Assembly: GCA_022826585.1 (NCBI GenBank)
Contig: JAJDUR010000088.1
Span: 35,891 to 99,890 of the forward strand
DNA from: Dehalococcoidia bacterium
GTDB lineage: Bacteria; Chloroflexota; Dehalococcoidia; Tepidiformales; Tepidiformaceae
Length of the DNA: 64,000 nucleotides
Direction: 5' to 3'
Shown: piece after piece, positions 1-64,000 of the stretch
How the letters are laid out: each line of letters opens with the position of its first letter
Numbering within the stretch: the stretch's first letter is position 1
Notes under the pieces: generated by a model
The model's input: only the letters and a program-made list of their open reading frames with translations
Database searches by the model: none
What the model was told of the DNA's origin: nothing
Made by a program: the position numbers and the translations under genes

Positions 1-2
1 GC

Positions 3-260
3 GTCCCCTGCTCCGCCACCTTCGACACCTACGAGCTCTTCACCGACCCCCACCTGAGCGAGCGCGGCCTCGTCGAAGAGCTGGACCACCCCGAGCTCGG
101 CACCGTGAAGGTGATGCGCATGCCCGCCCTGCTCTCGGGCTCCGACGTGCCCATGCAGGTCGCCCCCATGCTCGGCCAGCACACCCGCGAGGTCCTCGGC
201 GGCCTCGACTTCACCGAGGACGAGATCGGCGGCCTCTTCGAGCGGGGCGTCATCGCCTGA
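3..260 (+). CDS. C-terminal fragment of probable CaiB/BaiF family III CoA-transferase (truncated at window edge)
   Basis: Open frame from window start: ...PHLSERGLVEELDHPELGTVKVMRMPALLSGSDVPMQVAPMLGQHTREVLGGLDFTEDEIGGLFERGVIA*, typical C-terminus of family III CoA-transferases. Confidence 0.7.
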   Translation, partial: VPCSATFDTYELFTDPHLSERGLVEELDHPELGTVKVMRMPALLSGSDVPMQVAPMLGQHTREVLGGLDFTEDEIGGLFERGVIA

Positions 261-278
261 CGGCGTATCATCGCGGCC

Positions 279-1028
279 ATGCCGCGTATCGATGCCTACC
301 TCGTCGCCAACGCTCGCTTCCACGACACCGACTTCGCCCGCCTGGAGCTGCTGAAGCTGCTCCACGAGGACGACGACGTGCGCGTCCGCGTCGGCGAATC
401 CTTCGCCGACACCGAGGGAATCCGCGCCGCCGACATCCTCGTGACCTATACCTGCGACCTGCGCCCCGAACCCGAGGAGGAGGAGGCCCTGCACGACTTC
501 GTCGCAGGCGGCGGGCGCTGGGTGGCGCTGCACGCCACCAACGCCCTCCTCGACTTCACGCCCGAGGGCATCATCGCACCCCGCATCTGCGACACCTTCA
601 TGGAGACGCTCGGCAGCCGCTTCCTCTCCCACCCCCCGACGCAGCCCTTCCAGGTGACGGTCACCGCTCCCGACCACCCCCTCGTCGCCGGCATCGAGCC
701 CTTCGAGGCATCCGACGAGATCTACCTGTGCGACTACTCCGAGGGCCTCACGCCCCTCCTCGAGACGCGCTTCACCGGGAAGTTCGAGGCGGGCTACGTC
801 GAGAACGACTGGCCCGACGACGACCCCCGCCTCATCGCCTACCTGCGCGAGCTGGGTGCGGGCGCCGTCTTCTACCTCACCCTCGGCCACTCCTGCGGCA
901 AGTACGACATGCAGCCGCTCGTGGAAGAAGCCCCGATCATGCGCGGCTCCTGGGAGCTCCCCGTCTTCTACGAGCTCGTCCGCCGCGGCCTCGCCTGGGC
1001 CAAGGAGCCGGCAAAGGCGTCTGCGTAG
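279..1028 (+). CDS. ThuA-like domain protein
   Basis: 249-aa ORF; ADILVTYTCDLRPEPEEEEALHDFVAGGGRWVALHATNALLDF and FYLTLGHSCGKYDM pattern typical of ThuA-like proteins. Confidence 0.7.
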   Translation: MPRIDAYLVANARFHDTDFARLELLKLLHEDDDVRVRVGESFADTEGIRAADILVTYTCDLRPEPEEEEALHDFVAGGGRWVALHATNALLDFTPEGIIAPRICDTFMETLGSRFLSHPPTQPFQVTVTAPDHPLVAGIEPFEASDEIYLCDYSEGLTPLLETRFTGKFEAGYVENDWPDDDPRLIAYLRELGAGAVFYLTLGHSCGKYDMQPLVEEAPIMRGSWELPVFYELVRRGLAWAKEPAKASA

Positions 1029-1075
1029 GTTCTCTGGAATGCACTTGCTGAGCCAAACCAACAAGGAACAGGCGA

Positions 1076-2140
1076 ATGAAATGGATTGATGCTGCCTACG
1101 TGGTGTTACGGGAAGCTGGGGAGCCGCTCGACAAGCGCGAACTATCTGACCGAATCTTGGAACGCGGCCTGCTGAAAACCAACGGGAAGACGCCCTGGGA
1201 GACAGTTCGTGCTCGCATTCAAACCGACATCAATGAGAAAGCGGAAGCATCCCGCTTTCGGCAGGTCGGCCACTCGTTCACCCTTCGAGAACACCACGCT
1301 GCCCCTCAGACGCCGGGGCTTCCTGAGCACAGTCCCGCTCCCGAGCCACGGTTGGGGAGCAAGGCGACAGCCGGGACAAGGGCGGCGGCCACCCGAGCGG
1401 GATCGGCGATGTCGTTTGCGGACGCAGCCGAAGAAGTCCTCCAGAGGTCAGGCTCTCGCGAACCGATGCACTACGAAGAGATTACGAAGCGTGCGATTGA
1501 CCGAGGTCTCATTCGTCCGGAAGGTAAGACGCCCGCGACTTCCCTTAACGCCATCATCGGAACCGAGATTCGACAACGGGAGGCTAGGGGTGAACAGCAC
1601 CGCTTTGTTAGGCATGGCAGGGGTCTTCTTGGACTGACCGAGTGGCTGCCTCTGGGGCTCGCTACGGAGATCGCGGATCACAATCGTGAGGTGCGAACGA
1701 AGCTGCTTCAGCGGGCCAAGGAGGGGTCACCCGCCGACTTCGAACAACTCGTGCGCACACTCTTGTTGAAGATGGGCTTCGATGCGGAAGTGACCAACCT
1801 GAGCGGGGACGGTGGCATTGATGTGCGGGGCACGCTCGTCGTTGCCAACGTTGTGCGGATCCGGATGGCGGTGCAGGCCAAGAGGTGGAAGGCCAATGTA
1901 CCGGCACCCGTTGTTCAACAGGTGCGTGGCAGCTTGGACACCCACGAGCAAGGTCTCATCATCACGACCAGTGACTTTAGTTCCGGTGCGCGGAAGGAGG
2001 CAGAGCGCGTCGGTGCCTCTCACCCTATTGCGTTGATGAATGGTGAGCAGCTGGCGGATCTCCTTGCGGAGCATGAGATTGGCATGGAACGACAGTCACA
2101 TACCCTATTCCGGCTCGTTGAGTCGGACATGGAAACGTAG
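1076..2140 (+). CDS. Two HARE-HTH-like winged-helix domains fused to Mrr-type restriction endonuclease domain
   Basis: Repeated N-terminal modules (WIDAAYVVLREAGEPLDKRELSDRILERGLLKTNGKTPWETVRARI / SFADAAEEVLQRSGSREPMHYEEITKRAIDRGLIRPEGKTPATSLNAII) then FEQLVRTLLLKMGFDAEVTNLSGDGGIDVRG...VQAKRWKANVPAPVVQQVRGSL, the Mrr E-GDGGID-QxK motif. Confidence 0.85.
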   Translation: MKWIDAAYVVLREAGEPLDKRELSDRILERGLLKTNGKTPWETVRARIQTDINEKAEASRFRQVGHSFTLREHHAAPQTPGLPEHSPAPEPRLGSKATAGTRAAATRAGSAMSFADAAEEVLQRSGSREPMHYEEITKRAIDRGLIRPEGKTPATSLNAIIGTEIRQREARGEQHRFVRHGRGLLGLTEWLPLGLATEIADHNREVRTKLLQRAKEGSPADFEQLVRTLLLKMGFDAEVTNLSGDGGIDVRGTLVVANVVRIRMAVQAKRWKANVPAPVVQQVRGSLDTHEQGLIITTSDFSSGARKEAERVGASHPIALMNGEQLADLLAEHEIGMERQSHTLFRLVESDMET

Positions 2141-2156
2141 CTTCAGCCTCCCTCCC

Positions 2157-2939
2157 CTAGGCCATCATCGCCCCGTCGACCGGCAGCCAGACGCCGCTGA
2201 TGTACGACGCCTCGTCCGACACCAGGAAGGTGACCGCGTTCGCGATTTCGTCGGGCGTGCCAAGGCGGCCGCCGTCCAGCGTCGGGCCGGTGCTCCCGCC
2301 GCGACCGCCGACGGGCTCGTCCTGGTCGCGGTACAGCTCTGCCGCCTCCGCTGCCGCGGTGTGCAGCATGGGCGTGTCGATCGTGCCAGGGCAGATCGCG
2401 TTCACGCGCACGCCCTGGGGGCCGTACGCCCGCGCCAGCGAGCGCGTCAGGTTGATGACGCCGGCCTTCGTCGAGCCGTACAACCCCTGCAGCGGCACCC
2501 CGTGCAGCGCCGAGACCGACGACGTGTTCACGATCGCGCCGCCGCCCGACGTGATCATGTGGCGGATGGCGACGCGGCAGCCCAGCATCACCCCCCGCAG
2601 GTTGACCCCCATCATCTGGTCCCACTTCTCCATCGGGTCGTTGATGGAGTCGAACCAGAAGTGGATGGCGGCGTTGTTGTGGAGAACGTCCAGCCCGCCC
2701 AGCTCGTTGACGGCGTAGGCCCCGACCGCTTCCCAGTCCGCCTCGCTCGCCGCGTCCGCGTGGATGTAGTGGACATCGCCGCCGGCCGCCTTGATCGCGT
2801 CGATGGCGGCGTGGCCGGCCTCGTCGTTCACGTCGGTGCCGATCACCCGCGCGCCCTCGCGCGCCCAGCGCCTCGCGACCGCCTCCCCCATGCCCATGCC
2901 AACTCCGGTGACGATCCCGACCTTGCCTTCCAGGAGCAT
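2157..2939 (-). CDS. SDR family NAD(P)-dependent oxidoreductase
   Basis: GKVGIVTGVGMGMGEAVARR Rossmann motif, GSTKAGVINL active-site YxxxK-like motif, PVDGAM C-terminus. Confidence 0.85.
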   Translation of the reverse strand: MLLEGKVGIVTGVGMGMGEAVARRWAREGARVIGTDVNDEAGHAAIDAIKAAGGDVHYIHADAASEADWEAVGAYAVNELGGLDVLHNNAAIHFWFDSINDPMEKWDQMMGVNLRGVMLGCRVAIRHMITSGGGAIVNTSSVSALHGVPLQGLYGSTKAGVINLTRSLARAYGPQGVRVNAICPGTIDTPMLHTAAAEAAELYRDQDEPVGGRGGSTGPTLDGGRLGTPDEIANAVTFLVSDEASYISGVWLPVDGAMMA

Positions 2940-3106
2940 CGTGCTCCCTCCTTCTCACTCGTGAGTCGCCGCCCGTCGGCGGCGTGCGCGTCAGCCTACC
3001 CCATGCGGACGGGCCCGCGGGAAGCCCCCAATTCCCGCCCTCGCTCTGCTACGATCCGGCGCGAAACCGCAGACCCTATGACGGTCTCGAATCGAGGGCT
3101 CTCACC

Positions 3107-4747
3107 ATGACCGAAACCCTGACCGGCACCAACCGCTCCGCGGGCGTTGCCTACACCCAGCTCCTCGCCGAGGACAGCCACCCCGTACCCGAGTATCTGC
3201 TCCGCGACTCCCCGCTCGAGGAGGGTGAGCCCACCCTCGTCCCCGTCGAGCGCTACACCTCGCGCGAGTGGCACGACCTCGAGATGGAGAAGCTCTGGAA
3301 GCGCGTCTGGCAGATGGCCTGCCACGAGGACGACATTCCCGACGTGGGCGACTACCTCGTCTACGACGTCGCCCACCTCTCCTATCTCGTCGTGCGCGTC
3401 GGCGAGGAAGAGTTCAAGGCGTACCACAACGCTTGCCTCCATCGCGGCCGCCTCCTCCGCCAGGAAGACGGCAAGCGCGCCCGCGACCTGCGCTGCGCCT
3501 TCCACGGCTGGACCTGGAACCTCGACGGCTCCCTCAAGGAGATTCCCTGCCAGTGGGACTTCCCCTACGTGAACCCCGATGAGCAGACGCTCCCCGAGGT
3601 CAAGGTCGCGCGCTGGGGCGGGTTCATCTTCATCAACCCCGATCCCGACGCCGAGCCCTTCGAGGACTTCGTGGGCGACCTGGAGAGCCACTTCACGCTC
3701 CTCCCCTACGAGAAGCGCTACAAGGAGGCGCACGTCGCCAAGGTGCTGCGCTGCAACTGGAAGGTGGCGCAGGAAGCCTTCATGGAGGCCTACCACGTCG
3801 TCGCCACCCACCCCCAGATCCTGGCGGGCATCTGCGACGCCAACTCCAAGTACGACGTCTTCGGGAACTACGCCCGTGCCATCACGCCCAACGGCGTCCC
3901 CAGCCCCCACCTCTCCAACGTCGTCCAGGAGGAGCCGCTCCCCGACACGAGCCCCTTCAAGATGCGGCATCCTCTCACCAACGCCATCTACGACACCCAG
4001 CCCGACAGCACCGTGCTGGTCACCGCTCCCGACGGGCGCTCCGGTCTCTTCACCGAAGGCGGCAGCTGGATCAGCGGCGACCTCGGCGAGGCTGACCCGC
4101 ACATGTGCCAGTGGCTCGCGGGCAAGCAGCTCGAGACCGACGACCAGTACTGGGAGAACCGCCGCGGCAACGGCGCCTCCGGGGACGACGGCGCCGACGA
4201 GCCGGCCGAGGCCGAGAGCGCCGCGGAAGAGCTCGACAAGCGCATGGAGCAGATGACGGCAGCGCCCTCCAACGGCGCCTCCGTCCGCGAGATTGGCGCC
4301 GCCGCCATGCGCGAGGGCCTGCGTCCCGTCCTCGGCGACCTGATGGACAACGTCCCCGACGCGGAGTTGAACGACAGCATCTACTTCACGCTGTTCCCCA
4401 ACTTCCATCCGTGGGGCTCGTTCAACCGGATCGTCTACCGCTTCCGGCCGAACGGAAACAACCCGGACGAGAGCATCATGGAGTGCCTCTACCTGGCGCC
4501 CTACCCGCAGGACGGCGAGCGGCCCCCCGCCGCCCCCATCCACTGGATCGACGTCGACGACGACTGGACCGAGGCGCCCGAGCTGGGAATGCTCGCCCGC
4601 GTCTTCAACCAGGACACCTACAACCTTCCCCGCGTGCAGCTCGGCCTGCACGCCACGAAGAAGGAGTTCGTGCAGTTCGGGAACTACGGCGAGACCAAGA
4701 TCCGCCACTTCCACGCGCTGCTCGAGAACTGGGTCTCGCGGGAATAG
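3107..4747 (+). CDS. Aromatic ring-hydroxylating dioxygenase, large (Rieske) subunit
   Basis: Rieske motif CLHRG...CAFHGWTWNLDG; mononuclear-iron motif EAYHVVATHP; start chosen as internal ATG within ORF 2984..4747. Confidence 0.88.
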   Translation: MTETLTGTNRSAGVAYTQLLAEDSHPVPEYLLRDSPLEEGEPTLVPVERYTSREWHDLEMEKLWKRVWQMACHEDDIPDVGDYLVYDVAHLSYLVVRVGEEEFKAYHNACLHRGRLLRQEDGKRARDLRCAFHGWTWNLDGSLKEIPCQWDFPYVNPDEQTLPEVKVARWGGFIFINPDPDAEPFEDFVGDLESHFTLLPYEKRYKEAHVAKVLRCNWKVAQEAFMEAYHVVATHPQILAGICDANSKYDVFGNYARAITPNGVPSPHLSNVVQEEPLPDTSPFKMRHPLTNAIYDTQPDSTVLVTAPDGRSGLFTEGGSWISGDLGEADPHMCQWLAGKQLETDDQYWENRRGNGASGDDGADEPAEAESAAEELDKRMEQMTAAPSNGASVREIGAAAMREGLRPVLGDLMDNVPDAELNDSIYFTLFPNFHPWGSFNRIVYRFRPNGNNPDESIMECLYLAPYPQDGERPPAAPIHWIDVDDDWTEAPELGMLARVFNQDTYNLPRVQLGLHATKKEFVQFGNYGETKIRHFHALLENWVSRE

Positions 4748-4774
4748 CCCCCCGCGCCATCGCCGAATCCGACC

Positions 4775-4799
4775 GGAGGGGCGGCCTGGCCGCCCCTCC
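4775..4799 (+). terminator. Hairpin terminator downstream of dioxygenase gene
   Basis: Perfect 11-bp stem GGAGGGGCGGC-CTG-GCCGCCCCTCC shortly after the stop at 4747; only a weak T-run follows. Confidence 0.55.
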
Positions 4800-4999
4800 T
4801 TCATGGTCGGGTGCTGGCAAGGCCGCCACCGAAACGGCATCATGGACACATGAGCGAGAAGGCAGACAAGGCGCAGGCGACGCCATCGGCACCGAAACCG
4901 AAAGTTGAGATACCACCGCCGTCGGAAAAGCCTCCTCATGTCACGCCGAGAGGCTATCCCCGGACCTTCCCCGCGCCCGTGTCGCCACCGGGCGACTGA

Positions 5000-5545
5000 C
5001 TAGTGGGCTAGCGCGATTGTCAGGGTCGCGCCCACAACCGCCACTTCCCCCAGGAACAGGAACGTCTGCCGTCTGACGAACCGCGCGGTTCTTCCCAGTT
5101 CCCGCTCCGCGACCGGCTGAATCCGCTCGATGTACTCGCGTGCCACCCAGAGTGCGATCTGCTCGTCGCTCCACCTGGACTCCTCCTGGTCGACGAGGGC
5201 TGCGAGGTCCAGCACATCGGGTGCGTCGGGAACGACTGCTGCGCGCTCGGCCAGCACGGCGTAGATGGTCGACATGCCGAACAGAATGAGCGCCACCACT
5301 GAGCCGATCCAGAGACCCGCTGGCAGGTCTTCCGAGAGAGCAAGAAGCGCTGCCGAGGCCGTCACGGCGAGGGCGCCGATGCTGAGGTAAGCGCGTGACT
5401 GTTGTCGGAGGTGGTCGACTGAGACCAATACGTTGTTGTTCAGCCGCACCATCTGCTCAAGCAGCAGGCGCGCGCCCGGGATTGCGACATCGCCGGCCGG
5501 AGTTCCTGATTCGCCTGCGCCACCATTGCTCACGGCACCTACCAT
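5000..5545 (-). CDS. Hypothetical membrane protein (about three TM segments)
   Basis: 181-aa ORF with hydrophobic segments YLSIGALAVTASAALLAL, LWIGSVVALILFGMSTIYAVL and FLFLGEVAVVGATLTIAL. Confidence 0.55.
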   Translation of the reverse strand: MVGAVSNGGAGESGTPAGDVAIPGARLLLEQMVRLNNNVLVSVDHLRQQSRAYLSIGALAVTASAALLALSEDLPAGLWIGSVVALILFGMSTIYAVLAERAAVVPDAPDVLDLAALVDQEESRWSDEQIALWVAREYIERIQPVAERELGRTARFVRRQTFLFLGEVAVVGATLTIALAH

Positions 5546-5578
5546 ACCGAGAGCGGCCGCAACGAACGACCCGGGAAA

Positions 5579-6373
5579 TCAGCGCTGCAGCCAGCGGTAG
5601 TGGAGCTCGCTCGCCCACGCCGTAAGCCCCGGGAATACCTCCGCGAGCACGTTCGCGATTCGCATCAGCGGCTGCAGGTGCACCTCCGCCGAGGGGCGTT
5701 GCACCGACCGCACGATCGCCCGTGCGACCTGCCCCGGCGTCTGCACGGGGCCGAGGGGCGCCGGGACGTACTCGGACGAGTATGAGGGCGCGTTCGCGAA
5801 GAACTCCGTGTCGGTGCTCGCCGGCAGCACCAGCGACACGCTCACGCCCGACCCCGCCAGTTCCCCTCGCAGCGCCTGCGTGAGGCCGGTCAGCGCGAAC
5901 TTGCTGGCCGCGTAGGCCCCGTGATACGGCCAGCTCCGCTTCCCCACCACCGACCCGACGTTCACGATGTGCCCCGACCGCTGCCGCCGCATGTGCGGCA
6001 GGACGGCGCGGATCGCCTGGTGCGTGCCGAGCACGTTCGTCTCCAGCAGGTCGCGGAACGCCTCCTCGGGTGTGTCCTCGATACGGCCGTAGAGGCCGAA
6101 GCCGGCGTTGTTCACGAGCACGTCGATGCGCCCGAAGTTAGCCATCGCCGCCTCCACCAGCGCCTCCACCTCCTCGCGCCGGCGCACGTCGCAGCGAATG
6201 GCCAGCGTCTCCACCCCGAAGCGCTCCTCGAGGCGTTCCGCCAGCCGCTGGAGTCGCTCCTGCGATCGCGCCGCCAGCACCACGCTCGCGCCTTCCCGCG
6301 CGAAGCGCACCGCCGTCGCCCGACCGATGCCCGAGCTTGCCCCGGTGATGATGACGACGGGCGCGGCGGGCAT
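5579..6373 (-). CDS. SDR family oxidoreductase, last gene of hopanoid operon
   Basis: VVIITGASSGIGRATAVRFAREGASVVLAARS; YAASKFAL; start overlaps hpnG stop (ATGA at 6371-6375). Confidence 0.8.
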   Translation of the reverse strand: MPAAPVVIITGASSGIGRATAVRFAREGASVVLAARSQERLQRLAERLEERFGVETLAIRCDVRRREEVEALVEAAMANFGRIDVLVNNAGFGLYGRIEDTPEEAFRDLLETNVLGTHQAIRAVLPHMRRQRSGHIVNVGSVVGKRSWPYHGAYAASKFALTGLTQALRGELAGSGVSVSLVLPASTDTEFFANAPSYSSEYVPAPLGPVQTPGQVARAIVRSVQRPSAEVHLQPLMRIANVLAEVFPGLTAWASELHYRWLQR

Positions 6374-7053
6374 CAGGCCAGCAGGTCGTCGCCGAGGGGG
6401 ACCGTGTCGCGGGCCACGCGCGCCACGACCGGCGTGCCCGCGCGCAATGCCCGAAGGGCCGGCCAGAGGGCCAGTCCCAGCCTCCCGCCCGCGATCCACT
6501 CGTGCGGCCGCAGCGCCATCCGGAACGCCGTCCCGAAATCGGCTTCCCCGTTCCAGTCGTGCAGGGAACCCGGCAGCGACATCGTGGCGGGGTCGATGAT
6601 CGCCCGCAGCGCCATCCAGTTCGCCCCGTGCTCGGTGGCCGTGCGCGCAAATGCGGCGGTCTCCATGTCGGCCCCGGCCGCGCCGTGGATGTTCCAGAGG
6701 TCGCGCTTCGCGTCGCGCGTCGCCACCGGCTTCGGGACCGTTACGAGCCGCGAGCAGACGAACCGCGACCCTTCGTTCCGCATCGCCCGGCGGGCGCTCG
6801 AGAGGGTCGTCTCGGGCGGCTGAAGCCCCTCACCCGCCTCGTCCAGCACTTCCCGCGCCAGGATCAGGTCCCCCGTCCGGAGCGAGGGGTCGAGCCCGCC
6901 GCAGAGCCCGGCGATGAGCACGGTGTCCGGCTTCTGCTCCTGCAGCAGCGTCGCGAGCGCGCGTTCGCCCGCCTCACCCGTGCCGGTGATCTGGCACCCC
7001 GACCCGATCGCGCGCGCCTCGCGCGCCGTGGGCGCCACGATGAGCAGGCTCAC
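6373..7053 (-). CDS. hpnG: Hopanoid-associated nucleoside phosphorylase (HpnG-like)
   Basis: LLIVAPTAREARAIG...AGLCGGLDPSLRTGDLILA...GAAGADMETAAFARTA; adjacent to hpnH; GTG start overlapping hpnH end. Confidence 0.8.
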   Translation of the reverse strand: MSLLIVAPTAREARAIGSGCQITGTGEAGERALATLLQEQKPDTVLIAGLCGGLDPSLRTGDLILAREVLDEAGEGLQPPETTLSSARRAMRNEGSRFVCSRLVTVPKPVATRDAKRDLWNIHGAAGADMETAAFARTATEHGANWMALRAIIDPATMSLPGSLHDWNGEADFGTAFRMALRPHEWIAGGRLGLALWPALRALRAGTPVVARVARDTVPLGDDLLA

Positions 7054-8075
7054 GAACTGCCGCGGCCGCCCATCGTGCCCAGCGCCGCGCGGACGCCCTC
7101 GAGCGGGCTCGCCATGGTTGCGCCCACCGCCGTGGCCTCGTAGCCGCAGTGCGCCATGCAGTTCGTGCAGCGCGCATCCCGCCCGTAGCCGTACCGCTCC
7201 CACTCCGTCTCTTCGATCAGCTCGACGAAGCTCTCGGCGTAGCTCTCGTTCATCAGGTAGCAGGGACGCTGCCAGCCCAGCACGCTGCGCGTCGGGTTGC
7301 CCCAGGCCGTGCACTGCATCGCCCGCTTCCCCTGCAGGAAGTCGAGGAACACCGGCGTGTGGAAGAACCGCCAGCGGCGCCGGTCGGGAGAATCCAGGAT
7401 CGACTTGAACGTCGAGATCATCTCCGGGCGCTTCAGGAACACGCTCTGGTTCGGCGCCTTGGGGTAGTCGTACCCCGGCGAGACCATCATCCCGTCCACG
7501 TTCAGGTCGTCCATCAGGAAGTTGAACAGGTCGCCCATCTCCGTGGGCGAGCTGTCGTTGAACACGGTTGTGTTCGTGCTCACGCGGTAGCCCTGCTCCT
7601 TCGCCAGGCGAATGGCGTTCACCGCCTTGTCGAACACGCCATCGCGGTCCACGGCCTTGTCGTGCTGCTCGCGCAGCCCGTCCATGTGCACGCTGACGGT
7701 GAGGTAGGGCGAGGGCTTTAGCTTCGGCAGCCAGCGCTCGAGCAGGATCGCGTTCGTGCAGAGGTACACGAACTTCTTCCGCTCGATCAGCCCCCCCACG
7801 ATCTCGTCGATCTGGGGGTGGATGAGCGGTTCCCCGCCCGCGATGGAGACGACCGGCGCGCCGCACTCGTCGGCTGCTTCCCAGCACTCCTCCGGGGAGA
7901 GGTACGTGTTCAGGATCTCTTCTGGATGCTGGATCTTCCCGCAGCCCTCGCATTCGAGGTTGCAGCGATACAGCGGCTCCAGCATGAGCACGAGGGGATA
8001 GCGCTCCTTGCGAAGCAGCTTCTGCTTCAGCAGGTAACGGCTGACGGCGAACGCCTGGCGAAGGGGGATACCCAT
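7050..8075 (-). CDS. hpnH: Adenosyl-hopene transferase, radical SAM protein HpnH
   Basis: MGIPLRQAFAVSRYLLKQKL...EPLYRCNLECEGCGKIQHP, radical SAM CxxxCxxC, SIAGGEPLIHP; GYEATAV C-terminal region. Confidence 0.93.
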   Translation of the reverse strand: MGIPLRQAFAVSRYLLKQKLLRKERYPLVLMLEPLYRCNLECEGCGKIQHPEEILNTYLSPEECWEAADECGAPVVSIAGGEPLIHPQIDEIVGGLIERKKFVYLCTNAILLERWLPKLKPSPYLTVSVHMDGLREQHDKAVDRDGVFDKAVNAIRLAKEQGYRVSTNTTVFNDSSPTEMGDLFNFLMDDLNVDGMMVSPGYDYPKAPNQSVFLKRPEMISTFKSILDSPDRRRWRFFHTPVFLDFLQGKRAMQCTAWGNPTRSVLGWQRPCYLMNESYAESFVELIEETEWERYGYGRDARCTNCMAHCGYEATAVGATMASPLEGVRAALGTMGGRGSS

Positions 8076-8129
8076 CCTGACTCCTCCGGGGAACTGGCGG
8101 CACAGCATACGGAGCCAGGGGCGCGAAGG

Positions 8130-9464
8130 CTATGCACCGCCCGCCTCCACTGCTCGTGCCGCGGCGAGACCGCTGCGAACGGCCGATTCCATGGTGGCGG
8201 GCCACCCTGTGTCCGTGTAGGAGCCCGCCAGAAAGAAGTTCCGAAGAGGCGTACGAGCCCCGGGCCGGGAGAGGCCCGGCGCCGGCACGAAGGTCGCCTC
8301 CGGCTCCTTCGTCACCCGGTAGCGCACCAGCTCCGCCTCGCTGGCGGCCGGGAGCGCCCGCCGGAGCTGCGGCAGCACCCGCTCGCACACCTCCTCCTGG
8401 CCCAGCGAGAACAGCTCACCCGGCGCGCTGATCGAGAGCACCAGGCGCTGCCCCGCCGTTTCCGCCTCGCCGCCGAGGCGGCTGCGGTTGAACGCCCACT
8501 GCACCTCGGAGCGGATGAACGCGGCGAAGGGGAAGTCCGCCACCGGCCGGTCGAACCAGAGGTGGAGGTTGAGGATTGGCGCCGGCTCGAACTCGGCGAG
8601 ACCCGCGAACGGCCCCTCGCTCCGCACTTCCTCCGGCAGCAGCGGCGCCAGCCGCCACGGGGCCAGCGCGCTCACGTAGGCGTCGCACGTGCGGCGTTCA
8701 TCGCCGCGCAGCACGAGCGCCGCGACTTGTCCTTCCTCGACCTCGATGCGCTCGACCCCGGCGCGCATCGAGACCTTGCCGCCGCGCTCCTCGATTGCCC
8801 GGATCGCCGGCTCCACGTGCAGCTTCGAGAGCCCCACCGCGGGAACCGCCAGGGCCGCCGCCGAGGGGCTCTTCTGGAACCCCTCCTCCAGCACGAAGAG
8901 CGCCTGGCTTGCGCTCGCCTGGTGCGCGCGGCAATTCAGCGTGGGGATCACGAGGAAGTCCCAGTACTCGCGGATCGTGTCCGCCGATTGGCCCCGTTCC
9001 AGCAGCCACTCCTCGAAGCTGATGTGCTCCAGCCGCCACCGCTGGTGCACCGGCATGAACTGGAGCGCCAGCATGGCCCGCACGATCTCCGCCTTCTGCC
9101 GCCACGAGAGGTGCTTGTAGCGCAGGAGTGCGGGCGCCAGGTGCAGCCCCAGGGGCAGGTTCGAGGCCCACAGCTCCGAGCGCCGCCCGTCCTCGTCGTA
9201 CACGGGCACGCGCAGCCGCTCCTGCCGGTACGTGAGGTGCAGCGTGCCCAGCCGCTCCAGGAAGGCGCGGTAGGCGGTCGTGCACTCCATGAACAGGTGC
9301 TGGCCGTTGTCGACTTCGTCTCCCGTCTCATCGTCGTCGAACGAGTAGGTCGCGCCCCCCGCCCAGGGACGCCGTTCGAGCACCTCCACGTCGTGGCCCC
9401 GGTCGGCCAGCTCCAGGCCCGCGGCCAGCCCCGCCAGCCCCGCGCCGATGATGCCGACCTTCAT
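8130..9464 (-). CDS. hpnE: Hydroxysqualene dehydroxylase, FAD-dependent HpnE
   Basis: KVGIIGAGLAGLAAGLELADRGHDVEVLERRPWAGGATYSF; DNGQHLFMECTTAY; SGSYTDTGWPATMESAVRSG. Confidence 0.9.
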   Translation of the reverse strand: MKVGIIGAGLAGLAAGLELADRGHDVEVLERRPWAGGATYSFDDDETGDEVDNGQHLFMECTTAYRAFLERLGTLHLTYRQERLRVPVYDEDGRRSELWASNLPLGLHLAPALLRYKHLSWRQKAEIVRAMLALQFMPVHQRWRLEHISFEEWLLERGQSADTIREYWDFLVIPTLNCRAHQASASQALFVLEEGFQKSPSAAALAVPAVGLSKLHVEPAIRAIEERGGKVSMRAGVERIEVEEGQVAALVLRGDERRTCDAYVSALAPWRLAPLLPEEVRSEGPFAGLAEFEPAPILNLHLWFDRPVADFPFAAFIRSEVQWAFNRSRLGGEAETAGQRLVLSISAPGELFSLGQEEVCERVLPQLRRALPAASEAELVRYRVTKEPEATFVPAPGLSRPGARTPLRNFFLAGSYTDTGWPATMESAVRSGLAAARAVEAGGA

Positions 9465-9477
9465 GGCCGTGCCGGTG

Positions 9478-10398
9478 TCAGCCCGATCGCGCCGGCCCCA
9501 GCAGGGCGGCCGAGCCCCAGAGGCGGGCGATCGCCGACGCCTTCTCGCGGCCGCTCAGGCGTACCCGCTCCGAGAGCACGTCGTAGTTCCGCGCCTCGAT
9601 CCGCTGGAGCAGCTCGAAATACACCCCCTGCAGCACGTTCACGCACATGCGCGAGCGCACGTCGAGCAGGGGCAGCAGGTGGCGTCCGCGGCGGAAGTAG
9701 CGGTGCGCCCGCTCGCCCTGGTCCGCCATCATCGAGCGGAAGCGCTCGTCGTAGGTGCAGGAGAGGATGTCCTCGGGCGTCAGGCCGTGCGCGTTCAACT
9801 CCTCGCTCGGGAAGTACACCCGCCCTCGCTCCGCGTCCTCCTTCACGTCCCGCATGATGTTCACGATCTGCAGGCCGATGCCCATGCTCGTCGCGAACTC
9901 CTCGGAGCGCGGGTGCGGTTTCGCCCCGAAGATCGACACGCAGATGTGCCCCACCATCGAGGCCACGCGATAGCAGTACTGCCGGAGGTCCTCCCACGTC
10001 TCGTAGCGGTTGATGGTGAAGTCCATCTCCACCCCGTTCACCAGCTCCTCGAAGTGCTGCTGCGGCATCGAGAAACGGTCCACCGCGTCCCCCAGGGCGA
10101 TGAACAGCGGCCCGTTGCGCGAGCCTCCGTAGCACGCCTCCAGCCGCTCCCGCGCGAGCGCGATCTCGTCCTCCTGCCGCGACCGATCGGTCAGCTCGTC
10201 GGCGATGTCGTCCACGTACCCGCTGAAGGCGTAGGCCGCGTAGATGGCGTTCCGCTTCTCCGCCGGCAGGATCGTGAAGGCGTAGTAGAAGTTGGAGGCC
10301 CGATCCTTCGTGTAGGCCTTGCACCAGGCGTACGCCTCCTCCGGTGTGAAACGCTCATCGGCGTGAGCATCCAGCTCCGCCAGCACATCAAACGCCAT
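9478..10398 (-). CDS. hpnD: Presqualene diphosphate synthase HpnD
   Basis: Squalene/phytoene synthase family: AYAFSGYVDDIADELTD, GIGLQIVNIMRDVKEDAERGRVYFP; adjacent to hpnC/hpnE. Confidence 0.87.
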   Translation of the reverse strand: MAFDVLAELDAHADERFTPEEAYAWCKAYTKDRASNFYYAFTILPAEKRNAIYAAYAFSGYVDDIADELTDRSRQEDEIALARERLEACYGGSRNGPLFIALGDAVDRFSMPQQHFEELVNGVEMDFTINRYETWEDLRQYCYRVASMVGHICVSIFGAKPHPRSEEFATSMGIGLQIVNIMRDVKEDAERGRVYFPSEELNAHGLTPEDILSCTYDERFRSMMADQGERAHRYFRRGRHLLPLLDVRSRMCVNVLQGVYFELLQRIEARNYDVLSERVRLSGREKASAIARLWGSAALLGPARSG

Positions 10399-10419
10399 GC
10401 TGTACCCCTCCCCTGCTCT

Positions 10420-11319
10420 CTAGATTCCCATCGCGATGCGAGCGCCGTTCACGAGCGCCAGCCGCGCTTTCACGGCCTTGGTCACCCGTGGACGCGCGCT
10501 CAGCGTGTCGTACCCGGCCGCCTCGATCGCGTCCAGGATGGCCTCCCCGCCCAGGCGGTAGAGGCGGATGTCCGTCCGCACCGATCGCGAGACGCGCGCC
10601 TCGAGCTTCTTCCCTTCGGCGAAGCAGGCCCGCGCCCGCGCCACCTCGAACTTCATCAGCTCGCGGTACCGCTCGTCGAAGCGCCCCTCGATGATCTGCT
10701 CCTCGTCCACGCCGAACCGCCCCAGGTCCTCGAGGGGCAGGTAGATGCGCCCCTTCTTGATGTCCACCGAGACGTCCTGCCAGAAGTTCGCAAGCTGGAG
10801 GCCGATGCACGTCTGGTCGGAAAGCGCGATGCGTTCCGCATCGCGGTAGCCCAGCACCGCCAGCACCATCTGGCCGACCGGCGTGGCCGAGTAGCTGCAG
10901 TAGGTGAGCACGTCCTCGTAGGTCGCGAACCGGGAGACCCGCTGGTCCATCCGGTTCGCCTCGATCAGGCGCAGGAACGGGTCCAGTGGGATCTCGCAGC
11001 GCTCGATCGTGCGCGCCAGGGCGATCAGCAGCGGGCGCCGCGGGTCCCCCGCGACGGCGTCGTGCAGGTCCTGCTCCCACGAGTCCAGGAGCGCCAGGCG
11101 GTCGCCCTCGGCCTCGTCCCCGAGGTCGTCGGTGTAGCGGCAGAAGGCGTACACCGCGAAAAAGTGCCGCCGCAGCTTCTTCGGCAGCAGGAACGAGACG
11201 ACCGTGAAGTTCTCGTCGTGCTGGCGGGCGTAGCGCTCGCACCAGCGGTAGGCCTCTCGCGTGGTCGTGGGACGCTCGATCGGCCACCGCCGCAGGCCGT
11301 CGCCGGTCTGGGCCGTCAT
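10420..11319 (-). CDS. hpnC: Squalene synthase HpnC
   Basis: FFAVYAFCRYTDDLGDEAEGDR, GLQLANFWQDVSVDIKKGRIYLP; second squalene synthase-family gene in operon. Confidence 0.87.
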   Translation of the reverse strand: MTAQTGDGLRRWPIERPTTTREAYRWCERYARQHDENFTVVSFLLPKKLRRHFFAVYAFCRYTDDLGDEAEGDRLALLDSWEQDLHDAVAGDPRRPLLIALARTIERCEIPLDPFLRLIEANRMDQRVSRFATYEDVLTYCSYSATPVGQMVLAVLGYRDAERIALSDQTCIGLQLANFWQDVSVDIKKGRIYLPLEDLGRFGVDEEQIIEGRFDERYRELMKFEVARARACFAEGKKLEARVSRSVRTDIRLYRLGGEAILDAIEAAGYDTLSARPRVTKAVKARLALVNGARIAMGI

Positions 11320-13289
11320 CCCAGCGGGTCCGTCTCGGGCAGGTGGATCGGGTTGCCGTCGCGCAGCCGCCGGTAACGGCCGAGCGCCCACAGCGGCCAG
11401 TAGTTGCAGTAGAGGTGGTACTTCAGCATGAAGTCCCGCGGGAACCCCGTCCCCGTGAAATGTGGCTCGATCCACTCGCCCTCGTCTGTCTGCGTGCGTA
11501 CCAGGTAGTCGATGCCCCGCACGATCGCGGGGTGGTCCGGCGGCTCCAGCGCCAGCAGCGCCAGCAGCGCCCACGCCGTCTGCGAGGCCGTGCTCGGCCC
11601 CTGCCCGCGCAGGGAGGGATCCTCGTAGGTGGCGCAGCTCTCGCCCCAGCCTCCGTCCGGCTGCTGGTGGTGTTCGAGCCAGCGCACCGCCCGCTGCAGG
11701 CGCGGGTCCGTGGGGTCGACGCCCGCCGCCACCAGCGCCGGGACGGCCGCCCCCAGTCCGTACAGGTAGTTCACCCCCCAGCGTCCCCACCACGACCCGT
11801 CAGGCTCCTGCGTGTCCCAGAGGTAGTCGAGCGCGCGCTGGACCATCTCGTCGCTCGGGGGCGTCCCCTCCAGCGCGAACGCCTCCACGATGTGCGCCGT
11901 CACGTCCTCCGTGGGCGGGTCGAACGTCGCCCCGAAGTCGGCGAAGGGGATGCGCGAGACGAACTCGTCGTCGTTGTCCCGGTCGAACGCCCCCCAGCCG
12001 CCGTTCGTCGACTGCATCGCCCGCAGCCAGCGCTTGGCCCGGTGGAAGGGCCCGTCCTTGCCGCGCACGTCCACCAGGCGCAGGGCGATCAGCACCTCGG
12101 CCGTGTCGTCCGTGTCGGGGTACAGCTCGTTCGAGAACTCGAAGGGGAAGCCGCCCGGCTCGATGCCGGGGACGGTCAGCGCCCAGTCGCCGAGGCTCTG
12201 GACCTCGTGCGCCAGCATCCAGCGCCCCGCCTGCACCAGCGCCTCGTCATCGGCGGGCACGCCCGCCTCGCGCAGCCCGGTGACGGCCAGGGCCGTGTCC
12301 CAGACCGGCGAGAGGCAGGGCTGCACCGAGAAGGTGTTGCCCCGCCGCAGGGCGAAGTCGCCCAGGAAGCCGTTGAGCCCCTTCTGCATCACGGGATGGT
12401 CCATCGAGTAGCCGTGCGCCCTGAGCGCGATGAGCGAGTAGACCGAGGGCGGCTGGATCACCCCCCACGTCCCGTCCGCCTCCTGGTGCTCGATGATCCA
12501 GCGTTCGCACTCCTTCAGGGCGTACTGGCGCAGGGGCTTCCAGGGAAGGCGCTCGTGCGTGTGCAGCACCCGGTCGATGGCGAGGAAGGCGTTCCGCCAC
12601 GTGAACGGCTGCCGGTCCCGCTTCAGCGGGATCGAACGGCGGTCCATGGGGTCGAGGTAGAGCTCGTCGACGTGCGCGTAGTCGGGGATGGGAACCACCG
12701 GCCGGTAGGCCCACACCACCAGGATCGCGACGATCGTGGCCCGCGCCCACGAGGCGAACATGTAGATGTTCAGGGGCGAGGAGACCGGCATCAGGATCGA
12801 CTCCGGCGGCATCGCCGGCAGCGCCGACCACTCGAACTGGCCGAACAGGGACAGCCACAGCTTCGTGAAGATCCGCGTCGCCCCCACGCCGCCCTTGGCG
12901 CGGATGAACTCGCGCGCCCGCTTCATCTCGTCGCGGTCGGGGTCGACCCCGGCGAGCTTCAGGGCGAAGTAGGCCTCCGTGGTGATGCTGACGTCGCCCG
13001 GGCCGCCCCAGTACACCGGCCACGACCCGTCCTCCGTCTGCAGCCCCAGCAGGTAGCGCACGATGCCCTGCTCGCGCTCCTCCTCGGTCGTGCCCAGGAA
13101 CCGCTCCAGCAGCAGGTGCTCCGCCGCCATCGTCGCGTTCGATTCGAGCTCCGCCCACCAGTAGCCGTCCTCCGCCTGCAGCGAGAGCAGGTGCTTGACG
13201 CTGCGGTCGATGCACCCGTCGAGGTCGGTGGCGTCGCCGCCGGAACCGGCCCGCGCCGGGTCCTGCTGGAGGGAGCTCGGGGCTGTCAC
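11316..13289 (-). CDS. shc: Squalene-hopene cyclase
   Basis: QW repeats, DXDD catalytic motif as DTDDTAEVLIAL, GRWGVNYLYG...QPDGGWGESCATYEDP; GTG start overlapping ispH. Confidence 0.93.
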   Translation of the reverse strand: MTAPSSLQQDPARAGSGGDATDLDGCIDRSVKHLLSLQAEDGYWWAELESNATMAAEHLLLERFLGTTEEEREQGIVRYLLGLQTEDGSWPVYWGGPGDVSITTEAYFALKLAGVDPDRDEMKRAREFIRAKGGVGATRIFTKLWLSLFGQFEWSALPAMPPESILMPVSSPLNIYMFASWARATIVAILVVWAYRPVVPIPDYAHVDELYLDPMDRRSIPLKRDRQPFTWRNAFLAIDRVLHTHERLPWKPLRQYALKECERWIIEHQEADGTWGVIQPPSVYSLIALRAHGYSMDHPVMQKGLNGFLGDFALRRGNTFSVQPCLSPVWDTALAVTGLREAGVPADDEALVQAGRWMLAHEVQSLGDWALTVPGIEPGGFPFEFSNELYPDTDDTAEVLIALRLVDVRGKDGPFHRAKRWLRAMQSTNGGWGAFDRDNDDEFVSRIPFADFGATFDPPTEDVTAHIVEAFALEGTPPSDEMVQRALDYLWDTQEPDGSWWGRWGVNYLYGLGAAVPALVAAGVDPTDPRLQRAVRWLEHHQQPDGGWGESCATYEDPSLRGQGPSTASQTAWALLALLALEPPDHPAIVRGIDYLVRTQTDEGEWIEPHFTGTGFPRDFMLKYHLYCNYWPLWALGRYRRLRDGNPIHLPETDPLG

Positions 13290-14218
13290 GCAACCCCCAC
13301 CATCTCGGAGAGCCGCTCCTCCACCTGGTCGATCGAGCTGTCGGGCGTCGATGCGCCGGCCGTGAGCCCGATGCGCTCCGCATCGGCGAACCAGTCCGCC
13401 TCGAGCTCGTGCGCGCTCTCGACGTGGTAGGTCCTCGCGCCCTCCCCCTCGCACACCTGCCGCAGGTGGCGCGTGTTCGCGCTCTTCTTCCCGCCTACCA
13501 CCACCATCACGTCCACCTGGTGCGCGAGCTCCGCCGCCGCCGCCTGCTGCCCCGTCGTGGCGTGGCAGAGCGTGTTCACCACGTGCATCTCGAAGTTCGC
13601 CTCGCGCTGCAGCAGCATCAGGTTCCCCACGAAGTGGGCGAAGTCGTCGATCTTGTGCGTCGTCTGCGCCATCACCCCGATCTTGTTGGGGAATCCGCCG
13701 GGAAAGGTCTCGATCACCTGGCGCAGGTTCTCGATGTCCGCGTGCTCGACGACCGTGACGCCCGAGCGGCCCTGCTCGTCCAGGGCCCAGCCCATGATGC
13801 CCCGCACCTCCTTGTGGCCGGGGTCGCCGAAGATGAGGGCGTGCCAGTTATCGCGCACGAACTTCTGCGCGTAGCGCTGCGCCCTCGTCACCACCGGACA
13901 GGTGGTGTCGATGATGTTCAGACCCGCGTTCTCCAGGTCGTTCAGCACGCGCTCGCCAACGCCGTGGGCGGTAATGGCGATGCGTCCCGTGCCCACCCGC
14001 GCCGCGGTGACGGCGCCGAAGTCGCCCTCGACCTCATCAGGCCCCGGGAGCTGATGCACGCCCGTCGCCTCGAGCTCCTCGACGACATGCGGGTTGTGCA
14101 CAATCTCGCCTGCGCTCGCGATCGGGTGATCGGGCGTGGCCTCGTCTTCCATGATCTGCACGGCGCGCCGAACGCCCATACAGAATCCCATTTCGCTCGC
14201 TCGGATGATCTGGGCCAA
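13286..14218 (-). CDS. ispH: 4-hydroxy-3-methylbut-2-enyl diphosphate reductase
   Basis: GFCMGVRRAVQI, EIVHNPHVVEEL, DTTCPVVTRAQ, VVVGGKKSANTRHLRQVCE; probable TTG start at 14218 preceded by GGGAGGTCAG. Confidence 0.92.
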   Translation of the reverse strand: MAQIIRASEMGFCMGVRRAVQIMEDEATPDHPIASAGEIVHNPHVVEELEATGVHQLPGPDEVEGDFGAVTAARVGTGRIAITAHGVGERVLNDLENAGLNIIDTTCPVVTRAQRYAQKFVRDNWHALIFGDPGHKEVRGIMGWALDEQGRSGVTVVEHADIENLRQVIETFPGGFPNKIGVMAQTTHKIDDFAHFVGNLMLLQREANFEMHVVNTLCHATTGQQAAAAELAHQVDVMVVVGGKKSANTRHLRQVCEGEGARTYHVESAHELEADWFADAERIGLTAGASTPDSSIDQVEERLSEMVGVA

Positions 14219-14236
14219 ACCTGACCTCCCTCGACC

Positions 14237-14277
14237 GGGTTGCGAAAGTAAAGTACCGGTAAAGTATAAGGCAACCC
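14237..14277 (-). promoter_or_regulatory. Candidate operator/promoter upstream of ispH-hopanoid operon
   Basis: GGGTTGC ... GCAACCC inverted arms (14237-14243 / 14271-14277) flanking two 11-nt-spaced GTAAAGTA direct repeats (14248-14255, 14259-14266); unusually AT-rich for the window. Confidence 0.45.
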
Positions 14278-14292
14278 CCCGGCCCGGGGACC

Positions 14293-14601
14293 CTACCGAA
14301 GCTTCACCGCCGTGCCGTACGCCAGTATCTCCGCAGCCCCCTGCATCACCTCGGCTGTCGAGAGCCGCAGCGCCACGATCGCGTCCGCGCCCAGCCCCTC
14401 GGCCTCCGCCTGAAGCTGCGCGAGCGCCTCTTCGCGCGACTCGACCAGGAGTTGCCGGTAGGCCCCGATCTCGCCGCCCGTGATGTTCTTCAGGCTCGCG
14501 AGGATGTCGCGCCCGATGTTCCTTGCCCGCACCGAGTTCGCGGTCACGAGCCCAAGCGTCTGGGCGACCTCGCGTCCCGGTACCGACTCGGATGTCGTCA
14601 T
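14293..14601 (-). CDS. YbjQ/UPF0145-family protein (heavy-metal-binding-domain-like)
   Basis: LGLVTANSVRARNIGRDILASLKNITGGEIGAYRQLLVESREEALAQL...GADAIVALRLST. Confidence 0.85.
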   Translation of the reverse strand: MTTSESVPGREVAQTLGLVTANSVRARNIGRDILASLKNITGGEIGAYRQLLVESREEALAQLQAEAEGLGADAIVALRLSTAEVMQGAAEILAYGTAVKLR

Positions 14602-14679
14602 CAGCATGCGCGCCTCCGGCGGAGTCAGCCCGCCCAATCAAGGATAGCCCGGAACCACCCGCCCCGCGCAACGCCCGGC

Positions 14680-15219
14680 TCAGCCTCTGCCCAGGTTGTC
14701 GCCCTCCCACATCCTGAAGCCCCCGCGGAAGATATCCACCGCTTGCTCGAACTGGTCCGGCAGGAACGAGAGCACGACGGGCGCCCAGTCGAGCAGCCTG
14801 GTCGCGAGGGTCGACTCGTCGATGTGCGTGCGGATGTCGGGCTCGGGGAAGTTCACGAGCGCCACGAGCACCACCTGGCACAGCAGCAGTCCCTGCAGGA
14901 ACCCGAACGCCGCCCCCGCCACGCGGTCCGCCCCCCCGAGGTTGAGCACGTCGACGCTCCTTCGCAGCAGGTAGCCCAGGAGCTGCCCCGCCACGAGCAC
15001 CCCGACCAGGATCGCCAGGAACGAGAGGAGGGCCGCGCCCGTGCTGTTATCGATGATCGGCTCGACCTTCGGGATCATGTCGTCGTAGAACACGCCCGCC
15101 ACGGGAACCGCCAGGATCAGTGCCGCCAACCCCACCAGCTCCCTCAGGAACCCCCGGCGAAACGCCCGCCAGGCAAGCAGCGCCACGACCACGACGATGA
15201 CGACGGAGACCCAGTCCAC
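14680..15219 (-). CDS. CvpA family membrane protein
   Basis: MDWVSVVIVVVVALLAWRAFRRGFLRELVGLAALILAV...FLAILVGVLVAGQLLGYLLRR. Confidence 0.78.
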   Translation of the reverse strand: MDWVSVVIVVVVALLAWRAFRRGFLRELVGLAALILAVPVAGVFYDDMIPKVEPIIDNSTGAALLSFLAILVGVLVAGQLLGYLLRRSVDVLNLGGADRVAGAAFGFLQGLLLCQVVLVALVNFPEPDIRTHIDESTLATRLLDWAPVVLSFLPDQFEQAVDIFRGGFRMWEGDNLGRG

Positions 15220-15302
15220 GCCGGGGATGGTACGGGAGCGCCTGCTAGTGAACGTGCCCGCTTTCCTTCCCCAACAGTCCGTACAAATGGCACAATCGAC
15301 CC

Positions 15303-15488
15303 ATGCGTCCCGACCTGATTGACCTCCTCGCCTGCCCCCTCTGCCAGGCCGATCTCACCCTCACCGTCGTCGATGAGGAAGCGGGCGAGGTGCTGAAGGG
15401 CGCCCTTGCCTGCGCTGCCTGCGGCGAGACCTTCCCCATCGAGAACGGCATCCCCAACCTGCTGCCCCCGGAGCTCCGCGAGGCATGA
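15303..15488 (+). CDS. Trm112-family zinc-ribbon-like protein
   Basis: LIDLLACPLCQADLTLTVVDEEAGEVLKGALACAACGETFPIENGIPNLLP. Confidence 0.85.
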   Translation: MRPDLIDLLACPLCQADLTLTVVDEEAGEVLKGALACAACGETFPIENGIPNLLPPELREA

Positions 15489-15727
15489 ACGCGCCCGAGC
15501 CTCCTCCCTCCGCCCCCGAGCCGCTGCACTGGACGCAGGCCGCCAACGGCGGCGGGCTGCTGGTGCTCGCCGCCCTGTTCGTCGCCGGCGCACGCGCCGT
15601 GCTGAAGGCCAGCTGGCTGTTCGCGCCCGTCGCGCTGGTGCTGCTCGGGCTGGCGGCGCTCGCGGGCTGGGGCGCGGCCGTGCAGTTCTCCGGCGGCGCC
15701 CACATGGACGACCACCCCTGGGTCTGA
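15485..15727 (+). CDS. Small hypothetical membrane protein
   Basis: 80-aa ORF overlapping previous stop by 4 nt; two hydrophobic segments. Confidence 0.55.
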   Translation: MNAPEPPPSAPEPLHWTQAANGGGLLVLAALFVAGARAVLKASWLFAPVALVLLGLAALAGWGAAVQFSGGAHMDDHPWV

Positions 15728-15734
15728 CCCTCGC

Positions 15735-16235
15735 TTAGCGCCAGGCGCCGGCCCGCAGGCCCACGCCCGTGCGCTCGTGCCCGTCCGTGTCCGTCCCCTC
15801 GATCAGCTCGGCGGCGGTGCGTCCCAGCACGGGAAGCGGGTCGTCCGCCACCTCCGCCAGCGGAAGCAGCACGAAGGCGCGCTCTGCGATCCGCGGGTGA
15901 GGCACCGTGAGCGCTTCGCTCGTGACCTCGTGTTCCCCGCAGAAGAGCAGGTCGATGTCGATCGGCCGCGGCCGCCAGCGTCCCGTGGGACGCCGCCCCA
16001 GCAGGTGCTCGACCTCCTTCGCCACGGCCAGCAGGTTCTCGGGCGCCAGGTCCGTCTCCACCGCCCCGACCGCGTTCAGGTAGCGTGGCTGGTCGGCCGG
16101 CACGGGCGGCGTCTCCCACACCGAGGAGACCCGCACCGCCGTCGCCCCCCGCTCGGCGAGCAGGTCCAGCGCCGCCTGCAAGTTCGCCGCGCGATCCCCG
16201 AGGTTCGAGCCGAGCGCCAGGATCGCTTCGCTCAC
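15735..16235 (-). CDS. folK: 2-amino-4-hydroxy-6-hydroxymethyldihydropteridine diphosphokinase
   Basis: SEAILALGSNLGDRAANLQAALDLL...SSVWETPPV...RPIDIDLLF...VPHPRIAERAFVLLPLAEV. Confidence 0.93.
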   Translation of the reverse strand: MSEAILALGSNLGDRAANLQAALDLLAERGATAVRVSSVWETPPVPADQPRYLNAVGAVETDLAPENLLAVAKEVEHLLGRRPTGRWRPRPIDIDLLFCGEHEVTSEALTVPHPRIAERAFVLLPLAEVADDPLPVLGRTAAELIEGTDTDGHERTGVGLRAGAWR

Positions 16236-17005
16236 GGCGCCCGCCACCTTCCCCGGCTGATCGCGTCCGCTACCGCCACCACCTTCCGCATCGCCGCCAC
16301 GTCGTGCACGCGCACGATGTCGACCCCCTTCGCGACGGCGATCGCCACCGCCGCCGCCGTCCCCTCCAGCCGCCCCTCGACGGGCGCGTCCAGCACCAGC
16401 CCGAGCGTCGACTTCCGCGAGGGCCCGAGCAGCAGCGGCAGGCCCGCCCCGGCCAGCTCGTCCAGCCGCCGCACGATCTGGAGGTTCTCCTCCGGGGTCC
16501 AGCCGAAGCCGAAGCCCGGGTCGAGGATGATCCGCTCGCGGGGGATGCCCGCCGCCGCCGCGAGCCGCAGGCTCTCTTCCCAGCCCCCCAGCACGTTCTC
16601 GACCACGTCCCCCTCGGGGCGGCCGCGCTGGTTGTGCATCGCCACGAGCGCCGCCCCCCCGGCCGCCGCCACCGCTGCCATGCGCTCGTCGCCGCGCAAC
16701 CCGTTGATGTCGTTCACCATCTCCGCGCCCGCCTTGATCGCCGCCTCCGCCACCTCCGCGTGCTGCGTGTCGATCGAGACCGGCAGGTCCGTTGCCGCCC
16801 GCACCGCCGCCACCGCCGGGAGCGCCCGCCCCGCCTCCTCCTCGAGGGTGACGGGAACGGCATCGGGCCGCGTCGACTCCGCCCCGACGTCGATGATGTC
16901 CGCCCCCGCCTCCGCGAACTCCCGCGCGAGCGCCGCCGCCGCGCTCGCGTCCGCCCCCACCCCGTCGCCGCTGAAGGAGTCGGGCGTCACGTTCACGATC
17001 GCCAT
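16232..17005 (-). CDS. folP: Dihydropteroate synthase
   Basis: AIVNVTPDSFSGDGVG; GADIIDVGAESTRPDA; DPGFGFG; GPSRKSTLG. Confidence 0.93.
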   Translation of the reverse strand: MAIVNVTPDSFSGDGVGADASAAAALAREFAEAGADIIDVGAESTRPDAVPVTLEEEAGRALPAVAAVRAATDLPVSIDTQHAEVAEAAIKAGAEMVNDINGLRGDERMAAVAAAGGAALVAMHNQRGRPEGDVVENVLGGWEESLRLAAAAGIPRERIILDPGFGFGWTPEENLQIVRRLDELAGAGLPLLLGPSRKSTLGLVLDAPVEGRLEGTAAAVAIAVAKGVDIVRVHDVAAMRKVVAVADAISRGRWRAP

Positions 17006-17111
17006 CAGGTAGGTGCGCGCGCCCCACTCCAGGGTCCGGCCGCGCAGCTCAAGCGCGGGCGACGGGTAGACGCGGGTAGGGGGACGAGAGGAGGTGGGGA
17101 TGGCGGCCCTC

Positions 17112-17531
17112 CTACGGCTCGAGCGTGAACTCCTGCTCCGTCGCCTCCCCGTCCTCGATGTGGAAGACGCGCACGTCGGGCCGCTCGCGGTTCGCGATGC
17201 TGACCACGATGTGCACGTAGGGCGGCCCGAAGAAGGTGCTCATCATGCGGATGTCCGTCGGGCTGGGCCGGGCGGGGCTGCCCGTGTGCGAGTGGTAGAA
17301 CCCGGCCAGCGAGTCCCCCGCCTCGTCCATCGCCTCCTCGATGCGCCGCTGCTCGCGGAAGTCGATGCTGAAACGGTAGGGGCTCGCCTCGGCGTTCACC
17401 GCCCGGTGCAGCGTCGTGACGCTCCCATCGCGCCCCGCGAGCAGGCCGCAGCACTCGTTCGGCGCGTCCTCCAGCGCGTGCGCGATCATCGCGTCGAGGT
17501 GTTCCTGGCGCAGTTTGATCACGGGAGCCAT
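17112..17531 (-). CDS. M67-family JAMM/Mov34 metallopeptidase
   Basis: ECCGLLAGRDG and GFYHSHTGSPARPSPTDI JAMM motif. Confidence 0.85.
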   Translation of the reverse strand: MAPVIKLRQEHLDAMIAHALEDAPNECCGLLAGRDGSVTTLHRAVNAEASPYRFSIDFREQRRIEEAMDEAGDSLAGFYHSHTGSPARPSPTDIRMMSTFFGPPYVHIVVSIANRERPDVRVFHIEDGEATEQEFTLEP

Positions 17532-17549
17532 CGCTTCAGTCTACCGCCG

Positions 17550-18035
17550 CTACTGGCCGTAGCCCTCGGCCCGCAGCCGCCGCCACACTTCCCCGCTGGC
17601 CGAGTACCGCTCCATCAGGTACGGGTAGACCGCCTTCACCCGGAACAGCGTCTCCATGCACTCCTGCGCCAGGTGCCGGTCGACGACCGTGGGGTGGGCG
17701 TCCGGCTCGACCACGTCGATCGCGAGCCCTTCCTCGTATCCCCCCGGCGCCGCAGGCGCCCCTGCCGGCTTCTCCGCGAGGATGCCCGCTTCCGTGAGCG
17801 ACGCGATCGCCTCCCGCAGCCGGTCCCGGAACGCCACGGTCGCGCGCTCGCCGGCGAGATGCCGCTCCCCCTCGCCCTCCAGCAGCCCGAGCACGCGCGC
17901 CGTCACGTAGTCGACCCGGAAGGTGTCGCTTCCCGCCGCGCGCGCCGGGGGAAGCCCCACGCAGAGCACACCCAGCAGGGCGCGCTCGATGTCGGCAAGG
18001 CTCTCCGGCGCGGGGGAGGGGCGGGGCTCCGTCAT
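17550..18035 (-). CDS. Hypothetical protein
   Basis: 161-aa ORF in coding gap between JAMM gene and thrB; candidate -10 TACGAT 8 nt upstream of the start. Confidence 0.55.
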   Translation of the reverse strand: MTEPRPSPAPESLADIERALLGVLCVGLPPARAAGSDTFRVDYVTARVLGLLEGEGERHLAGERATVAFRDRLREAIASLTEAGILAEKPAGAPAAPGGYEEGLAIDVVEPDAHPTVVDRHLAQECMETLFRVKAVYPYLMERYSASGEVWRRLRAEGYGQ

Positions 18036-18116
18036 GCCCTCGGATCGTAGCGTCCGCTCGGGTCGCGCGCTCGGAGGCAGGTGCTACGATCGATCGCTCC
18101 GCGGAGGCGCACGACC

Positions 18117-19022
18117 ATGCAAGGCACAGCCGTCACGGTTCGCGTACCCGCCACGAGCGCCAACATCGGCACGGGCTTCGACTGCCTCGGCCTCGCCCTC
18201 GACCTCTTCGCCTCCATCACCGTCACCTTCAGCGACGCCGAGCAGCCCCCCACGAACGACGTGGGCGAGAAGATGGTCCTCTCCGCCGCCCGCGCCGCCT
18301 ACGAACGCATCGGCCGGCCCAGCCCCTCCGGGCTTTCGGCGCGTTACACCGTCGCCATCCCCCTGGGCCGGGGCCTCGGCGCCAGCGCCGTCGCCCGCGT
18401 CGCCGGCGTCCTCGCCGTCAACGAGCGCGAGGGCCATCCCCTCGAAGAGGACGACTGCCTCGCCCTCGCCGCCGACCTCGAAGGCCATGTCGACAACGCC
18501 TGCCCGGCGCTCTTCGGCGGCGTGCAGGCCTGCGTCGCCACCGACGACGGGTTCGCCCGCGTCGCCTGCCGCTACCCCGGCGACCTCCAGGTCGCGCTCC
18601 TCATTCCCGACCACTCCATGCCCACCCGGGAAGCCCGCCGCCTCCTCCCCGACAGCTACAGCCGCCAGGACGCGATCCACACCAGCAGCCGCCTCGGGCT
18701 CCTCGTCGCGGCCCTCGCCGCCGGCCGCACCGACCTGCTCGACGAGGCCACCCAGGATCGCTTCCACCAGCGCCAGCGCTCCGTCCTCTTCCCGCCCCTC
18801 TACGACGTGTTCGAGTCGGCGAAGGGCGCGGGCGCCCACGCCGCCTGGCTCAGCGGCGCCGGCAGCAGCGTCGCCGCCTTCGCCCCCGAGGGCGTCAGCC
18901 GCGAAGTCGCCGCGGCCATGCTCGGCACGCTTGAGGCCGCGGGCATGTCCGGCCGCACCCTCGTGACGCGCATCGCCGCTAACGGCGCCGAGGTCTCCCG
19001 CGTCGAGGTGGTCGAGGTCTAG
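18117..19022 (+). CDS. thrB: Homoserine kinase
   Basis: VRVPATSANIGTGFDCLGLALDLF; GHP...DNACPALFGG; AWLSGAGSSVAAFAP (GHMP kinase motifs). Confidence 0.9.
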   Translation: MQGTAVTVRVPATSANIGTGFDCLGLALDLFASITVTFSDAEQPPTNDVGEKMVLSAARAAYERIGRPSPSGLSARYTVAIPLGRGLGASAVARVAGVLAVNEREGHPLEEDDCLALAADLEGHVDNACPALFGGVQACVATDDGFARVACRYPGDLQVALLIPDHSMPTREARRLLPDSYSRQDAIHTSSRLGLLVAALAAGRTDLLDEATQDRFHQRQRSVLFPPLYDVFESAKGAGAHAAWLSGAGSSVAAFAPEGVSREVAAAMLGTLEAAGMSGRTLVTRIAANGAEVSRVEVVEV

Positions 19023-19031
19023 CGCCCGGCC

Positions 19032-19700
19032 CTACTCCAGCCGGAACGGCGGGTCGTCGTCGTGGATCAGGAGCAGGGACGCCTCCACCCGCAGGGAGTA
19101 GCGCACGACCGACGCACTGAAGTCGTGCAACGGGCGCGGGTACCGCCCGAACAGCACGATCGAAGCCCAGCCGGCCACGCTGGCGAGCGTGAGCCCGACG
19201 TTGAGGATGGCGAGCCCCATCACGTGCGGGAACAGGCGGGGCAGCCGCAACGCCACGCTGAAGCGGCTGCGAGAGGCGAGCGGCGGAGGCAGCGTCACGT
19301 TCGCGGGGTAGTCCCCGAACCCGAACGAGGGGAACTCGTCCCGCAGCAGGACGCTGTAGGCCACGGCCTTCGCCCGCCAGCTCAGGTAGAACACCGCGAA
19401 CTCGCGCAGGTCCCGTGGCTGGCGTCCGAGGATCAGGATGGCGAACCACGAGGCCACCGTCGCCAGCGCCGTCACCACCCCGAACGCGCCGATCGAGAGT
19501 GGAATCGTGAGCGGGGCCAGGCCCGCCAGGATGAGCAGCGGCGCGACCACCATCCCCAGCAACGACGGCCCGCCCGTGAACAGGAGGTGCGGGATCGCGA
19601 ACAGGAGGCGCAGCCCGCCCGAGAGCCGCCGCCTTCCCTCGTACGCCGGCTCGACCTCGAACGAGACCGGATGCGCCGAACCGTCCCCGCCACCGAGCAC
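19032..19700 (-). CDS. DUF4389-like membrane protein
   Basis: Several hydrophobic segments; RQPRDLREFAVFYLSWRAKAVAYSVLLRDEFPSFGFGDYP and FGRYPRPLHDFSASVVRYSLRVEASLLLIHDDDPPF pattern. Confidence 0.65.
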   Translation of the reverse strand: MLGGGDGSAHPVSFEVEPAYEGRRRLSGGLRLLFAIPHLLFTGGPSLLGMVVAPLLILAGLAPLTIPLSIGAFGVVTALATVASWFAILILGRQPRDLREFAVFYLSWRAKAVAYSVLLRDEFPSFGFGDYPANVTLPPPLASRSRFSVALRLPRLFPHVMGLAILNVGLTLASVAGWASIVLFGRYPRPLHDFSASVVRYSLRVEASLLLIHDDDPPFRLE

Positions 19701-19769
19701 GCCGCCATCCTAGCAGCGCGACATGGCCCCCTCGGAGATCGGCGTTCGAGCCCCGAGCCTTCGCCCCCC

Positions 19770-21752
19770 ATGAAGCCCATCAGCGCCACCCTCCGCGACC
19801 ACCAGCGCCGCCCCGACCGCCTCCCCCACGTCCGCGTCATCGTGCGCGCCGAACGCTGGGGCGTTCCCCTCCTCCCCTGGGAACGCCTCTACACCGGCGA
19901 CGAGGGCGACTGTCCCCACGCCCTCGCCGTCACCGGCGACGGCGCCGTCATCCGCGCCCGCAACGATGGCGGCACGCTCGCGGTCTCCCGGGTCGCGAAC
20001 CCCGGCGCTGGCTCCGCGTGGGGCGCCTGGAGCGAGGTCGGGGATGCCGAGGACGGCGCTGGGGTAGCCCTCGCCGCCCGCGGAAAGGAAGTGCTGCTCC
20101 TCTCCGTCGCGAGCGGCGGCCGCGCCCTGGCGCTGCGCCGCAGCACCGACGGCGGCGCGACGTGGAGCGCGCCGGACACCCTCGTCCGGGAGAGCGCCGG
20201 CATCGGCTGGGTCGCGCTCGCCGTCCGCGCCTCCGACGGCGACGCCTGCGCCTTCTACACCTCGGGCAGGAACGGGCTGAAGCGCCTCCGCCGCCGCGCC
20301 GGGAGCTGGGACGCCGCCGGCGTTGCCTGGAACCGTGGCGCGGAGGTGGCCGCCCTCACCGGTGTGGGCGCGATACACGACGGCGGCGACTACCGCCTGG
20401 TCGTGAGCGGCCGCGCCCACCCCTCGGGGTCGAAGCACGTCTGGGCCGCCTTCCTCGGCGACACCGGCTTCCCCCCGGACTCCTGGTCCGGCCTCAACGT
20501 CATTGCCGAGTCCGACGCCTCCTCCGCCCGCGAGTTCACTGGGCCCTCCCTGTTCCGGCCCGGCCTCGCCGGCCAGCGCGCCGTCTTCTCCGCCACCGAC
20601 GCGGGCAGCGAGACCCCCGCCCGCGTCTACACCAGCCATCCCCCTGCCTTCGTCCTCGGCAATCCCGACGGCTGGTCGGAGCCCGAGCCGCACGAGGCCA
20701 CGTCCGCCTTCGGCCTCTCCGTGGCCACGCCCGACGCCGCGACCGCCTGGGCCTCGACCCCCGACGGCGTCTGGCGCGCCCGTCTCGCCCCGAACCTCGA
20801 GGTGAGCGAGGCACTTGTCGAGGCCTCCTGGCGCCTCGCCCCCTTCGCGACGCGCGCCAGGGTCGTCCTCGACGACGCCGGCGGCGCGCCGGTCGGGCTC
20901 GCGCCGGGCAGCACCGTCGCGATCTCCCCCGGCTATCGCTCCGCTCCCGGCGAGGCTCCCGAGTTCGGTCTGTCCGTGCGCGTCGTGATCGATCGCGTTA
21001 CCCGCGAGAGCGCCGGCGGGAGGGCGCGCCTCGTCCTCGAGTGCTCCGGCCACTGGGAGCGGCTCGCCTCCTGGCGCGCCTCGCAGGTCTGGCAGACGCC
21101 GGCGGGCGAACGCTCCCGCGGGCGCCTCTTCTGGCTCCTCTGCGCCAGGGCGGGCGTCCGCGCCGGCGGGCAGGGCAGCGCGGAATGGTCCGCGAGCAGC
21201 CCCGCCTTCGTCATCCCGCCCGGCGAGTCCGCCCTCTCCGCCGCCCGCCGCCTCCTCGGCGCCAGCCGCGTCGCCGTCATCTCCGACGGGCACCGCCTCG
21301 ACGTCATCGTGCCGGGCGAGGAGGTCGTCGAGCGCTACGGCCCCGGCGGCCACCCCGTCGACGCCGTCGGCCTCGGCGACGCCGCTCCCGCCACCAACTG
21401 GGTCCGCGCCCGCGGTCCCGCCCACGACGCCGACGCCCACGACTTCGCCAGCATCTACCGTGACGGCCAGCGCCTCCAGCTCGTGCGAACCCTCGATCCC
21501 GGCGCGGAGACGGGGGCGGTCGCCCACGCCGCCGCCTACCTCGAGCAGGATCGCCGCGAGCGCGGAGCCGGCTTCCTCGTCGCGCCCTTCCACGCTGGCC
21601 TCCAGCTCTTCGACGCCATCGCCGTCACGGATGAGCGTCTCGGCCTGCGGGAGCGCCCCTTCCGCATCGTCGAGCTCGGCATGGAGTACAGCCGCCGCCC
21701 CGGCCGCCCTCCCCGCTACGACTCCGTGCTCACCCTCGGGGAGATGCACTGA
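19770..21752 (+). CDS. Large hypothetical protein: sialidase/BNR-like propeller N-terminal half, phage tail-hub-like C-terminal half
   Basis: 660-aa [24 protein letters not shown] (Asp-box) and C-terminal RVVIDRVTRESAGGRARLVLECSGHWERL ... SALSAARRLLGASRVAVISDGHRLDVIVPG ... RPFRIVELGMEY. Confidence 0.5.
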   Translation: MKPISATLRDHQRRPDRLPHVRVIVRAERWGVPLLPWERLYTGDEGDCPHALAVTGDGAVIRARNDGGTLAVSRVANPGAGSAWGAWSEVGDAEDGAGVALAARGKEVLLLSVASGGRALALRRSTDGGATWSAPDTLVRESAGIGWVALAVRASDGDACAFYTSGRNGLKRLRRRAGSWDAAGVAWNRGAEVAALTGVGAIHDGGDYRLVVSGRAHPSGSKHVWAAFLGDTGFPPDSWSGLNVIAESDASSAREFTGPSLFRPGLAGQRAVFSATDAGSETPARVYTSHPPAFVLGNPDGWSEPEPHEATSAFGLSVATPDAATAWASTPDGVWRARLAPNLEVSEALVEASWRLAPFATRARVVLDDAGGAPVGLAPGSTVAISPGYRSAPGEAPEFGLSVRVVIDRVTRESAGGRARLVLECSGHWERLASWRASQVWQTPAGERSRGRLFWLLCARAGVRAGGQGSAEWSASSPAFVIPPGESALSAARRLLGASRVAVISDGHRLDVIVPGEEVVERYGPGGHPVDAVGLGDAAPATNWVRARGPAHDADAHDFASIYRDGQRLQLVRTLDPGAETGAVAHAAAYLEQDRRERGAGFLVAPFHAGLQLFDAIAVTDERLGLRERPFRIVELGMEYSRRPGRPPRYDSVLTLGEMH

Positions 21753-21964
21753 TGGCGACCCTGCGAGGGCGGCTCGTGCGCTTCGACGCGGCGACCCGGC
21801 GGGCCGTCGTGCGGCTCGATGGCTCCGCCTCGATGGAGCTGGGCGGCGTCGCCGTGAGCCGCGCCCTCCCCGCCGCCGAGATGGTCGCGGGCCGCACTGT
21901 CCTCGTCGACGCGGGCGACGCCGGCGACCCCGCGGAGGCCATCCTCACCGCCGTCGTCGCCTGA
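21752..21964 (+). CDS. Small protein, possible OB-fold (spike/baseplate-like)
   Basis: 70-aa ORF, start overlaps the preceding stop; RGRLVRFDAATRRAVVRLDGS...LPAAEMVAGRTVLVDAG. Confidence 0.45.
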   Translation: MATLRGRLVRFDAATRRAVVRLDGSASMELGGVAVSRALPAAEMVAGRTVLVDAGDAGDPAEAILTAVVA

Positions 21965-22001
21965 ATGGTGCGCTCGGGCGGCGCGTGTACACTCGATTTC
22001 G

Positions 22002-22064
22002 ATGCCCTCGCCCTTGCTCATCGGGCAACCGGGCGGCGACCCCGCACGGGGCGCCCACCGGTGA
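22002..22064 (+). CDS. Candidate leaderless upstream ORF (MPSPLLIGQPGGDPARGAHR*) coupled to MFS gene
   Basis: TACACT at 21988-21993, ATG 8 nt later; TGA overlaps the GTG start of the MFS gene (GTGA at 22061-22064). Confidence 0.35.
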   Translation: MPSPLLIGQPGGDPARGAHR

Positions 22065-23542
22065 TCCGCAGCCACGCCACGACCGGCCACGGGAGCACCC
22101 TGCGGCGGACCCTCTCCTCCCTCCAGGAGCGCGAGTTCGCGTGGTACTTCGCCGGAAACGCCGCCTTCTTCATGGCCATGCAGATGCAGTTCGTCCTGCG
22201 CGCCCAGCTCGCCTACGACCTCTCCGACGAGGGATCGAAGGCCACCGGGCTCGGGCTGGTCACCCTCGGGGCCGCCATCCCCATGATCTTCGTGGCGCCC
22301 GTCGGCGGCCTCATCGCCGACCGCGTCAACAAGCGCACGCTCCTCATCGTCACGCAGACGGCGGCGGCCATCATCAGCCTGGTCACGACGATCCTCATCC
22401 TGACCGACCTTATGGAGTACTGGTACCTCTTCCTGCTCGCCTTCTCCGCGGGCACCATCTTCTCCCTCAACATGCCCGCGCGGCAGGCGCTCGTGCCCCA
22501 ACTCGTGCCCCAGCACAAGCTGATGAACGCCGTCTCCCTGCAGATGAGCGGCATGAACCTGACCCGCATCATCGCCCCCGCCCTCGCGGGCATCCTCATC
22601 GCCCCCCTCGGCGTCATCGGCGTCGGGGAGAGCGGGGGGCTTGGCTGGGTCTACCTGCTCACCTTCGTGCTCTTCGTGGTCGCCGTCGCCTCGGAGTTCC
22701 GCCTGCCCGTCCACGGCATGCAGGCCGAATCCGGGGAAGAGAGCTTCATCGAGGGGCTTCGCGGCGGCTTCCGCTACGCCATCTCCACCCCCGTCATCCT
22801 CATGCTCCTCATCGCCGGCATGCTGATGCCGTTCTTCGCCTTCCCCGTGCAGGTCATGCTCCCCCTCTTCGCCGAGGAAGTCTTCAACCGTCCGGGAGGC
22901 ATGGGCTTCGGTCTCCTGATGGGCGCCGGCGGCGTCGGCGGCCTCATCGGCACGATCGTCTCCGCCAACTTCGATGGGGTCCCCAACAAGGGGCACATCA
23001 TGTTCGCCGGCGCCGTCATCATGGGGGGATTCCTGGCCGCCTTCGGGGCGATTGGCATCTTCGGCCTCGCCCTCGTCTTCATCGCCGCCAGCAATATCGG
23101 CCAGATGCTCTTCATGTCCTCCAACAACACCGCCGTCCAGACCATCGCCCCCGAGGAGCTGCGCGGGCGCGTCATGTCGATCATGATGATGTCCTTCGGC
23201 GTCATGCCCATCGGTGTGCTGCCCATTGCCTACGCCGCCGACCGTTTCGGCGCGCAGGAGACCGTCGTCGTCGTGTCCCTCGTCCTGCTGGGCCTGCTCG
23301 CCGTCGTCTTCGTGGCGATCCCGGCCTTCCGCAACCTCCGCATCGACGTGCTCGCGCAGGCCGAGCTCTCGCCCGTGCAGGCCGCCACCCTCGTGGCGGA
23401 AGGCAAGATCACCCGCGCCGAGGCCGACCGCCTCACCGGACGGCTGCGCCGCACGCCCCTCCCCGAGGGCACCCGCCGCAAGCGCACGCAGGAGGAGCGC
23501 ATCGAGGTGCCCGAAGGGGCCACCCCCGCGCCGCCGCCATGA
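22061..23542 (+). CDS. MFS transporter (EntS-like)
   Basis: FAWYFAGNAAFFMAMQMQ, PVGGLIADRVNKRTLLI and multiple TM helices; GTG start inferred from coupling, ORF is open upstream to 21965. Confidence 0.82.
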   Translation: MIRSHATTGHGSTLRRTLSSLQEREFAWYFAGNAAFFMAMQMQFVLRAQLAYDLSDEGSKATGLGLVTLGAAIPMIFVAPVGGLIADRVNKRTLLIVTQTAAAIISLVTTILILTDLMEYWYLFLLAFSAGTIFSLNMPARQALVPQLVPQHKLMNAVSLQMSGMNLTRIIAPALAGILIAPLGVIGVGESGGLGWVYLLTFVLFVVAVASEFRLPVHGMQAESGEESFIEGLRGGFRYAISTPVILMLLIAGMLMPFFAFPVQVMLPLFAEEVFNRPGGMGFGLLMGAGGVGGLIGTIVSANFDGVPNKGHIMFAGAVIMGGFLAAFGAIGIFGLALVFIAASNIGQMLFMSSNNTAVQTIAPEELRGRVMSIMMMSFGVMPIGVLPIAYAADRFGAQETVVVVSLVLLGLLAVVFVAIPAFRNLRIDVLAQAELSPVQAATLVAEGKITRAEADRLTGRLRRTPLPEGTRRKRTQEERIEVPEGATPAPPP

Positions 23543-24549
23543 CCACCCTCGGCGTCCTCGACCAGTCACCCGTCCGCAGGGGAGGGACCGCCGCCGAGGC
23601 CCTCGCCGAGACCGTGCGCCTCGCACAGCTCGCCGACCGCCTTGGCTTCGAGCGCTACTGGGTCGCCGAGCACCACAACACCTCCGCCCTCGCCTCCACC
23701 GCCCCCGAGGTGCTGATCGGCCAGATCGCCATGCAAACCGACCACATCCGCGTCGGCTCCGGCGGCGTCATGCTCCCCCATTACAGCGCCCTCAAGGTGG
23801 CCGAGGCCTTCCGCCTGCTCGAGACGCTGCACCCCGGGCGCATCGACCTCGGCATCGGGCGCGCGCCCGGCAGCGATGCCCGCACCGCCCGCGCCCTCGC
23901 CCCCAGCGGCGTGCCCATGGACCTGCGCGACTTCCCCAACCAGCTCCTCGACCTCTACGGCTTCCTCGCCGACGACTTCCCCCCCGACCACGAGTTCCAC
24001 GGCATCCGGGCCATGCCCCGCCCCCAGGCCATGCCCGACCTCTGGCTGCTCGGCTCCAGCGATGTCAGCGCCGGCTACGCCGCCGAGCTCGGCTGGCCCT
24101 TCTGCTACGCCCACTTCATCAACTCCCACCGCGCCGACAGCGCCCTCGACGCCTACCGCAAGCTCTTCGCCCCCTCGCCCGTCGCCCCCGAGCCGCGCGC
24201 CTCGATCGCCGTCTCCGCGCTCGTGGCCGAGACGGAGGAAGAGGCGGAGCGCCTGAGCTGGAGCCGCTGGGGCTGGCGCCTCATGGGCGAAGCGGGCCGC
24301 GGTGGCATCCCCCCGCCCGAGGACGCCCTCGCCTTCGAGTACACCGAGCCCGAGCGCGAGTACATCGACGTCCTCAAGCGCCGCTCCATCTACGGCGACC
24401 CCGGCCAGGTGCGCGACCGCCTGCTCTCCATGGGCGAGCGCTACGGCGTCGACGACTTCGTCGTCGTCACCATCACCTACGACTACGCCAAGCGCCTGCG
24501 CTCCTACGAGCTGCTGGCCGAGGCCTTCGGCCTCGAGCCGCGCGCCTAG
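23539..24549 (+). CDS. LLM class flavin-dependent oxidoreductase (MsnO8-like)
   Basis: LGVLDQSPVRRGGTAAEALAETVRLAQLADRLGFERYWVAEHHNT...LHPGRIDLGIGRAPGSD; ATGA overlap with MFS gene. Confidence 0.88.
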   Translation: MTTLGVLDQSPVRRGGTAAEALAETVRLAQLADRLGFERYWVAEHHNTSALASTAPEVLIGQIAMQTDHIRVGSGGVMLPHYSALKVAEAFRLLETLHPGRIDLGIGRAPGSDARTARALAPSGVPMDLRDFPNQLLDLYGFLADDFPPDHEFHGIRAMPRPQAMPDLWLLGSSDVSAGYAAELGWPFCYAHFINSHRADSALDAYRKLFAPSPVAPEPRASIAVSALVAETEEEAERLSWSRWGWRLMGEAGRGGIPPPEDALAFEYTEPEREYIDVLKRRSIYGDPGQVRDRLLSMGERYGVDDFVVVTITYDYAKRLRSYELLAEAFGLEPRA

Positions 24550-24833
24550 TCGCCGCCGATCACCACCGTCCACGCCTTGATGCGCCACGAGGGCACGAGC
24601 CCGTTCGCTACGTACGGGTCCGCGGCCACGAACGCCTCCACCCGCGCCCGGTCCTCCACCGTGAAGACGAAGGCCGCCCCGTCCACCGGGTCCGCGAAGG
24701 CGCCCGCCATCTCCAGCTCGCCCCGCTCCAGGTACTCGTTCGCGAGCGTCAGGTGGCCGGCCCGGAAGGGTGCACGCTTCTCCACGATGTTCTCGACGTA
24801 GTCGTACAGCAGCACGAAACGGGTCGTGGGCAT
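24546..24833 (-). CDS. YciI family protein
   Basis: VLLYDYVENIVEKRAPFRAGHL...GAFADPVDGAAFVF...DPYVANGLVPSWRIKAW. Confidence 0.85.
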   Translation of the reverse strand: MPTTRFVLLYDYVENIVEKRAPFRAGHLTLANEYLERGELEMAGAFADPVDGAAFVFTVEDRARVEAFVAADPYVANGLVPSWRIKAWTVVIGGD

Positions 24834-24835
24834 GG

Positions 24836-25600
24836 CTATTCCTCCCCGGTCTGGCGCAGGAGCTTCATGAACTCGTCGTCCCCGTCCAGCGATGCGAGCT
24901 TCGTGTCGCCCGCCGCCTCCGCGGCCATCGACGGCTCCAGCTCCAGGGCGTCCTGCAGGTGCCGCAGGGCCGCCTTGCGCTTCCCCAGCCCGGCCGCCGC
25001 CTGCGCCGCCCCGTAGTGCGCGGAGGCGTCTTCCGGCGCGAGCCTGGCCGCCTTCACGAAGCTGTCGAGCGCGGCCTTGTTCGCCGCCGTCTCCAGCTGC
25101 GCCACGCCCCGGTTCACGATGACGGTCGCGTCCTCCGGGCTCAGCTCCAGCGCCCGCTCGAAGTCCGCCAGCGCCTCCTGCGGCTCCGACCGGTACAGCC
25201 GCAACAGCCCCCGGTTGTTGAGCGCGTCGAGGTCCGCGGGCGTCAGCTCGATGGTGGCGTCGTAGTCGGCCAGCGCCTCGTCGTACTCCCCCAGGTGCGT
25301 GTGCGCCGTGGCCCGGTTGTAGAGCGCCGACGGCAGCCCCGGCGTCTCCGCCAGCGCCCGCGTGTACCGCTCCACCGCCAGCGCGTACTGCCCCACGTTG
25401 AAGTAGACGTTCCCCTCGTCCAGGTAGCTCGCCGCCGTCCGCAGGCGGCCCTCCCCGATGATCTCGTCGATCCCGACCTCCCCCGCCGGCGCCTCCTCCC
25501 CGCCCGCGTTTCCCCGGGCGCGCGCGAACAGCCGCCACAGGACCGCCCCCACCGCCCCCGCCGCCGCCAGCACGACGATCGCCTTCAGGAGCCCCTTCAC
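24836..25600 (-). CDS. Membrane-anchored TPR repeat protein
   Basis: N-terminal TM (LLKAIVVLAAAGAVGAVLWRLF) then several 34-aa TPR units; GTG start. Confidence 0.82.
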   Translation of the reverse strand: MKGLLKAIVVLAAAGAVGAVLWRLFARARGNAGGEEAPAGEVGIDEIIGEGRLRTAASYLDEGNVYFNVGQYALAVERYTRALAETPGLPSALYNRATAHTHLGEYDEALADYDATIELTPADLDALNNRGLLRLYRSEPQEALADFERALELSPEDATVIVNRGVAQLETAANKAALDSFVKAARLAPEDASAHYGAAQAAAGLGKRKAALRHLQDALELEPSMAAEAAGDTKLASLDGDDEFMKLLRQTGEE

Positions 25601-26025
25601 GCCTCTTCCCCTTCCTCCTCCGCCCGCTCCAGCAGCGCTTCCGTGACCGCCATCAGCCCGCTGTAGGCGTAGACCACGTAGTCGCGCGGATGGAGGGTGA
25701 GCGGCCGTTTCTCCTCCTTGCGCGCCGTCACCGGGTCCCACGAGCCCGTCAGCTCGACGGCGTCGTGATCCACCCCGAACTCGAGCTCGTACAGCTCGCC
25801 GTCCTCCCCCACCACCACGCAGCCCCGCTCCGGGTCGCCCGCCGGGCCGGGGTCGCACTCGATCGCGTTCGTGAAGAAGGCGTTGGGGAAGGAGGGGAAG
25901 GGGCGAAGCGCCGCGCTCGCCTCCTTCAGCAGCACCTCGAGCTCCGAGGCCGCGCGCTCCAGCACCCGGTCCGCCTGCGACTTCCGCGCGAGGCTCTCCC
26001 GCTCGTCTTCGTTCATGCCGTTCAT
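25597..26025 (-). CDS. Hypothetical protein
   Basis: MNGMNEDERESLARKSQADRVLERAASELEVLLKEASAAL...; overlaps the TPR gene start by 4 nt. Confidence 0.65.
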   Translation of the reverse strand: MNGMNEDERESLARKSQADRVLERAASELEVLLKEASAALRPFPSFPNAFFTNAIECDPGPAGDPERGCVVVGEDGELYELEFGVDHDAVELTGSWDPVTARKEEKRPLTLHPRDYVVYAYSGLMAVTEALLERAEEEGEEA

Positions 26026-26131
26026 GCTACGACCGACAGCCTCTCCCGGACCAGAGAGCGCCGACCCGGCCCGGTGCGCCGCGTCACGCTCCCGCGTTAC
26101 GGCCCCCTGTAAACTGATGCGGGGGCTCCGT

Positions 26132-26608
26132 ATGGCGCGCCGGCGTCTGACCCGCGATGACCTCGCAGTGGAAACCTGCTGCTTCGTGTGCGACCCCGCC
26201 AATGAGGGCGGTTTGCACATCGAGTTCTTCCTCGACGAGGAAGCCGGCCGGGTGCTCGCCGAGTACATCCCCACTCCCTCGCACGAGGGCGCGCCGGGCG
26301 TCATCCATGGTGGGGTGGTCGGCGCCATTCTCGACGATGCCATGGCCTGGGCCGTCAACGTGCTCAGCGGCTCGTTCGGCCTGACGCGGCGCGGTGAGAT
26401 CGAGTACTCCCGCATCGTGCGCCCCGGTAGCGCCTACGCCGTGACCGCGTGGATCTCGGAGATCGGCAAGAACCGGGCTGCCACGATCGCCGAGTTGCGC
26501 GACTCCGAGGACCACCTCTGCTGCGCGACGAAGGCGGAGTTCTCGCTCATCTCGCACGAGGAGGCAAGGCTCGCTTTCGAGCGCCGCGCCGCCACGGGAG
26601 GCGAGTGA
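26132..26608 (+). CDS. PaaI-like hotdog thioesterase
   Basis: GVIHGGVVGAILDDAMAWAVN hotdog-fold motif. Confidence 0.85.
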   Translation: MARRRLTRDDLAVETCCFVCDPANEGGLHIEFFLDEEAGRVLAEYIPTPSHEGAPGVIHGGVVGAILDDAMAWAVNVLSGSFGLTRRGEIEYSRIVRPGSAYAVTAWISEIGKNRAATIAELRDSEDHLCCATKAEFSLISHEEARLAFERRAATGGE

Positions 26609-27411
26609 TGGCCCCCCGCCTCCTCCTCATCCACGGCTACGTCTCGAACCCGGAAGCCTGGGCGCCCCTCCAGCGCGAACTGGAGGGCGAATTCGAGACC
26701 TTCGCGCCACCCCTGCCCGGCTACGGAACAGAACCCGATCCCGCCGCCTACACGGCCGAAGGCGTCGCCCAGGGCCTCGACGACGTGGTGGACAGGTTCC
26801 AGCCGGACTACGTGCTGGGCCACTCCATGGGCGCCCTCGTGACGCTCGCCCTTGCGCGTCGCCACCCCGGGCGCTTCAAGCGGGTCGGCCTGGCCGGTCT
26901 GCCCGTCTACGAGACGGTCGAGGAGGGTATCCGCTACATCGGCTCCAGGAGCTCCACGCGCTCCCAGTACATGCGGAACCCCGGCGAAGGGCACTACTTC
27001 TGCAGGGTCGCCAACACCCTTCGGCACCTCTGGGCGCCGGTCGTCTCCCTCTTCCTTCCCACCTACCCCCTGCCCATGGTCCGCGACATGTTCGGCCACA
27101 CCGAGGCCGCCCACCGCGGGGGCATGATCGACATCGTCTTCGGGGGCCACGCCCCCCGCCTCGCCGCCGGCCTTGCGACGCCAGTCGCCCTCATCCACGG
27201 GGACACGGACCGGGTCACCCCCCTCGATCCGGTCATCGAGCTGGCGCGGGAACGGGGCTGGTCCCTGCGCATCGCCCACGGCGCCGCCCACGAGCTCATC
27301 TTCGCCCAGCCGGGGGGAGTCGCCCGCTGGGTGCGCGAGCGCCTCCTCGTCCCGGCCGAGGCCGCCACCCAGCCCGTGGCCGAAGACTCGGAGGCTGTCG
27401 TCTCGGTCTGA
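26608..27411 (+). CDS. Alpha/beta hydrolase
   Basis: LLLIHGYVSNPEAW; VLGHSMGALVTLALA nucleophile elbow; IHGDTDRVTPLDP. Confidence 0.9.
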   Translation: MAPRLLLIHGYVSNPEAWAPLQRELEGEFETFAPPLPGYGTEPDPAAYTAEGVAQGLDDVVDRFQPDYVLGHSMGALVTLALARRHPGRFKRVGLAGLPVYETVEEGIRYIGSRSSTRSQYMRNPGEGHYFCRVANTLRHLWAPVVSLFLPTYPLPMVRDMFGHTEAAHRGGMIDIVFGGHAPRLAAGLATPVALIHGDTDRVTPLDPVIELARERGWSLRIAHGAAHELIFAQPGGVARWVRERLLVPAEAATQPVAEDSEAVVSV

Positions 27412-27479
27412 CTCCCGTTGCGCTCCCGTCGGACGCCTGCCTAAGCTCGCAACCCGAGACCCCTCGAGGAGGCGCCCCC

Positions 27480-28019
27480 GTGGAGAACTTCCTGCACATC
27501 GCTGCCGTCTGGCTGCACGTCCTCGGCATCGCCCTCTTCGTGGGACCGCAATTCTTCCTCGCCTTCGCCTGGGTGCCCGCCTCCCGCCAGATCGAGGACC
27601 TCCCCACCCGCGTGGCCGCCATGCGCACCATCACCACCCGCTTCGGCTGGATCGGCGGCATCGGGCTGTTCCTCATCCTGGTCGGTGGCACCTACCTGAT
27701 CATGACCTGGCGCGACTACCACAACATCGTCGACGGGACCGCCTTCTTCGATCTTCGCTACGGCGTCGTGTTCGTCATCAAGATGGTGCTGCTGGTGGTC
27801 ATGATCGTGCTGGTGGGCTTGCACATGTTCGTCGTCGGCCCCAGCCAGGTGGACGCGATGGAGAAGCAGGCCGGTGGCGAGGACGTTCCGGAGAAGGACA
27901 TCCGGCGGCTGCGTATCACCTCGATGGTGCTGAGCATCACGGGATTGATCCTGACGCTCGTGATCATGGGCTTCGGCGTGAGCCTGGGCGCGGCGGAGTA
28001 CTCGCTCCAGAACTTCTAG
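27480..28019 (+). CDS. CopD-like/DUF2269-type membrane protein
   Basis: GTG start; FLHIAAVWLHVLGIALFVGPQFFLAFAWVP; four hydrophobic helices. Confidence 0.65.
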   Translation: MENFLHIAAVWLHVLGIALFVGPQFFLAFAWVPASRQIEDLPTRVAAMRTITTRFGWIGGIGLFLILVGGTYLIMTWRDYHNIVDGTAFFDLRYGVVFVIKMVLLVVMIVLVGLHMFVVGPSQVDAMEKQAGGEDVPEKDIRRLRITSMVLSITGLILTLVIMGFGVSLGAAEYSLQNF

Positions 28020-28084
28020 GCGGGCCACCGGGCGCTGTTTGACCCGTTCCCCACCCGCTGGTTCACTAGCCCTAGAGGCGTTGA

Positions 28085-28333
28085 CGGAGACGAGTAGCGT
28101 CCCGTTCCTGCGCTCAGCGAGCCCCGGTTGGTGTGAGGGGGCGCTGCAGGCGGACGCGAACATCCCTCCCGAGCTTCCGGCCGAACGCCGGCCCCGCCGG
28201 CCAGTAGACCCGGACGGAGTCCCCCGTTACCGAGGGCAGGAGCGTGATGGCGCTCCGCTGAGCGCCCGCCTCGTGCGGGAAGCAGGGTGGTACCGCGGGC
28301 ATTCCGCCCGTCCCTGATCGGGACGGGCGTTTT
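28085..28333 (+). promoter_or_regulatory. T-box riboswitch leader of ileS (class I, transcriptional)
   Basis: T-box sequence AGGGTGGTACCGCG at 28284-28297 (TGGT fits the tRNA-Ile A discriminator), then terminator CGCCCGTCCC-TGATC-GGGACGGGCG-TTTT (28305-28333) before ileS ATG at 28371; 5' boundary approximate. Confidence 0.88.
28305..28333 (+). terminator. Rho-independent terminator of the ileS T-box
   Basis: 10-bp perfect stem CGCCCGTCCC/GGGACGGGCG with TTTT. Confidence 0.85.
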
Positions 28334-28370
28334 CGTACCCGTCCCGGCAACCCTCGCCCGGGAGGCCGGT

Positions 28371-31651
<3,281 letters not shown>

Positions 31652-31655
<4 letters not shown>

Positions 31656-32389
31656 CCGCGCCGAAGGCCATCCTCTTCGACCTCGACGACACCCTCCTCG
31701 ACATGGTCAGCGCCATGCAGGGTTCCTGGCAGGAGGTCTGCGCCGAGGTCGCCCCCCGCCTCGGCTGCGAGGCCGCCGCCCTGCGCGAGACCATCCGCCG
31801 CGAGAGCGCCATCTTCTGGGCCGACGAGGAGGCCGTGGCCGAGTACCGCGTGCGCCCGCTCGACTCCCGCACCCACGTCGTGCGCCTCTCCCTCCTCTCG
31901 ATGGGCCTCGACGACTCGGGCGCCGAGGACATCGCCCGGCGCTCCCTTCGCGGCTACCTGGACCGCCTCGCCCCCTTCGACGACTCGATGGAGACCCTGG
32001 AGTCGCTCCGTGCGCAGGGCTACCGGCTCGGTATGGTCACGAACGGCTCCTCCGACACGCAGCGCGAGAAGATCGCCCGCTGGAACCTGGAGCCGTACTT
32101 CGACGAGATCGTGATTGAGAGCGAGTTCGGCCGGGGCAAGCCCGATCCCGGGGTCTTCAGGCAGGCGCTGGCGGGGACGGGCGCGGGTCCCGACGAGGCC
32201 TGGATGGTGGGCGACAACCTGTACGCCGACATCGGCGGCGCCCGGGGCGTAGGCGTCCACAGCGTCTGGATCCACCGCGAGCGCCTCGAGTTCCCCGACG
32301 ACCCGCCCGCCCACCCCCACCGCCGCATCGGCCACTTCGACGAACTCCACGCCGCCCTCGACGCCGCGAGGGCGGGCGAGTCCGGGTAG
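31652..32389 (+). CDS. HAD family hydrolase
   Basis: AILFDLDDTLLDM; GMVTNGSSDTQREKI; FGRGKPDPGVF; MVGDNLYADIGGARGVG. Confidence 0.92.
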
Positions 32390-32479
32390 CACCTCGGCTC
32401 GAAAGCTCGCTCACGAAGCTCGTAGGAGCGCGTCCGGTACCGTATGAGCGCAACATCGAACTACGCCAGGGGAACATAG

Positions 32480-33415
32480 ATGTCGAACGTGAAACTGACG
32501 GTCCTTGCTGGGCTCGGGGTGCTGGGGATCGGCCTTGGCGCCGCCGCCCTGGTCGTGGGGATTCTCGCCCTCGCCGGCGACGACGACGGTGCCGGAGACG
32601 CCCCCTCGCAGGCCAACGGCCCCGCCTACACGATCTGGCTCGTCGAGCAGGCGGTGGCCTACTACGAGGCGGAGGGCCGCGAGGCCGCGATTGAGCGCTA
32701 CAACTCGCGCGAGAGCGTGGATGGCCCCTGGTACGTCTTCATCGTCAACGCCGAGAGCAGCGTGCTCATCGGGCACTACAACGAGGAACTGCTCGGGCAA
32801 TCGCTGCTGACCGACCCGCTCGGCACGGACGTCACCGGCTACCACTTCGGCGCGCTGATGGCGGACGCGGACGAGGACGGACGCTGGGTGACCTACGTCT
32901 TCCTCAACCCCGACACGGGCGAGCACCAGCGCAAGCACACCTGGGTCGTCCGCCGCGGCGGCCTCCTCTTCGGCTCCGGTTGGTACGACTTCTCCAGCCA
33001 CGCCGCCGCCGCGCCCTCCAGGACGAACGCCACCGCCTACACCGTCTGGCTCGTCGAGCAGGCGCTCGCGCGCTACGAGCGGGACGGGATCGAGGCCACG
33101 CTCGCCCACTACAACTCGCCCGAAGCCCTGGACGGCTCCTGGTACGTCTTCGTGCTCGAGGATCGCGACGGCGAGCTCTACTCGGTCGCCAACTCCAACC
33201 GCCCCGACATCGTCGGCACGACCCGCGAACGGATTGACTCCACCGGCTTCAACTACGGCGAGGTCTTCGCGGCCACCGTCGACGGCGGCGCCGGGCAGTG
33301 GGTCAGCTACTACTTCACACACCCCGAGACGCGCGAGGACGCGCTCAAGCACACCTGGATCGTGCGCCGCGGCGACTACCTCTTCGGCGTGGGTTGGTAC
33401 GAGGGCATCAAGTAG
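32480..33415 (+). CDS. Membrane-anchored tandem Cache-like sensory domain protein
   Basis: N-terminal TM then two ~125-aa repeats, each with AYTxWLVEQAxxxYexxG...GPWYVFI/GSWYVFV...KHTWVVRRGGLLFGSGWY/KHTWIVRRGDYLFGVGWY. Confidence 0.75.
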   Translation: MSNVKLTVLAGLGVLGIGLGAAALVVGILALAGDDDGAGDAPSQANGPAYTIWLVEQAVAYYEAEGREAAIERYNSRESVDGPWYVFIVNAESSVLIGHYNEELLGQSLLTDPLGTDVTGYHFGALMADADEDGRWVTYVFLNPDTGEHQRKHTWVVRRGGLLFGSGWYDFSSHAAAAPSRTNATAYTVWLVEQALARYERDGIEATLAHYNSPEALDGSWYVFVLEDRDGELYSVANSNRPDIVGTTRERIDSTGFNYGEVFAATVDGGAGQWVSYYFTHPETREDALKHTWIVRRGDYLFGVGWYEGIK

Positions 33416-33432
33416 CGCGCCACCGCAGGCGT

Positions 33433-34416
33433 CTACGGCTCGAGGACGATCTTGCCGAAGTTGGCGTTCTCTTCCATGTGCGCCTGCGCCGCCGCTGCCT
33501 CCCGCAGCGGGTAGACGCTGTCGACCACGACCTTGATCCGCCCCGCGGCGATGTGCGGGAGCACGCTCTTCTCGAAGGCGCGCGTGGCCGCCGCCTTCTG
33601 CTCGAGCGGACGCGCCCGCAGCGTCGTGCCCCGCACCTGCAGCCGCTTCATCAGCAACGGACCGAGGCTTGCGCCTTCGAGCTCCGCGCCGCTCATCAGC
33701 CCGACCTCGATCATCCGCCCCTGGCGCGCCAGCGCGCGCAGGTTCTGCTCCCAGTAGTCCGCGCCGATCACGTCGAGCACCACGTCCACGCCCGCCCCGT
33801 CCGTCGCGTCCCGCACGACCTCGGCGAAGTCCTGCTCGCGGTAGTTCACCCCCACGTCCAGGCCGAGCGCCGCCGCCTGTTCCAGCTTCTCCGCGCTCCC
33901 CGCCGTCCCGAATACCTGCGAGGCGCCCATCGCCTTCGCGATCTGCACGCCGGCCACGCCCACACCCGACCCGACCGCGTGGATCAGCACCCGCTCGCCC
34001 GCCTGCAGGTTGCACTGCAGGAGCGCGTCGTGGGCTGTGATGAACACCTCCGGCGTCGCCCCCGCTTCCTGCCAGCTCAACGAGTCCGGCACCTTCACGG
34101 CCAGCCGCTGGGGCACGCTCACGAGCTCCGCGTACCCCCCGCCGGCGACGAGTCCCATCACCCGGTCGCCAACCGCGAACCCCTCCACGCGCGACCCCGC
34201 CTCCACCACCTCGCCCGCGTACTCCAGTCCGGGAATCTCGAACTCCGGCTTCACGCCGGGTTGCGGGTAGCCGCCCATGCGCTGGAGCACGTCCGCTCGG
34301 TTGAGCGCGCAGGCGCGCACCGCCACCAGCAGGTCGTCGGGCCCCGCCAGCGGGTCGGGCACGTCGCGGTAGACGAGCGAGCCCCCGTCGGTCTTCTCGA
34401 TGACGATCGCCTTCAT
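33433..34416 (-). CDS. Zinc-type alcohol dehydrogenase / NAD(P)H quinone oxidoreductase family
   Basis: CALNRADVLQRMGGYPQPGVKPEFEIPGLEYAGEVVE; VLIHAVGSGVGVAGVQIAKAMGASQVFGTAGSAEK. Confidence 0.9.
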   Translation of the reverse strand: MKAIVIEKTDGGSLVYRDVPDPLAGPDDLLVAVRACALNRADVLQRMGGYPQPGVKPEFEIPGLEYAGEVVEAGSRVEGFAVGDRVMGLVAGGGYAELVSVPQRLAVKVPDSLSWQEAGATPEVFITAHDALLQCNLQAGERVLIHAVGSGVGVAGVQIAKAMGASQVFGTAGSAEKLEQAAALGLDVGVNYREQDFAEVVRDATDGAGVDVVLDVIGADYWEQNLRALARQGRMIEVGLMSGAELEGASLGPLLMKRLQVRGTTLRARPLEQKAAATRAFEKSVLPHIAAGRIKVVVDSVYPLREAAAAQAHMEENANFGKIVLEP

Positions 34417-34426
34417 GCCGAGCCCG

Positions 34427-35227
34427 TTAGCCCTCGTCCTCGTCGGGCGGCATGGCCATGCCGAGCGTGTTGAAACCGCCGTCGACGTACAGCACCTGGC
34501 CGCTGATGTTCGCCCCCGCGTCGCTCGCGAGGAACGCCGCTGCCGCCCCCACGTCCTCGATCGAGATGTGCCGCCGCAGCGGCGTCACCTGCGGGAACAC
34601 CTTGTACAGGTTGCGGAACTCGCCTACGCCCGCCGCCGAGAGCGTGCGCACCGGCCCCGCGCTGATCGCGTTCACGCGGATGCCCTGCGGCCCCACGTCC
34701 GAGGCCAGGTAGCGCACTGCCGATTCGAGGGCGGCCTTGGCCACCCCCATCACGTTGTAGCTCGGCATCATCTTCTGCGAGCCGTGGTACGAGAGCGTGA
34801 CGACGCTCCCACCCTCCGGCATCAGAGGCCGCGCCGCGCGCGTCAGCGCCACGAGCGAGTAGACCGACAGCTCCTGCGCGAGCAGGAAGCCGTCCCGGCT
34901 CGTCTCGACGAACGGGCGTGACAGGTCCTCCCGCTTCGCCCCTACGATGCCGTGGGCGACCGCGTCGATCGTGCCGTAGCGGTCGCCCAGCTTCGCGAAG
35001 AGCGCCTCGATGTCCTCGTCGCTGGTGGCGTCGCAGTACTCCACGAAGTCGCAGCCGATGCTCTCCGCCAGCGGGCGGACGCGCTTCTCCATCGCCGGCC
35101 CGTAGGAAAGGGCGACCGTGGCGCCCGCCTCGTGCATCGCCTTCGCGATGCCCCACGAGATCGAGCGCTCGTTCGAGACGCCGCTCACGAGGGCGGTCTT
35201 GCCTTCCATGCTCGAGATGCCTGACAT
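34427..35227 (-). CDS. fabI: Enoyl-[acyl-carrier-protein] reductase [NADH]
   Basis: GKTALVSGVSNERSISWGIAKAMHEAGA; SYNVMGVAKAALESAVRYLASDVGPQGIRVNAISAGPVRTLSAAGV. Confidence 0.93.
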   Translation of the reverse strand: MSGISSMEGKTALVSGVSNERSISWGIAKAMHEAGATVALSYGPAMEKRVRPLAESIGCDFVEYCDATSDEDIEALFAKLGDRYGTIDAVAHGIVGAKREDLSRPFVETSRDGFLLAQELSVYSLVALTRAARPLMPEGGSVVTLSYHGSQKMMPSYNVMGVAKAALESAVRYLASDVGPQGIRVNAISAGPVRTLSAAGVGEFRNLYKVFPQVTPLRRHISIEDVGAAAAFLASDAGANISGQVLYVDGGFNTLGMAMPPDEDEG

Positions 35228-35308
35228 GGCCAGCAAGCCTACGGCCTCGCCCGAACCGGCGGCAAACGGTTTCGCCCCTGAGCCAGCCGCGCCGTACGAT
35301 ACCCGCCG

Positions 35309-36199
35309 ATGGACCTCTCGGCCGTAGCCCTCCTTCTCTCTATCACGATCGACATCGACCCCGACATCGGCAAGATCTTCGGGCTCACGATCACGTGGCA
35401 CGGCCTCTTCACCGCCATCGGCATCATCTGCGGCGTCACCCTCTCCGTGTACCTCGCCCGGGTCGACGGCGTCCCCTCCGACGTCGGCCAGGAGATCGCC
35501 CTCGTCTCCGTGGTCTCGGCCATCGTGGGCGCGCGCCTCTTCTTTGTCTTCGAGCACTGGGACCGGTTCGAGAACGACCTCGCCGCCATCGTCACCGACA
35601 TCACCGAGGGCGGAATCACCCTCTACGGCGGCCTCATCGGGGGCGTGCTGGGCGGCGCCATCTACGGGCTCTTCCATCGCTGGCCCATCGGCATCTGCCT
35701 CGATGCCGCCGCCCCCGGCATGATCCTCGGGCAGGGCCTCGGCCGTATCGGCGACCTCATCAACGGCGAGCACCTCGCCACCGCCAGCGACCTTCCCTGG
35801 GCGTTCGTCTACGTGCACCCGAACACCCTCGGCGAGCTGGGCAAGTCGGTGCACCCCGCGGCCGGCGGCTACGAGCTCCTGGGCGACTTCCTCATCCTCG
35901 CCGTCCTGCTCCTCGTGGCCCGGCGCTTCATCAAGGTGCCCGGCTGGACCTTCTGCGCGTACATGGTCCTCTACTCGGTCATGCGCTTCGGCCTCTCCGA
36001 GTTCCGCACCGACGAGCAGACCGTCGACGGCATCCCCGTCCCCCAGATCGTGGCGGCGGTCATCATCGGGCTGGCCATCGTCCTGGCGGGCGTGATCCGC
36101 CGCTTCCCCGGCCAGATCACGGATGAGTGGGAGGACCGCGTCCTCGGCCCGCCCCCCGAAGAAGCGGCTGAGGACGAGTCCACGCCCTCGCCGGCATGA
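35309..36199 (+). CDS. lgt: Prolipoprotein diacylglyceryl transferase
   Basis: ITWHGLFTAIGIICGV; GGITLYGGLIGGVLGG; GQGLGRIGDLINGEHLA; RFGLSEFRTDEQ. Confidence 0.92.
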   Translation: MDLSAVALLLSITIDIDPDIGKIFGLTITWHGLFTAIGIICGVTLSVYLARVDGVPSDVGQEIALVSVVSAIVGARLFFVFEHWDRFENDLAAIVTDITEGGITLYGGLIGGVLGGAIYGLFHRWPIGICLDAAAPGMILGQGLGRIGDLINGEHLATASDLPWAFVYVHPNTLGELGKSVHPAAGGYELLGDFLILAVLLLVARRFIKVPGWTFCAYMVLYSVMRFGLSEFRTDEQTVDGIPVPQIVAAVIIGLAIVLAGVIRRFPGQITDEWEDRVLGPPPEEAAEDESTPSPA

Positions 36200-36450
36200 G
36201 CCCTGCCCCACCCGTTACCCTCTACACCCGCGCCGATTGCCACCTCTGCGACGAAGCCCGCACGCTCCTCGACGACCTCGCCGGGAGCCTCGGCTTCACG
36301 ATCGAGGCGGTCGACATCGACGCCGACGCCGCCCTCCGCTCCCGCTACGGCTACGCCGTCCCCGTGATCGCCGTGGGGGACAAGGAGATCGCGCGCGCCC
36401 CCATCCGGGCGGCGGCGCTGGAGGCGACCCTGCGCGAGCGCTACCGGTAG
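36196..36450 (+). CDS. Glutaredoxin-like family protein
   Basis: VTLYTRADCHLCDEARTLLDDLA; YGYAVPVIAVGDKEI. Confidence 0.87.
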   Translation: MSPAPPVTLYTRADCHLCDEARTLLDDLAGSLGFTIEAVDIDADAALRSRYGYAVPVIAVGDKEIARAPIRAAALEATLRERYR

Positions 36451-37028
36451 AGCCCGTGGGTGTCGATGTACTCCTCGACCGTCGCCGGCACCAGGTAGCG
36501 GATCGACATCCCCTCCCGCACGCGCTCCCGCACCAGCGTTGAGCTGACCGGCAGGGCCGGCATCTCGACGACGGCGGGCGGGACGTCGAACCCGACCTGC
36601 GCCGCCAGCCACGCCTGCTCGCCCGCGTCCGCTCCCTTGGGCGCCACCGCCAGCCGCGCCAGCGCCGCGATCACGTCCGGCTCGCGCCACGCCGGCATGT
36701 CCGCGAGCGCATCGCTCCCGAGGATCAGCACGACGTCGTCCATCCCCTGCGCGTGCAGTTCCCGCAGCGTGTCGACGGTGTACGTCGGCCCGATGCGCTC
36801 GACCTCGCGCTCGTCCAGGTGGAAGCCGGGGTTGTCCGCGATGGCAAGGTGCGTCATCGCCAGCCGGTGCGTAGAGGAGGTCACGCCGCTCCCGGCCTTG
36901 CGCCAGGGATCGCCCGCGGGCATGAAGTACACGCGCTCCAGGCCCAGCTGCACGCGGGCGCATTCTCCCAGCACCAGGTGCCCCACGTGAGGCGGGTCGA
37001 AGGTCCCTCCCAGCACCCCGATCGGCAT
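36441..37028 (-). CDS. nadD: Nicotinate-nucleotide adenylyltransferase
   Basis: IGVLGGTFDPPHVGHLVLGE; YFMPAGDPWRK; LPVSSTLVRERVREGMSIRYLVPATVEEYI. Confidence 0.93.
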   Translation of the reverse strand: MPIGVLGGTFDPPHVGHLVLGECARVQLGLERVYFMPAGDPWRKAGSGVTSSTHRLAMTHLAIADNPGFHLDEREVERIGPTYTVDTLRELHAQGMDDVVLILGSDALADMPAWREPDVIAALARLAVAPKGADAGEQAWLAAQVGFDVPPAVVEMPALPVSSTLVRERVREGMSIRYLVPATVEEYIDTHGLYR

Positions 37029-37053
37029 GCGTCGAGTCTATCCGATCGAGTCA

Positions 37054-37080
37054 TTAGCACTCTTGCCCTGAGAGTGCTAA
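37054..37080. promoter_or_regulatory. CIRCE element (HrcA operator)
   Basis: TTAGCACTC-N9-GAGTGCTAA, perfect match to the CIRCE consensus, 21 nt upstream of hrcA. Confidence 0.97.
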
Positions 37081-37101
37081 CATAGGTCGACAGGGTTCAC
37101 A

Positions 37102-38160
37102 ATGCCATTGTCAGAGCGAAGGGCCAGGATCCTCGCCTTCATCGTCGAGGACTACGTCGAGAGCGCGCAGCCGGTCGGCTCCGCCTCCCTCGTCGCGCGC
37201 CACGACCTCGACCTCTCCAGCGCCACCGTGCGCAGCGAGATGGCCGCCCTCGAGGGCGAGGGGCTGATCACCCATCCCCACACGTCCGCGGGGCGCGTGC
37301 CCAGCAATCTTGGCTACCGAACCTACGTCGGCTCCCTCATGGGCGAGCGCCGCCTCTCCAGCGAGGAGGAGCTGACCATCCTGCACCAGTTCCACCAGAG
37401 CGCCGTCGACCTCGAACGCTGGCTCGCGCTCTCCGCGAGCGTCCTCGCGAACTCGCTCCACACCGCCGCCATCGCGACCCCGCCCCACATGGTCGAGGTT
37501 CGCCTCAAGCAGCTCCAACTCGTCGAGCTCACCGATGAGAGCGCCCTCCTCGTCGTCGTCATGAACGACGCCGCCGTGCTCCAGCACACCCTCCAGTTCT
37601 CCGAAGCCACGACCCAGGACCAACTCACGCGCCTCGCGGCGCGCCTCAACCAGCAGCTCGCCGGCGAGACCGCCAACGAGATCGAGGGGCGGACGCCCCC
37701 GACCGGCGCCATCGAGCGGCAGGTGCTCGACCAGGTCGTGGTCCTACTCCGCAGCGAGGAGGACGCCGCCAGCGAGACGCCCGTCATCGAGGGCGTCCGC
37801 GAGCTGCTCCGCCAGCCCGAGTACGAGGGCGACAGCGACCGCCTGCTCGACACCCTCGAGGCGGTCGAGGGCTCCCGCCTGCAGCGCGCCATCCCGGCCC
37901 GCGCCCTTGGAAGCGACGACCTCGCCATCGTCATCGGCGACGAGAACCCCGCCGAGCCCTACCGCGACATGAGCTTCGTGCTCTCCCGTTACGGGCCCGT
38001 GGGCGGCGCCGGGGGCCTCATCGGCCTCCTCGGCCCCACCCGCCTCGACTATCCCGACGCCGTTGCCCACGTGCGCTACGTGAGCGATGTCCTCACCGAG
38101 CTCATGCGCCGCTTCTATGGCGACGCAGGCACGGCGGACACCCCCGGGGACGACCAATGA
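37102..38160 (+). CDS. hrcA: Heat-inducible transcription repressor HrcA
   Basis: LSERRARILAFIVEDYVESAQPVGSASLV; SSATVRSEMAALEGEGLITHPHTSAGRVPSNLGYRTYV; CIRCE and grpE/dnaK context. Confidence 0.95.
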   Translation: MPLSERRARILAFIVEDYVESAQPVGSASLVARHDLDLSSATVRSEMAALEGEGLITHPHTSAGRVPSNLGYRTYVGSLMGERRLSSEEELTILHQFHQSAVDLERWLALSASVLANSLHTAAIATPPHMVEVRLKQLQLVELTDESALLVVVMNDAAVLQHTLQFSEATTQDQLTRLAARLNQQLAGETANEIEGRTPPTGAIERQVLDQVVVLLRSEEDAASETPVIEGVRELLRQPEYEGDSDRLLDTLEAVEGSRLQRAIPARALGSDDLAIVIGDENPAEPYRDMSFVLSRYGPVGGAGGLIGLLGPTRLDYPDAVAHVRYVSDVLTELMRRFYGDAGTADTPGDDQ

Positions 38161-38783
38161 GCGACAGCGACGCGCCCCGGTTCGTCGACAAGCGCGCCGC
38201 CGCCCGCATGGACGGCGAGGATGGCGACGCCCCCGCGCCCGAGACCGAAGAGGCCGCGCCCGAGGAGGCGCCGGCGGACGATCTCCGGGAGCAGCTCGAG
38301 GCCGCCCAGGCTGCCGCCGAGCGCTTCGAGGCGAACTGGAAGCGCGCCGCCGCCGACCTCGCCAACTACAAGCGCCGCGTCGAGCAGGAGCGGTCCGAGC
38401 AGGCCCGCCTCGTTAGCGCCGCGACGGTCATCAACCTGCTCCCCATTCGCGACGACTTCGGGCGCGCTGTCGAGACGCTCGACAGCACGCTCGCCGGGCT
38501 CAACTGGGTGCAGGGCGTGCTTGCCATCGAGCGCAAGCTGGACGGCCTGCTCGAGAGCATGGGCGTCTCCGAGGTACCCGCCGAGGGCGAGACCTTCGAC
38601 CCCACCCGGCACGAGGCCGTGGGCCGCGGCCCCGGCCCCGAGAACGTTTGCCTGCACGTCGTCCAGAAGGGCTACGCCCTCAACGACGCCGTCATCCGCC
38701 CCGCCATGGTCATCGTGGGCGAGGGCGGCGAGGCCGAGCCGCCCGGCCCGGCCGAAACCGAAAGCGAGAACGAGGGCGCCTAG
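38157..38783 (+). CDS. grpE: Nucleotide exchange factor GrpE
   Basis: RAAADLANYKRRVEQERSEQ; LLPIRDDFGRAVE; FDPTRHEAV; LNDAVIRPAMVIVGE. Confidence 0.93.
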   Translation: MSDSDAPRFVDKRAAARMDGEDGDAPAPETEEAAPEEAPADDLREQLEAAQAAAERFEANWKRAAADLANYKRRVEQERSEQARLVSAATVINLLPIRDDFGRAVETLDSTLAGLNWVQGVLAIERKLDGLLESMGVSEVPAEGETFDPTRHEAVGRGPGPENVCLHVVQKGYALNDAVIRPAMVIVGEGGEAEPPGPAETESENEGA

Positions 38784-38816
38784 CCGCCCCGACAACCACC
38801 GCCAGGAGGAACGAAC

Positions 38817-40745
<1,929 letters not shown>

Positions 40746-40765
40746 CGGGAGCCTATCCTCCTCGC

Positions 40766-41320
40766 ATGGCCATTCCCGAGGCGACGATGCGCGAGCTGGC
40801 GGGGGTCGGGCGCGACCTCTACCAGCTCGGCATGGTCAGCAGCCGCGGCGGTAACCTCAGCGTCCGCGACGGCCACGCCATGTGGATCACCGGCACTGGC
40901 ACGGCCCTCGGCCACCTGAAACCCCTCGACATCAGCCGCGTCTTTCCCGACGGCCGCCACGAGGCCCCTCCCCCCTCCAGCGACACCATCCTCCACTGGA
41001 CCATCTACGCCACCACCCAGGCGGCCGCCATCGCCCACGCCCATCCCCACCACGCCATCGCCCTCTCCTACGACCGCGATGTCTTCAAGCCCGAGGACCT
41101 GGAGGGCCAGATGCACATCCCCTCCGTGCCGGTCGTCGCCCAGGGCCCCACGCAGGAGGAGAAGATCGCGACCGCCCTGCGCGAGTCGCGCGTGGCGCTC
41201 CTCCAGGGGCACGGCGCCTACGCCCGCGGCGCCTCCCTCTGGGACGCTCTCCACTGGCTCACCGCCCTTGAGGAGAGCGCCCACATCGCCTGGCTCCGCC
41301 TGGCCATCGACCGCTCCTAG
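40766..41320 (+). CDS. Class II aldolase/adducin family protein
   Basis: ELAGVGRDLYQLGMVSSRGGNLSVRDGHAMWITGTGTALG; HAHPHHAIALS; GHGAYARG. Confidence 0.9.
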   Translation: MAIPEATMRELAGVGRDLYQLGMVSSRGGNLSVRDGHAMWITGTGTALGHLKPLDISRVFPDGRHEAPPPSSDTILHWTIYATTQAAAIAHAHPHHAIALSYDRDVFKPEDLEGQMHIPSVPVVAQGPTQEEKIATALRESRVALLQGHGAYARGASLWDALHWLTALEESAHIAWLRLAIDRS

Positions 41321-41544
41321 CCCGTGGCGTACAGCTTCGTCACCGTCACCGCCTCCACCGGGCAGCGCACGACGCACAGGTCGCACAGGATGCACTCGTC
41401 CACGTTTTCGTCGATGACCCGCGCCACCCGCTCCCCCGGTTCTCGCTCCAGGATGTCGACCGGGCAGCTCTGGACGCACTCGCGGCACCCCGGCTGCGAG
41501 GCGCAGGCCGCCTCCTCGATCGTCACTTCGATGAAGAACCCCAC
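41317..41544 (-). CDS. 4Fe-4S dicluster ferredoxin-like protein
   Basis: CASQPGCRECVQSCPVDIL and CILCDLCVVRCPVEAV cluster motifs; GTG start. Confidence 0.87.
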   Translation of the reverse strand: MGFFIEVTIEEAACASQPGCRECVQSCPVDILEREPGERVARVIDENVDECILCDLCVVRCPVEAVTVTKLYATG

Positions 41545-41580
41545 CGGCTGAGCCTACCCCATCTGCTACGATCGCTCCCT

Positions 41581-42411
41581 GTGACAATCGACGCCCATAC
41601 CCACCTCTTCCCGCCCTCCCAGGCACGGGACCGCGAGGCTATTGCAAGCCGCGACGCGGGCTTCGCCGAGATCTACGGCGACCCGAAGGCGGCCATCGCC
41701 GGTGCCCCCGCCCTTCTCGCCGCCCTCCGCGAGGACGGCGTCGAGGCGGCGGTCGCGCAGGGCTTCGCCTTTGCCGGCGAGCGCGAGGTTGCCGAGCAGA
41801 ACGAGTACCTCCTCGGCGTCGCCGCCGAAACGCCCCGCTCCATCGTCCCCTTCGCGACCGTCAATCCCGCCCTTCCCGGGTGGGAACGCGAGGCCCGCAG
41901 GGCGATCGAGCAGGGCGCTCGCGGCTTTGGCGAGCTCCGACCGGGCACGCAGGGCTGGGATCCCCTCGGCCCCGAGGCCGGCCGCCTGGCAGCCCTCGCC
42001 GGCGAGGCTGGCGCCGCCCTCGTCTGGCACATGAGCGAGCCCGTCGGCCACCGCTACCCCGGCAAGGAGGGCGGCCTCGCCCCCGCGGAGCTCATCGAGG
42101 TGGCCACGGCCGCCCCCGATGTCACGATGGTGGGCGCCCACCTCGGCGCCGGCGCCTCCTTCTACCTCTCCATGCCCGAGGTGCGCGAGGCCACCCCCAA
42201 CCTCCTCTTCGATACGGCTGCTGCCGGCCTCCTTTACGATGCCGGCGCGATCGCTCGCCTCGTGGCGACGGCAGGCGCGGACCGCGTTCTCTTCGCTTCC
42301 GACTTTCCCCTGCGGCGGCCGGGACCGGAATTGAAGGGCGTCCTCGCCGGCCTCGACGCCGCCACGGGCGACGCCATCGCCGGAGCGAACGCCCGCAGGC
42401 TGCTGTGCTGA
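41581..42411 (+). CDS. Amidohydrolase family protein
   Basis: TIDAHTHLFPPSQARD; FGELRPG; VGAHLGAGASFY; DRVLFASDFPLR; GTG start. Confidence 0.87.
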   Translation: MTIDAHTHLFPPSQARDREAIASRDAGFAEIYGDPKAAIAGAPALLAALREDGVEAAVAQGFAFAGEREVAEQNEYLLGVAAETPRSIVPFATVNPALPGWEREARRAIEQGARGFGELRPGTQGWDPLGPEAGRLAALAGEAGAALVWHMSEPVGHRYPGKEGGLAPAELIEVATAAPDVTMVGAHLGAGASFYLSMPEVREATPNLLFDTAAAGLLYDAGAIARLVATAGADRVLFASDFPLRRPGPELKGVLAGLDAATGDAIAGANARRLLC

Positions 42412-42412
42412 T

Positions 42413-43021
42413 ATGACCGAACTGACCGAGAAGACCCACCGCCTCTTCGTCGCCTGCGAGCTGCCCGAGGACGTCCGCCACACCGTCGGCCGCCTCGTCG
42501 ACGACCTGCGCCAGCAGAGCGACGGCGCCGTCCGCTGGGTGAACCCCTCGAGCCTGCACGTCACCCTCAAGTTCCTCGGGGAAGTGCCCGAGCGCCAGAT
42601 TCCCGCCGTCAAGATGGCCCTCCAGGAGGCAGTCGTGCGGCACTCCGCCTTCTTCCTCGAGCTCGCCAACATCGGCACCTTCGGCGGCCGCGAGGGCCTG
42701 CGCGTGATGTGGGCCGCCGTCGCCGGGGACGTCCTCCGCCTCGAGGCCCTCGCACGGGACGTGAACCGCGCCCTCTCCGTCGTTGGTTTCGATCCCGAGA
42801 CGCGTCCCTTCCGTCCGCACCTCACCCTGGGCCGCGTCCGCAACGAGGTCGGCACCAGGCAGCGCGCCGAGCTCGAAGTGGCGGTCGGCAAGATCGAGAT
42901 TCCCGAGTGCGAGTGGCGTACCACCGAGATCTCCCTCGTCCGCAGCCGCCTCCAGCCCGACGGCGCCCGCCACGACACCATCGCCACCTTCCCCCTCCGC
43001 GCCCCACCGCCCCAGGGCTGA
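42413..43021 (+). CDS. thpR: RNA 2',3'-cyclic phosphodiesterase
   Basis: 2H motifs SLHVTLKFLGEV and FRPHLTLGRVRN; RLFVACELPEDVR. Confidence 0.9.
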   Translation: MTELTEKTHRLFVACELPEDVRHTVGRLVDDLRQQSDGAVRWVNPSSLHVTLKFLGEVPERQIPAVKMALQEAVVRHSAFFLELANIGTFGGREGLRVMWAAVAGDVLRLEALARDVNRALSVVGFDPETRPFRPHLTLGRVRNEVGTRQRAELEVAVGKIEIPECEWRTTEISLVRSRLQPDGARHDTIATFPLRAPPPQG

Positions 43022-43091
43022 GCGAGCGCCGGAACCAGCTTCGCCGTTCGGTCCAGATGCGTAGGATTCCCGCGAGGAAAGGGAGGCACCG

Positions 43092-44018
43092 ATGCCTGCA
43101 GACGCGCACCCCGAGCCCACCCAGGAGGAGGTCCGCTCCTACTTCGAGACCTGCAGCAACTGGGGCCGCTGGGGTCCCGACGACAGCGCCGGCACCGTCA
43201 ACCTGATCACCCCCGCAAAGCGGCGCGAAGCCGCCTCCCTCGTGCAGAGCGGCCGCTCCGTCTCCTGCTCCTATCCGCTGAACACTCAGGGCGCCCCCGG
43301 CAACTGGCGGCCCGCGCAGCACTTCATGACCATCGGCCCCGCCGTCTCCGCCGACTACATCGGCCTCGTCTTCCACGGCTACGCCACCACCCACGTCGAC
43401 GCCCTCTGCCACATCTTCTGGGAAGGGAAGATGTGGAACGGCAAGAACGCCGTCGAGGAGGTCACCTCCGCGGGCGCCCGCTCCGGCGCCGTCGCCGCCT
43501 GGAAGGACGGCATCATCACCCGCGGCGTCCTCCTCGATATCCCCCGCCTGCGCGGCACCGACTTCGTGACCCCGGACCGCCCCACCCGCGGCTGGGAGCT
43601 CGAAGCCGCCGCCGAGGCCGAGGGCGTCGAGCTGCGCCCCGGCGACGCCGTGCTCGTGCGTGGCGCCCGCCCCGCCTTCCTCGCCGCCAACCCCGACATG
43701 GTGCCCGGCGTTCCCCCCACCCCCGGCCTCCACGTCGACTGCGTCCCCGTCCTCAAGCAGGCCGATGCCGCCATCCTCGGCTGGGACATGCTCGACGCCC
43801 GCCCCCACTCCTACCCCGATTTCGAGGACGCCCCCGGCGGACCCGTTCACGTGTTCACCATCGTCTTCATGGGCCTCCCCCTCCTCGACAACGCCTTCCT
43901 CGACCCCCTCGCCGAGGCCTGCGCCGAGGAGGGCCGCTGGGAGTTTCTCCTCTCCATCGCCCCGCTCCACGTGCGCGGCGGCACGGGCTCGCCCGTCAAC
44001 CCCATCGCCGTGTTCTAG
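43092..44018 (+). CDS. Cyclase family protein (kynurenine formamidase-like fold)
   Basis: FHGYATTHVDALCHIFWEGKMWNG; ITRGVLLDIPRLRG. Confidence 0.85.
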   Translation: MPADAHPEPTQEEVRSYFETCSNWGRWGPDDSAGTVNLITPAKRREAASLVQSGRSVSCSYPLNTQGAPGNWRPAQHFMTIGPAVSADYIGLVFHGYATTHVDALCHIFWEGKMWNGKNAVEEVTSAGARSGAVAAWKDGIITRGVLLDIPRLRGTDFVTPDRPTRGWELEAAAEAEGVELRPGDAVLVRGARPAFLAANPDMVPGVPPTPGLHVDCVPVLKQADAAILGWDMLDARPHSYPDFEDAPGGPVHVFTIVFMGLPLLDNAFLDPLAEACAEEGRWEFLLSIAPLHVRGGTGSPVNPIAVF

Positions 44019-44068
44019 GCATCAGCCACCCCCCTGCCACCCCACACCCCAAGGAAGGACGCACACCC

Positions 44069-44842
44069 ATGACCGAAGAAGCACCCGAAACAAGCACCGA
44101 GGACTTCCAGCCCGACCGCGCCATGGTCGTCGTCGCCCACCCCGACGACGCCGAGTTCATGGTCGCCGGCACCGCCGCCAAGTGGGCGGGACGCGGCGCC
44201 GAGGTGACCTACGTCGTCATCACCAACGGCAACAAAGGCAGCGAGGAACCGGACATGACCTCAACGCGCCTCGCCGAGATTCGCGAGGCCGAGCAACGCG
44301 CCGCCGGACGCATCCTGGGCGTCAAGAACTTCGAGTTCCTCGGCTACGAGGACGGCTACCTCGTCCACACCCTCGAGCTACGCCGTGACATCACCCGCCT
44401 CATCCGCAAGTACCGCCCCGACGTCGTCGTCACCTTCGACCCGACCGCGCGCTTCATGTTCGATGCCTACGCGAACCACCCGGACCACCGCGCCGCCGGC
44501 GATGCCACCGTCGACGCCATCTTCCCCAGCGCCCGCGACCGGCTCACCTTTCCCGAGCTGCTCGTCGACGGCCTCGAGCCCCACAAGGTGAAGCAGCTCT
44601 GGATGGGCTCGGGCGCCAACGCCAACATCTGGGTCGACATCACGGAGACCATCGAGCTCAAGAAGAAGGCGCTTGCCGCCCACCCCAGCCAGCTCAGCGG
44701 GGAGGTCGCCGAGTTCGCCAGCGAGATGGCCCGTAACACCGCCGCGGATCAGGACTTCGAGTACGGCGAGGCCTTCCGCCGCATCATCTTCGACCAGCCC
44801 CGCGAGGTGCGCCTCGCGAACCGGCAACAGGAGTCGGACTAG
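44069..44842 (+). CDS. PIG-L family deacetylase
   Basis: AMVVVAHPDDAEFMVAGTAAKWAGRGAEVTYVVITNGNKG; REAEQRAAGRILGV; NHPDHRAAGDA. Confidence 0.92.
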   Translation: MTEEAPETSTEDFQPDRAMVVVAHPDDAEFMVAGTAAKWAGRGAEVTYVVITNGNKGSEEPDMTSTRLAEIREAEQRAAGRILGVKNFEFLGYEDGYLVHTLELRRDITRLIRKYRPDVVVTFDPTARFMFDAYANHPDHRAAGDATVDAIFPSARDRLTFPELLVDGLEPHKVKQLWMGSGANANIWVDITETIELKKKALAAHPSQLSGEVAEFASEMARNTAADQDFEYGEAFRRIIFDQPREVRLANRQQESD

Positions 44843-45246
44843 GGCGCGCGCGTCTCCGCGAAGGCGAGGATGTTCCCGTCGGGGTCGCGGAAGAACGCCA
44901 TCCACTCCTCCGAGCCGGCCGGGCCGAAGTTGCCCTCCTCGTCGACCGCGATCGAGGTCGGTTCCTGCTCGACCTCCACGCCCGCCTCGCGCAGCGCGGC
45001 CACGGCCGCGTCGATGTCGTCCACGCGGAAGTAGAGGGGCGAGCCCTCGTGCTCGATCGCGCCCGGGATCGCGTCGAGCATGAGCCGCACGCCCCCGATG
45101 TCGAAGAACGCCAGCCCCGGCGGGTCGAACGTGGCGATGTACCGCGCCCCCAGCACGTCCCGGTAGAACACTACTGAGCGCTCCAGGTCCTTGCTTGGCT
45201 GCGCCACCTGCTGGAAGGCGTTGACGGCCAGGGGCTGGTCGCTCAC
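44839..45246 (-). CDS. VOC/glyoxalase family protein
   Basis: SKDLERSVVFYRDVLGARYIATFDPPGLAFFDIGGVRLML; FFRDPDGNILAFAE; GTG start. Confidence 0.88.
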   Translation of the reverse strand: MSDQPLAVNAFQQVAQPSKDLERSVVFYRDVLGARYIATFDPPGLAFFDIGGVRLMLDAIPGAIEHEGSPLYFRVDDIDAAVAALREAGVEVEQEPTSIAVDEEGNFGPAGSEEWMAFFRDPDGNILAFAETRAP

Positions 45247-46055
45247 GACTCCTGCGTCGCCGCCCGGCGGGTCTCCGGCAGGCGCAGCAGGTGGTTCCCG
45301 CCGTCGACGGGAATGACCTGCCCCGTGATGTCGCCGAACAGGTCGCTCGCGACCACCAGCGTCACGTCCGCGCAGTCGTCGACTGTCGTGATCCGCCCCA
45401 GCGGCGTCTGCTCGATGAACCCCGCTGCCGTGGGGTTGTCGTCCGGGATCTCGACGCGCGCCTCGTCGATGGGCGTGCCCCCGCCGTAGTTGTTCATCGC
45501 CGTCGGCACGAACGTCGGCGCCACCGCGTTCACGCGAACCTGGTCCGGACCGAACTCCCGCGCCGCGATCTTCGTCGCGAAGTTGATGGCCGCCTTCGCC
45601 GCCGAGTACGGCGTCAGCCGAGTCGGGATGGAGATCGCCGTGGTCGACGTAATGTTGATCAGGGAGCCGCCCCCGCTCGCCGCCAGGGCGTTGCCGAAGT
45701 GCTTCATGAAGTAGATGAAGCCGAAGTACTGGATGTCGGCCACCGCGTGCAGGTCCTCGGGCGTGATGTCCTTGATCAGCGCCCCGCGCACGACGCCCGC
45801 CGAGTTCACCGCCACGTCCACGCGTCCCCACTTCTCCATCGCCGTGTCCGCCAGCGCCTTCAGGTCGTCGTAGTCGCGACCGTCGCAGCGCACCGCGGTG
45901 CCGCCGATCTGGTTGGCCAGCTTCTCCAGGTTCTCGACCCGGCGGGCGGCCACGATCACGTCCGCCCCATGCTCCGCGAAACGCTCGCTGATGGCCCAGC
46001 CGATCCCGCTCGAGGCGCCCAGCACAACCGCCTTCTTCCCTTCCAGCAGCTTCAT
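45243..46055 (-). CDS. SDR family oxidoreductase
   Basis: GKKAVVLGASSGIGWAISERFAEHGADVIVAARR; YSAAKAAINFATKIAAREFGPDQVRVNAVAP. Confidence 0.88.
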   Translation of the reverse strand: MKLLEGKKAVVLGASSGIGWAISERFAEHGADVIVAARRVENLEKLANQIGGTAVRCDGRDYDDLKALADTAMEKWGRVDVAVNSAGVVRGALIKDITPEDLHAVADIQYFGFIYFMKHFGNALAASGGGSLINITSTTAISIPTRLTPYSAAKAAINFATKIAAREFGPDQVRVNAVAPTFVPTAMNNYGGGTPIDEARVEIPDDNPTAAGFIEQTPLGRITTVDDCADVTLVVASDLFGDITGQVIPVDGGNHLLRLPETRRAATQES

Positions 46056-46179
46056 CCAGTCATTCTCCCAACACTCCCCCGTCATTGAGGGCTATACTCT
46101 CCGGCAGGATACGCGAAGGCGCCGTACCGGTCGGCTGGAGCATGCCCTCCAACCCGGGTCGGCGCGAAGGGAGAAGGTT

Positions 46180-46782
46180 ATGCCGAGAGTCAAGGAAGTC
46201 GGCGGCATGGAGGGGTTCGGCGGCGTCTACGGCCACCGCCCCGACCTCTTCAAGGGGTTCATGTTCAACTACGGAGTGCTGTGGTCCCACAGCACGCTCG
46301 ACCCGCTCCTCAAGGAGCTGATCCGCCTCTACTCCTCCAACACCAACGGATGTCGATACTGAATCCCTGCTCGAACTGCTGCGGCGCAGCAGGAAGGCAT
46401 GACCGAGGAGATGATCCAGCAGGCGCTGGACTTCCGGAACTCCGACCTCCCCGAGCGCACGAAGGTCGCCCTTGAGCTGGCCGAGGACTTCATCCTCAAC
46501 CACGCCAACAACGTCGATGACGCGTTCATGGACCGCCTCAAGGAGCACTTCACCGAGGACCAGATCGTCGAGCTGACCATCGGCATCGGCATCTGGGACT
46601 CCGTCCACAAGTTCAACAACGTCTTCGACGTGCCTCCGCCCGTGGAGGACGGCCTCTTCGTCCTCGAGCGTCTGGCCGACGCTCCCCCGGACATGCAGCA
46701 CCTCATCACCCACCTCGACGGTGACGGCAATCCCATGGATCGCTGGGAGCCGGGCGAAGCGGAAGCCGCGGGCGGCGCCTAG
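46180..46782 (+). CDS. Carboxymuconolactone decarboxylase/AhpD-like protein, candidate selenoprotein (Sec at in-frame TGA 46360-46362)
   Basis: ORF 46180-46362 and ORF 46399-46782 are in the same frame, separated only by TGA; fused product ...LLKELIRLYSSNTNGCRY-U-IPARTAAAQQEGMTEEMIQQALDFRNSDLPERTKVALELAEDF... restores the CMD/AhpD CxxC region as CxxU; hairpin 20 nt downstream. Confidence 0.7.
46376..46392 (+). promoter_or_regulatory. Candidate bacterial SECIS hairpin
   Basis: CUGCUGC-GGC-GCAGCAG, 7-bp perfect stem, 3-nt apical loop starting with G, loop 20 nt after UGA. Confidence 0.55.
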
Positions 46783-46815
46783 GAGGCGCCTGCCCACCGC
46801 CCGTTCGTACAAAGC

Positions 46816-46847
46816 CGAGGCGCACGGCCCTACCGCCGTGCGCCTCG
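46816..46847 (+). terminator. Hairpin terminator between convergent genes
   Basis: 13-bp perfect stem CGAGGCGCACGGC-CCTACC-GCCGTGCGCCTCG downstream of the CMD gene. Confidence 0.65.
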
Positions 46848-46943
46848 CTTGCGCTTCCCGCGCGAGTTGCGGCGCTTCTGCCAGGCGGCGTAGATGACGC
46901 CGACGGCCAGCCCCGCCCCGAACATGATGAAGATGTACTCCAC
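46830..46943 (-). CDS. Candidate small membrane protein (37 aa)
   Basis: GTG EYIFIMFGAGLAVGVIYAAWQKRRNSRGKRKRGARR*: one TM helix plus basic tail, immediately downstream of the histidine kinase. Confidence 0.4.
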   Translation of the reverse strand: MEYIFIMFGAGLAVGVIYAAWQKRRNSRGKRKRGARR

Positions 46944-46946
46944 GCG

Positions 46947-48332
46947 CTAGCCCTGCCCCTGGGCCGGTACGCGGGGCTCACGCCCCACGAAGCGCTTCGG
47001 CAGCCGCACCGTCATCGCCGCGCCTCTCCCTGCCTCGTTCCGGGCCGCCACCGTGCCTCCGTGCGCCTGCACCAGGTGCTTCACGATCGCGAGCCCTAGC
47101 CCGGCCCCTTCGTCCGCCCGCGAGTGCTCCGCCTTGTAGAAGCGCTCGAACACGCGGTCCAGATCCTGCGCCGCGATCCCCGGCCCGTCGTCGCATACCT
47201 CCACCGCCACGAGCGCGTCCTCGTCGCGAACGTTCACCGTGATGGCGCTTCCGTCGGGGCTGAACTTGAGCGCGTTGTCGAGCAGGTTCGTCACGATCCG
47301 GACCGTCGCCGAACGGTCCGCCTCCACCGGCGGCGTCTTCCCCTCCGGCCCCTCGATGCGCACGTCGCAGGCTTCGAGCCGGGGAGCGAGCGCCGCCTGC
47401 GCCTCCGCAACCGCCGACGCCAGGTCGACCGCCTCCGGCTCCAGGTGGATCGCCCCCGACTCGATCCGGGACAGGTCGAGCAGTTCGTTCGTGAGGAGCG
47501 CCATGCGCTCGACCTGGCTTCGGATGCGGCCCAGGAATGCCGCCTGCTCCTCACTCTCCAGGTCTCCCAGCTCAAGCGTCTCCACCAGCGCCCCGATGGA
47601 CGCGATCGGCGTCCGCAGCTCGTGCGACACGTTGCTGATGAAGTCCCGGCGCACGTGGTCCACCCGCTGCACCGCCGAGAGGTCGACCAGGATCAGCAGC
47701 GCCGCCCAGCTTCCTCCCTCCGCCACCGGCACCGCCTGCGCCCGCAAGGGGGTGCGGTCCTGTCCGAACGGAATGACCTTCGGCTCCGGCGTTCCCCGCC
47801 CCGCCATCGCTTCCCGCACGATCGCGTCCAGCTCGTAGTCCCGCGCGCTCTCGATGAGGGCGCGGCCTACCACCTCCGCCTCCGTCATGCCCAGCAGCGC
47901 GAGGGCTGCCGGGTTCGCGTACTGCACGTCGGTCCCCGCGTCCACGGCCATGATGCCGTCCGCCGCCGCCGCCAGGGCCGCTTCCAGGCGCGCGTGCTCG
48001 GCCGTGATCGCCCGCGACGACGCCTCGATCTCCGTCGCCATCACGTTGAACTCGTGCGTGAGCTCGGCCGTCGGGCCTGTTGTGCGAACCGCCCGCGCCG
48101 AAAGGCTGCTCCCCCGCAGCGCGCGCGCCGCCTCCGCCGTCTCCCGCACCGAGAGCTCGACGGGCCGCAGCAGCAGGAGCACGCTCGCGAACCCGCCCGC
48201 GCCCATCACGAGCACCGTGACCGTAATCCAGAGGGCGTCGTCAACCGTCGCCGCGACAATCGCTGCGGCGGTCGCCGCCAGCACGCCCGAGATCCCGCTC
48301 GCCAGCGCCGCGCGGGACGCGAGGCCGCTCAC
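46947..48332 (-). CDS. PhoR-like sensor histidine kinase (HAMP-like/PAS/HisKA/HATPase)
   Basis: VRRDFISNVSHELRTPIASI H-box; FERFYKAEHSRADEGAGLGLAIVKHLV; PAS region VDAGTDVQYANPAALALLGMTEAEVVG. Confidence 0.93.
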   Translation of the reverse strand: MSGLASRAALASGISGVLAATAAAIVAATVDDALWITVTVLVMGAGGFASVLLLLRPVELSVRETAEAARALRGSSLSARAVRTTGPTAELTHEFNVMATEIEASSRAITAEHARLEAALAAAADGIMAVDAGTDVQYANPAALALLGMTEAEVVGRALIESARDYELDAIVREAMAGRGTPEPKVIPFGQDRTPLRAQAVPVAEGGSWAALLILVDLSAVQRVDHVRRDFISNVSHELRTPIASIGALVETLELGDLESEEQAAFLGRIRSQVERMALLTNELLDLSRIESGAIHLEPEAVDLASAVAEAQAALAPRLEACDVRIEGPEGKTPPVEADRSATVRIVTNLLDNALKFSPDGSAITVNVRDEDALVAVEVCDDGPGIAAQDLDRVFERFYKAEHSRADEGAGLGLAIVKHLVQAHGGTVAARNEAGRGAAMTVRLPKRFVGREPRVPAQGQG

Positions 48333-48341
48333 GCCCCCACC

Positions 48342-49073
48342 CTAGCCTTCGAACAGATACCCGCTGCCGCGAACCGTGCGGATACGCCGGGGATTGGCCG
48401 CGTCCGGCTCAATCTTCTGGCGTAGCCAGCGCATGTGAACGTCCACCGTTCGCGCGTCACCATTGAAGTCGTGCTCCCAGACCGACTCGAGGATGTGCTC
48501 CCGCGAGAGCACCTGGCCGGGATGTCGCAACAAGAATAGCAAGAGCTCGAACTCCCGCGGCTTTATCCGCAGCAGTTCCCCGCCCCGCCGCACCTCCCGC
48601 CGCACCCGGTTCACCTCGAGATCCCCTGCGCGAACCACGTCCTCCTCCGGGGGCGCCTCCTGCCGCATCGGCGCGCGCCGCAGCAGCGCGCGCACGCGCG
48701 CGAGCAGCTCCCGCATCCCGAACGGCTTGGCCAGGTAGTCGTCGGCCCCCGTGTCCAGCCCCGCGACGCGGTCGCTCTCCCCGCCGAGCGCCGTGACCAT
48801 GATGATGGGTACCCGCGTGTCGCGGCGCAGCGCCCGGCAGATTCCCATGCCGTCGACGCCCGGGAGCATCAGGTCGAGCACGATTACGTCCGGCTCGTGT
48901 TCCCGCGCCATCTGCAGGCCGTCGTCGCCGCGCGCCGCCGTGAGCACCTCGTAGCCCTCGCGGCGAAGGTGGTGCGCCATCGTCAGGAGGAGCGCTTCCT
49001 CGTCCTCCACGACCAGCACGGTCGCCGTCGTGGCCGGTGCTGACGTCATCTCGGTTTCAGACTCTTCCGTCAT
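48342..49073 (-). CDS. PhoB/OmpR-family response regulator
   Basis: TVLVVEDEEALLLTMAHHLRREGYEV; VIVLDLMLPGVDGMGICR; wHTH IKPREFELLLFLLRHPGQVLSREHILESVWEHDFNGDARTVDVHMRWLRQKIEPD. Confidence 0.95.
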   Translation of the reverse strand: MTEESETEMTSAPATTATVLVVEDEEALLLTMAHHLRREGYEVLTAARGDDGLQMAREHEPDVIVLDLMLPGVDGMGICRALRRDTRVPIIMVTALGGESDRVAGLDTGADDYLAKPFGMRELLARVRALLRRAPMRQEAPPEEDVVRAGDLEVNRVRREVRRGGELLRIKPREFELLLFLLRHPGQVLSREHILESVWEHDFNGDARTVDVHMRWLRQKIEPDAANPRRIRTVRGSGYLFEG

Positions 49074-49076
49074 GGT

Positions 49077-49093
49077 GTGAACAGATCGTGAAC
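49077..49093 (-). promoter_or_regulatory. Candidate PHO-box-like direct repeat upstream of response regulator
   Basis: Minus strand GTTCAC-GATCT-GTTCAC, two hexamers with exact 11-nt period. Confidence 0.45.
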
Positions 49094-49152
49094 GGCGGGC
49101 TGTCCTTCGATCGTCTCACAGCGTGACGCGACGTGCCGAACGCCCGGCCGCA

Positions 49153-50013
49153 CTACCGCTCCGCCCGCCGCTGCGCATGCGCCACCAGCTCCTCCACCCC
49201 CGCCACCGGGTCGGGAATGCCGGCGTCGGGCGGACTGATCGCCCGCACGATCGCGAGGTGCTCGATCGCCCGCACCACCACCCATCGCCACATCAGTTCG
49301 GTGTCGAAGCGGGCCACGCTGCGGTACGCCCGCAGGTAGAGCCCCGTCGCGATCGGCCGGAAGAACCGTGTGATCAGCCGCAGGGCCGGACTCGGGTCGA
49401 GCGGTTCCCCCAGCCACAGCAACGCCGTCGACCGCGCCACGTCCGACTCGATCGGCCCTGCCGCGCAGAACCCCCAGTCGATGACCACCCGCCGCCCGTT
49501 CGGCTCCAGCAGGATGTTCCCCGGGTGGAAGTCGCTGTGGCAGAAGCGGTCGCCCTCCTCCAGCCCTGCCAGCGCCTCCTCGGCGATGGCCGCCAGGTGC
49601 GGTGGCACCTCCACGTTCCCGATCCACTCCCGCACCCGCTCGTGCGCCGTCGCCAGCCCGTCCGGAGCTGGGAGCGCGTTCAGGCGCGCGTGAATGCGGC
49701 CCGTCGTCCACGCCTCCCGTGGCATCAGCCACGGCTTCCGCCCCACCAGGTCGAGCAGGTTCTCCCCGTCGATGCGCTCCATGATGCTGCCTTCGCGCCC
49801 GCCGAGGCTCATCGCCTCGCCGATGCGTGGCGCCGGGATGCCCCCCGCAAGCGCCGCCGGGATCGCGATCCGCTCCGGCTCGATGCTGCGCTCGTGCCCC
49901 TCCCGGAACAGGCGCAGGGCCTGCCCGTCTTCCCACGCGAAGATCTCCGCCTCGTACCCCTCGCCCAGCTTCTCGAGGCTGGCCACGTCGACGTCCGGGC
50001 CGTCTCCGCTCAT
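49153..50013 (-). CDS. Aminoglycoside phosphotransferase-like (APH) family protein
   Basis: FCHSDFHPGNILLEPNGRRVVIDWGFCAAGP catalytic loop. Confidence 0.88.
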   Translation of the reverse strand: MSGDGPDVDVASLEKLGEGYEAEIFAWEDGQALRLFREGHERSIEPERIAIPAALAGGIPAPRIGEAMSLGGREGSIMERIDGENLLDLVGRKPWLMPREAWTTGRIHARLNALPAPDGLATAHERVREWIGNVEVPPHLAAIAEEALAGLEEGDRFCHSDFHPGNILLEPNGRRVVIDWGFCAAGPIESDVARSTALLWLGEPLDPSPALRLITRFFRPIATGLYLRAYRSVARFDTELMWRWVVVRAIEHLAIVRAISPPDAGIPDPVAGVEELVAHAQRRAER

Positions 50014-51386
50014 GACCGATCCTCGCTCTCGGCCAGCAGCGCCGCCGTTCCCCCCATGCGCCGCGCGATGCGCTTCGCCTCCTCCTTGTCCCCCGGCGCC
50101 AGTTCCCCGTCCAGCACGAGCGTGCTCAGCCGCTCCTTGATGCGCGCGATCCACGGACCCGGTTCCCGCCCCAGCAGCGCCATCAGCTCGCGCCCGTCCA
50201 GCGGACTCTCCGCCCGCAGCATGGCCGCCTCCTCCGCCTCCACCCGCTCGCAGGCCTCCTCCAGGCGGTCGTGGTACTCGTTGTCGTCGTAGGCGTGGCT
50301 GGCGTTGTCGGCGCGTTTCAGCGCGAGCAGGTCGCGCCAGTGCCCATCCATCCGCCGCATGAAGCGTCGCACCAGCCGACCGTCGTCGGGGTCTGGCCGG
50401 TCCATATGGCGCCGTACGAGCAGGGTCAGCAGCGCACCCTCGCGCTTGCCCAGGCGCAGCCGCTCCGTAAGCGCCTCCGCCATCTCCGCCCCCACGATCT
50501 CGTGCCGGTAGAACCCCCACTCGCCGTTCTGCTTCACGTGCCGCACGGGCGGCTTCCCCAGGTCGTGCAGCAGCGCCGCCCAGCGCCGCAGCGACAGGCT
50601 CGCCTCGTCCGTCGCGATCGCCTCTACCGTCGCCGTCGTGTGCCCCCACACGTCGAACTTGTGGAAGCGGTTCTGCTCGCAACCCGGCATGGGCGCCAGC
50701 TCCGGGAGCACGTGTGGCAGCGCGCCGATCTCGTTCAGCGCGTCCAGCCCCGCTTTCGGGTGCTTCCCCCGCAGCAGCCGCTCAATCTCCGCCGTCACCC
50801 GCTCCTGCGAGAGCGTCCCCAGCAGCTCCACCGACTCCTCCATCGCCGCCTTCGTCTCCTCCTCGATCAAGAACCCGAGCTGGCTCACGAAGCGCACGCC
50901 CCGGAGGATGCGAAGCGGGTCTTCAGCGAAGCGCGTGCGCGGGTCGCCCGGCGCCCGCAGCAGCCCCCGCTCGATGTCATCCCGGCCCCCGAACGGGTCA
51001 CGAGGCTCGCCCGTGACCGTGTTCCTCGCGATCGCGTTCACCGTGAAGTCGCGCCGCGCGAGGTCCTCGTCGATCGAGCTCCCGAAGGTCACGTCCGGCC
51101 AGCGGCTCCCCGCCGTGTAGCTGTCCCCCCGGAACGTCGTGACCTCCGCCAGTCCCTCATCGAGCAGGACGCCCGTCGTCCCGAACCGCTGCCCGATCGT
51201 TGCGACCGTCGCCCCCAGCCCCTTCGCGATTCGCTCGCACTCGTCCGGCGGCGCGCTCGTCGCGAAGTCGGCGTCGCCCGTTGGTGGGAGGCCCCGAAGC
51301 TCGTCGCGCACCAGCCCGCCGGCCAGCCACAGCTCGTGCCCGGCCTCGGCGAACGCCTCGATCAGCGCCTCACGCGTCGGAGTCAT
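50010..51386 (-). CDS. CCA tRNA nucleotidyltransferase / poly(A) polymerase family with HD domain
   Basis: LWLAGGLVRDELRGLPPTGDADFATSA; RRDFTVNAIA; DPFGGRDDIERGLLRAPGDPRTRFAEDPLRILRGVRF; WAALLHDLGKPPVR HD motif. Confidence 0.92.
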   Translation of the reverse strand: MTPTREALIEAFAEAGHELWLAGGLVRDELRGLPPTGDADFATSAPPDECERIAKGLGATVATIGQRFGTTGVLLDEGLAEVTTFRGDSYTAGSRWPDVTFGSSIDEDLARRDFTVNAIARNTVTGEPRDPFGGRDDIERGLLRAPGDPRTRFAEDPLRILRGVRFVSQLGFLIEEETKAAMEESVELLGTLSQERVTAEIERLLRGKHPKAGLDALNEIGALPHVLPELAPMPGCEQNRFHKFDVWGHTTATVEAIATDEASLSLRRWAALLHDLGKPPVRHVKQNGEWGFYRHEIVGAEMAEALTERLRLGKREGALLTLLVRRHMDRPDPDDGRLVRRFMRRMDGHWRDLLALKRADNASHAYDDNEYHDRLEEACERVEAEEAAMLRAESPLDGRELMALLGREPGPWIARIKERLSTLVLDGELAPGDKEEAKRIARRMGGTAALLAESEDRS

Positions 51387-51445
51387 GTCTCGATTGTAGC
51401 TCCGCTTTGCCACTCAGCCGCTCCACACATCCGTCCCCCCTCAGC

Positions 51446-51530
51446 GAGGGTAGCGAGCGCGCTCCTCAGCCGCGCGACAGCGCGGCGCTCTCCTCAATAC
51501 TCAGCCGCGCGCAGCGCGGCGCTCTCCTCC
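51446..51530. repeat. Cluster of palindromic ~30-nt units (array A)
   Basis: CTCAGCGAGGGTAGCGAGCGCGCTCCT; CTCAGCCGCGCGACAGCGCGGCGCTCTCCTC; CTCAGCCGCGCGCAGCGCGGCGCTCTCCTC. Confidence 0.85.
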
Positions 51531-51994
51531 ACCCGAAGGGTGTAGTACATCCCGCCCTCGTAGTGCCCCGCGATGTCGCAGTACAGCACGTACCGCCCCG
51601 GCGGCAGGCTGAAGGTGCGCCCCTCCGACCCACCGGGCAGGACCGTCTCCACCGTCCCAACCAGCTCCCCCGCCGCCTCCAGGTCCACGCGCCCCTTCGA
51701 GATGGGCAGTTCCTCCCCCTCCAGGTCCGTCCGCACGACCACGAAGCTGTGCCGCACCCCGTCCGCGTTCGACAGCTCGAAGCGCAGGTCCCCGCTCGGC
51801 ACCGCCAGCAGCTCCCCACCCTCCGCCGACCCCAGCCGCCACGCCCCCACCACCTGCACATTCCCCTCGCTGTCGATCACGCGCAGATCGCCGTGCGAAT
51901 GCGAGTGCGCGTGCCACCCCACCACCGCCACCGCCGCCCCGATGGCCAGCACCAGCCCCACGAACACGAACTGCCTTCGCGACAGGCTCCACAT
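51494..51994 (-). CDS. Membrane-anchored cupredoxin-like protein
   Basis: N-terminal TM (FVFVGLVLAIGAAVAVVGW), RHSFVVV and YVLYCDIAGHYEGGMYYTL Cu-ligand-like H/C/H/M pattern; C-terminus EESAALRAAEY lies in repeat array A. Confidence 0.75.
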   Translation of the reverse strand: MWSLSRRQFVFVGLVLAIGAAVAVVGWHAHSHSHGDLRVIDSEGNVQVVGAWRLGSAEGGELLAVPSGDLRFELSNADGVRHSFVVVRTDLEGEELPISKGRVDLEAAGELVGTVETVLPGGSEGRTFSLPPGRYVLYCDIAGHYEGGMYYTLRVEESAALRAAEY

Positions 51995-52035
51995 GCTTCC
52001 ATGGTAGCGCGCCGTCGGAGTGGTAGGGTGATCCT

Positions 52036-52305
52036 GTGCGAGTCACCGTGCGCCTCTCTGCTAGGGATGTCGCGTTTCTCAATCGGTACGTTGAGGCATC
52101 CGATGAGCCGTCACGTTCCGCGGTCGTGCGCAAGGCGCTCGCACGCTTTCGCGAAGAGGAACTCAGACGCCAATACTCCGAGCTGTGGGCGGAGTGGGAC
52201 GAAGAGGAGGATGCAATCTGGGAGGTGACGCTTGCGGATGGGTTAGAGGACGAGCCGGAGGGCGTTTGGGAGGGCCTTGGTGCCGATCCTGACCTCCACC
52301 TCTAG
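52036..52305 (+). CDS. Ribbon-helix-helix (CopG-like) protein, antitoxin-like
   Basis: VTVRLSARDVAFLNRYVEASDEPSRSAVVRKALARFREEELRRQY then acidic tail; GTG start with TAGGGT 6 nt upstream. Confidence 0.7.
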   Translation: MRVTVRLSARDVAFLNRYVEASDEPSRSAVVRKALARFREEELRRQYSELWAEWDEEEDAIWEVTLADGLEDEPEGVWEGLGADPDLHL

Positions 52306-52320
52306 CGTATCGTTCCCGGC

Positions 52321-53292
52321 ATGGCACCAATGAAGTTCGGCGTGGTCCTTCCCATGATCGGCTCCCTCGCGAGCACCGACGCGATCGATGCCGTCTGCGA
52401 CAAGGCCGAGGAGGTCGGCCTCGACTCCATCTGGGTCATCGACCACATCCTCCTCCCCTACAGCATCGGCGCGAAGTACCCCTACAACCTCACCGGCGAG
52501 TGGGCCGCCGGCCAGGGGCCCTGGTGGGACGCCTTCTCGATCATGACCTACGCCGCCGCCCGCACGAGCACCGTCGAGCTCGGCAGCTGCGTCATCATCC
52601 TCCCCTACCGCCACCCCGTTCACACCGCCAAGATCGTCGCCACCATCGACCAGCTCTCGCGCGGGCGCGTCCAGTTCGGCATCGGCGTCGGCTGGATGAA
52701 GGACGAGTTCGAGAACCTCCAGCTCGACTCCTTCCACCACCGCGGCGCCCTCGTCAACGAGCAGATCGAGGTCTTCAAGGAAGTATGGGCGAACGACCCC
52801 GCCTCCTTCGACGGCGACTACTACCGCTTCAACGAGGTGAGCGTCACCCCGAAGCCGTACCAGGACCCCCATCCGCCCCTCCTCGTCGGCGGCAACACGA
52901 CCGCCGCCCTCGATCGCACCGCCGCCCTCTGCGACGGCTGGCTCGGCATCAGCCTCCGCCCCCACCAGCTCGCCGAGCACCGCGCCCGCCTGCTCCAGCG
53001 CTGCGAGGTCCACGACCGCGACGGCACCGACATGCCCATCGCCATGCTCCACGGCATCAACCTCACCGACGACCCCGATCACCGCGCCACCCTCGCCGAC
53101 CACGAGCGCGCCCAGAGCGTCACCGGAACCGTCGAGCAGGTCGTCGAAGAGCTGCGCGAGTTCGAGGAAGCCGGCCTGACGCACATCATCGCCTCCGCCC
53201 GCCGCTTCGGCCGCCCCGGAGGCGGCCTCCAGGCCGTCCTCGACGGCCTCGACACCCTCGCGCACGACATCATCCCCGCCGTCCGCGCCTAG
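52321..53292 (+). CDS. LLM class (probably F420-dependent) oxidoreductase
   Basis: KFGVVLPMIGSLASTDAIDAVCDKAEEVGLDSIWVIDHI; LSRGRVQFGIGVGWMKDEF. Confidence 0.9.
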   Translation: MAPMKFGVVLPMIGSLASTDAIDAVCDKAEEVGLDSIWVIDHILLPYSIGAKYPYNLTGEWAAGQGPWWDAFSIMTYAAARTSTVELGSCVIILPYRHPVHTAKIVATIDQLSRGRVQFGIGVGWMKDEFENLQLDSFHHRGALVNEQIEVFKEVWANDPASFDGDYYRFNEVSVTPKPYQDPHPPLLVGGNTTAALDRTAALCDGWLGISLRPHQLAEHRARLLQRCEVHDRDGTDMPIAMLHGINLTDDPDHRATLADHERAQSVTGTVEQVVEELREFEEAGLTHIIASARRFGRPGGGLQAVLDGLDTLAHDIIPAVRA

Positions 53293-53308
53293 AACGGACC
53301 GGCCAAAC

Positions 53309-53800
53309 ATGGCCCCCTCCCCCACGCGCCTCATCGGGCTCCTGCTACCCGCCCGCCTCTACCACTGGCTCGTCGTGCGCCTGGCGACCCTCCCCGGCGC
53401 CCCCGCCCGCCCGCTTCCCCACTCCGTCGTGCTCAGGCACCCACTGCATCCCCGTGGCGACCACTACCTGCTCATCCCGACCGACCACTGCCCCACGGTC
53501 CTCGAGTTGCCTCGCCCGGCCGCGCAGCGATTGGAAGAGGACATCCGAATGTGGCTTGATTCAAGCGGCTGGACCAACGTCCTCGTCGTGGTCAACTTCG
53601 GAGCCTTTCAGGAGACCCCGTTCCTCCATGTCCACCTGATTCGGGGCTCGGAACCGCCTACTGGCGGTCAGCCGGCGACGGACTGGCTGAGCGTTGAGCT
53701 GAGTGACGAGGGCGGGCCGGTCGTGTCGGGCCGTCGCGTCGTGCGCTACAGCACGGTCGACGACACGGCTGAGGTGGCGACCGAAGTACACCGAGCCTGA
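53309..53800 (+). CDS. HIT-like protein (degenerate histidine triad)
   Basis: PLHPRGDHYLLIPTDHCPTVLEL...VNFGAFQETPFLHVHLIRG. Confidence 0.5.
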   Translation: MAPSPTRLIGLLLPARLYHWLVVRLATLPGAPARPLPHSVVLRHPLHPRGDHYLLIPTDHCPTVLELPRPAAQRLEEDIRMWLDSSGWTNVLVVVNFGAFQETPFLHVHLIRGSEPPTGGQPATDWLSVELSDEGGPVVSGRRVVRYSTVDDTAEVATEVHRA

Positions 53801-53808
53801 CGCCCCCA

Positions 53809-53900
53809 CTCAGCGAGCAAGGCGAGCGCTCTCCTCAGCCGTGCGGCAGCGCGGCGCTCTTCTCACCCCTCAGCCCCGCGATAGCGGGGCGCTCTCCTCC
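53809..53900. repeat. Palindromic ~30-nt units (array B)
   Basis: CTCAGCGAGCAAGGCGAGCGCTCTCCTCAGCCGTGCGGCAGCGCGGCGCTCTTCTCACCCCTCAGCCCCGCGATAGCGGGGCGCTCTCCTC. Confidence 0.85.
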
Positions 53901-54818
53901 GCGAGCGAAGCTCGCCAGCGCCCCCAGGTGCTCGTCGAAGTCGAACACCGGGTGCAGCAGCATGTGCTCCGCCCCGATGTCGATGACCTCCTCGATCCGC
54001 TCGCGGATGTACGCCTCAGGACCCCACACCGCCACCGCGTTCGCGAGGTCCGCGCTCCCGTAGACGTGCGCGAACCACTCCCGCAGCCGCCCCTCCGCCC
54101 GCTCGCGGTCGTCGTCGATGGCCAGGTAGAGGCGCTTCGAGATGGTGAAGGTCGCCGGGTCGCGGTCCTGGTCCTCCAGGGCCTGCCGCAGGATGCGGAC
54201 GTGCTCGCGGAACTCCTCGATGCTGGACGAACCCGGCCCCATCCACGCATCCCCCAGTCGCACCGCCCGCCGCAACGCCGGCTCCACGCGTCCCCCGAAC
54301 CACACCGGCGGCCCCGGACGTTGCACCGGCTTCGGCTCCATGCGGATGTCCTTCAGCTGGAAGAACTCGCCCTCGTACGACGCCTTCCGCTCCGACCAGA
54401 GCGCCCGCATCACCGCCAGCGACTCCGTCAGGCGCTTCACCCGCCGCCCTGGAGGGATGCCGAAGGCCGCGTCGTGGGGCGCGTTCTCGTTGCCGATGCC
54501 GAACCCCGCATCCAGCCGCCCCCCGCTGAGCACGTCGAGCGTCGCCAGCTCCTTCGCGAGCTGTACCGGGTTGTGCTGGGGCAGCACGAACACGGCCGTG
54601 CCCAGCCGCACCCGCGAGGTGATCGCGGCCACGTAGGAGAGGAGGCTCACCGGCTCCAGGTTGCGGCTCCCGCCCAGCACCTGGTCGAGCGTCCACAGGC
54701 TCTGGAACCCCAGCTCCTCCGCCCGCCGCGCCACCCGCCCGATCGGCTCGAGGTCGACCGGTTCGCTCAGGGAGACCTGGGGAAGTGCAAAGCCAAAGGG
54801 AATGTCCGTTGGTGCCAT
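53835..54818 (-). CDS. LLM class flavin-dependent oxidoreductase
   Basis: FGFALPQVSLSEPVDLEPIGRVARRAEELGFQSLWTLDQVLG; LDVLSGGRLDAGFGIGNENAPHD; C-terminal tail ...GEKSAALPHG* lies in array B. Confidence 0.9.
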   Translation of the reverse strand: MAPTDIPFGFALPQVSLSEPVDLEPIGRVARRAEELGFQSLWTLDQVLGGSRNLEPVSLLSYVAAITSRVRLGTAVFVLPQHNPVQLAKELATLDVLSGGRLDAGFGIGNENAPHDAAFGIPPGRRVKRLTESLAVMRALWSERKASYEGEFFQLKDIRMEPKPVQRPGPPVWFGGRVEPALRRAVRLGDAWMGPGSSSIEEFREHVRILRQALEDQDRDPATFTISKRLYLAIDDDRERAEGRLREWFAHVYGSADLANAVAVWGPEAYIRERIEEVIDIGAEHMLLHPVFDFDEHLGALASFARGGERPAIAGLRGEKSAALPHG

Positions 54819-54870
54819 CAGTCACTCCATTCAGGGCCAGGCTGTGCTGTCTCGGGAGCGCCCCATCCTA

Positions 54871-54989
54871 CTCAGCGCGGCGGCGCCGCGCGCTCTCCTC
54901 AGCGAGGCCGCGCAGCGGCGAGCGCTCTCCTCAGGCGGGCGTCGGCCCGCCGCTGCACTCAGCCGCGCGGCAGCGCGGCGCTCTTCTCC
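54871..54989. repeat. Palindromic ~30-nt units (array C)
   Basis: CTCAGCGCGGCGGCGCCGCGCGCTCTCCTCAGCGAGGCCGCGCAGCGGCGAGCGCTCTCCTCAGGCGGGCGTCGGCCCGCCGCTGCACTCAGCCGCGCGGCAGCGCGGCGCTCTTCTC. Confidence 0.85.
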
Positions 54990-55010
54990 GTCAGGCGTAG
55001 AATCGCGCCT

Positions 55011-55511
55011 GTGGTAACGCCGAGGGGCCTTCGCGAGCTGTACGACCACCACGCCTGGTCGATGGGGACGCTCCTTGCGCATGCCGCCGACGTCTCCCAG
55101 GACCAGGCCGAAGCGATGCCCTGGAAAGGCGTTGCCAGTCTCGAGGACACACTCACGCACATCATCACGGCGGAGCGCTACTGGCTCGCCAACTGGCGGG
55201 GCGAGGAACGCCCGCACTTCGACTGGCCGGAGAGCATCGCCGAAGTTGCCGACCACTGGATAGCTCTCCAGGCCGACAGCCGGGCCTTCCTCGCCAGCCT
55301 GGAGGAGGCCGAGCTGGGGCGGATGCTCACCCTGCGCCAGCCCATCGGGGGCGGACGGGAGACGCTCGCCGCCGGCATCATGCACGTGCTCCTGCACGCC
55401 GCGCAGCACCGCGCCGAGGCGGCCCTGCTCTTATCCGACTTCGGCCGCTCCCCGGGCGAACTCGACTACATCGACTTCCTCGAACACCGGGAAGCGCTCT
55501 TACGACGCTAG
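55011..55511 (+). CDS. DinB-like family protein (copy 1)
   Basis: GLRELYDHHAWSMGTLLAHA...LEDTLTHIITAERYWLANWRGEE...AAGIMHVLLHAAQHRAEAALLLSDFGRSPGELDYIDFL; GTG start 7 nt after TAGAAT. Confidence 0.87.
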   Translation: MVTPRGLRELYDHHAWSMGTLLAHAADVSQDQAEAMPWKGVASLEDTLTHIITAERYWLANWRGEERPHFDWPESIAEVADHWIALQADSRAFLASLEEAELGRMLTLRQPIGGGRETLAAGIMHVLLHAAQHRAEAALLLSDFGRSPGELDYIDFLEHREALLRR

Positions 55512-55543
55512 GCCGCTCCCCGGCGCGCGAAGCGAGCGCTCTT
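55512..55543. repeat. Degenerate palindromic unit (array D)
   Basis: GGCCGCTCCCCGGCGCGCGAAGCGAGCGCTCTTC, same GAAGCGAGCGCTCT core. Confidence 0.6.
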
Positions 55544-55556
55544 CTACAATCCCGCC

Positions 55557-56063
55557 ATGGACGCCGCTGGCCTCCGAGAGCTGTACGACCATCACGCCTG
55601 GGCGATGGACCGCCTCCTCGCCCGTGCCCTGGAGGTCTCGCCCGAGGCCGCCGCCGAGCTCCCGCGCCCCGACGGGCTCAGCCTGCGCGACACCCTCGCG
55701 CACATCATCTCCGCCGAGGGCAACTGGCTCGCCCGTTTCCAACGTCGCGAACGGTACGGCAGCTTCCGCCCCGACAGCGTTGCCGGCGTGGCCGACGGCT
55801 GGATCGCTCTGCAGGCCGAAGTGCGGCTCTTCCTCGCGGGTCTGGATACCGCCGACCTCGGCCGCCCGATCGTGCGAGACACCCACTCCCGTGATCGCGG
55901 GACGTTGGGAGCGGGCATCACCCACGTCATCATGCACGGCGCCCAGCACACCGCCGAGGCCGCCGAGCTCCTGACCCGGCTCGGCCACTCCCCCGGACAG
56001 CTCGACTACATGGAGTTCCTCGACCTCCGCGAGCTCGACCTCCCCTTCTTCCGCCCCACGTGA
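55557..56063 (+). CDS. DinB-like family protein (copy 2)
   Basis: GLRELYDHHAWAMDRLLARAL...LRDTLAHIISAEGNWLARFQRRE...GAGITHVIMHGAQHTAEAAELLTRLGHSPGQLDYMEFL, clear paralog of upstream gene. Confidence 0.88.
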   Translation: MDAAGLRELYDHHAWAMDRLLARALEVSPEAAAELPRPDGLSLRDTLAHIISAEGNWLARFQRRERYGSFRPDSVAGVADGWIALQAEVRLFLAGLDTADLGRPIVRDTHSRDRGTLGAGITHVIMHGAQHTAEAAELLTRLGHSPGQLDYMEFLDLRELDLPFFRPT

Positions 56064-56069
56064 GACCGC

Positions 56070-57146
56070 CTACGCTCCGCCGGCCAGCCACTCCAGCCAG
56101 CGCCCGTGGTGGTCGCAGTACGCCAGGACTTCCTCCCGCGGCTCGCCACCCTCGAACGACACGAGCGTGAGCGTCGGGCGTGCCTCTCCATCCGCGGTGG
56201 GGCGGTACTCGCTCGAGAGCCAGTACAGGTCGCGCTCCGCTCCGGCCTCCGCGAGGATGTCGGCGAATCGCCGCCGCGCCTCGGGGCTGAACTGGTTGAG
56301 CGTGTGCGAGTGATAGATGCAGAGCGCCCTGTCGCGAGAGGCGCCGGCCAGGACGCTCCCCGCGAGCTCGAGTGCGTCCCCCTTGAGCAGGGTCGGTGGG
56401 TCCGTCTGCGCCAGGGCGACCGCAGCGTCAAGGCGCCGCATCCGTTCCCGTTCCTCCGGCCAGACCAGCGCCCGCAGCCATCGCACCGCCTCCGCGTCCC
56501 TGACGTCGACCGGGTTCAGGTCGATGCCCGCCCGGTCCGCGATGGCCAGCGGCCCCCGGGGAAGCGGCGGCTCGTGGCCGCCCCGTAGCTCGACCTCGAT
56601 GCGCAGCGGCGAGCCCGCGTCTCCCCACTGCCGCCCCGCCCCGTAGTCGAACCAGTAGCGGTCCCAGAGCAGGTTCAGGCCCGCGCTCGCCCCAACCTCG
56701 ACGAGGTGGAGCGGCTTGCCCCCGCTCCGCTGCGCGATAACCCCGAACGCCGGAAGCAGCAGCCCGCAGCGCTCCACCACGTTCGTCTGCACCCGACGCT
56801 CGCGGAGCAGCCCGGCTATCGCTTCCCCGTGCTCCTCGCAGAAGCGGCGGAAGTGCGGGAACGGGTCGCCGAGCCCCGGCGCCGGCTCCGAGACCGTCGG
56901 ATAGAAAGCCGCGAGGTCGTGCCTTGCCCCACCCAGCAGGAGGAAGTGCACGGCCGCGAACAGCAGGTTCGGCGCCGGCTGCTCGGGCCTCCCGCGCGCG
57001 GCCAGCGCGAGCAGCGCCTCGTCCTCGGCCACGCCCAGCGCGAGACGCTCGTACAACGTCGACGAACCGCGGCTCTCCAGCTCCGCGAACCACCTGAACT
57101 CCGTCGCCAGGTCGCGTTCATCCCTGGCCCCGCGCTCCCCTGTCAC
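56070..57146 (-). CDS. DUF2332-like protein
   Basis: FAELESRGSSTLYERLALGVAEDEALLALAARGRPEQPAPNLLFAAVHFLLLGG...VEVGASAGLNLLWDRY...CIYHSHTLNQFSPEARRRF. Confidence 0.85.
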   Translation of the reverse strand: MTGERGARDERDLATEFRWFAELESRGSSTLYERLALGVAEDEALLALAARGRPEQPAPNLLFAAVHFLLLGGARHDLAAFYPTVSEPAPGLGDPFPHFRRFCEEHGEAIAGLLRERRVQTNVVERCGLLLPAFGVIAQRSGGKPLHLVEVGASAGLNLLWDRYWFDYGAGRQWGDAGSPLRIEVELRGGHEPPLPRGPLAIADRAGIDLNPVDVRDAEAVRWLRALVWPEERERMRRLDAAVALAQTDPPTLLKGDALELAGSVLAGASRDRALCIYHSHTLNQFSPEARRRFADILAEAGAERDLYWLSSEYRPTADGEARPTLTLVSFEGGEPREEVLAYCDHHGRWLEWLAGGA

Positions 57147-57170
57147 CCAACGAGGATAGCAACGCGCTCC

Positions 57171-57294
57171 ACTCAGCGAGCGAAGCGAGCGCTCTCCTCA
57201 GCCACGCGGCAGCGGGGCGCTCTCCTCGTCCCTCAGTCGCGCCTCGCGAGCGCGCAGCAGTCGAGCGTTGACAGACAGGCCCGCGACGCTCTCC
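57171..57294. repeat. Palindromic ~30-nt units (array E)
   Basis: CTCAGCGAGCGAAGCGAGCGCTCTCCTCAGCCACGCGGCAGCGGGGCGCTCTCCTCGTCCCTCAGTCGCGCCTCGCGAGCGCGCAG... with terminal CGCTCTCC. Confidence 0.8.
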
Positions 57295-57307
57295 TAGAAT
57301 GCCGCCC

Positions 57308-57871
57308 ATGGACGCCAACGAGACCTCCGACTACGTCGAGCTGATGCAGCTCCCCATTCGTTACGGCCACGCCCTCGACATGCTCGGCCGCGCCCGCAGC
57401 CGCGACGACGACGCCCTCTACGAGCGCGGCCAGGGGATCCTGCGCACCGCCTTCGCCCAGGACTTCATCTTCGAGGACCTCAGCGCCGACCCCGTCAACG
57501 TCCACGGCGCCGACGGCTGGGCCGAGTTCTGCGCTCGCGCGCTCGGCTCATTCGGTGGGACGCAGCACTTCATCGCGCCGCCGCTCGTGCTCATCGACGA
57601 GCCTCCCGTCGAGCAGGATGGCGTCCGTCTCGGCGGCAAGGCGCGGCTGCGCAGCTACCTGCAGGCCACCCACACCCTCCCCGCCGAGGGCGAGGAGGTG
57701 CCCCCCGACACCACCGACAAGACTCCCACCCTCGCGGCGGGCACGAACACGGTCATCTACGGCACCTACGAGGATGAGTGCGTGCGCGAAGCGGTCGGCT
57801 GGCGGATCCGCCGCCGATCGCTCCGCTACACCCACATCGAAGGCCGCCCCTTCGACGTCTCCGGCGGCTAG
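57308..57871 (+). CDS. SnoaL/NTF2-like nuclear transport factor 2 family protein
   Basis: YVELMQLPIRYGHALDMLGRARSRDDDALYERGQGILRTAFAQDFIFEDLS...GWRIRRRSLRYTHIEG. Confidence 0.75.
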   Translation: MDANETSDYVELMQLPIRYGHALDMLGRARSRDDDALYERGQGILRTAFAQDFIFEDLSADPVNVHGADGWAEFCARALGSFGGTQHFIAPPLVLIDEPPVEQDGVRLGGKARLRSYLQATHTLPAEGEEVPPDTTDKTPTLAAGTNTVIYGTYEDECVREAVGWRIRRRSLRYTHIEGRPFDVSGG

Positions 57872-58719
57872 CCCCTCCCGGCTGCCGCCTCGATCGCACG
57901 CCGCGCGAACACCGCGGTCATCGCCCGGCGGTACTCCTCGCTGCCGTGCAGGTCCTCGTTCACGAAGTCCAGGACGTCGCCTGCGCCGGCGGCTGCCGAC
58001 GCTGCCCCATCGGGTAGCGACGCGCCCGACAGTGCGCCCTCGACGCCCGACAGGCGCTGCGCGTGGCTCGACGCGCCCGTCACGGCGACGCGCGCCGATG
58101 AGCACGTGCCCCCGTCGAGCGACAGGGCCGCCGCCACGCCCACCAGCGCGAACTTCGAGGCGCGCTGCTCCAGCTTGGCGTAGGCCGCGCTGCGGCACGC
58201 CTGGAAGCACACGCCCGTCACGATCTCGTCCTCGCCCAGGTCCACCGTCAGGATGTCCTGGAAGAAGTCCTCGGCCTGCACCTTGCGCTCGCCGTTCGGG
58301 CCCAGGACCGCGATCGTCGCGTCCAGCGCGACCATCACGGCCGGCAGGTCCGCGCCCGGGTCGGCGTGGGCGAGGCTGCCCCCGATCGTGCCCCGGTTGC
58401 GCACCTGCGCGTCGCCAATCGCGGCGGCCGTCTCGGCCACGATCGGCGCCTGATCGCGCAGCAGGTCGGAGGCCGCGATCTCGGCGTGCGTCATCGCCGC
58501 CCCGATCGCGATCTCCCCGTCGGTTTCCTGGATGCCCCGCAGTTCCTCAAGGCCCCCGATGTCGATCAGCAGGCCCGGCTCCGCCAGGCGCTGCTTCATC
58601 ATCGGAATGAGGCTGTGCCCGCCCGCGAGGAGCTTCGCCTCGGGACCGCCTTCCTGCAGGAGCGTCAGCGCCTCCGCGACGCTCGACGCGCGCTTGTATT
58701 CGAACGCGGTGGGAATCAC
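57868..58719 (-). CDS. Xanthine dehydrogenase-family FAD-binding subunit (CoxM-like)
   Basis: FEYKRASSVAEALTLLQEGGPEAKLLAGGHSLIPMMKQRLAEPGLLIDI; IGDAQVRNRGTIGGSLAHADPGADLPAVM; GTG start. Confidence 0.93.
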   Translation of the reverse strand: MIPTAFEYKRASSVAEALTLLQEGGPEAKLLAGGHSLIPMMKQRLAEPGLLIDIGGLEELRGIQETDGEIAIGAAMTHAEIAASDLLRDQAPIVAETAAAIGDAQVRNRGTIGGSLAHADPGADLPAVMVALDATIAVLGPNGERKVQAEDFFQDILTVDLGEDEIVTGVCFQACRSAAYAKLEQRASKFALVGVAAALSLDGGTCSSARVAVTGASSHAQRLSGVEGALSGASLPDGAASAAAGAGDVLDFVNEDLHGSEEYRRAMTAVFARRAIEAAAGRG

Positions 58720-61106
58720 GACTGGCCTCCGTTCTCCTGGATGAGCCGCCACATCCGCTCGGGGCGGAGGGGCATCTCGATGTGCGTCACGCCGAAGGGC
58801 GAGAGCGCGTCCACGGCGGCGTTCACCACGCAGGGCGTCGAGCCGATCGTGCCCGCCTCGCCGACGCCCTTCGCACCCAGCGGGTTGACCGGCGTCGGCG
58901 TCACCGTGTTGTCGAGCTCGAAGGCCGGCAGGTCCGCCGCGCGAGGCATCACGTAGTCCATGAAGCTCGCCGTCACGGGCTGCCCGTCCTCGTCGTACAC
59001 GACCTCCTCGTACATCGCCTGGCCGATGCCCTGCGCGAGTCCGCCGTGCACCTGTCCGTCGACGATGAGGGGGTTGATGACGTTGCCGCAGTCGTCGACC
59101 GCGACCATCTTGAGCAGCTTCGTCTCGCCCGTCTCGCGGTCGATCTCGACCATCGAGATGTGGCAGCCGAACGGGTAGGTGTTGTTCTCCGGCTCGAAGA
59201 ACGCCTCCTCCGACACGCCCGGCTCCATCCCCGGCGGAAGCGGCACCGGCACGTAGGCGAAGTCCGCCACCTCCGCGAAGGTCTTGCTCACCTCCGGCGC
59301 GCCTTCGACCTGGATGCGCCCGTCTTCGAACACGAGGTCCTCGGGACTCACCTCCTGGTCGGTCATCAGCGCCGCCGCGAACTGCTTCATCTTGTCGCCG
59401 GCCTTGCCCGCGGCCGAGATGAGCGCCGCGCCCCCGACGGCCTGCGAGCGGCTGCCGAAGGTGCCGATGCCCTGCTTCACCACGCCCGTGTCGCCGTGGA
59501 GGATGGTGATGTCCTCCAGCGGGATCGAGAAGTGGTCCGCCAGCATCTGCGCGAAGGTCGTCTCGTTGCCCTGGCCGTGCGGCGAGGCGCCGGTCGTCGC
59601 CGTCACCTTGCCGCCGCGCTCGACGGTCACGCCCGAGTGCTCCCAGCCGCCCGTGGGGACGACCGCGGAGGGCCCGAGCCCGCAGACCTCGACGTAGAAC
59701 GCCATGCCCACGCCCACGATGCGGCCCTCGGCGCGGGCCGCGTCGCGCTCGGCGAGCAGTCCCTGCCAGTCGGCCACTTCGAGCGCCTTGTCGAGGCAGG
59801 GCTCGTAGTTGCCCGAGTCGTACACGAGCCCGCCCTGCGTCGCGAAGGGGAACTCGTCCGCCGGGACGAAGTTCTTGCGCCGGATCTCGCCGGGGTCCAT
59901 GTCCAGCTCGCGCGCCAGCATGTCCACCGCGCGCTCGAGGAAGTAGAGGCCCTCGGGCCGGCCCGCGCCTCGGTAGGCGTCCGTCGGCGTCTTGTTCGTG
60001 AAGACCTCCGTCAGCTCGTGCCGGACGACGGGCAGGCGGTAGACGCCGTTCATCATCAGGCCCGTCAGCGTCGGGATCATCGCCGTCAGCAGCACCTCGT
60101 AGGCGCCGATGTCCGCGATGATGCGCGCCTTCAGGCCCGTGATCGTGCCGTCGCTCTTGGCGGCGAGGTCGATGTAGCCCAGCAGGTCGCGCCCGTGCGT
60201 CGTGGTCAGGAACGCCTCCGTGCGGTCCTCGATCCACTTCACCGGGGCCTTCACCAGCCGCGAGAGCGCGGCGGCCACGTACTCCTCGCCGTAGATGTTG
60301 ATCTTGCAGCCGAAGCCGCCCCCGACTTCGGGAGCGACGGCCCGGACCTGGTGCTCGCCCAGGCCCATCATCGCCGCCACCAGCGTCCGCAGGATGTGCG
60401 GGTTCTGGGTCGCGCTCCAGACCGTCAGGTACTGGCGCCCCGGCTCGTAGTCGGCGACCACGCCGCGCGGCTCCATCGCGTTCGGCGCGAGCCGCTGGTT
60501 CAGCATGCGCTGCGTGACGACCACGTCCGCCTCCGCGAAGGCCGCGTCCACGGCGCTGTCGTCCTCGGGCTGGGCCGTCTCCGGGTTGACCCCGGTGCCG
60601 CCCCAGTAGCTCTCGACCGCGATGTTGCGCTCGAAGCCCTCGTGCAGCGTGGCCGAGCCCGCCTCCATCGCCGCCTCCGGGTCGACGACGGCGGGAAGCT
60701 CGTCGTACTCGACCTCGATCGCGTCCGCCGCGTCGCGCGCCAGGTAGCGGTCCTCGGCCACGACCACCGCCACGGGCTCGCCCACGTAGCGCACCTTGTC
60801 GGTGGCCACCGAGTAGTGGTCCGGGGCGGGGAAGGGCGTGCCGATCGGCATCGGGCCGAGGTGCTCGGCCAGCTCCGCGCCCGTGATCACGAGCTCGACG
60901 CCGTCCATGGCCGCCGCCGCGCTCGTATCGATGCTCTTGATGACGCCGTGGGCGATGTCGCTCCGCTTGAAGGCGAGGTGCAGCATGCCCGGCAGCTTGA
61001 TGTCGTCGACGTAGGTGGCCTGGCCCTGGATGAGCCGCGGATCCTCGCGCCGCTTCACGCGCTCGCCGATGAGCTTGGGGAGAACGGGGCCGTCTACCGT
61101 CGTCAT
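58716..61106 (-). CDS. Xanthine dehydrogenase-family molybdopterin subunit (CoxL-like, form II signature)
   Basis: [50 protein letters not shown] (AYRGAGR); [45 protein letters not shown]. Confidence 0.95.
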
Positions 61107-61582
61107 GACTGGGCCATCCTTTCCGCCGCGTGCTGGATCGCGTTCACGATGTGCTGGTAGCCCGTGCAGCGGCAGAGGTTCCCCGAGATGCCCTCCCGGA
61201 TCTCCGCCTCGCTCGGCGCGGGGTTGTTCTCCAGCAGGTTGGCCGCCGACATGATCATCCCCGGCGTGCAGTAGCCGCACTGCAGCCCGTGCTCCTCCCA
61301 GAACCCGTCCTGCAGCGGATGCAGCTGGTCGCCGTTCGCCAGACCCTCGATGGTCTGCACCTCCGAGCCGTCCGCCTGCACGGCGAACACCGTGCACGAC
61401 TTCGCGCTGCTCCCGTCGAGCAGGACCGTGCAGGCGCCGCACTGGCTCGTGTCGCAGCCCACGTGCGTGCCCGTCAGGTTCAGGCTCTCGCGCAGGTAGT
61501 GCACGAGCAGCAGCCGCGGCTCGACCATCGCCGAGCGCTTGCGTCCGTTCACGTTGATGGTGATCGGTACCGGTTCAGACAT
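61103..61582 (-). CDS. 2Fe-2S small subunit (CoxS-like)
   Basis: [28 protein letters not shown]...[12 protein letters not shown]. Confidence 0.95.
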
Positions 61583-61619
61583 CGCGACCTCCTTGTCGCC
61601 CTCGTTTCCTGGCGCCGCC

Positions 61620-62066
61620 CTAGGCGGCTCGGTCGTCTACCTGTTGCTCGATTGATTTGAAGAACTGGCCGATGAGGAGCCGCGCCACGCCGCCGAGGAG
61701 CCTCCCCCCGAGCCGCGCGATCGTGCCCCGCGCCTTCACGTCGGCGCGGTAGTGCATCGTGGTCCCGTCCCCGGACTCCGAGAGCTCGACCACTGCATCC
61801 GCTCGCACGCCGCCCGGCTTGCCCGACCCCTCGATCCTGAGGCGGTACGACTCCGGCGGGTCCTGCTCCAGCACCTCCACGCGCCCCGTGTAGGTGCCCC
61901 GTACCGACGCGATGCCCACGCGCATCGTCGACTCGTACGTGTCCGGCGCGACCTCCTCGAAGCGCTCCACCCCCGGCAACGCGCTGGCGAGCACGTCCGG
62001 GTCGAGCAGCAACTCATAGAGGAGCTCTTTCGCCCCCTTGAACTCCTGCTCGCCCTTGATCTCCAC
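61620..62066 (-). CDS. SRPBCC/CoxG family protein
   Basis: [65 protein letters not shown]. Confidence 0.92.
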
Positions 62067-62089
62067 CGTCGCGCTCCCTCTGCCGGGGT

Positions 62090-63040
62090 CTAGATGCCGT
62101 TCGTGTTCAGGTCCTTCAGGAAGTCGTAGGTGCGCTGCGGCGCGTCCGGATCCTCAGGAACCGGCAGGATCGCGCCGTTGTAGTCGGTCACGCCGATCGA
62201 TTCGAGCCGCTTGAGCTGCGCCCGCACGCTCGTCTCGTCGCCGACGATGGCCATCTCCGCGACGCCGCTCACGCCTTCCGCCGCGATCACCTTCCGGTAC
62301 GAGTAGATCTTGCCGTAGACCTCCCACACCTTCCCGCATGAGGCCCGCGCTGCCTCTTCGTTGTTGGTCACGGAGATGGGAATGCCCGCGATGATGCGCG
62401 GCGCGGGACGCCCGACGGAGTCGGCCGCCTTCGTGATGGTCGGCACCGCCGTCTGCTCGATGTAGTTCGGCCCGCACCAGAACATGCTCGTCCCGTCCGC
62501 GAGCTCGCCTGTCACCTTCAGCAGCCCCGGGCCCAGCGCCGCGATCAGCACCTTCGGCCGCCCGCCGCCGGGCACCTCCAGCTGCGTGAACGGCGCGTTG
62601 TTCATGTGAACCCGGTACTCCTGCCCGTTGTGGTTCACGAGGTCCCCGTCGAGCAGGGGGTTGAGCACCTCCAGGTACTCCCGCAGATGCCGCACCGGCG
62701 TCGCCCAGGTGAGCCCCTGCCAGTCCTCGACGATGAACTTGTGGCTCAGTCCCAGCCCCAGGATGAAGCGCCCGCCGCAGACCATGTTCGTGGTGAGCGC
62801 CTGCTGCGCCATCACCATCGGGTGGCGCGGGTAGGTCGGCACCACCGCCGTCCCCAGCTCGATGCTCTCCGTCGCCTGCCCCGCCAGCGCGCAGATGGTC
62901 ATGGCGTCGTGGTTCAGGTGGTTGCCGATCCAGGCCGACTGGAAGCCGTCCGCTTCGATCTGCTTGTAGGGCTCGACGATGTCGCTGACGGAGTCGCCTC
63001 GTCCCCCGCCTGGTGGCCTCGAGATGATTCGCATGCCCAT
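62090..63040 (-). CDS. LLM class (F420-dependent-like) oxidoreductase
   Basis: DIVEPYKQIEADGFQSAWIGNHLNHDAMTICALAGQATESIELGTAVVPTYPRHPMVMAQQALTTNMVCGGRFILGLGLSHKF. Confidence 0.9.
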   Translation of the reverse strand: MGMRIISRPPGGGRGDSVSDIVEPYKQIEADGFQSAWIGNHLNHDAMTICALAGQATESIELGTAVVPTYPRHPMVMAQQALTTNMVCGGRFILGLGLSHKFIVEDWQGLTWATPVRHLREYLEVLNPLLDGDLVNHNGQEYRVHMNNAPFTQLEVPGGGRPKVLIAALGPGLLKVTGELADGTSMFWCGPNYIEQTAVPTITKAADSVGRPAPRIIAGIPISVTNNEEAARASCGKVWEVYGKIYSYRKVIAAEGVSGVAEMAIVGDETSVRAQLKRLESIGVTDYNGAILPVPEDPDAPQRTYDFLKDLNTNGI

Positions 63041-63162
63041 CGGCGCTCCTCCTGCCGCCCCCTGTGCGGGGCCGCCGCGATGATACCCCCGTCGGCTGGG
63101 CCTTGTGCGAACCACCGCTTCCCGGAGCGAGTGGCCTTTCCCCAGCCGCTACACTCCCCGCC

Positions 63163-64000
63163 ATGAGCGACCCCGCCGCCGGCGACGCCAACGCCTTCCG
63201 CGACGCTGCCCGCGCCCTCGCTTCCGTGACCGCCGAGGCCGTCGAGTCCCTCGGCGGCGCCTTCCGCCGCCTCGATCGCGGCTCCATGTGGGAGCTCCAG
63301 TCCGGCCTCCGCCCCCTCCGCGATCGTCTGGAGGAAGCCCTCGCCAACCTCCGCGAGTCGCCCCTGCCCGACCGCTTCAGCCCCATCCGCGACCAGCTCG
63401 CCGGCGGCGCCGGGGCCGCCTTCGAGTCCCTCGACGCCTTCACCCGCCCCGTCCCCCGCGAGCAGCGTTCCGGGAACGCCCTCGAGAGCATGCGCGGCCT
63501 CGCCCGCGCCCAGGAGCTGCTCTATCCCCTGCGCTCCCTCGACCCGGCTCTCGGCCGGCTCTACACCGAGCCCGCAGTCCGGGACGACCTCGCCGCTCTC
63601 GATGCCTACAGCGCCGATCCGGGCACGGGAATCCAGCGCAGCGGCCCCGACGCCGACCCCGACGCCCGCGGCGAGTTCCACCTCTACGTCCCCGAGTCCC
63701 TCGACGGCTCCGAGCCCCGCCCCCTCGTCGTCGCCCTGCACGGGGGCATGGGGCACGGGCGGGACTTCCTCTGGACGTGGCTCCGCGAGGCTCGCAGCCG
63801 CCGCTTCCTCCTCCTCGCCCCCACCTCCGTCGGCCCCACGTGGGCCCTCATGGGCCCCGACGCCGACCGCCGACGCCTCCTCGGTTCAGTCGAGTTCGTG
63901 CGGGAGCGCTTCAACGTCGATGGCGACCGCATTTTCCTGACCGGCCTCTCCGACGGCGCCACCTACGGCCTCTCGACCTTCCTCGCGGGCGACACCCCCT
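63163..64000 (+). CDS. PHB depolymerase-like alpha/beta hydrolase, truncated at window end
   Basis: FHLYVPESLDGSEPRPLVVALHGGMGHGRDFLWTWL...ALMGPDADRRRLLGSVEFVRERFNVDGDRIFLTGLSDGATYGLSTFLAGDTP; TACACT 7 nt upstream of ATG. Confidence 0.75.
   Translation, partial: MSDPAAGDANAFRDAARALASVTAEAVESLGGAFRRLDRGSMWELQSGLRPLRDRLEEALANLRESPLPDRFSPIRDQLAGGAGAAFESLDAFTRPVPREQRSGNALESMRGLARAQELLYPLRSLDPALGRLYTEPAVRDDLAALDAYSADPGTGIQRSGPDADPDARGEFHLYVPESLDGSEPRPLVVALHGGMGHGRDFLWTWLREARSRRFLLLAPTSVGPTWALMGPDADRRRLLGSVEFVRERFNVDGDRIFLTGLSDGATYGLSTFLAGDTP

Follow-up and report, generated by a model that had tools for sequence, protein, structure and literature searches.

A candidate REP-like family of palindromic repeats, restricted to one genus of Dehalococcoidia and common at gene ends

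The DNA analysed here, which we call the window, is a stretch of 64,000 nucleotides from the genome of a Dehalococcoidia bacterium. A patch of about 6 kb within it holds five arrays of small palindromic units, set among genes of an ordinary kind (luciferase-like, SoxE-like, DinB, DUF2332 and SnoaL). Ten units match the pattern CTCAG-N-GCTCTYYT exactly, beginning at 51465, 51500, 53809, 53834, 53869, 54871, 54898, 54958, 57172 and 57197, and four more, at 51440, 54930, 55519 and 57232, are degenerate. The CTCAG side is on the plus strand in all of them; the opposite, minus strand is the one we refer to as sense. A pattern scan found no units in the remainder of the window. The original prediction had put five intergenic arrays of palindromes in just these places, and they are there. 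It had also described the CTCAG flank as constant, which holds for the exact units and fails for the array at 55519, where CTCAG is missing.

Array 1 (51440-51528, minus strand) has three tandem hairpin units, a degenerate one at 51440-51467 followed by 51465-51494 and 51500-51528. A SoxE/sulfocyanin-like gene on the minus strand (51494-51994) enters the array, and its stop codon lies within. Array 2 (53809-53898, minus strand) occupies a convergent gap with units at 53809-53835, 53834-53863 and 53869-53898; the luciferase-like gene (53835-54818, minus strand) reads through the first unit in the sense direction and stops inside the array. The C-terminal codons of both proteins, ends included, are encoded by repeat units (53835-53900 and 51494-51530). 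Array 3 (54871-54987, minus strand) lies in a divergent gap, closely upstream of a TAGAAT box and of a DinB-family gene that starts at 55011 on the plus strand. Its units are 54871-54899, 54898-54931, 54930-54957 (with a degenerate flank) and 54958-54987. Array 4 is a single degenerate unit (55519-55545, minus strand) between two DinB-family genes, with TACAAT directly after it; these tandem genes (55011-55511 and 55557-56063) share DNA blocks that are about 70-85% identical. Array 5 (57172-57295, minus strand) stands in the divergent gap between a DUF2332 gene (56070-57146, minus strand) and a SnoaL-like gene that starts at 57299 on the plus strand. It comprises units at 57172-57198 and 57197-57226 and an expanded unit at 57232-57295, again with TAGAAT directly after. 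The TAGAAT and TACAAT boxes of arrays 3 to 5 (54996-55011, 55546-55557 and 57295-57309) abut or closely trail the unit tails and sit a few nucleotides before start codons, like leaderless promoters. Curated Rfam covariance models gave no match up to E=1 across 50000-58000.

Read on the sense strand, a unit is AGGAGAGC-7 nt-3/4 nt-7 nt-TGAG, and the element as a whole can be written [T(G)AG]-GAGAGC-7-bp stem-3/4-nt loop-stem-C-[TGAG]. The TGAG that closes one unit is the opening of the next, and arrays thus extend in tandem. The flanks are near-invariant, AGC...TGAG on the sense strand and CTCA...GCT on the CTCAG strand. Among 90 distinct hairpins, a set prefiltered for palindromes, 96.8% of stem cells are paired, compared with 70.8% after shuffling and at most 52.5% when the partners are slid. 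The same hairpins contain 131 two-sided stem changes against 40 in the shuffles and far fewer for slid partners; these changes occur at all seven pairs and are mostly from G-C to C-G. With the palindrome filter removed, a helix of 5 bp or more is found in 62% of 123 distinct cores defined by their flanks, and in 11% of shuffled ones. The evidence supports stems that co-vary strongly between fixed flanks, which is the compensatory, structure-level conservation that had been proposed from the window.

Palindromes can also be the footprint of a dimer, and the units might be binding sites for a protein, whether operators or architectural elements. Constant flanks would suit such a reading, as would the -10-like boxes beside some arrays. 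A sequence-specific dimer would not tolerate stem swaps from G-C to C-G that merely keep the pairing, however, nor do the neighbouring genes have a function in common, and the unpaired ends of the loops are conserved on a single strand; we regard binding sites as improbable. The loop ends deserve a closer look. On the CTCAG strand 50 of 70 tetraloops and 22 of 47 triloops begin with G and end with A, and position 2 of the tetraloop is A, C, G or T about equally often. Fixed unpaired ends next to a saturated position suggest a constraint on hairpins of one strand. The motifs cGNNAg and cGNAg rank with the most stable hairpin loops known in DNA, and a step involving single-stranded DNA is hinted at because the loop ends are fixed on the CTCAG strand. 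Selection on sense-strand RNA through G.U pairs was not seen: there are 6 G.U pairs against 15 A.C pairs, a weak asymmetry (p ~ 0.08 by an approximate binomial estimate). Folding whole arrays with DNA parameters did no better than folding shuffles, because the GC-rich units cross-pair.

How far does the family reach? We compared nine genomes of the genus, G000 (the host) to G008, of which G005 is a single contig. The host genome, further contigs included, has 43 exact pattern matches compared with 8 for a reversed-pattern control, and one of the 43 looks like chance. The window is a dense patch that contains 10 of them. Five sister species have clearly raised pattern counts and others a weaker excess; outside the genus the counts are about those of the control. 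A covariance model built from the 90 hairpins, a scan the original prediction had recommended, found 48 matches in G000, 41 in G001, 14 each in G002 and G003, 40 in G004, 15 in G005, 35 in G006, 36 in G007 and none in G008. Across 90 genomes of other genera it gave one weak match each in six and none in the others. The family is restricted to the genus and spread over whole genomes rather than local: the earlier view that there are no copies outside the 6 kb is right for the window and wrong for the genome and for seven other genomes of the genus. Copies occupy only about 10-20 sites per genome, at unrelated genes. Scanning a genome collection with the tandem pattern gave mostly chance matches among the matches listed; true copies are present in the Dehalococcoidia/Chloroflexi bins p16x63bins.9, APA_bin_86 and IRC1_bin_31. 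Judging by isolate names, several array-bearing bins appear to be of sponge origin. A literature search on such repeats in Dehalococcoidia turned up nothing relevant.

A second short repeat, about 30 nt long with the core CGCTCGACTGCTKCGCGCTCGC and an AT-richer edge, occurs at the apices of array hairpins. In the window it is present as CGCTCGACTGCTGCGCGCTCGC (57246-57267, minus strand), nested inside the hairpin apex of array 5's expanded unit, and it was seen at four further loci. One orthologous hairpin carries it in G007 and has a plain TGC loop in G004. It turned up only in six array-bearing genomes, with 3-9 copies in each, and not in G003, G005, G008 or three tested genomes of other genera.

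Where the arrays sit was counted after about 10 kb around the arrays of eight genomes had been gene-called with a simple codon-bias script. The counts cover arrays of at least two units (n=89), including orthologous arrays, which are not independent observations. A gene of the same sense lies 5' of the array in 66 of the 89, and the stop codon of 38 of these 66 falls between -15 and +10 nt; on the opposite side of the array the figure is 5 of 52. Arrays, which have one to five hairpins, usually begin within about 10 nt past the stop codon, typically with TAG running straight into GAGAGC. Once orthologues are collapsed, 17 distinct protein families abut arrays in this way. Several arrays that adjoin no stop codon belong to two tRNA families, tRNA-Gly(CCC) and tRNA-SeC, lying 5-9 nt past the tRNA in the same sense. 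The genus has a tRNA-SeC gene with a TCA anticodon, and an array lies immediately behind it in G001 and G004; in G005 the array is upstream. We rejected TAG-specific targeting: the abutting stop is TAG in 31 of 38 cases, but TAG accounts for 60% of stop codons in general here, and with each orthologous group counted once the figure of 12 of 17 is not significant (p = 0.46). Convergent gaps are over-represented (39 of 86 arrays against a baseline of 60 of 405) and divergent gaps under-represented (10 of 86 against 135 of 405). Roughly one array in four does not follow a gene end, as is the case for arrays 3-5 of the window, and many of these exceptions adjoin promoter-like TANNNT boxes that belong to a gene on the opposite strand. 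The functional polarity is the reverse of that in the original prediction, the CTCAG strand being usually antisense to the gene whose stop codon or tRNA 3' end abuts the array.

Within each contig of G000 the units all point the same way, as an oriented motif linked to replication or segregation, of the KOPS or chi kind, would have them do. Adjacent arrays in relatives nonetheless face opposite ways, and in the single-contig G005 the orientation alternates (-,+,-,+,-,-,+). No rule based on two replichores yields that alternation, which refutes a replichore-linked orientation unless G005 is exceptional, and we give the idea almost no credence.

The position of the arrays speaks more directly to another explanation, in which they are purely functional structures, multi-hairpin terminators or 3'-UTR elements, maintained by selection and of non-mobile origin. 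They lie in sense directly past stop codons and tRNA 3' ends, convergent gaps are enriched, and orthologous sites keep their stems while the loops change. Clusters of several hairpins a few tens of nucleotides past the stop, at up to 80 nt and with no need of a U-trail, have been proposed as intrinsic terminators (Gupta and Pal 2021, PMC8355165). Those clusters are no repeat family, whereas the hairpins in this genus come from dispersed repeats that have flanks in common and undergo turnover. So few sites at unrelated genes, the presence or absence of arrays between close relatives, their occurrence in some divergent gaps and the lack of any preference for G.U pairs on the sense strand all count against function as the whole story. 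The family-specific flank GAGAGC/CTGAG would be needless for a plain terminator. Like a canonical intrinsic terminator the arrays are found at 3' ends, with the quarter of exceptions noted above, but the U-tract is missing: the hairpins run into UGAG(UGG) on the sense strand, and those of the opposite strand into GCUCUYYU. Strict termination also fits poorly because one conserved array is followed after 4-10 nt by a gene in the same direction, in an acyl-CoA dehydrogenase/MGMT-like pair. We think selection alone an unlikely source of the arrays, with an appreciable chance nevertheless of being correct. A present-day role is another matter. Going by their sequence and position, transcribed arrays probably act as 3' hairpin clusters, serving as terminator, mRNA stabiliser or insulator; their RNA would form GC hairpin clusters that end or protect transcripts by termination, by blocking 3'-exonucleases or by insulation. 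In two species the array that follows one particular gene is preceded by an ordinary terminator-like hairpin (GGGGCCCTCCGGGGCCCCTTTC), and arrays are therefore not the sole type of terminator available.

Comparison of close species shows that arrays at conserved sites come, go and are remodelled rapidly. Orthologous sites have from one to five hairpins, whose stems are kept or swapped with pairing intact and whose loops differ. Behind the luciferase-like gene G000, G001 and G006 have an array, G003 and G004 a short remnant or an empty TGAG site, and G002 no array. At the tRNA-Gly site arrays are present in G003, G005, G006 and G007 and decayed or truncated in G004 and G000; G001 has CTGAG alone, and G002 and G008 have nothing. 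Species with no array at tRNA-Gly have no obvious replacement terminator there, a further point against strict termination. TGAG is found at the junction in the array-less or remnant states of both sites, which would fit insertion beside TGAG with no target duplication, with precise loss as an alternative.

What might have moved the units? The original prediction likened them to REP/BIME elements and called for a search for a RAYT. The RAYT/Y1 transposase domain PF01797 is present in other genera of the same family and in 0 of 9 genomes of this genus, the single-contig genome included, so the units lack the link to a transposase by which GTAG-type REPs are defined. No transposase or donor element for the repeats was found, and mobility is accordingly read from distribution only. 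Integron-type attC sites, or other cassette boundaries used by a tyrosine recombinase, would likewise be hairpin sites directly 3' of genes with loop features suggestive of single-stranded DNA. Yet no integron integrase (TIGR02249) scored above cut-off in six genomes, and the tyrosine-recombinase signal is generic and given by all 14 control genomes too. The sites form no cassette array; they are scattered, lie at the same genes across species and occur in both gene orientations. We disfavour attC sites as very improbable.

The likeness to REPs and BIMEs of the GTAG superfamily holds as an analogy in structure and clustering. The units are GC-rich imperfect palindromes of 20-40 nt whose hairpin foot bears a short unpaired tag; they are extragenic and multicopy, clustered in tens of copies, restricted to genus or species and often 3' of genes. 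It fails for the enzyme and for the tag, which is CTCA(G)/TGAG instead of GTAG. The architecture differs as well: clusters of 2-5 units with fixed linkers run head to tail with a common tag and strong polarity to the preceding gene end, whereas BIMEs alternate inverted REP units with spacer motifs. Mycobacterial MIRUs also are tandem intergenic units at stop codons in a fixed orientation; they differ in being longer, non-palindromic and located in operons at stop/start overlaps. A precedent for palindromic repeats with no dedicated transposase is the CGTC-tagged class of REPs (Di Nocera et al. 2013, PMC3733652); the same paper discusses REPs in the roles of terminator and mRNA stabiliser. Our units have no CGTC tag, and their constant flanks are CTCA and GCTCTYYT.

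Our preferred reading, to which we give a probability of roughly 0.6, is a new genus-specific family of non-autonomous, REP/BIME-like palindromes at transcription-unit ends. A REP-like non-autonomous element fits because the flanks are common and the units are clustered, genus-restricted, and gained and lost. Resembling REPs with neither the usual enzyme nor the usual signature, they look like a familiar type of element that arose anew and independently. Units would move to new sites or multiply by way of a hairpin of single-stranded DNA beside TGAG/TAG, mobilised by a putative enzyme acting in trans or in the past. Arrays may then persist at transcription-unit ends, where they would have a 3' hairpin role and do little harm to coding sequence. 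One could go further and imagine a RAYT-free mobile system of single-stranded DNA hairpins. Its putative enzyme would insert CTCA-tagged hairpins with cGNNAg or cGNAg loops beside TGAG/TAG, regenerating the target each time and allowing tandem growth at stops and tRNA ends, with the second ~30-nt repeat inserting at apices. This more specific proposal is speculative, and we doubt it more than we believe it.

Most descriptions of REP-like repeats involve a RAYT and the GTAG tag. A family that has another tag, lacks that enzyme, keeps strict polarity to gene ends and is often gained and lost among close relatives would be a natural system in which to compare how palindromic repeats originate and whether they are recruited as signals at 3' ends. 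Nearly the same site is occupied, empty or decayed in sister species, so these natural alleles allow a direct comparison of terminator and stability function.
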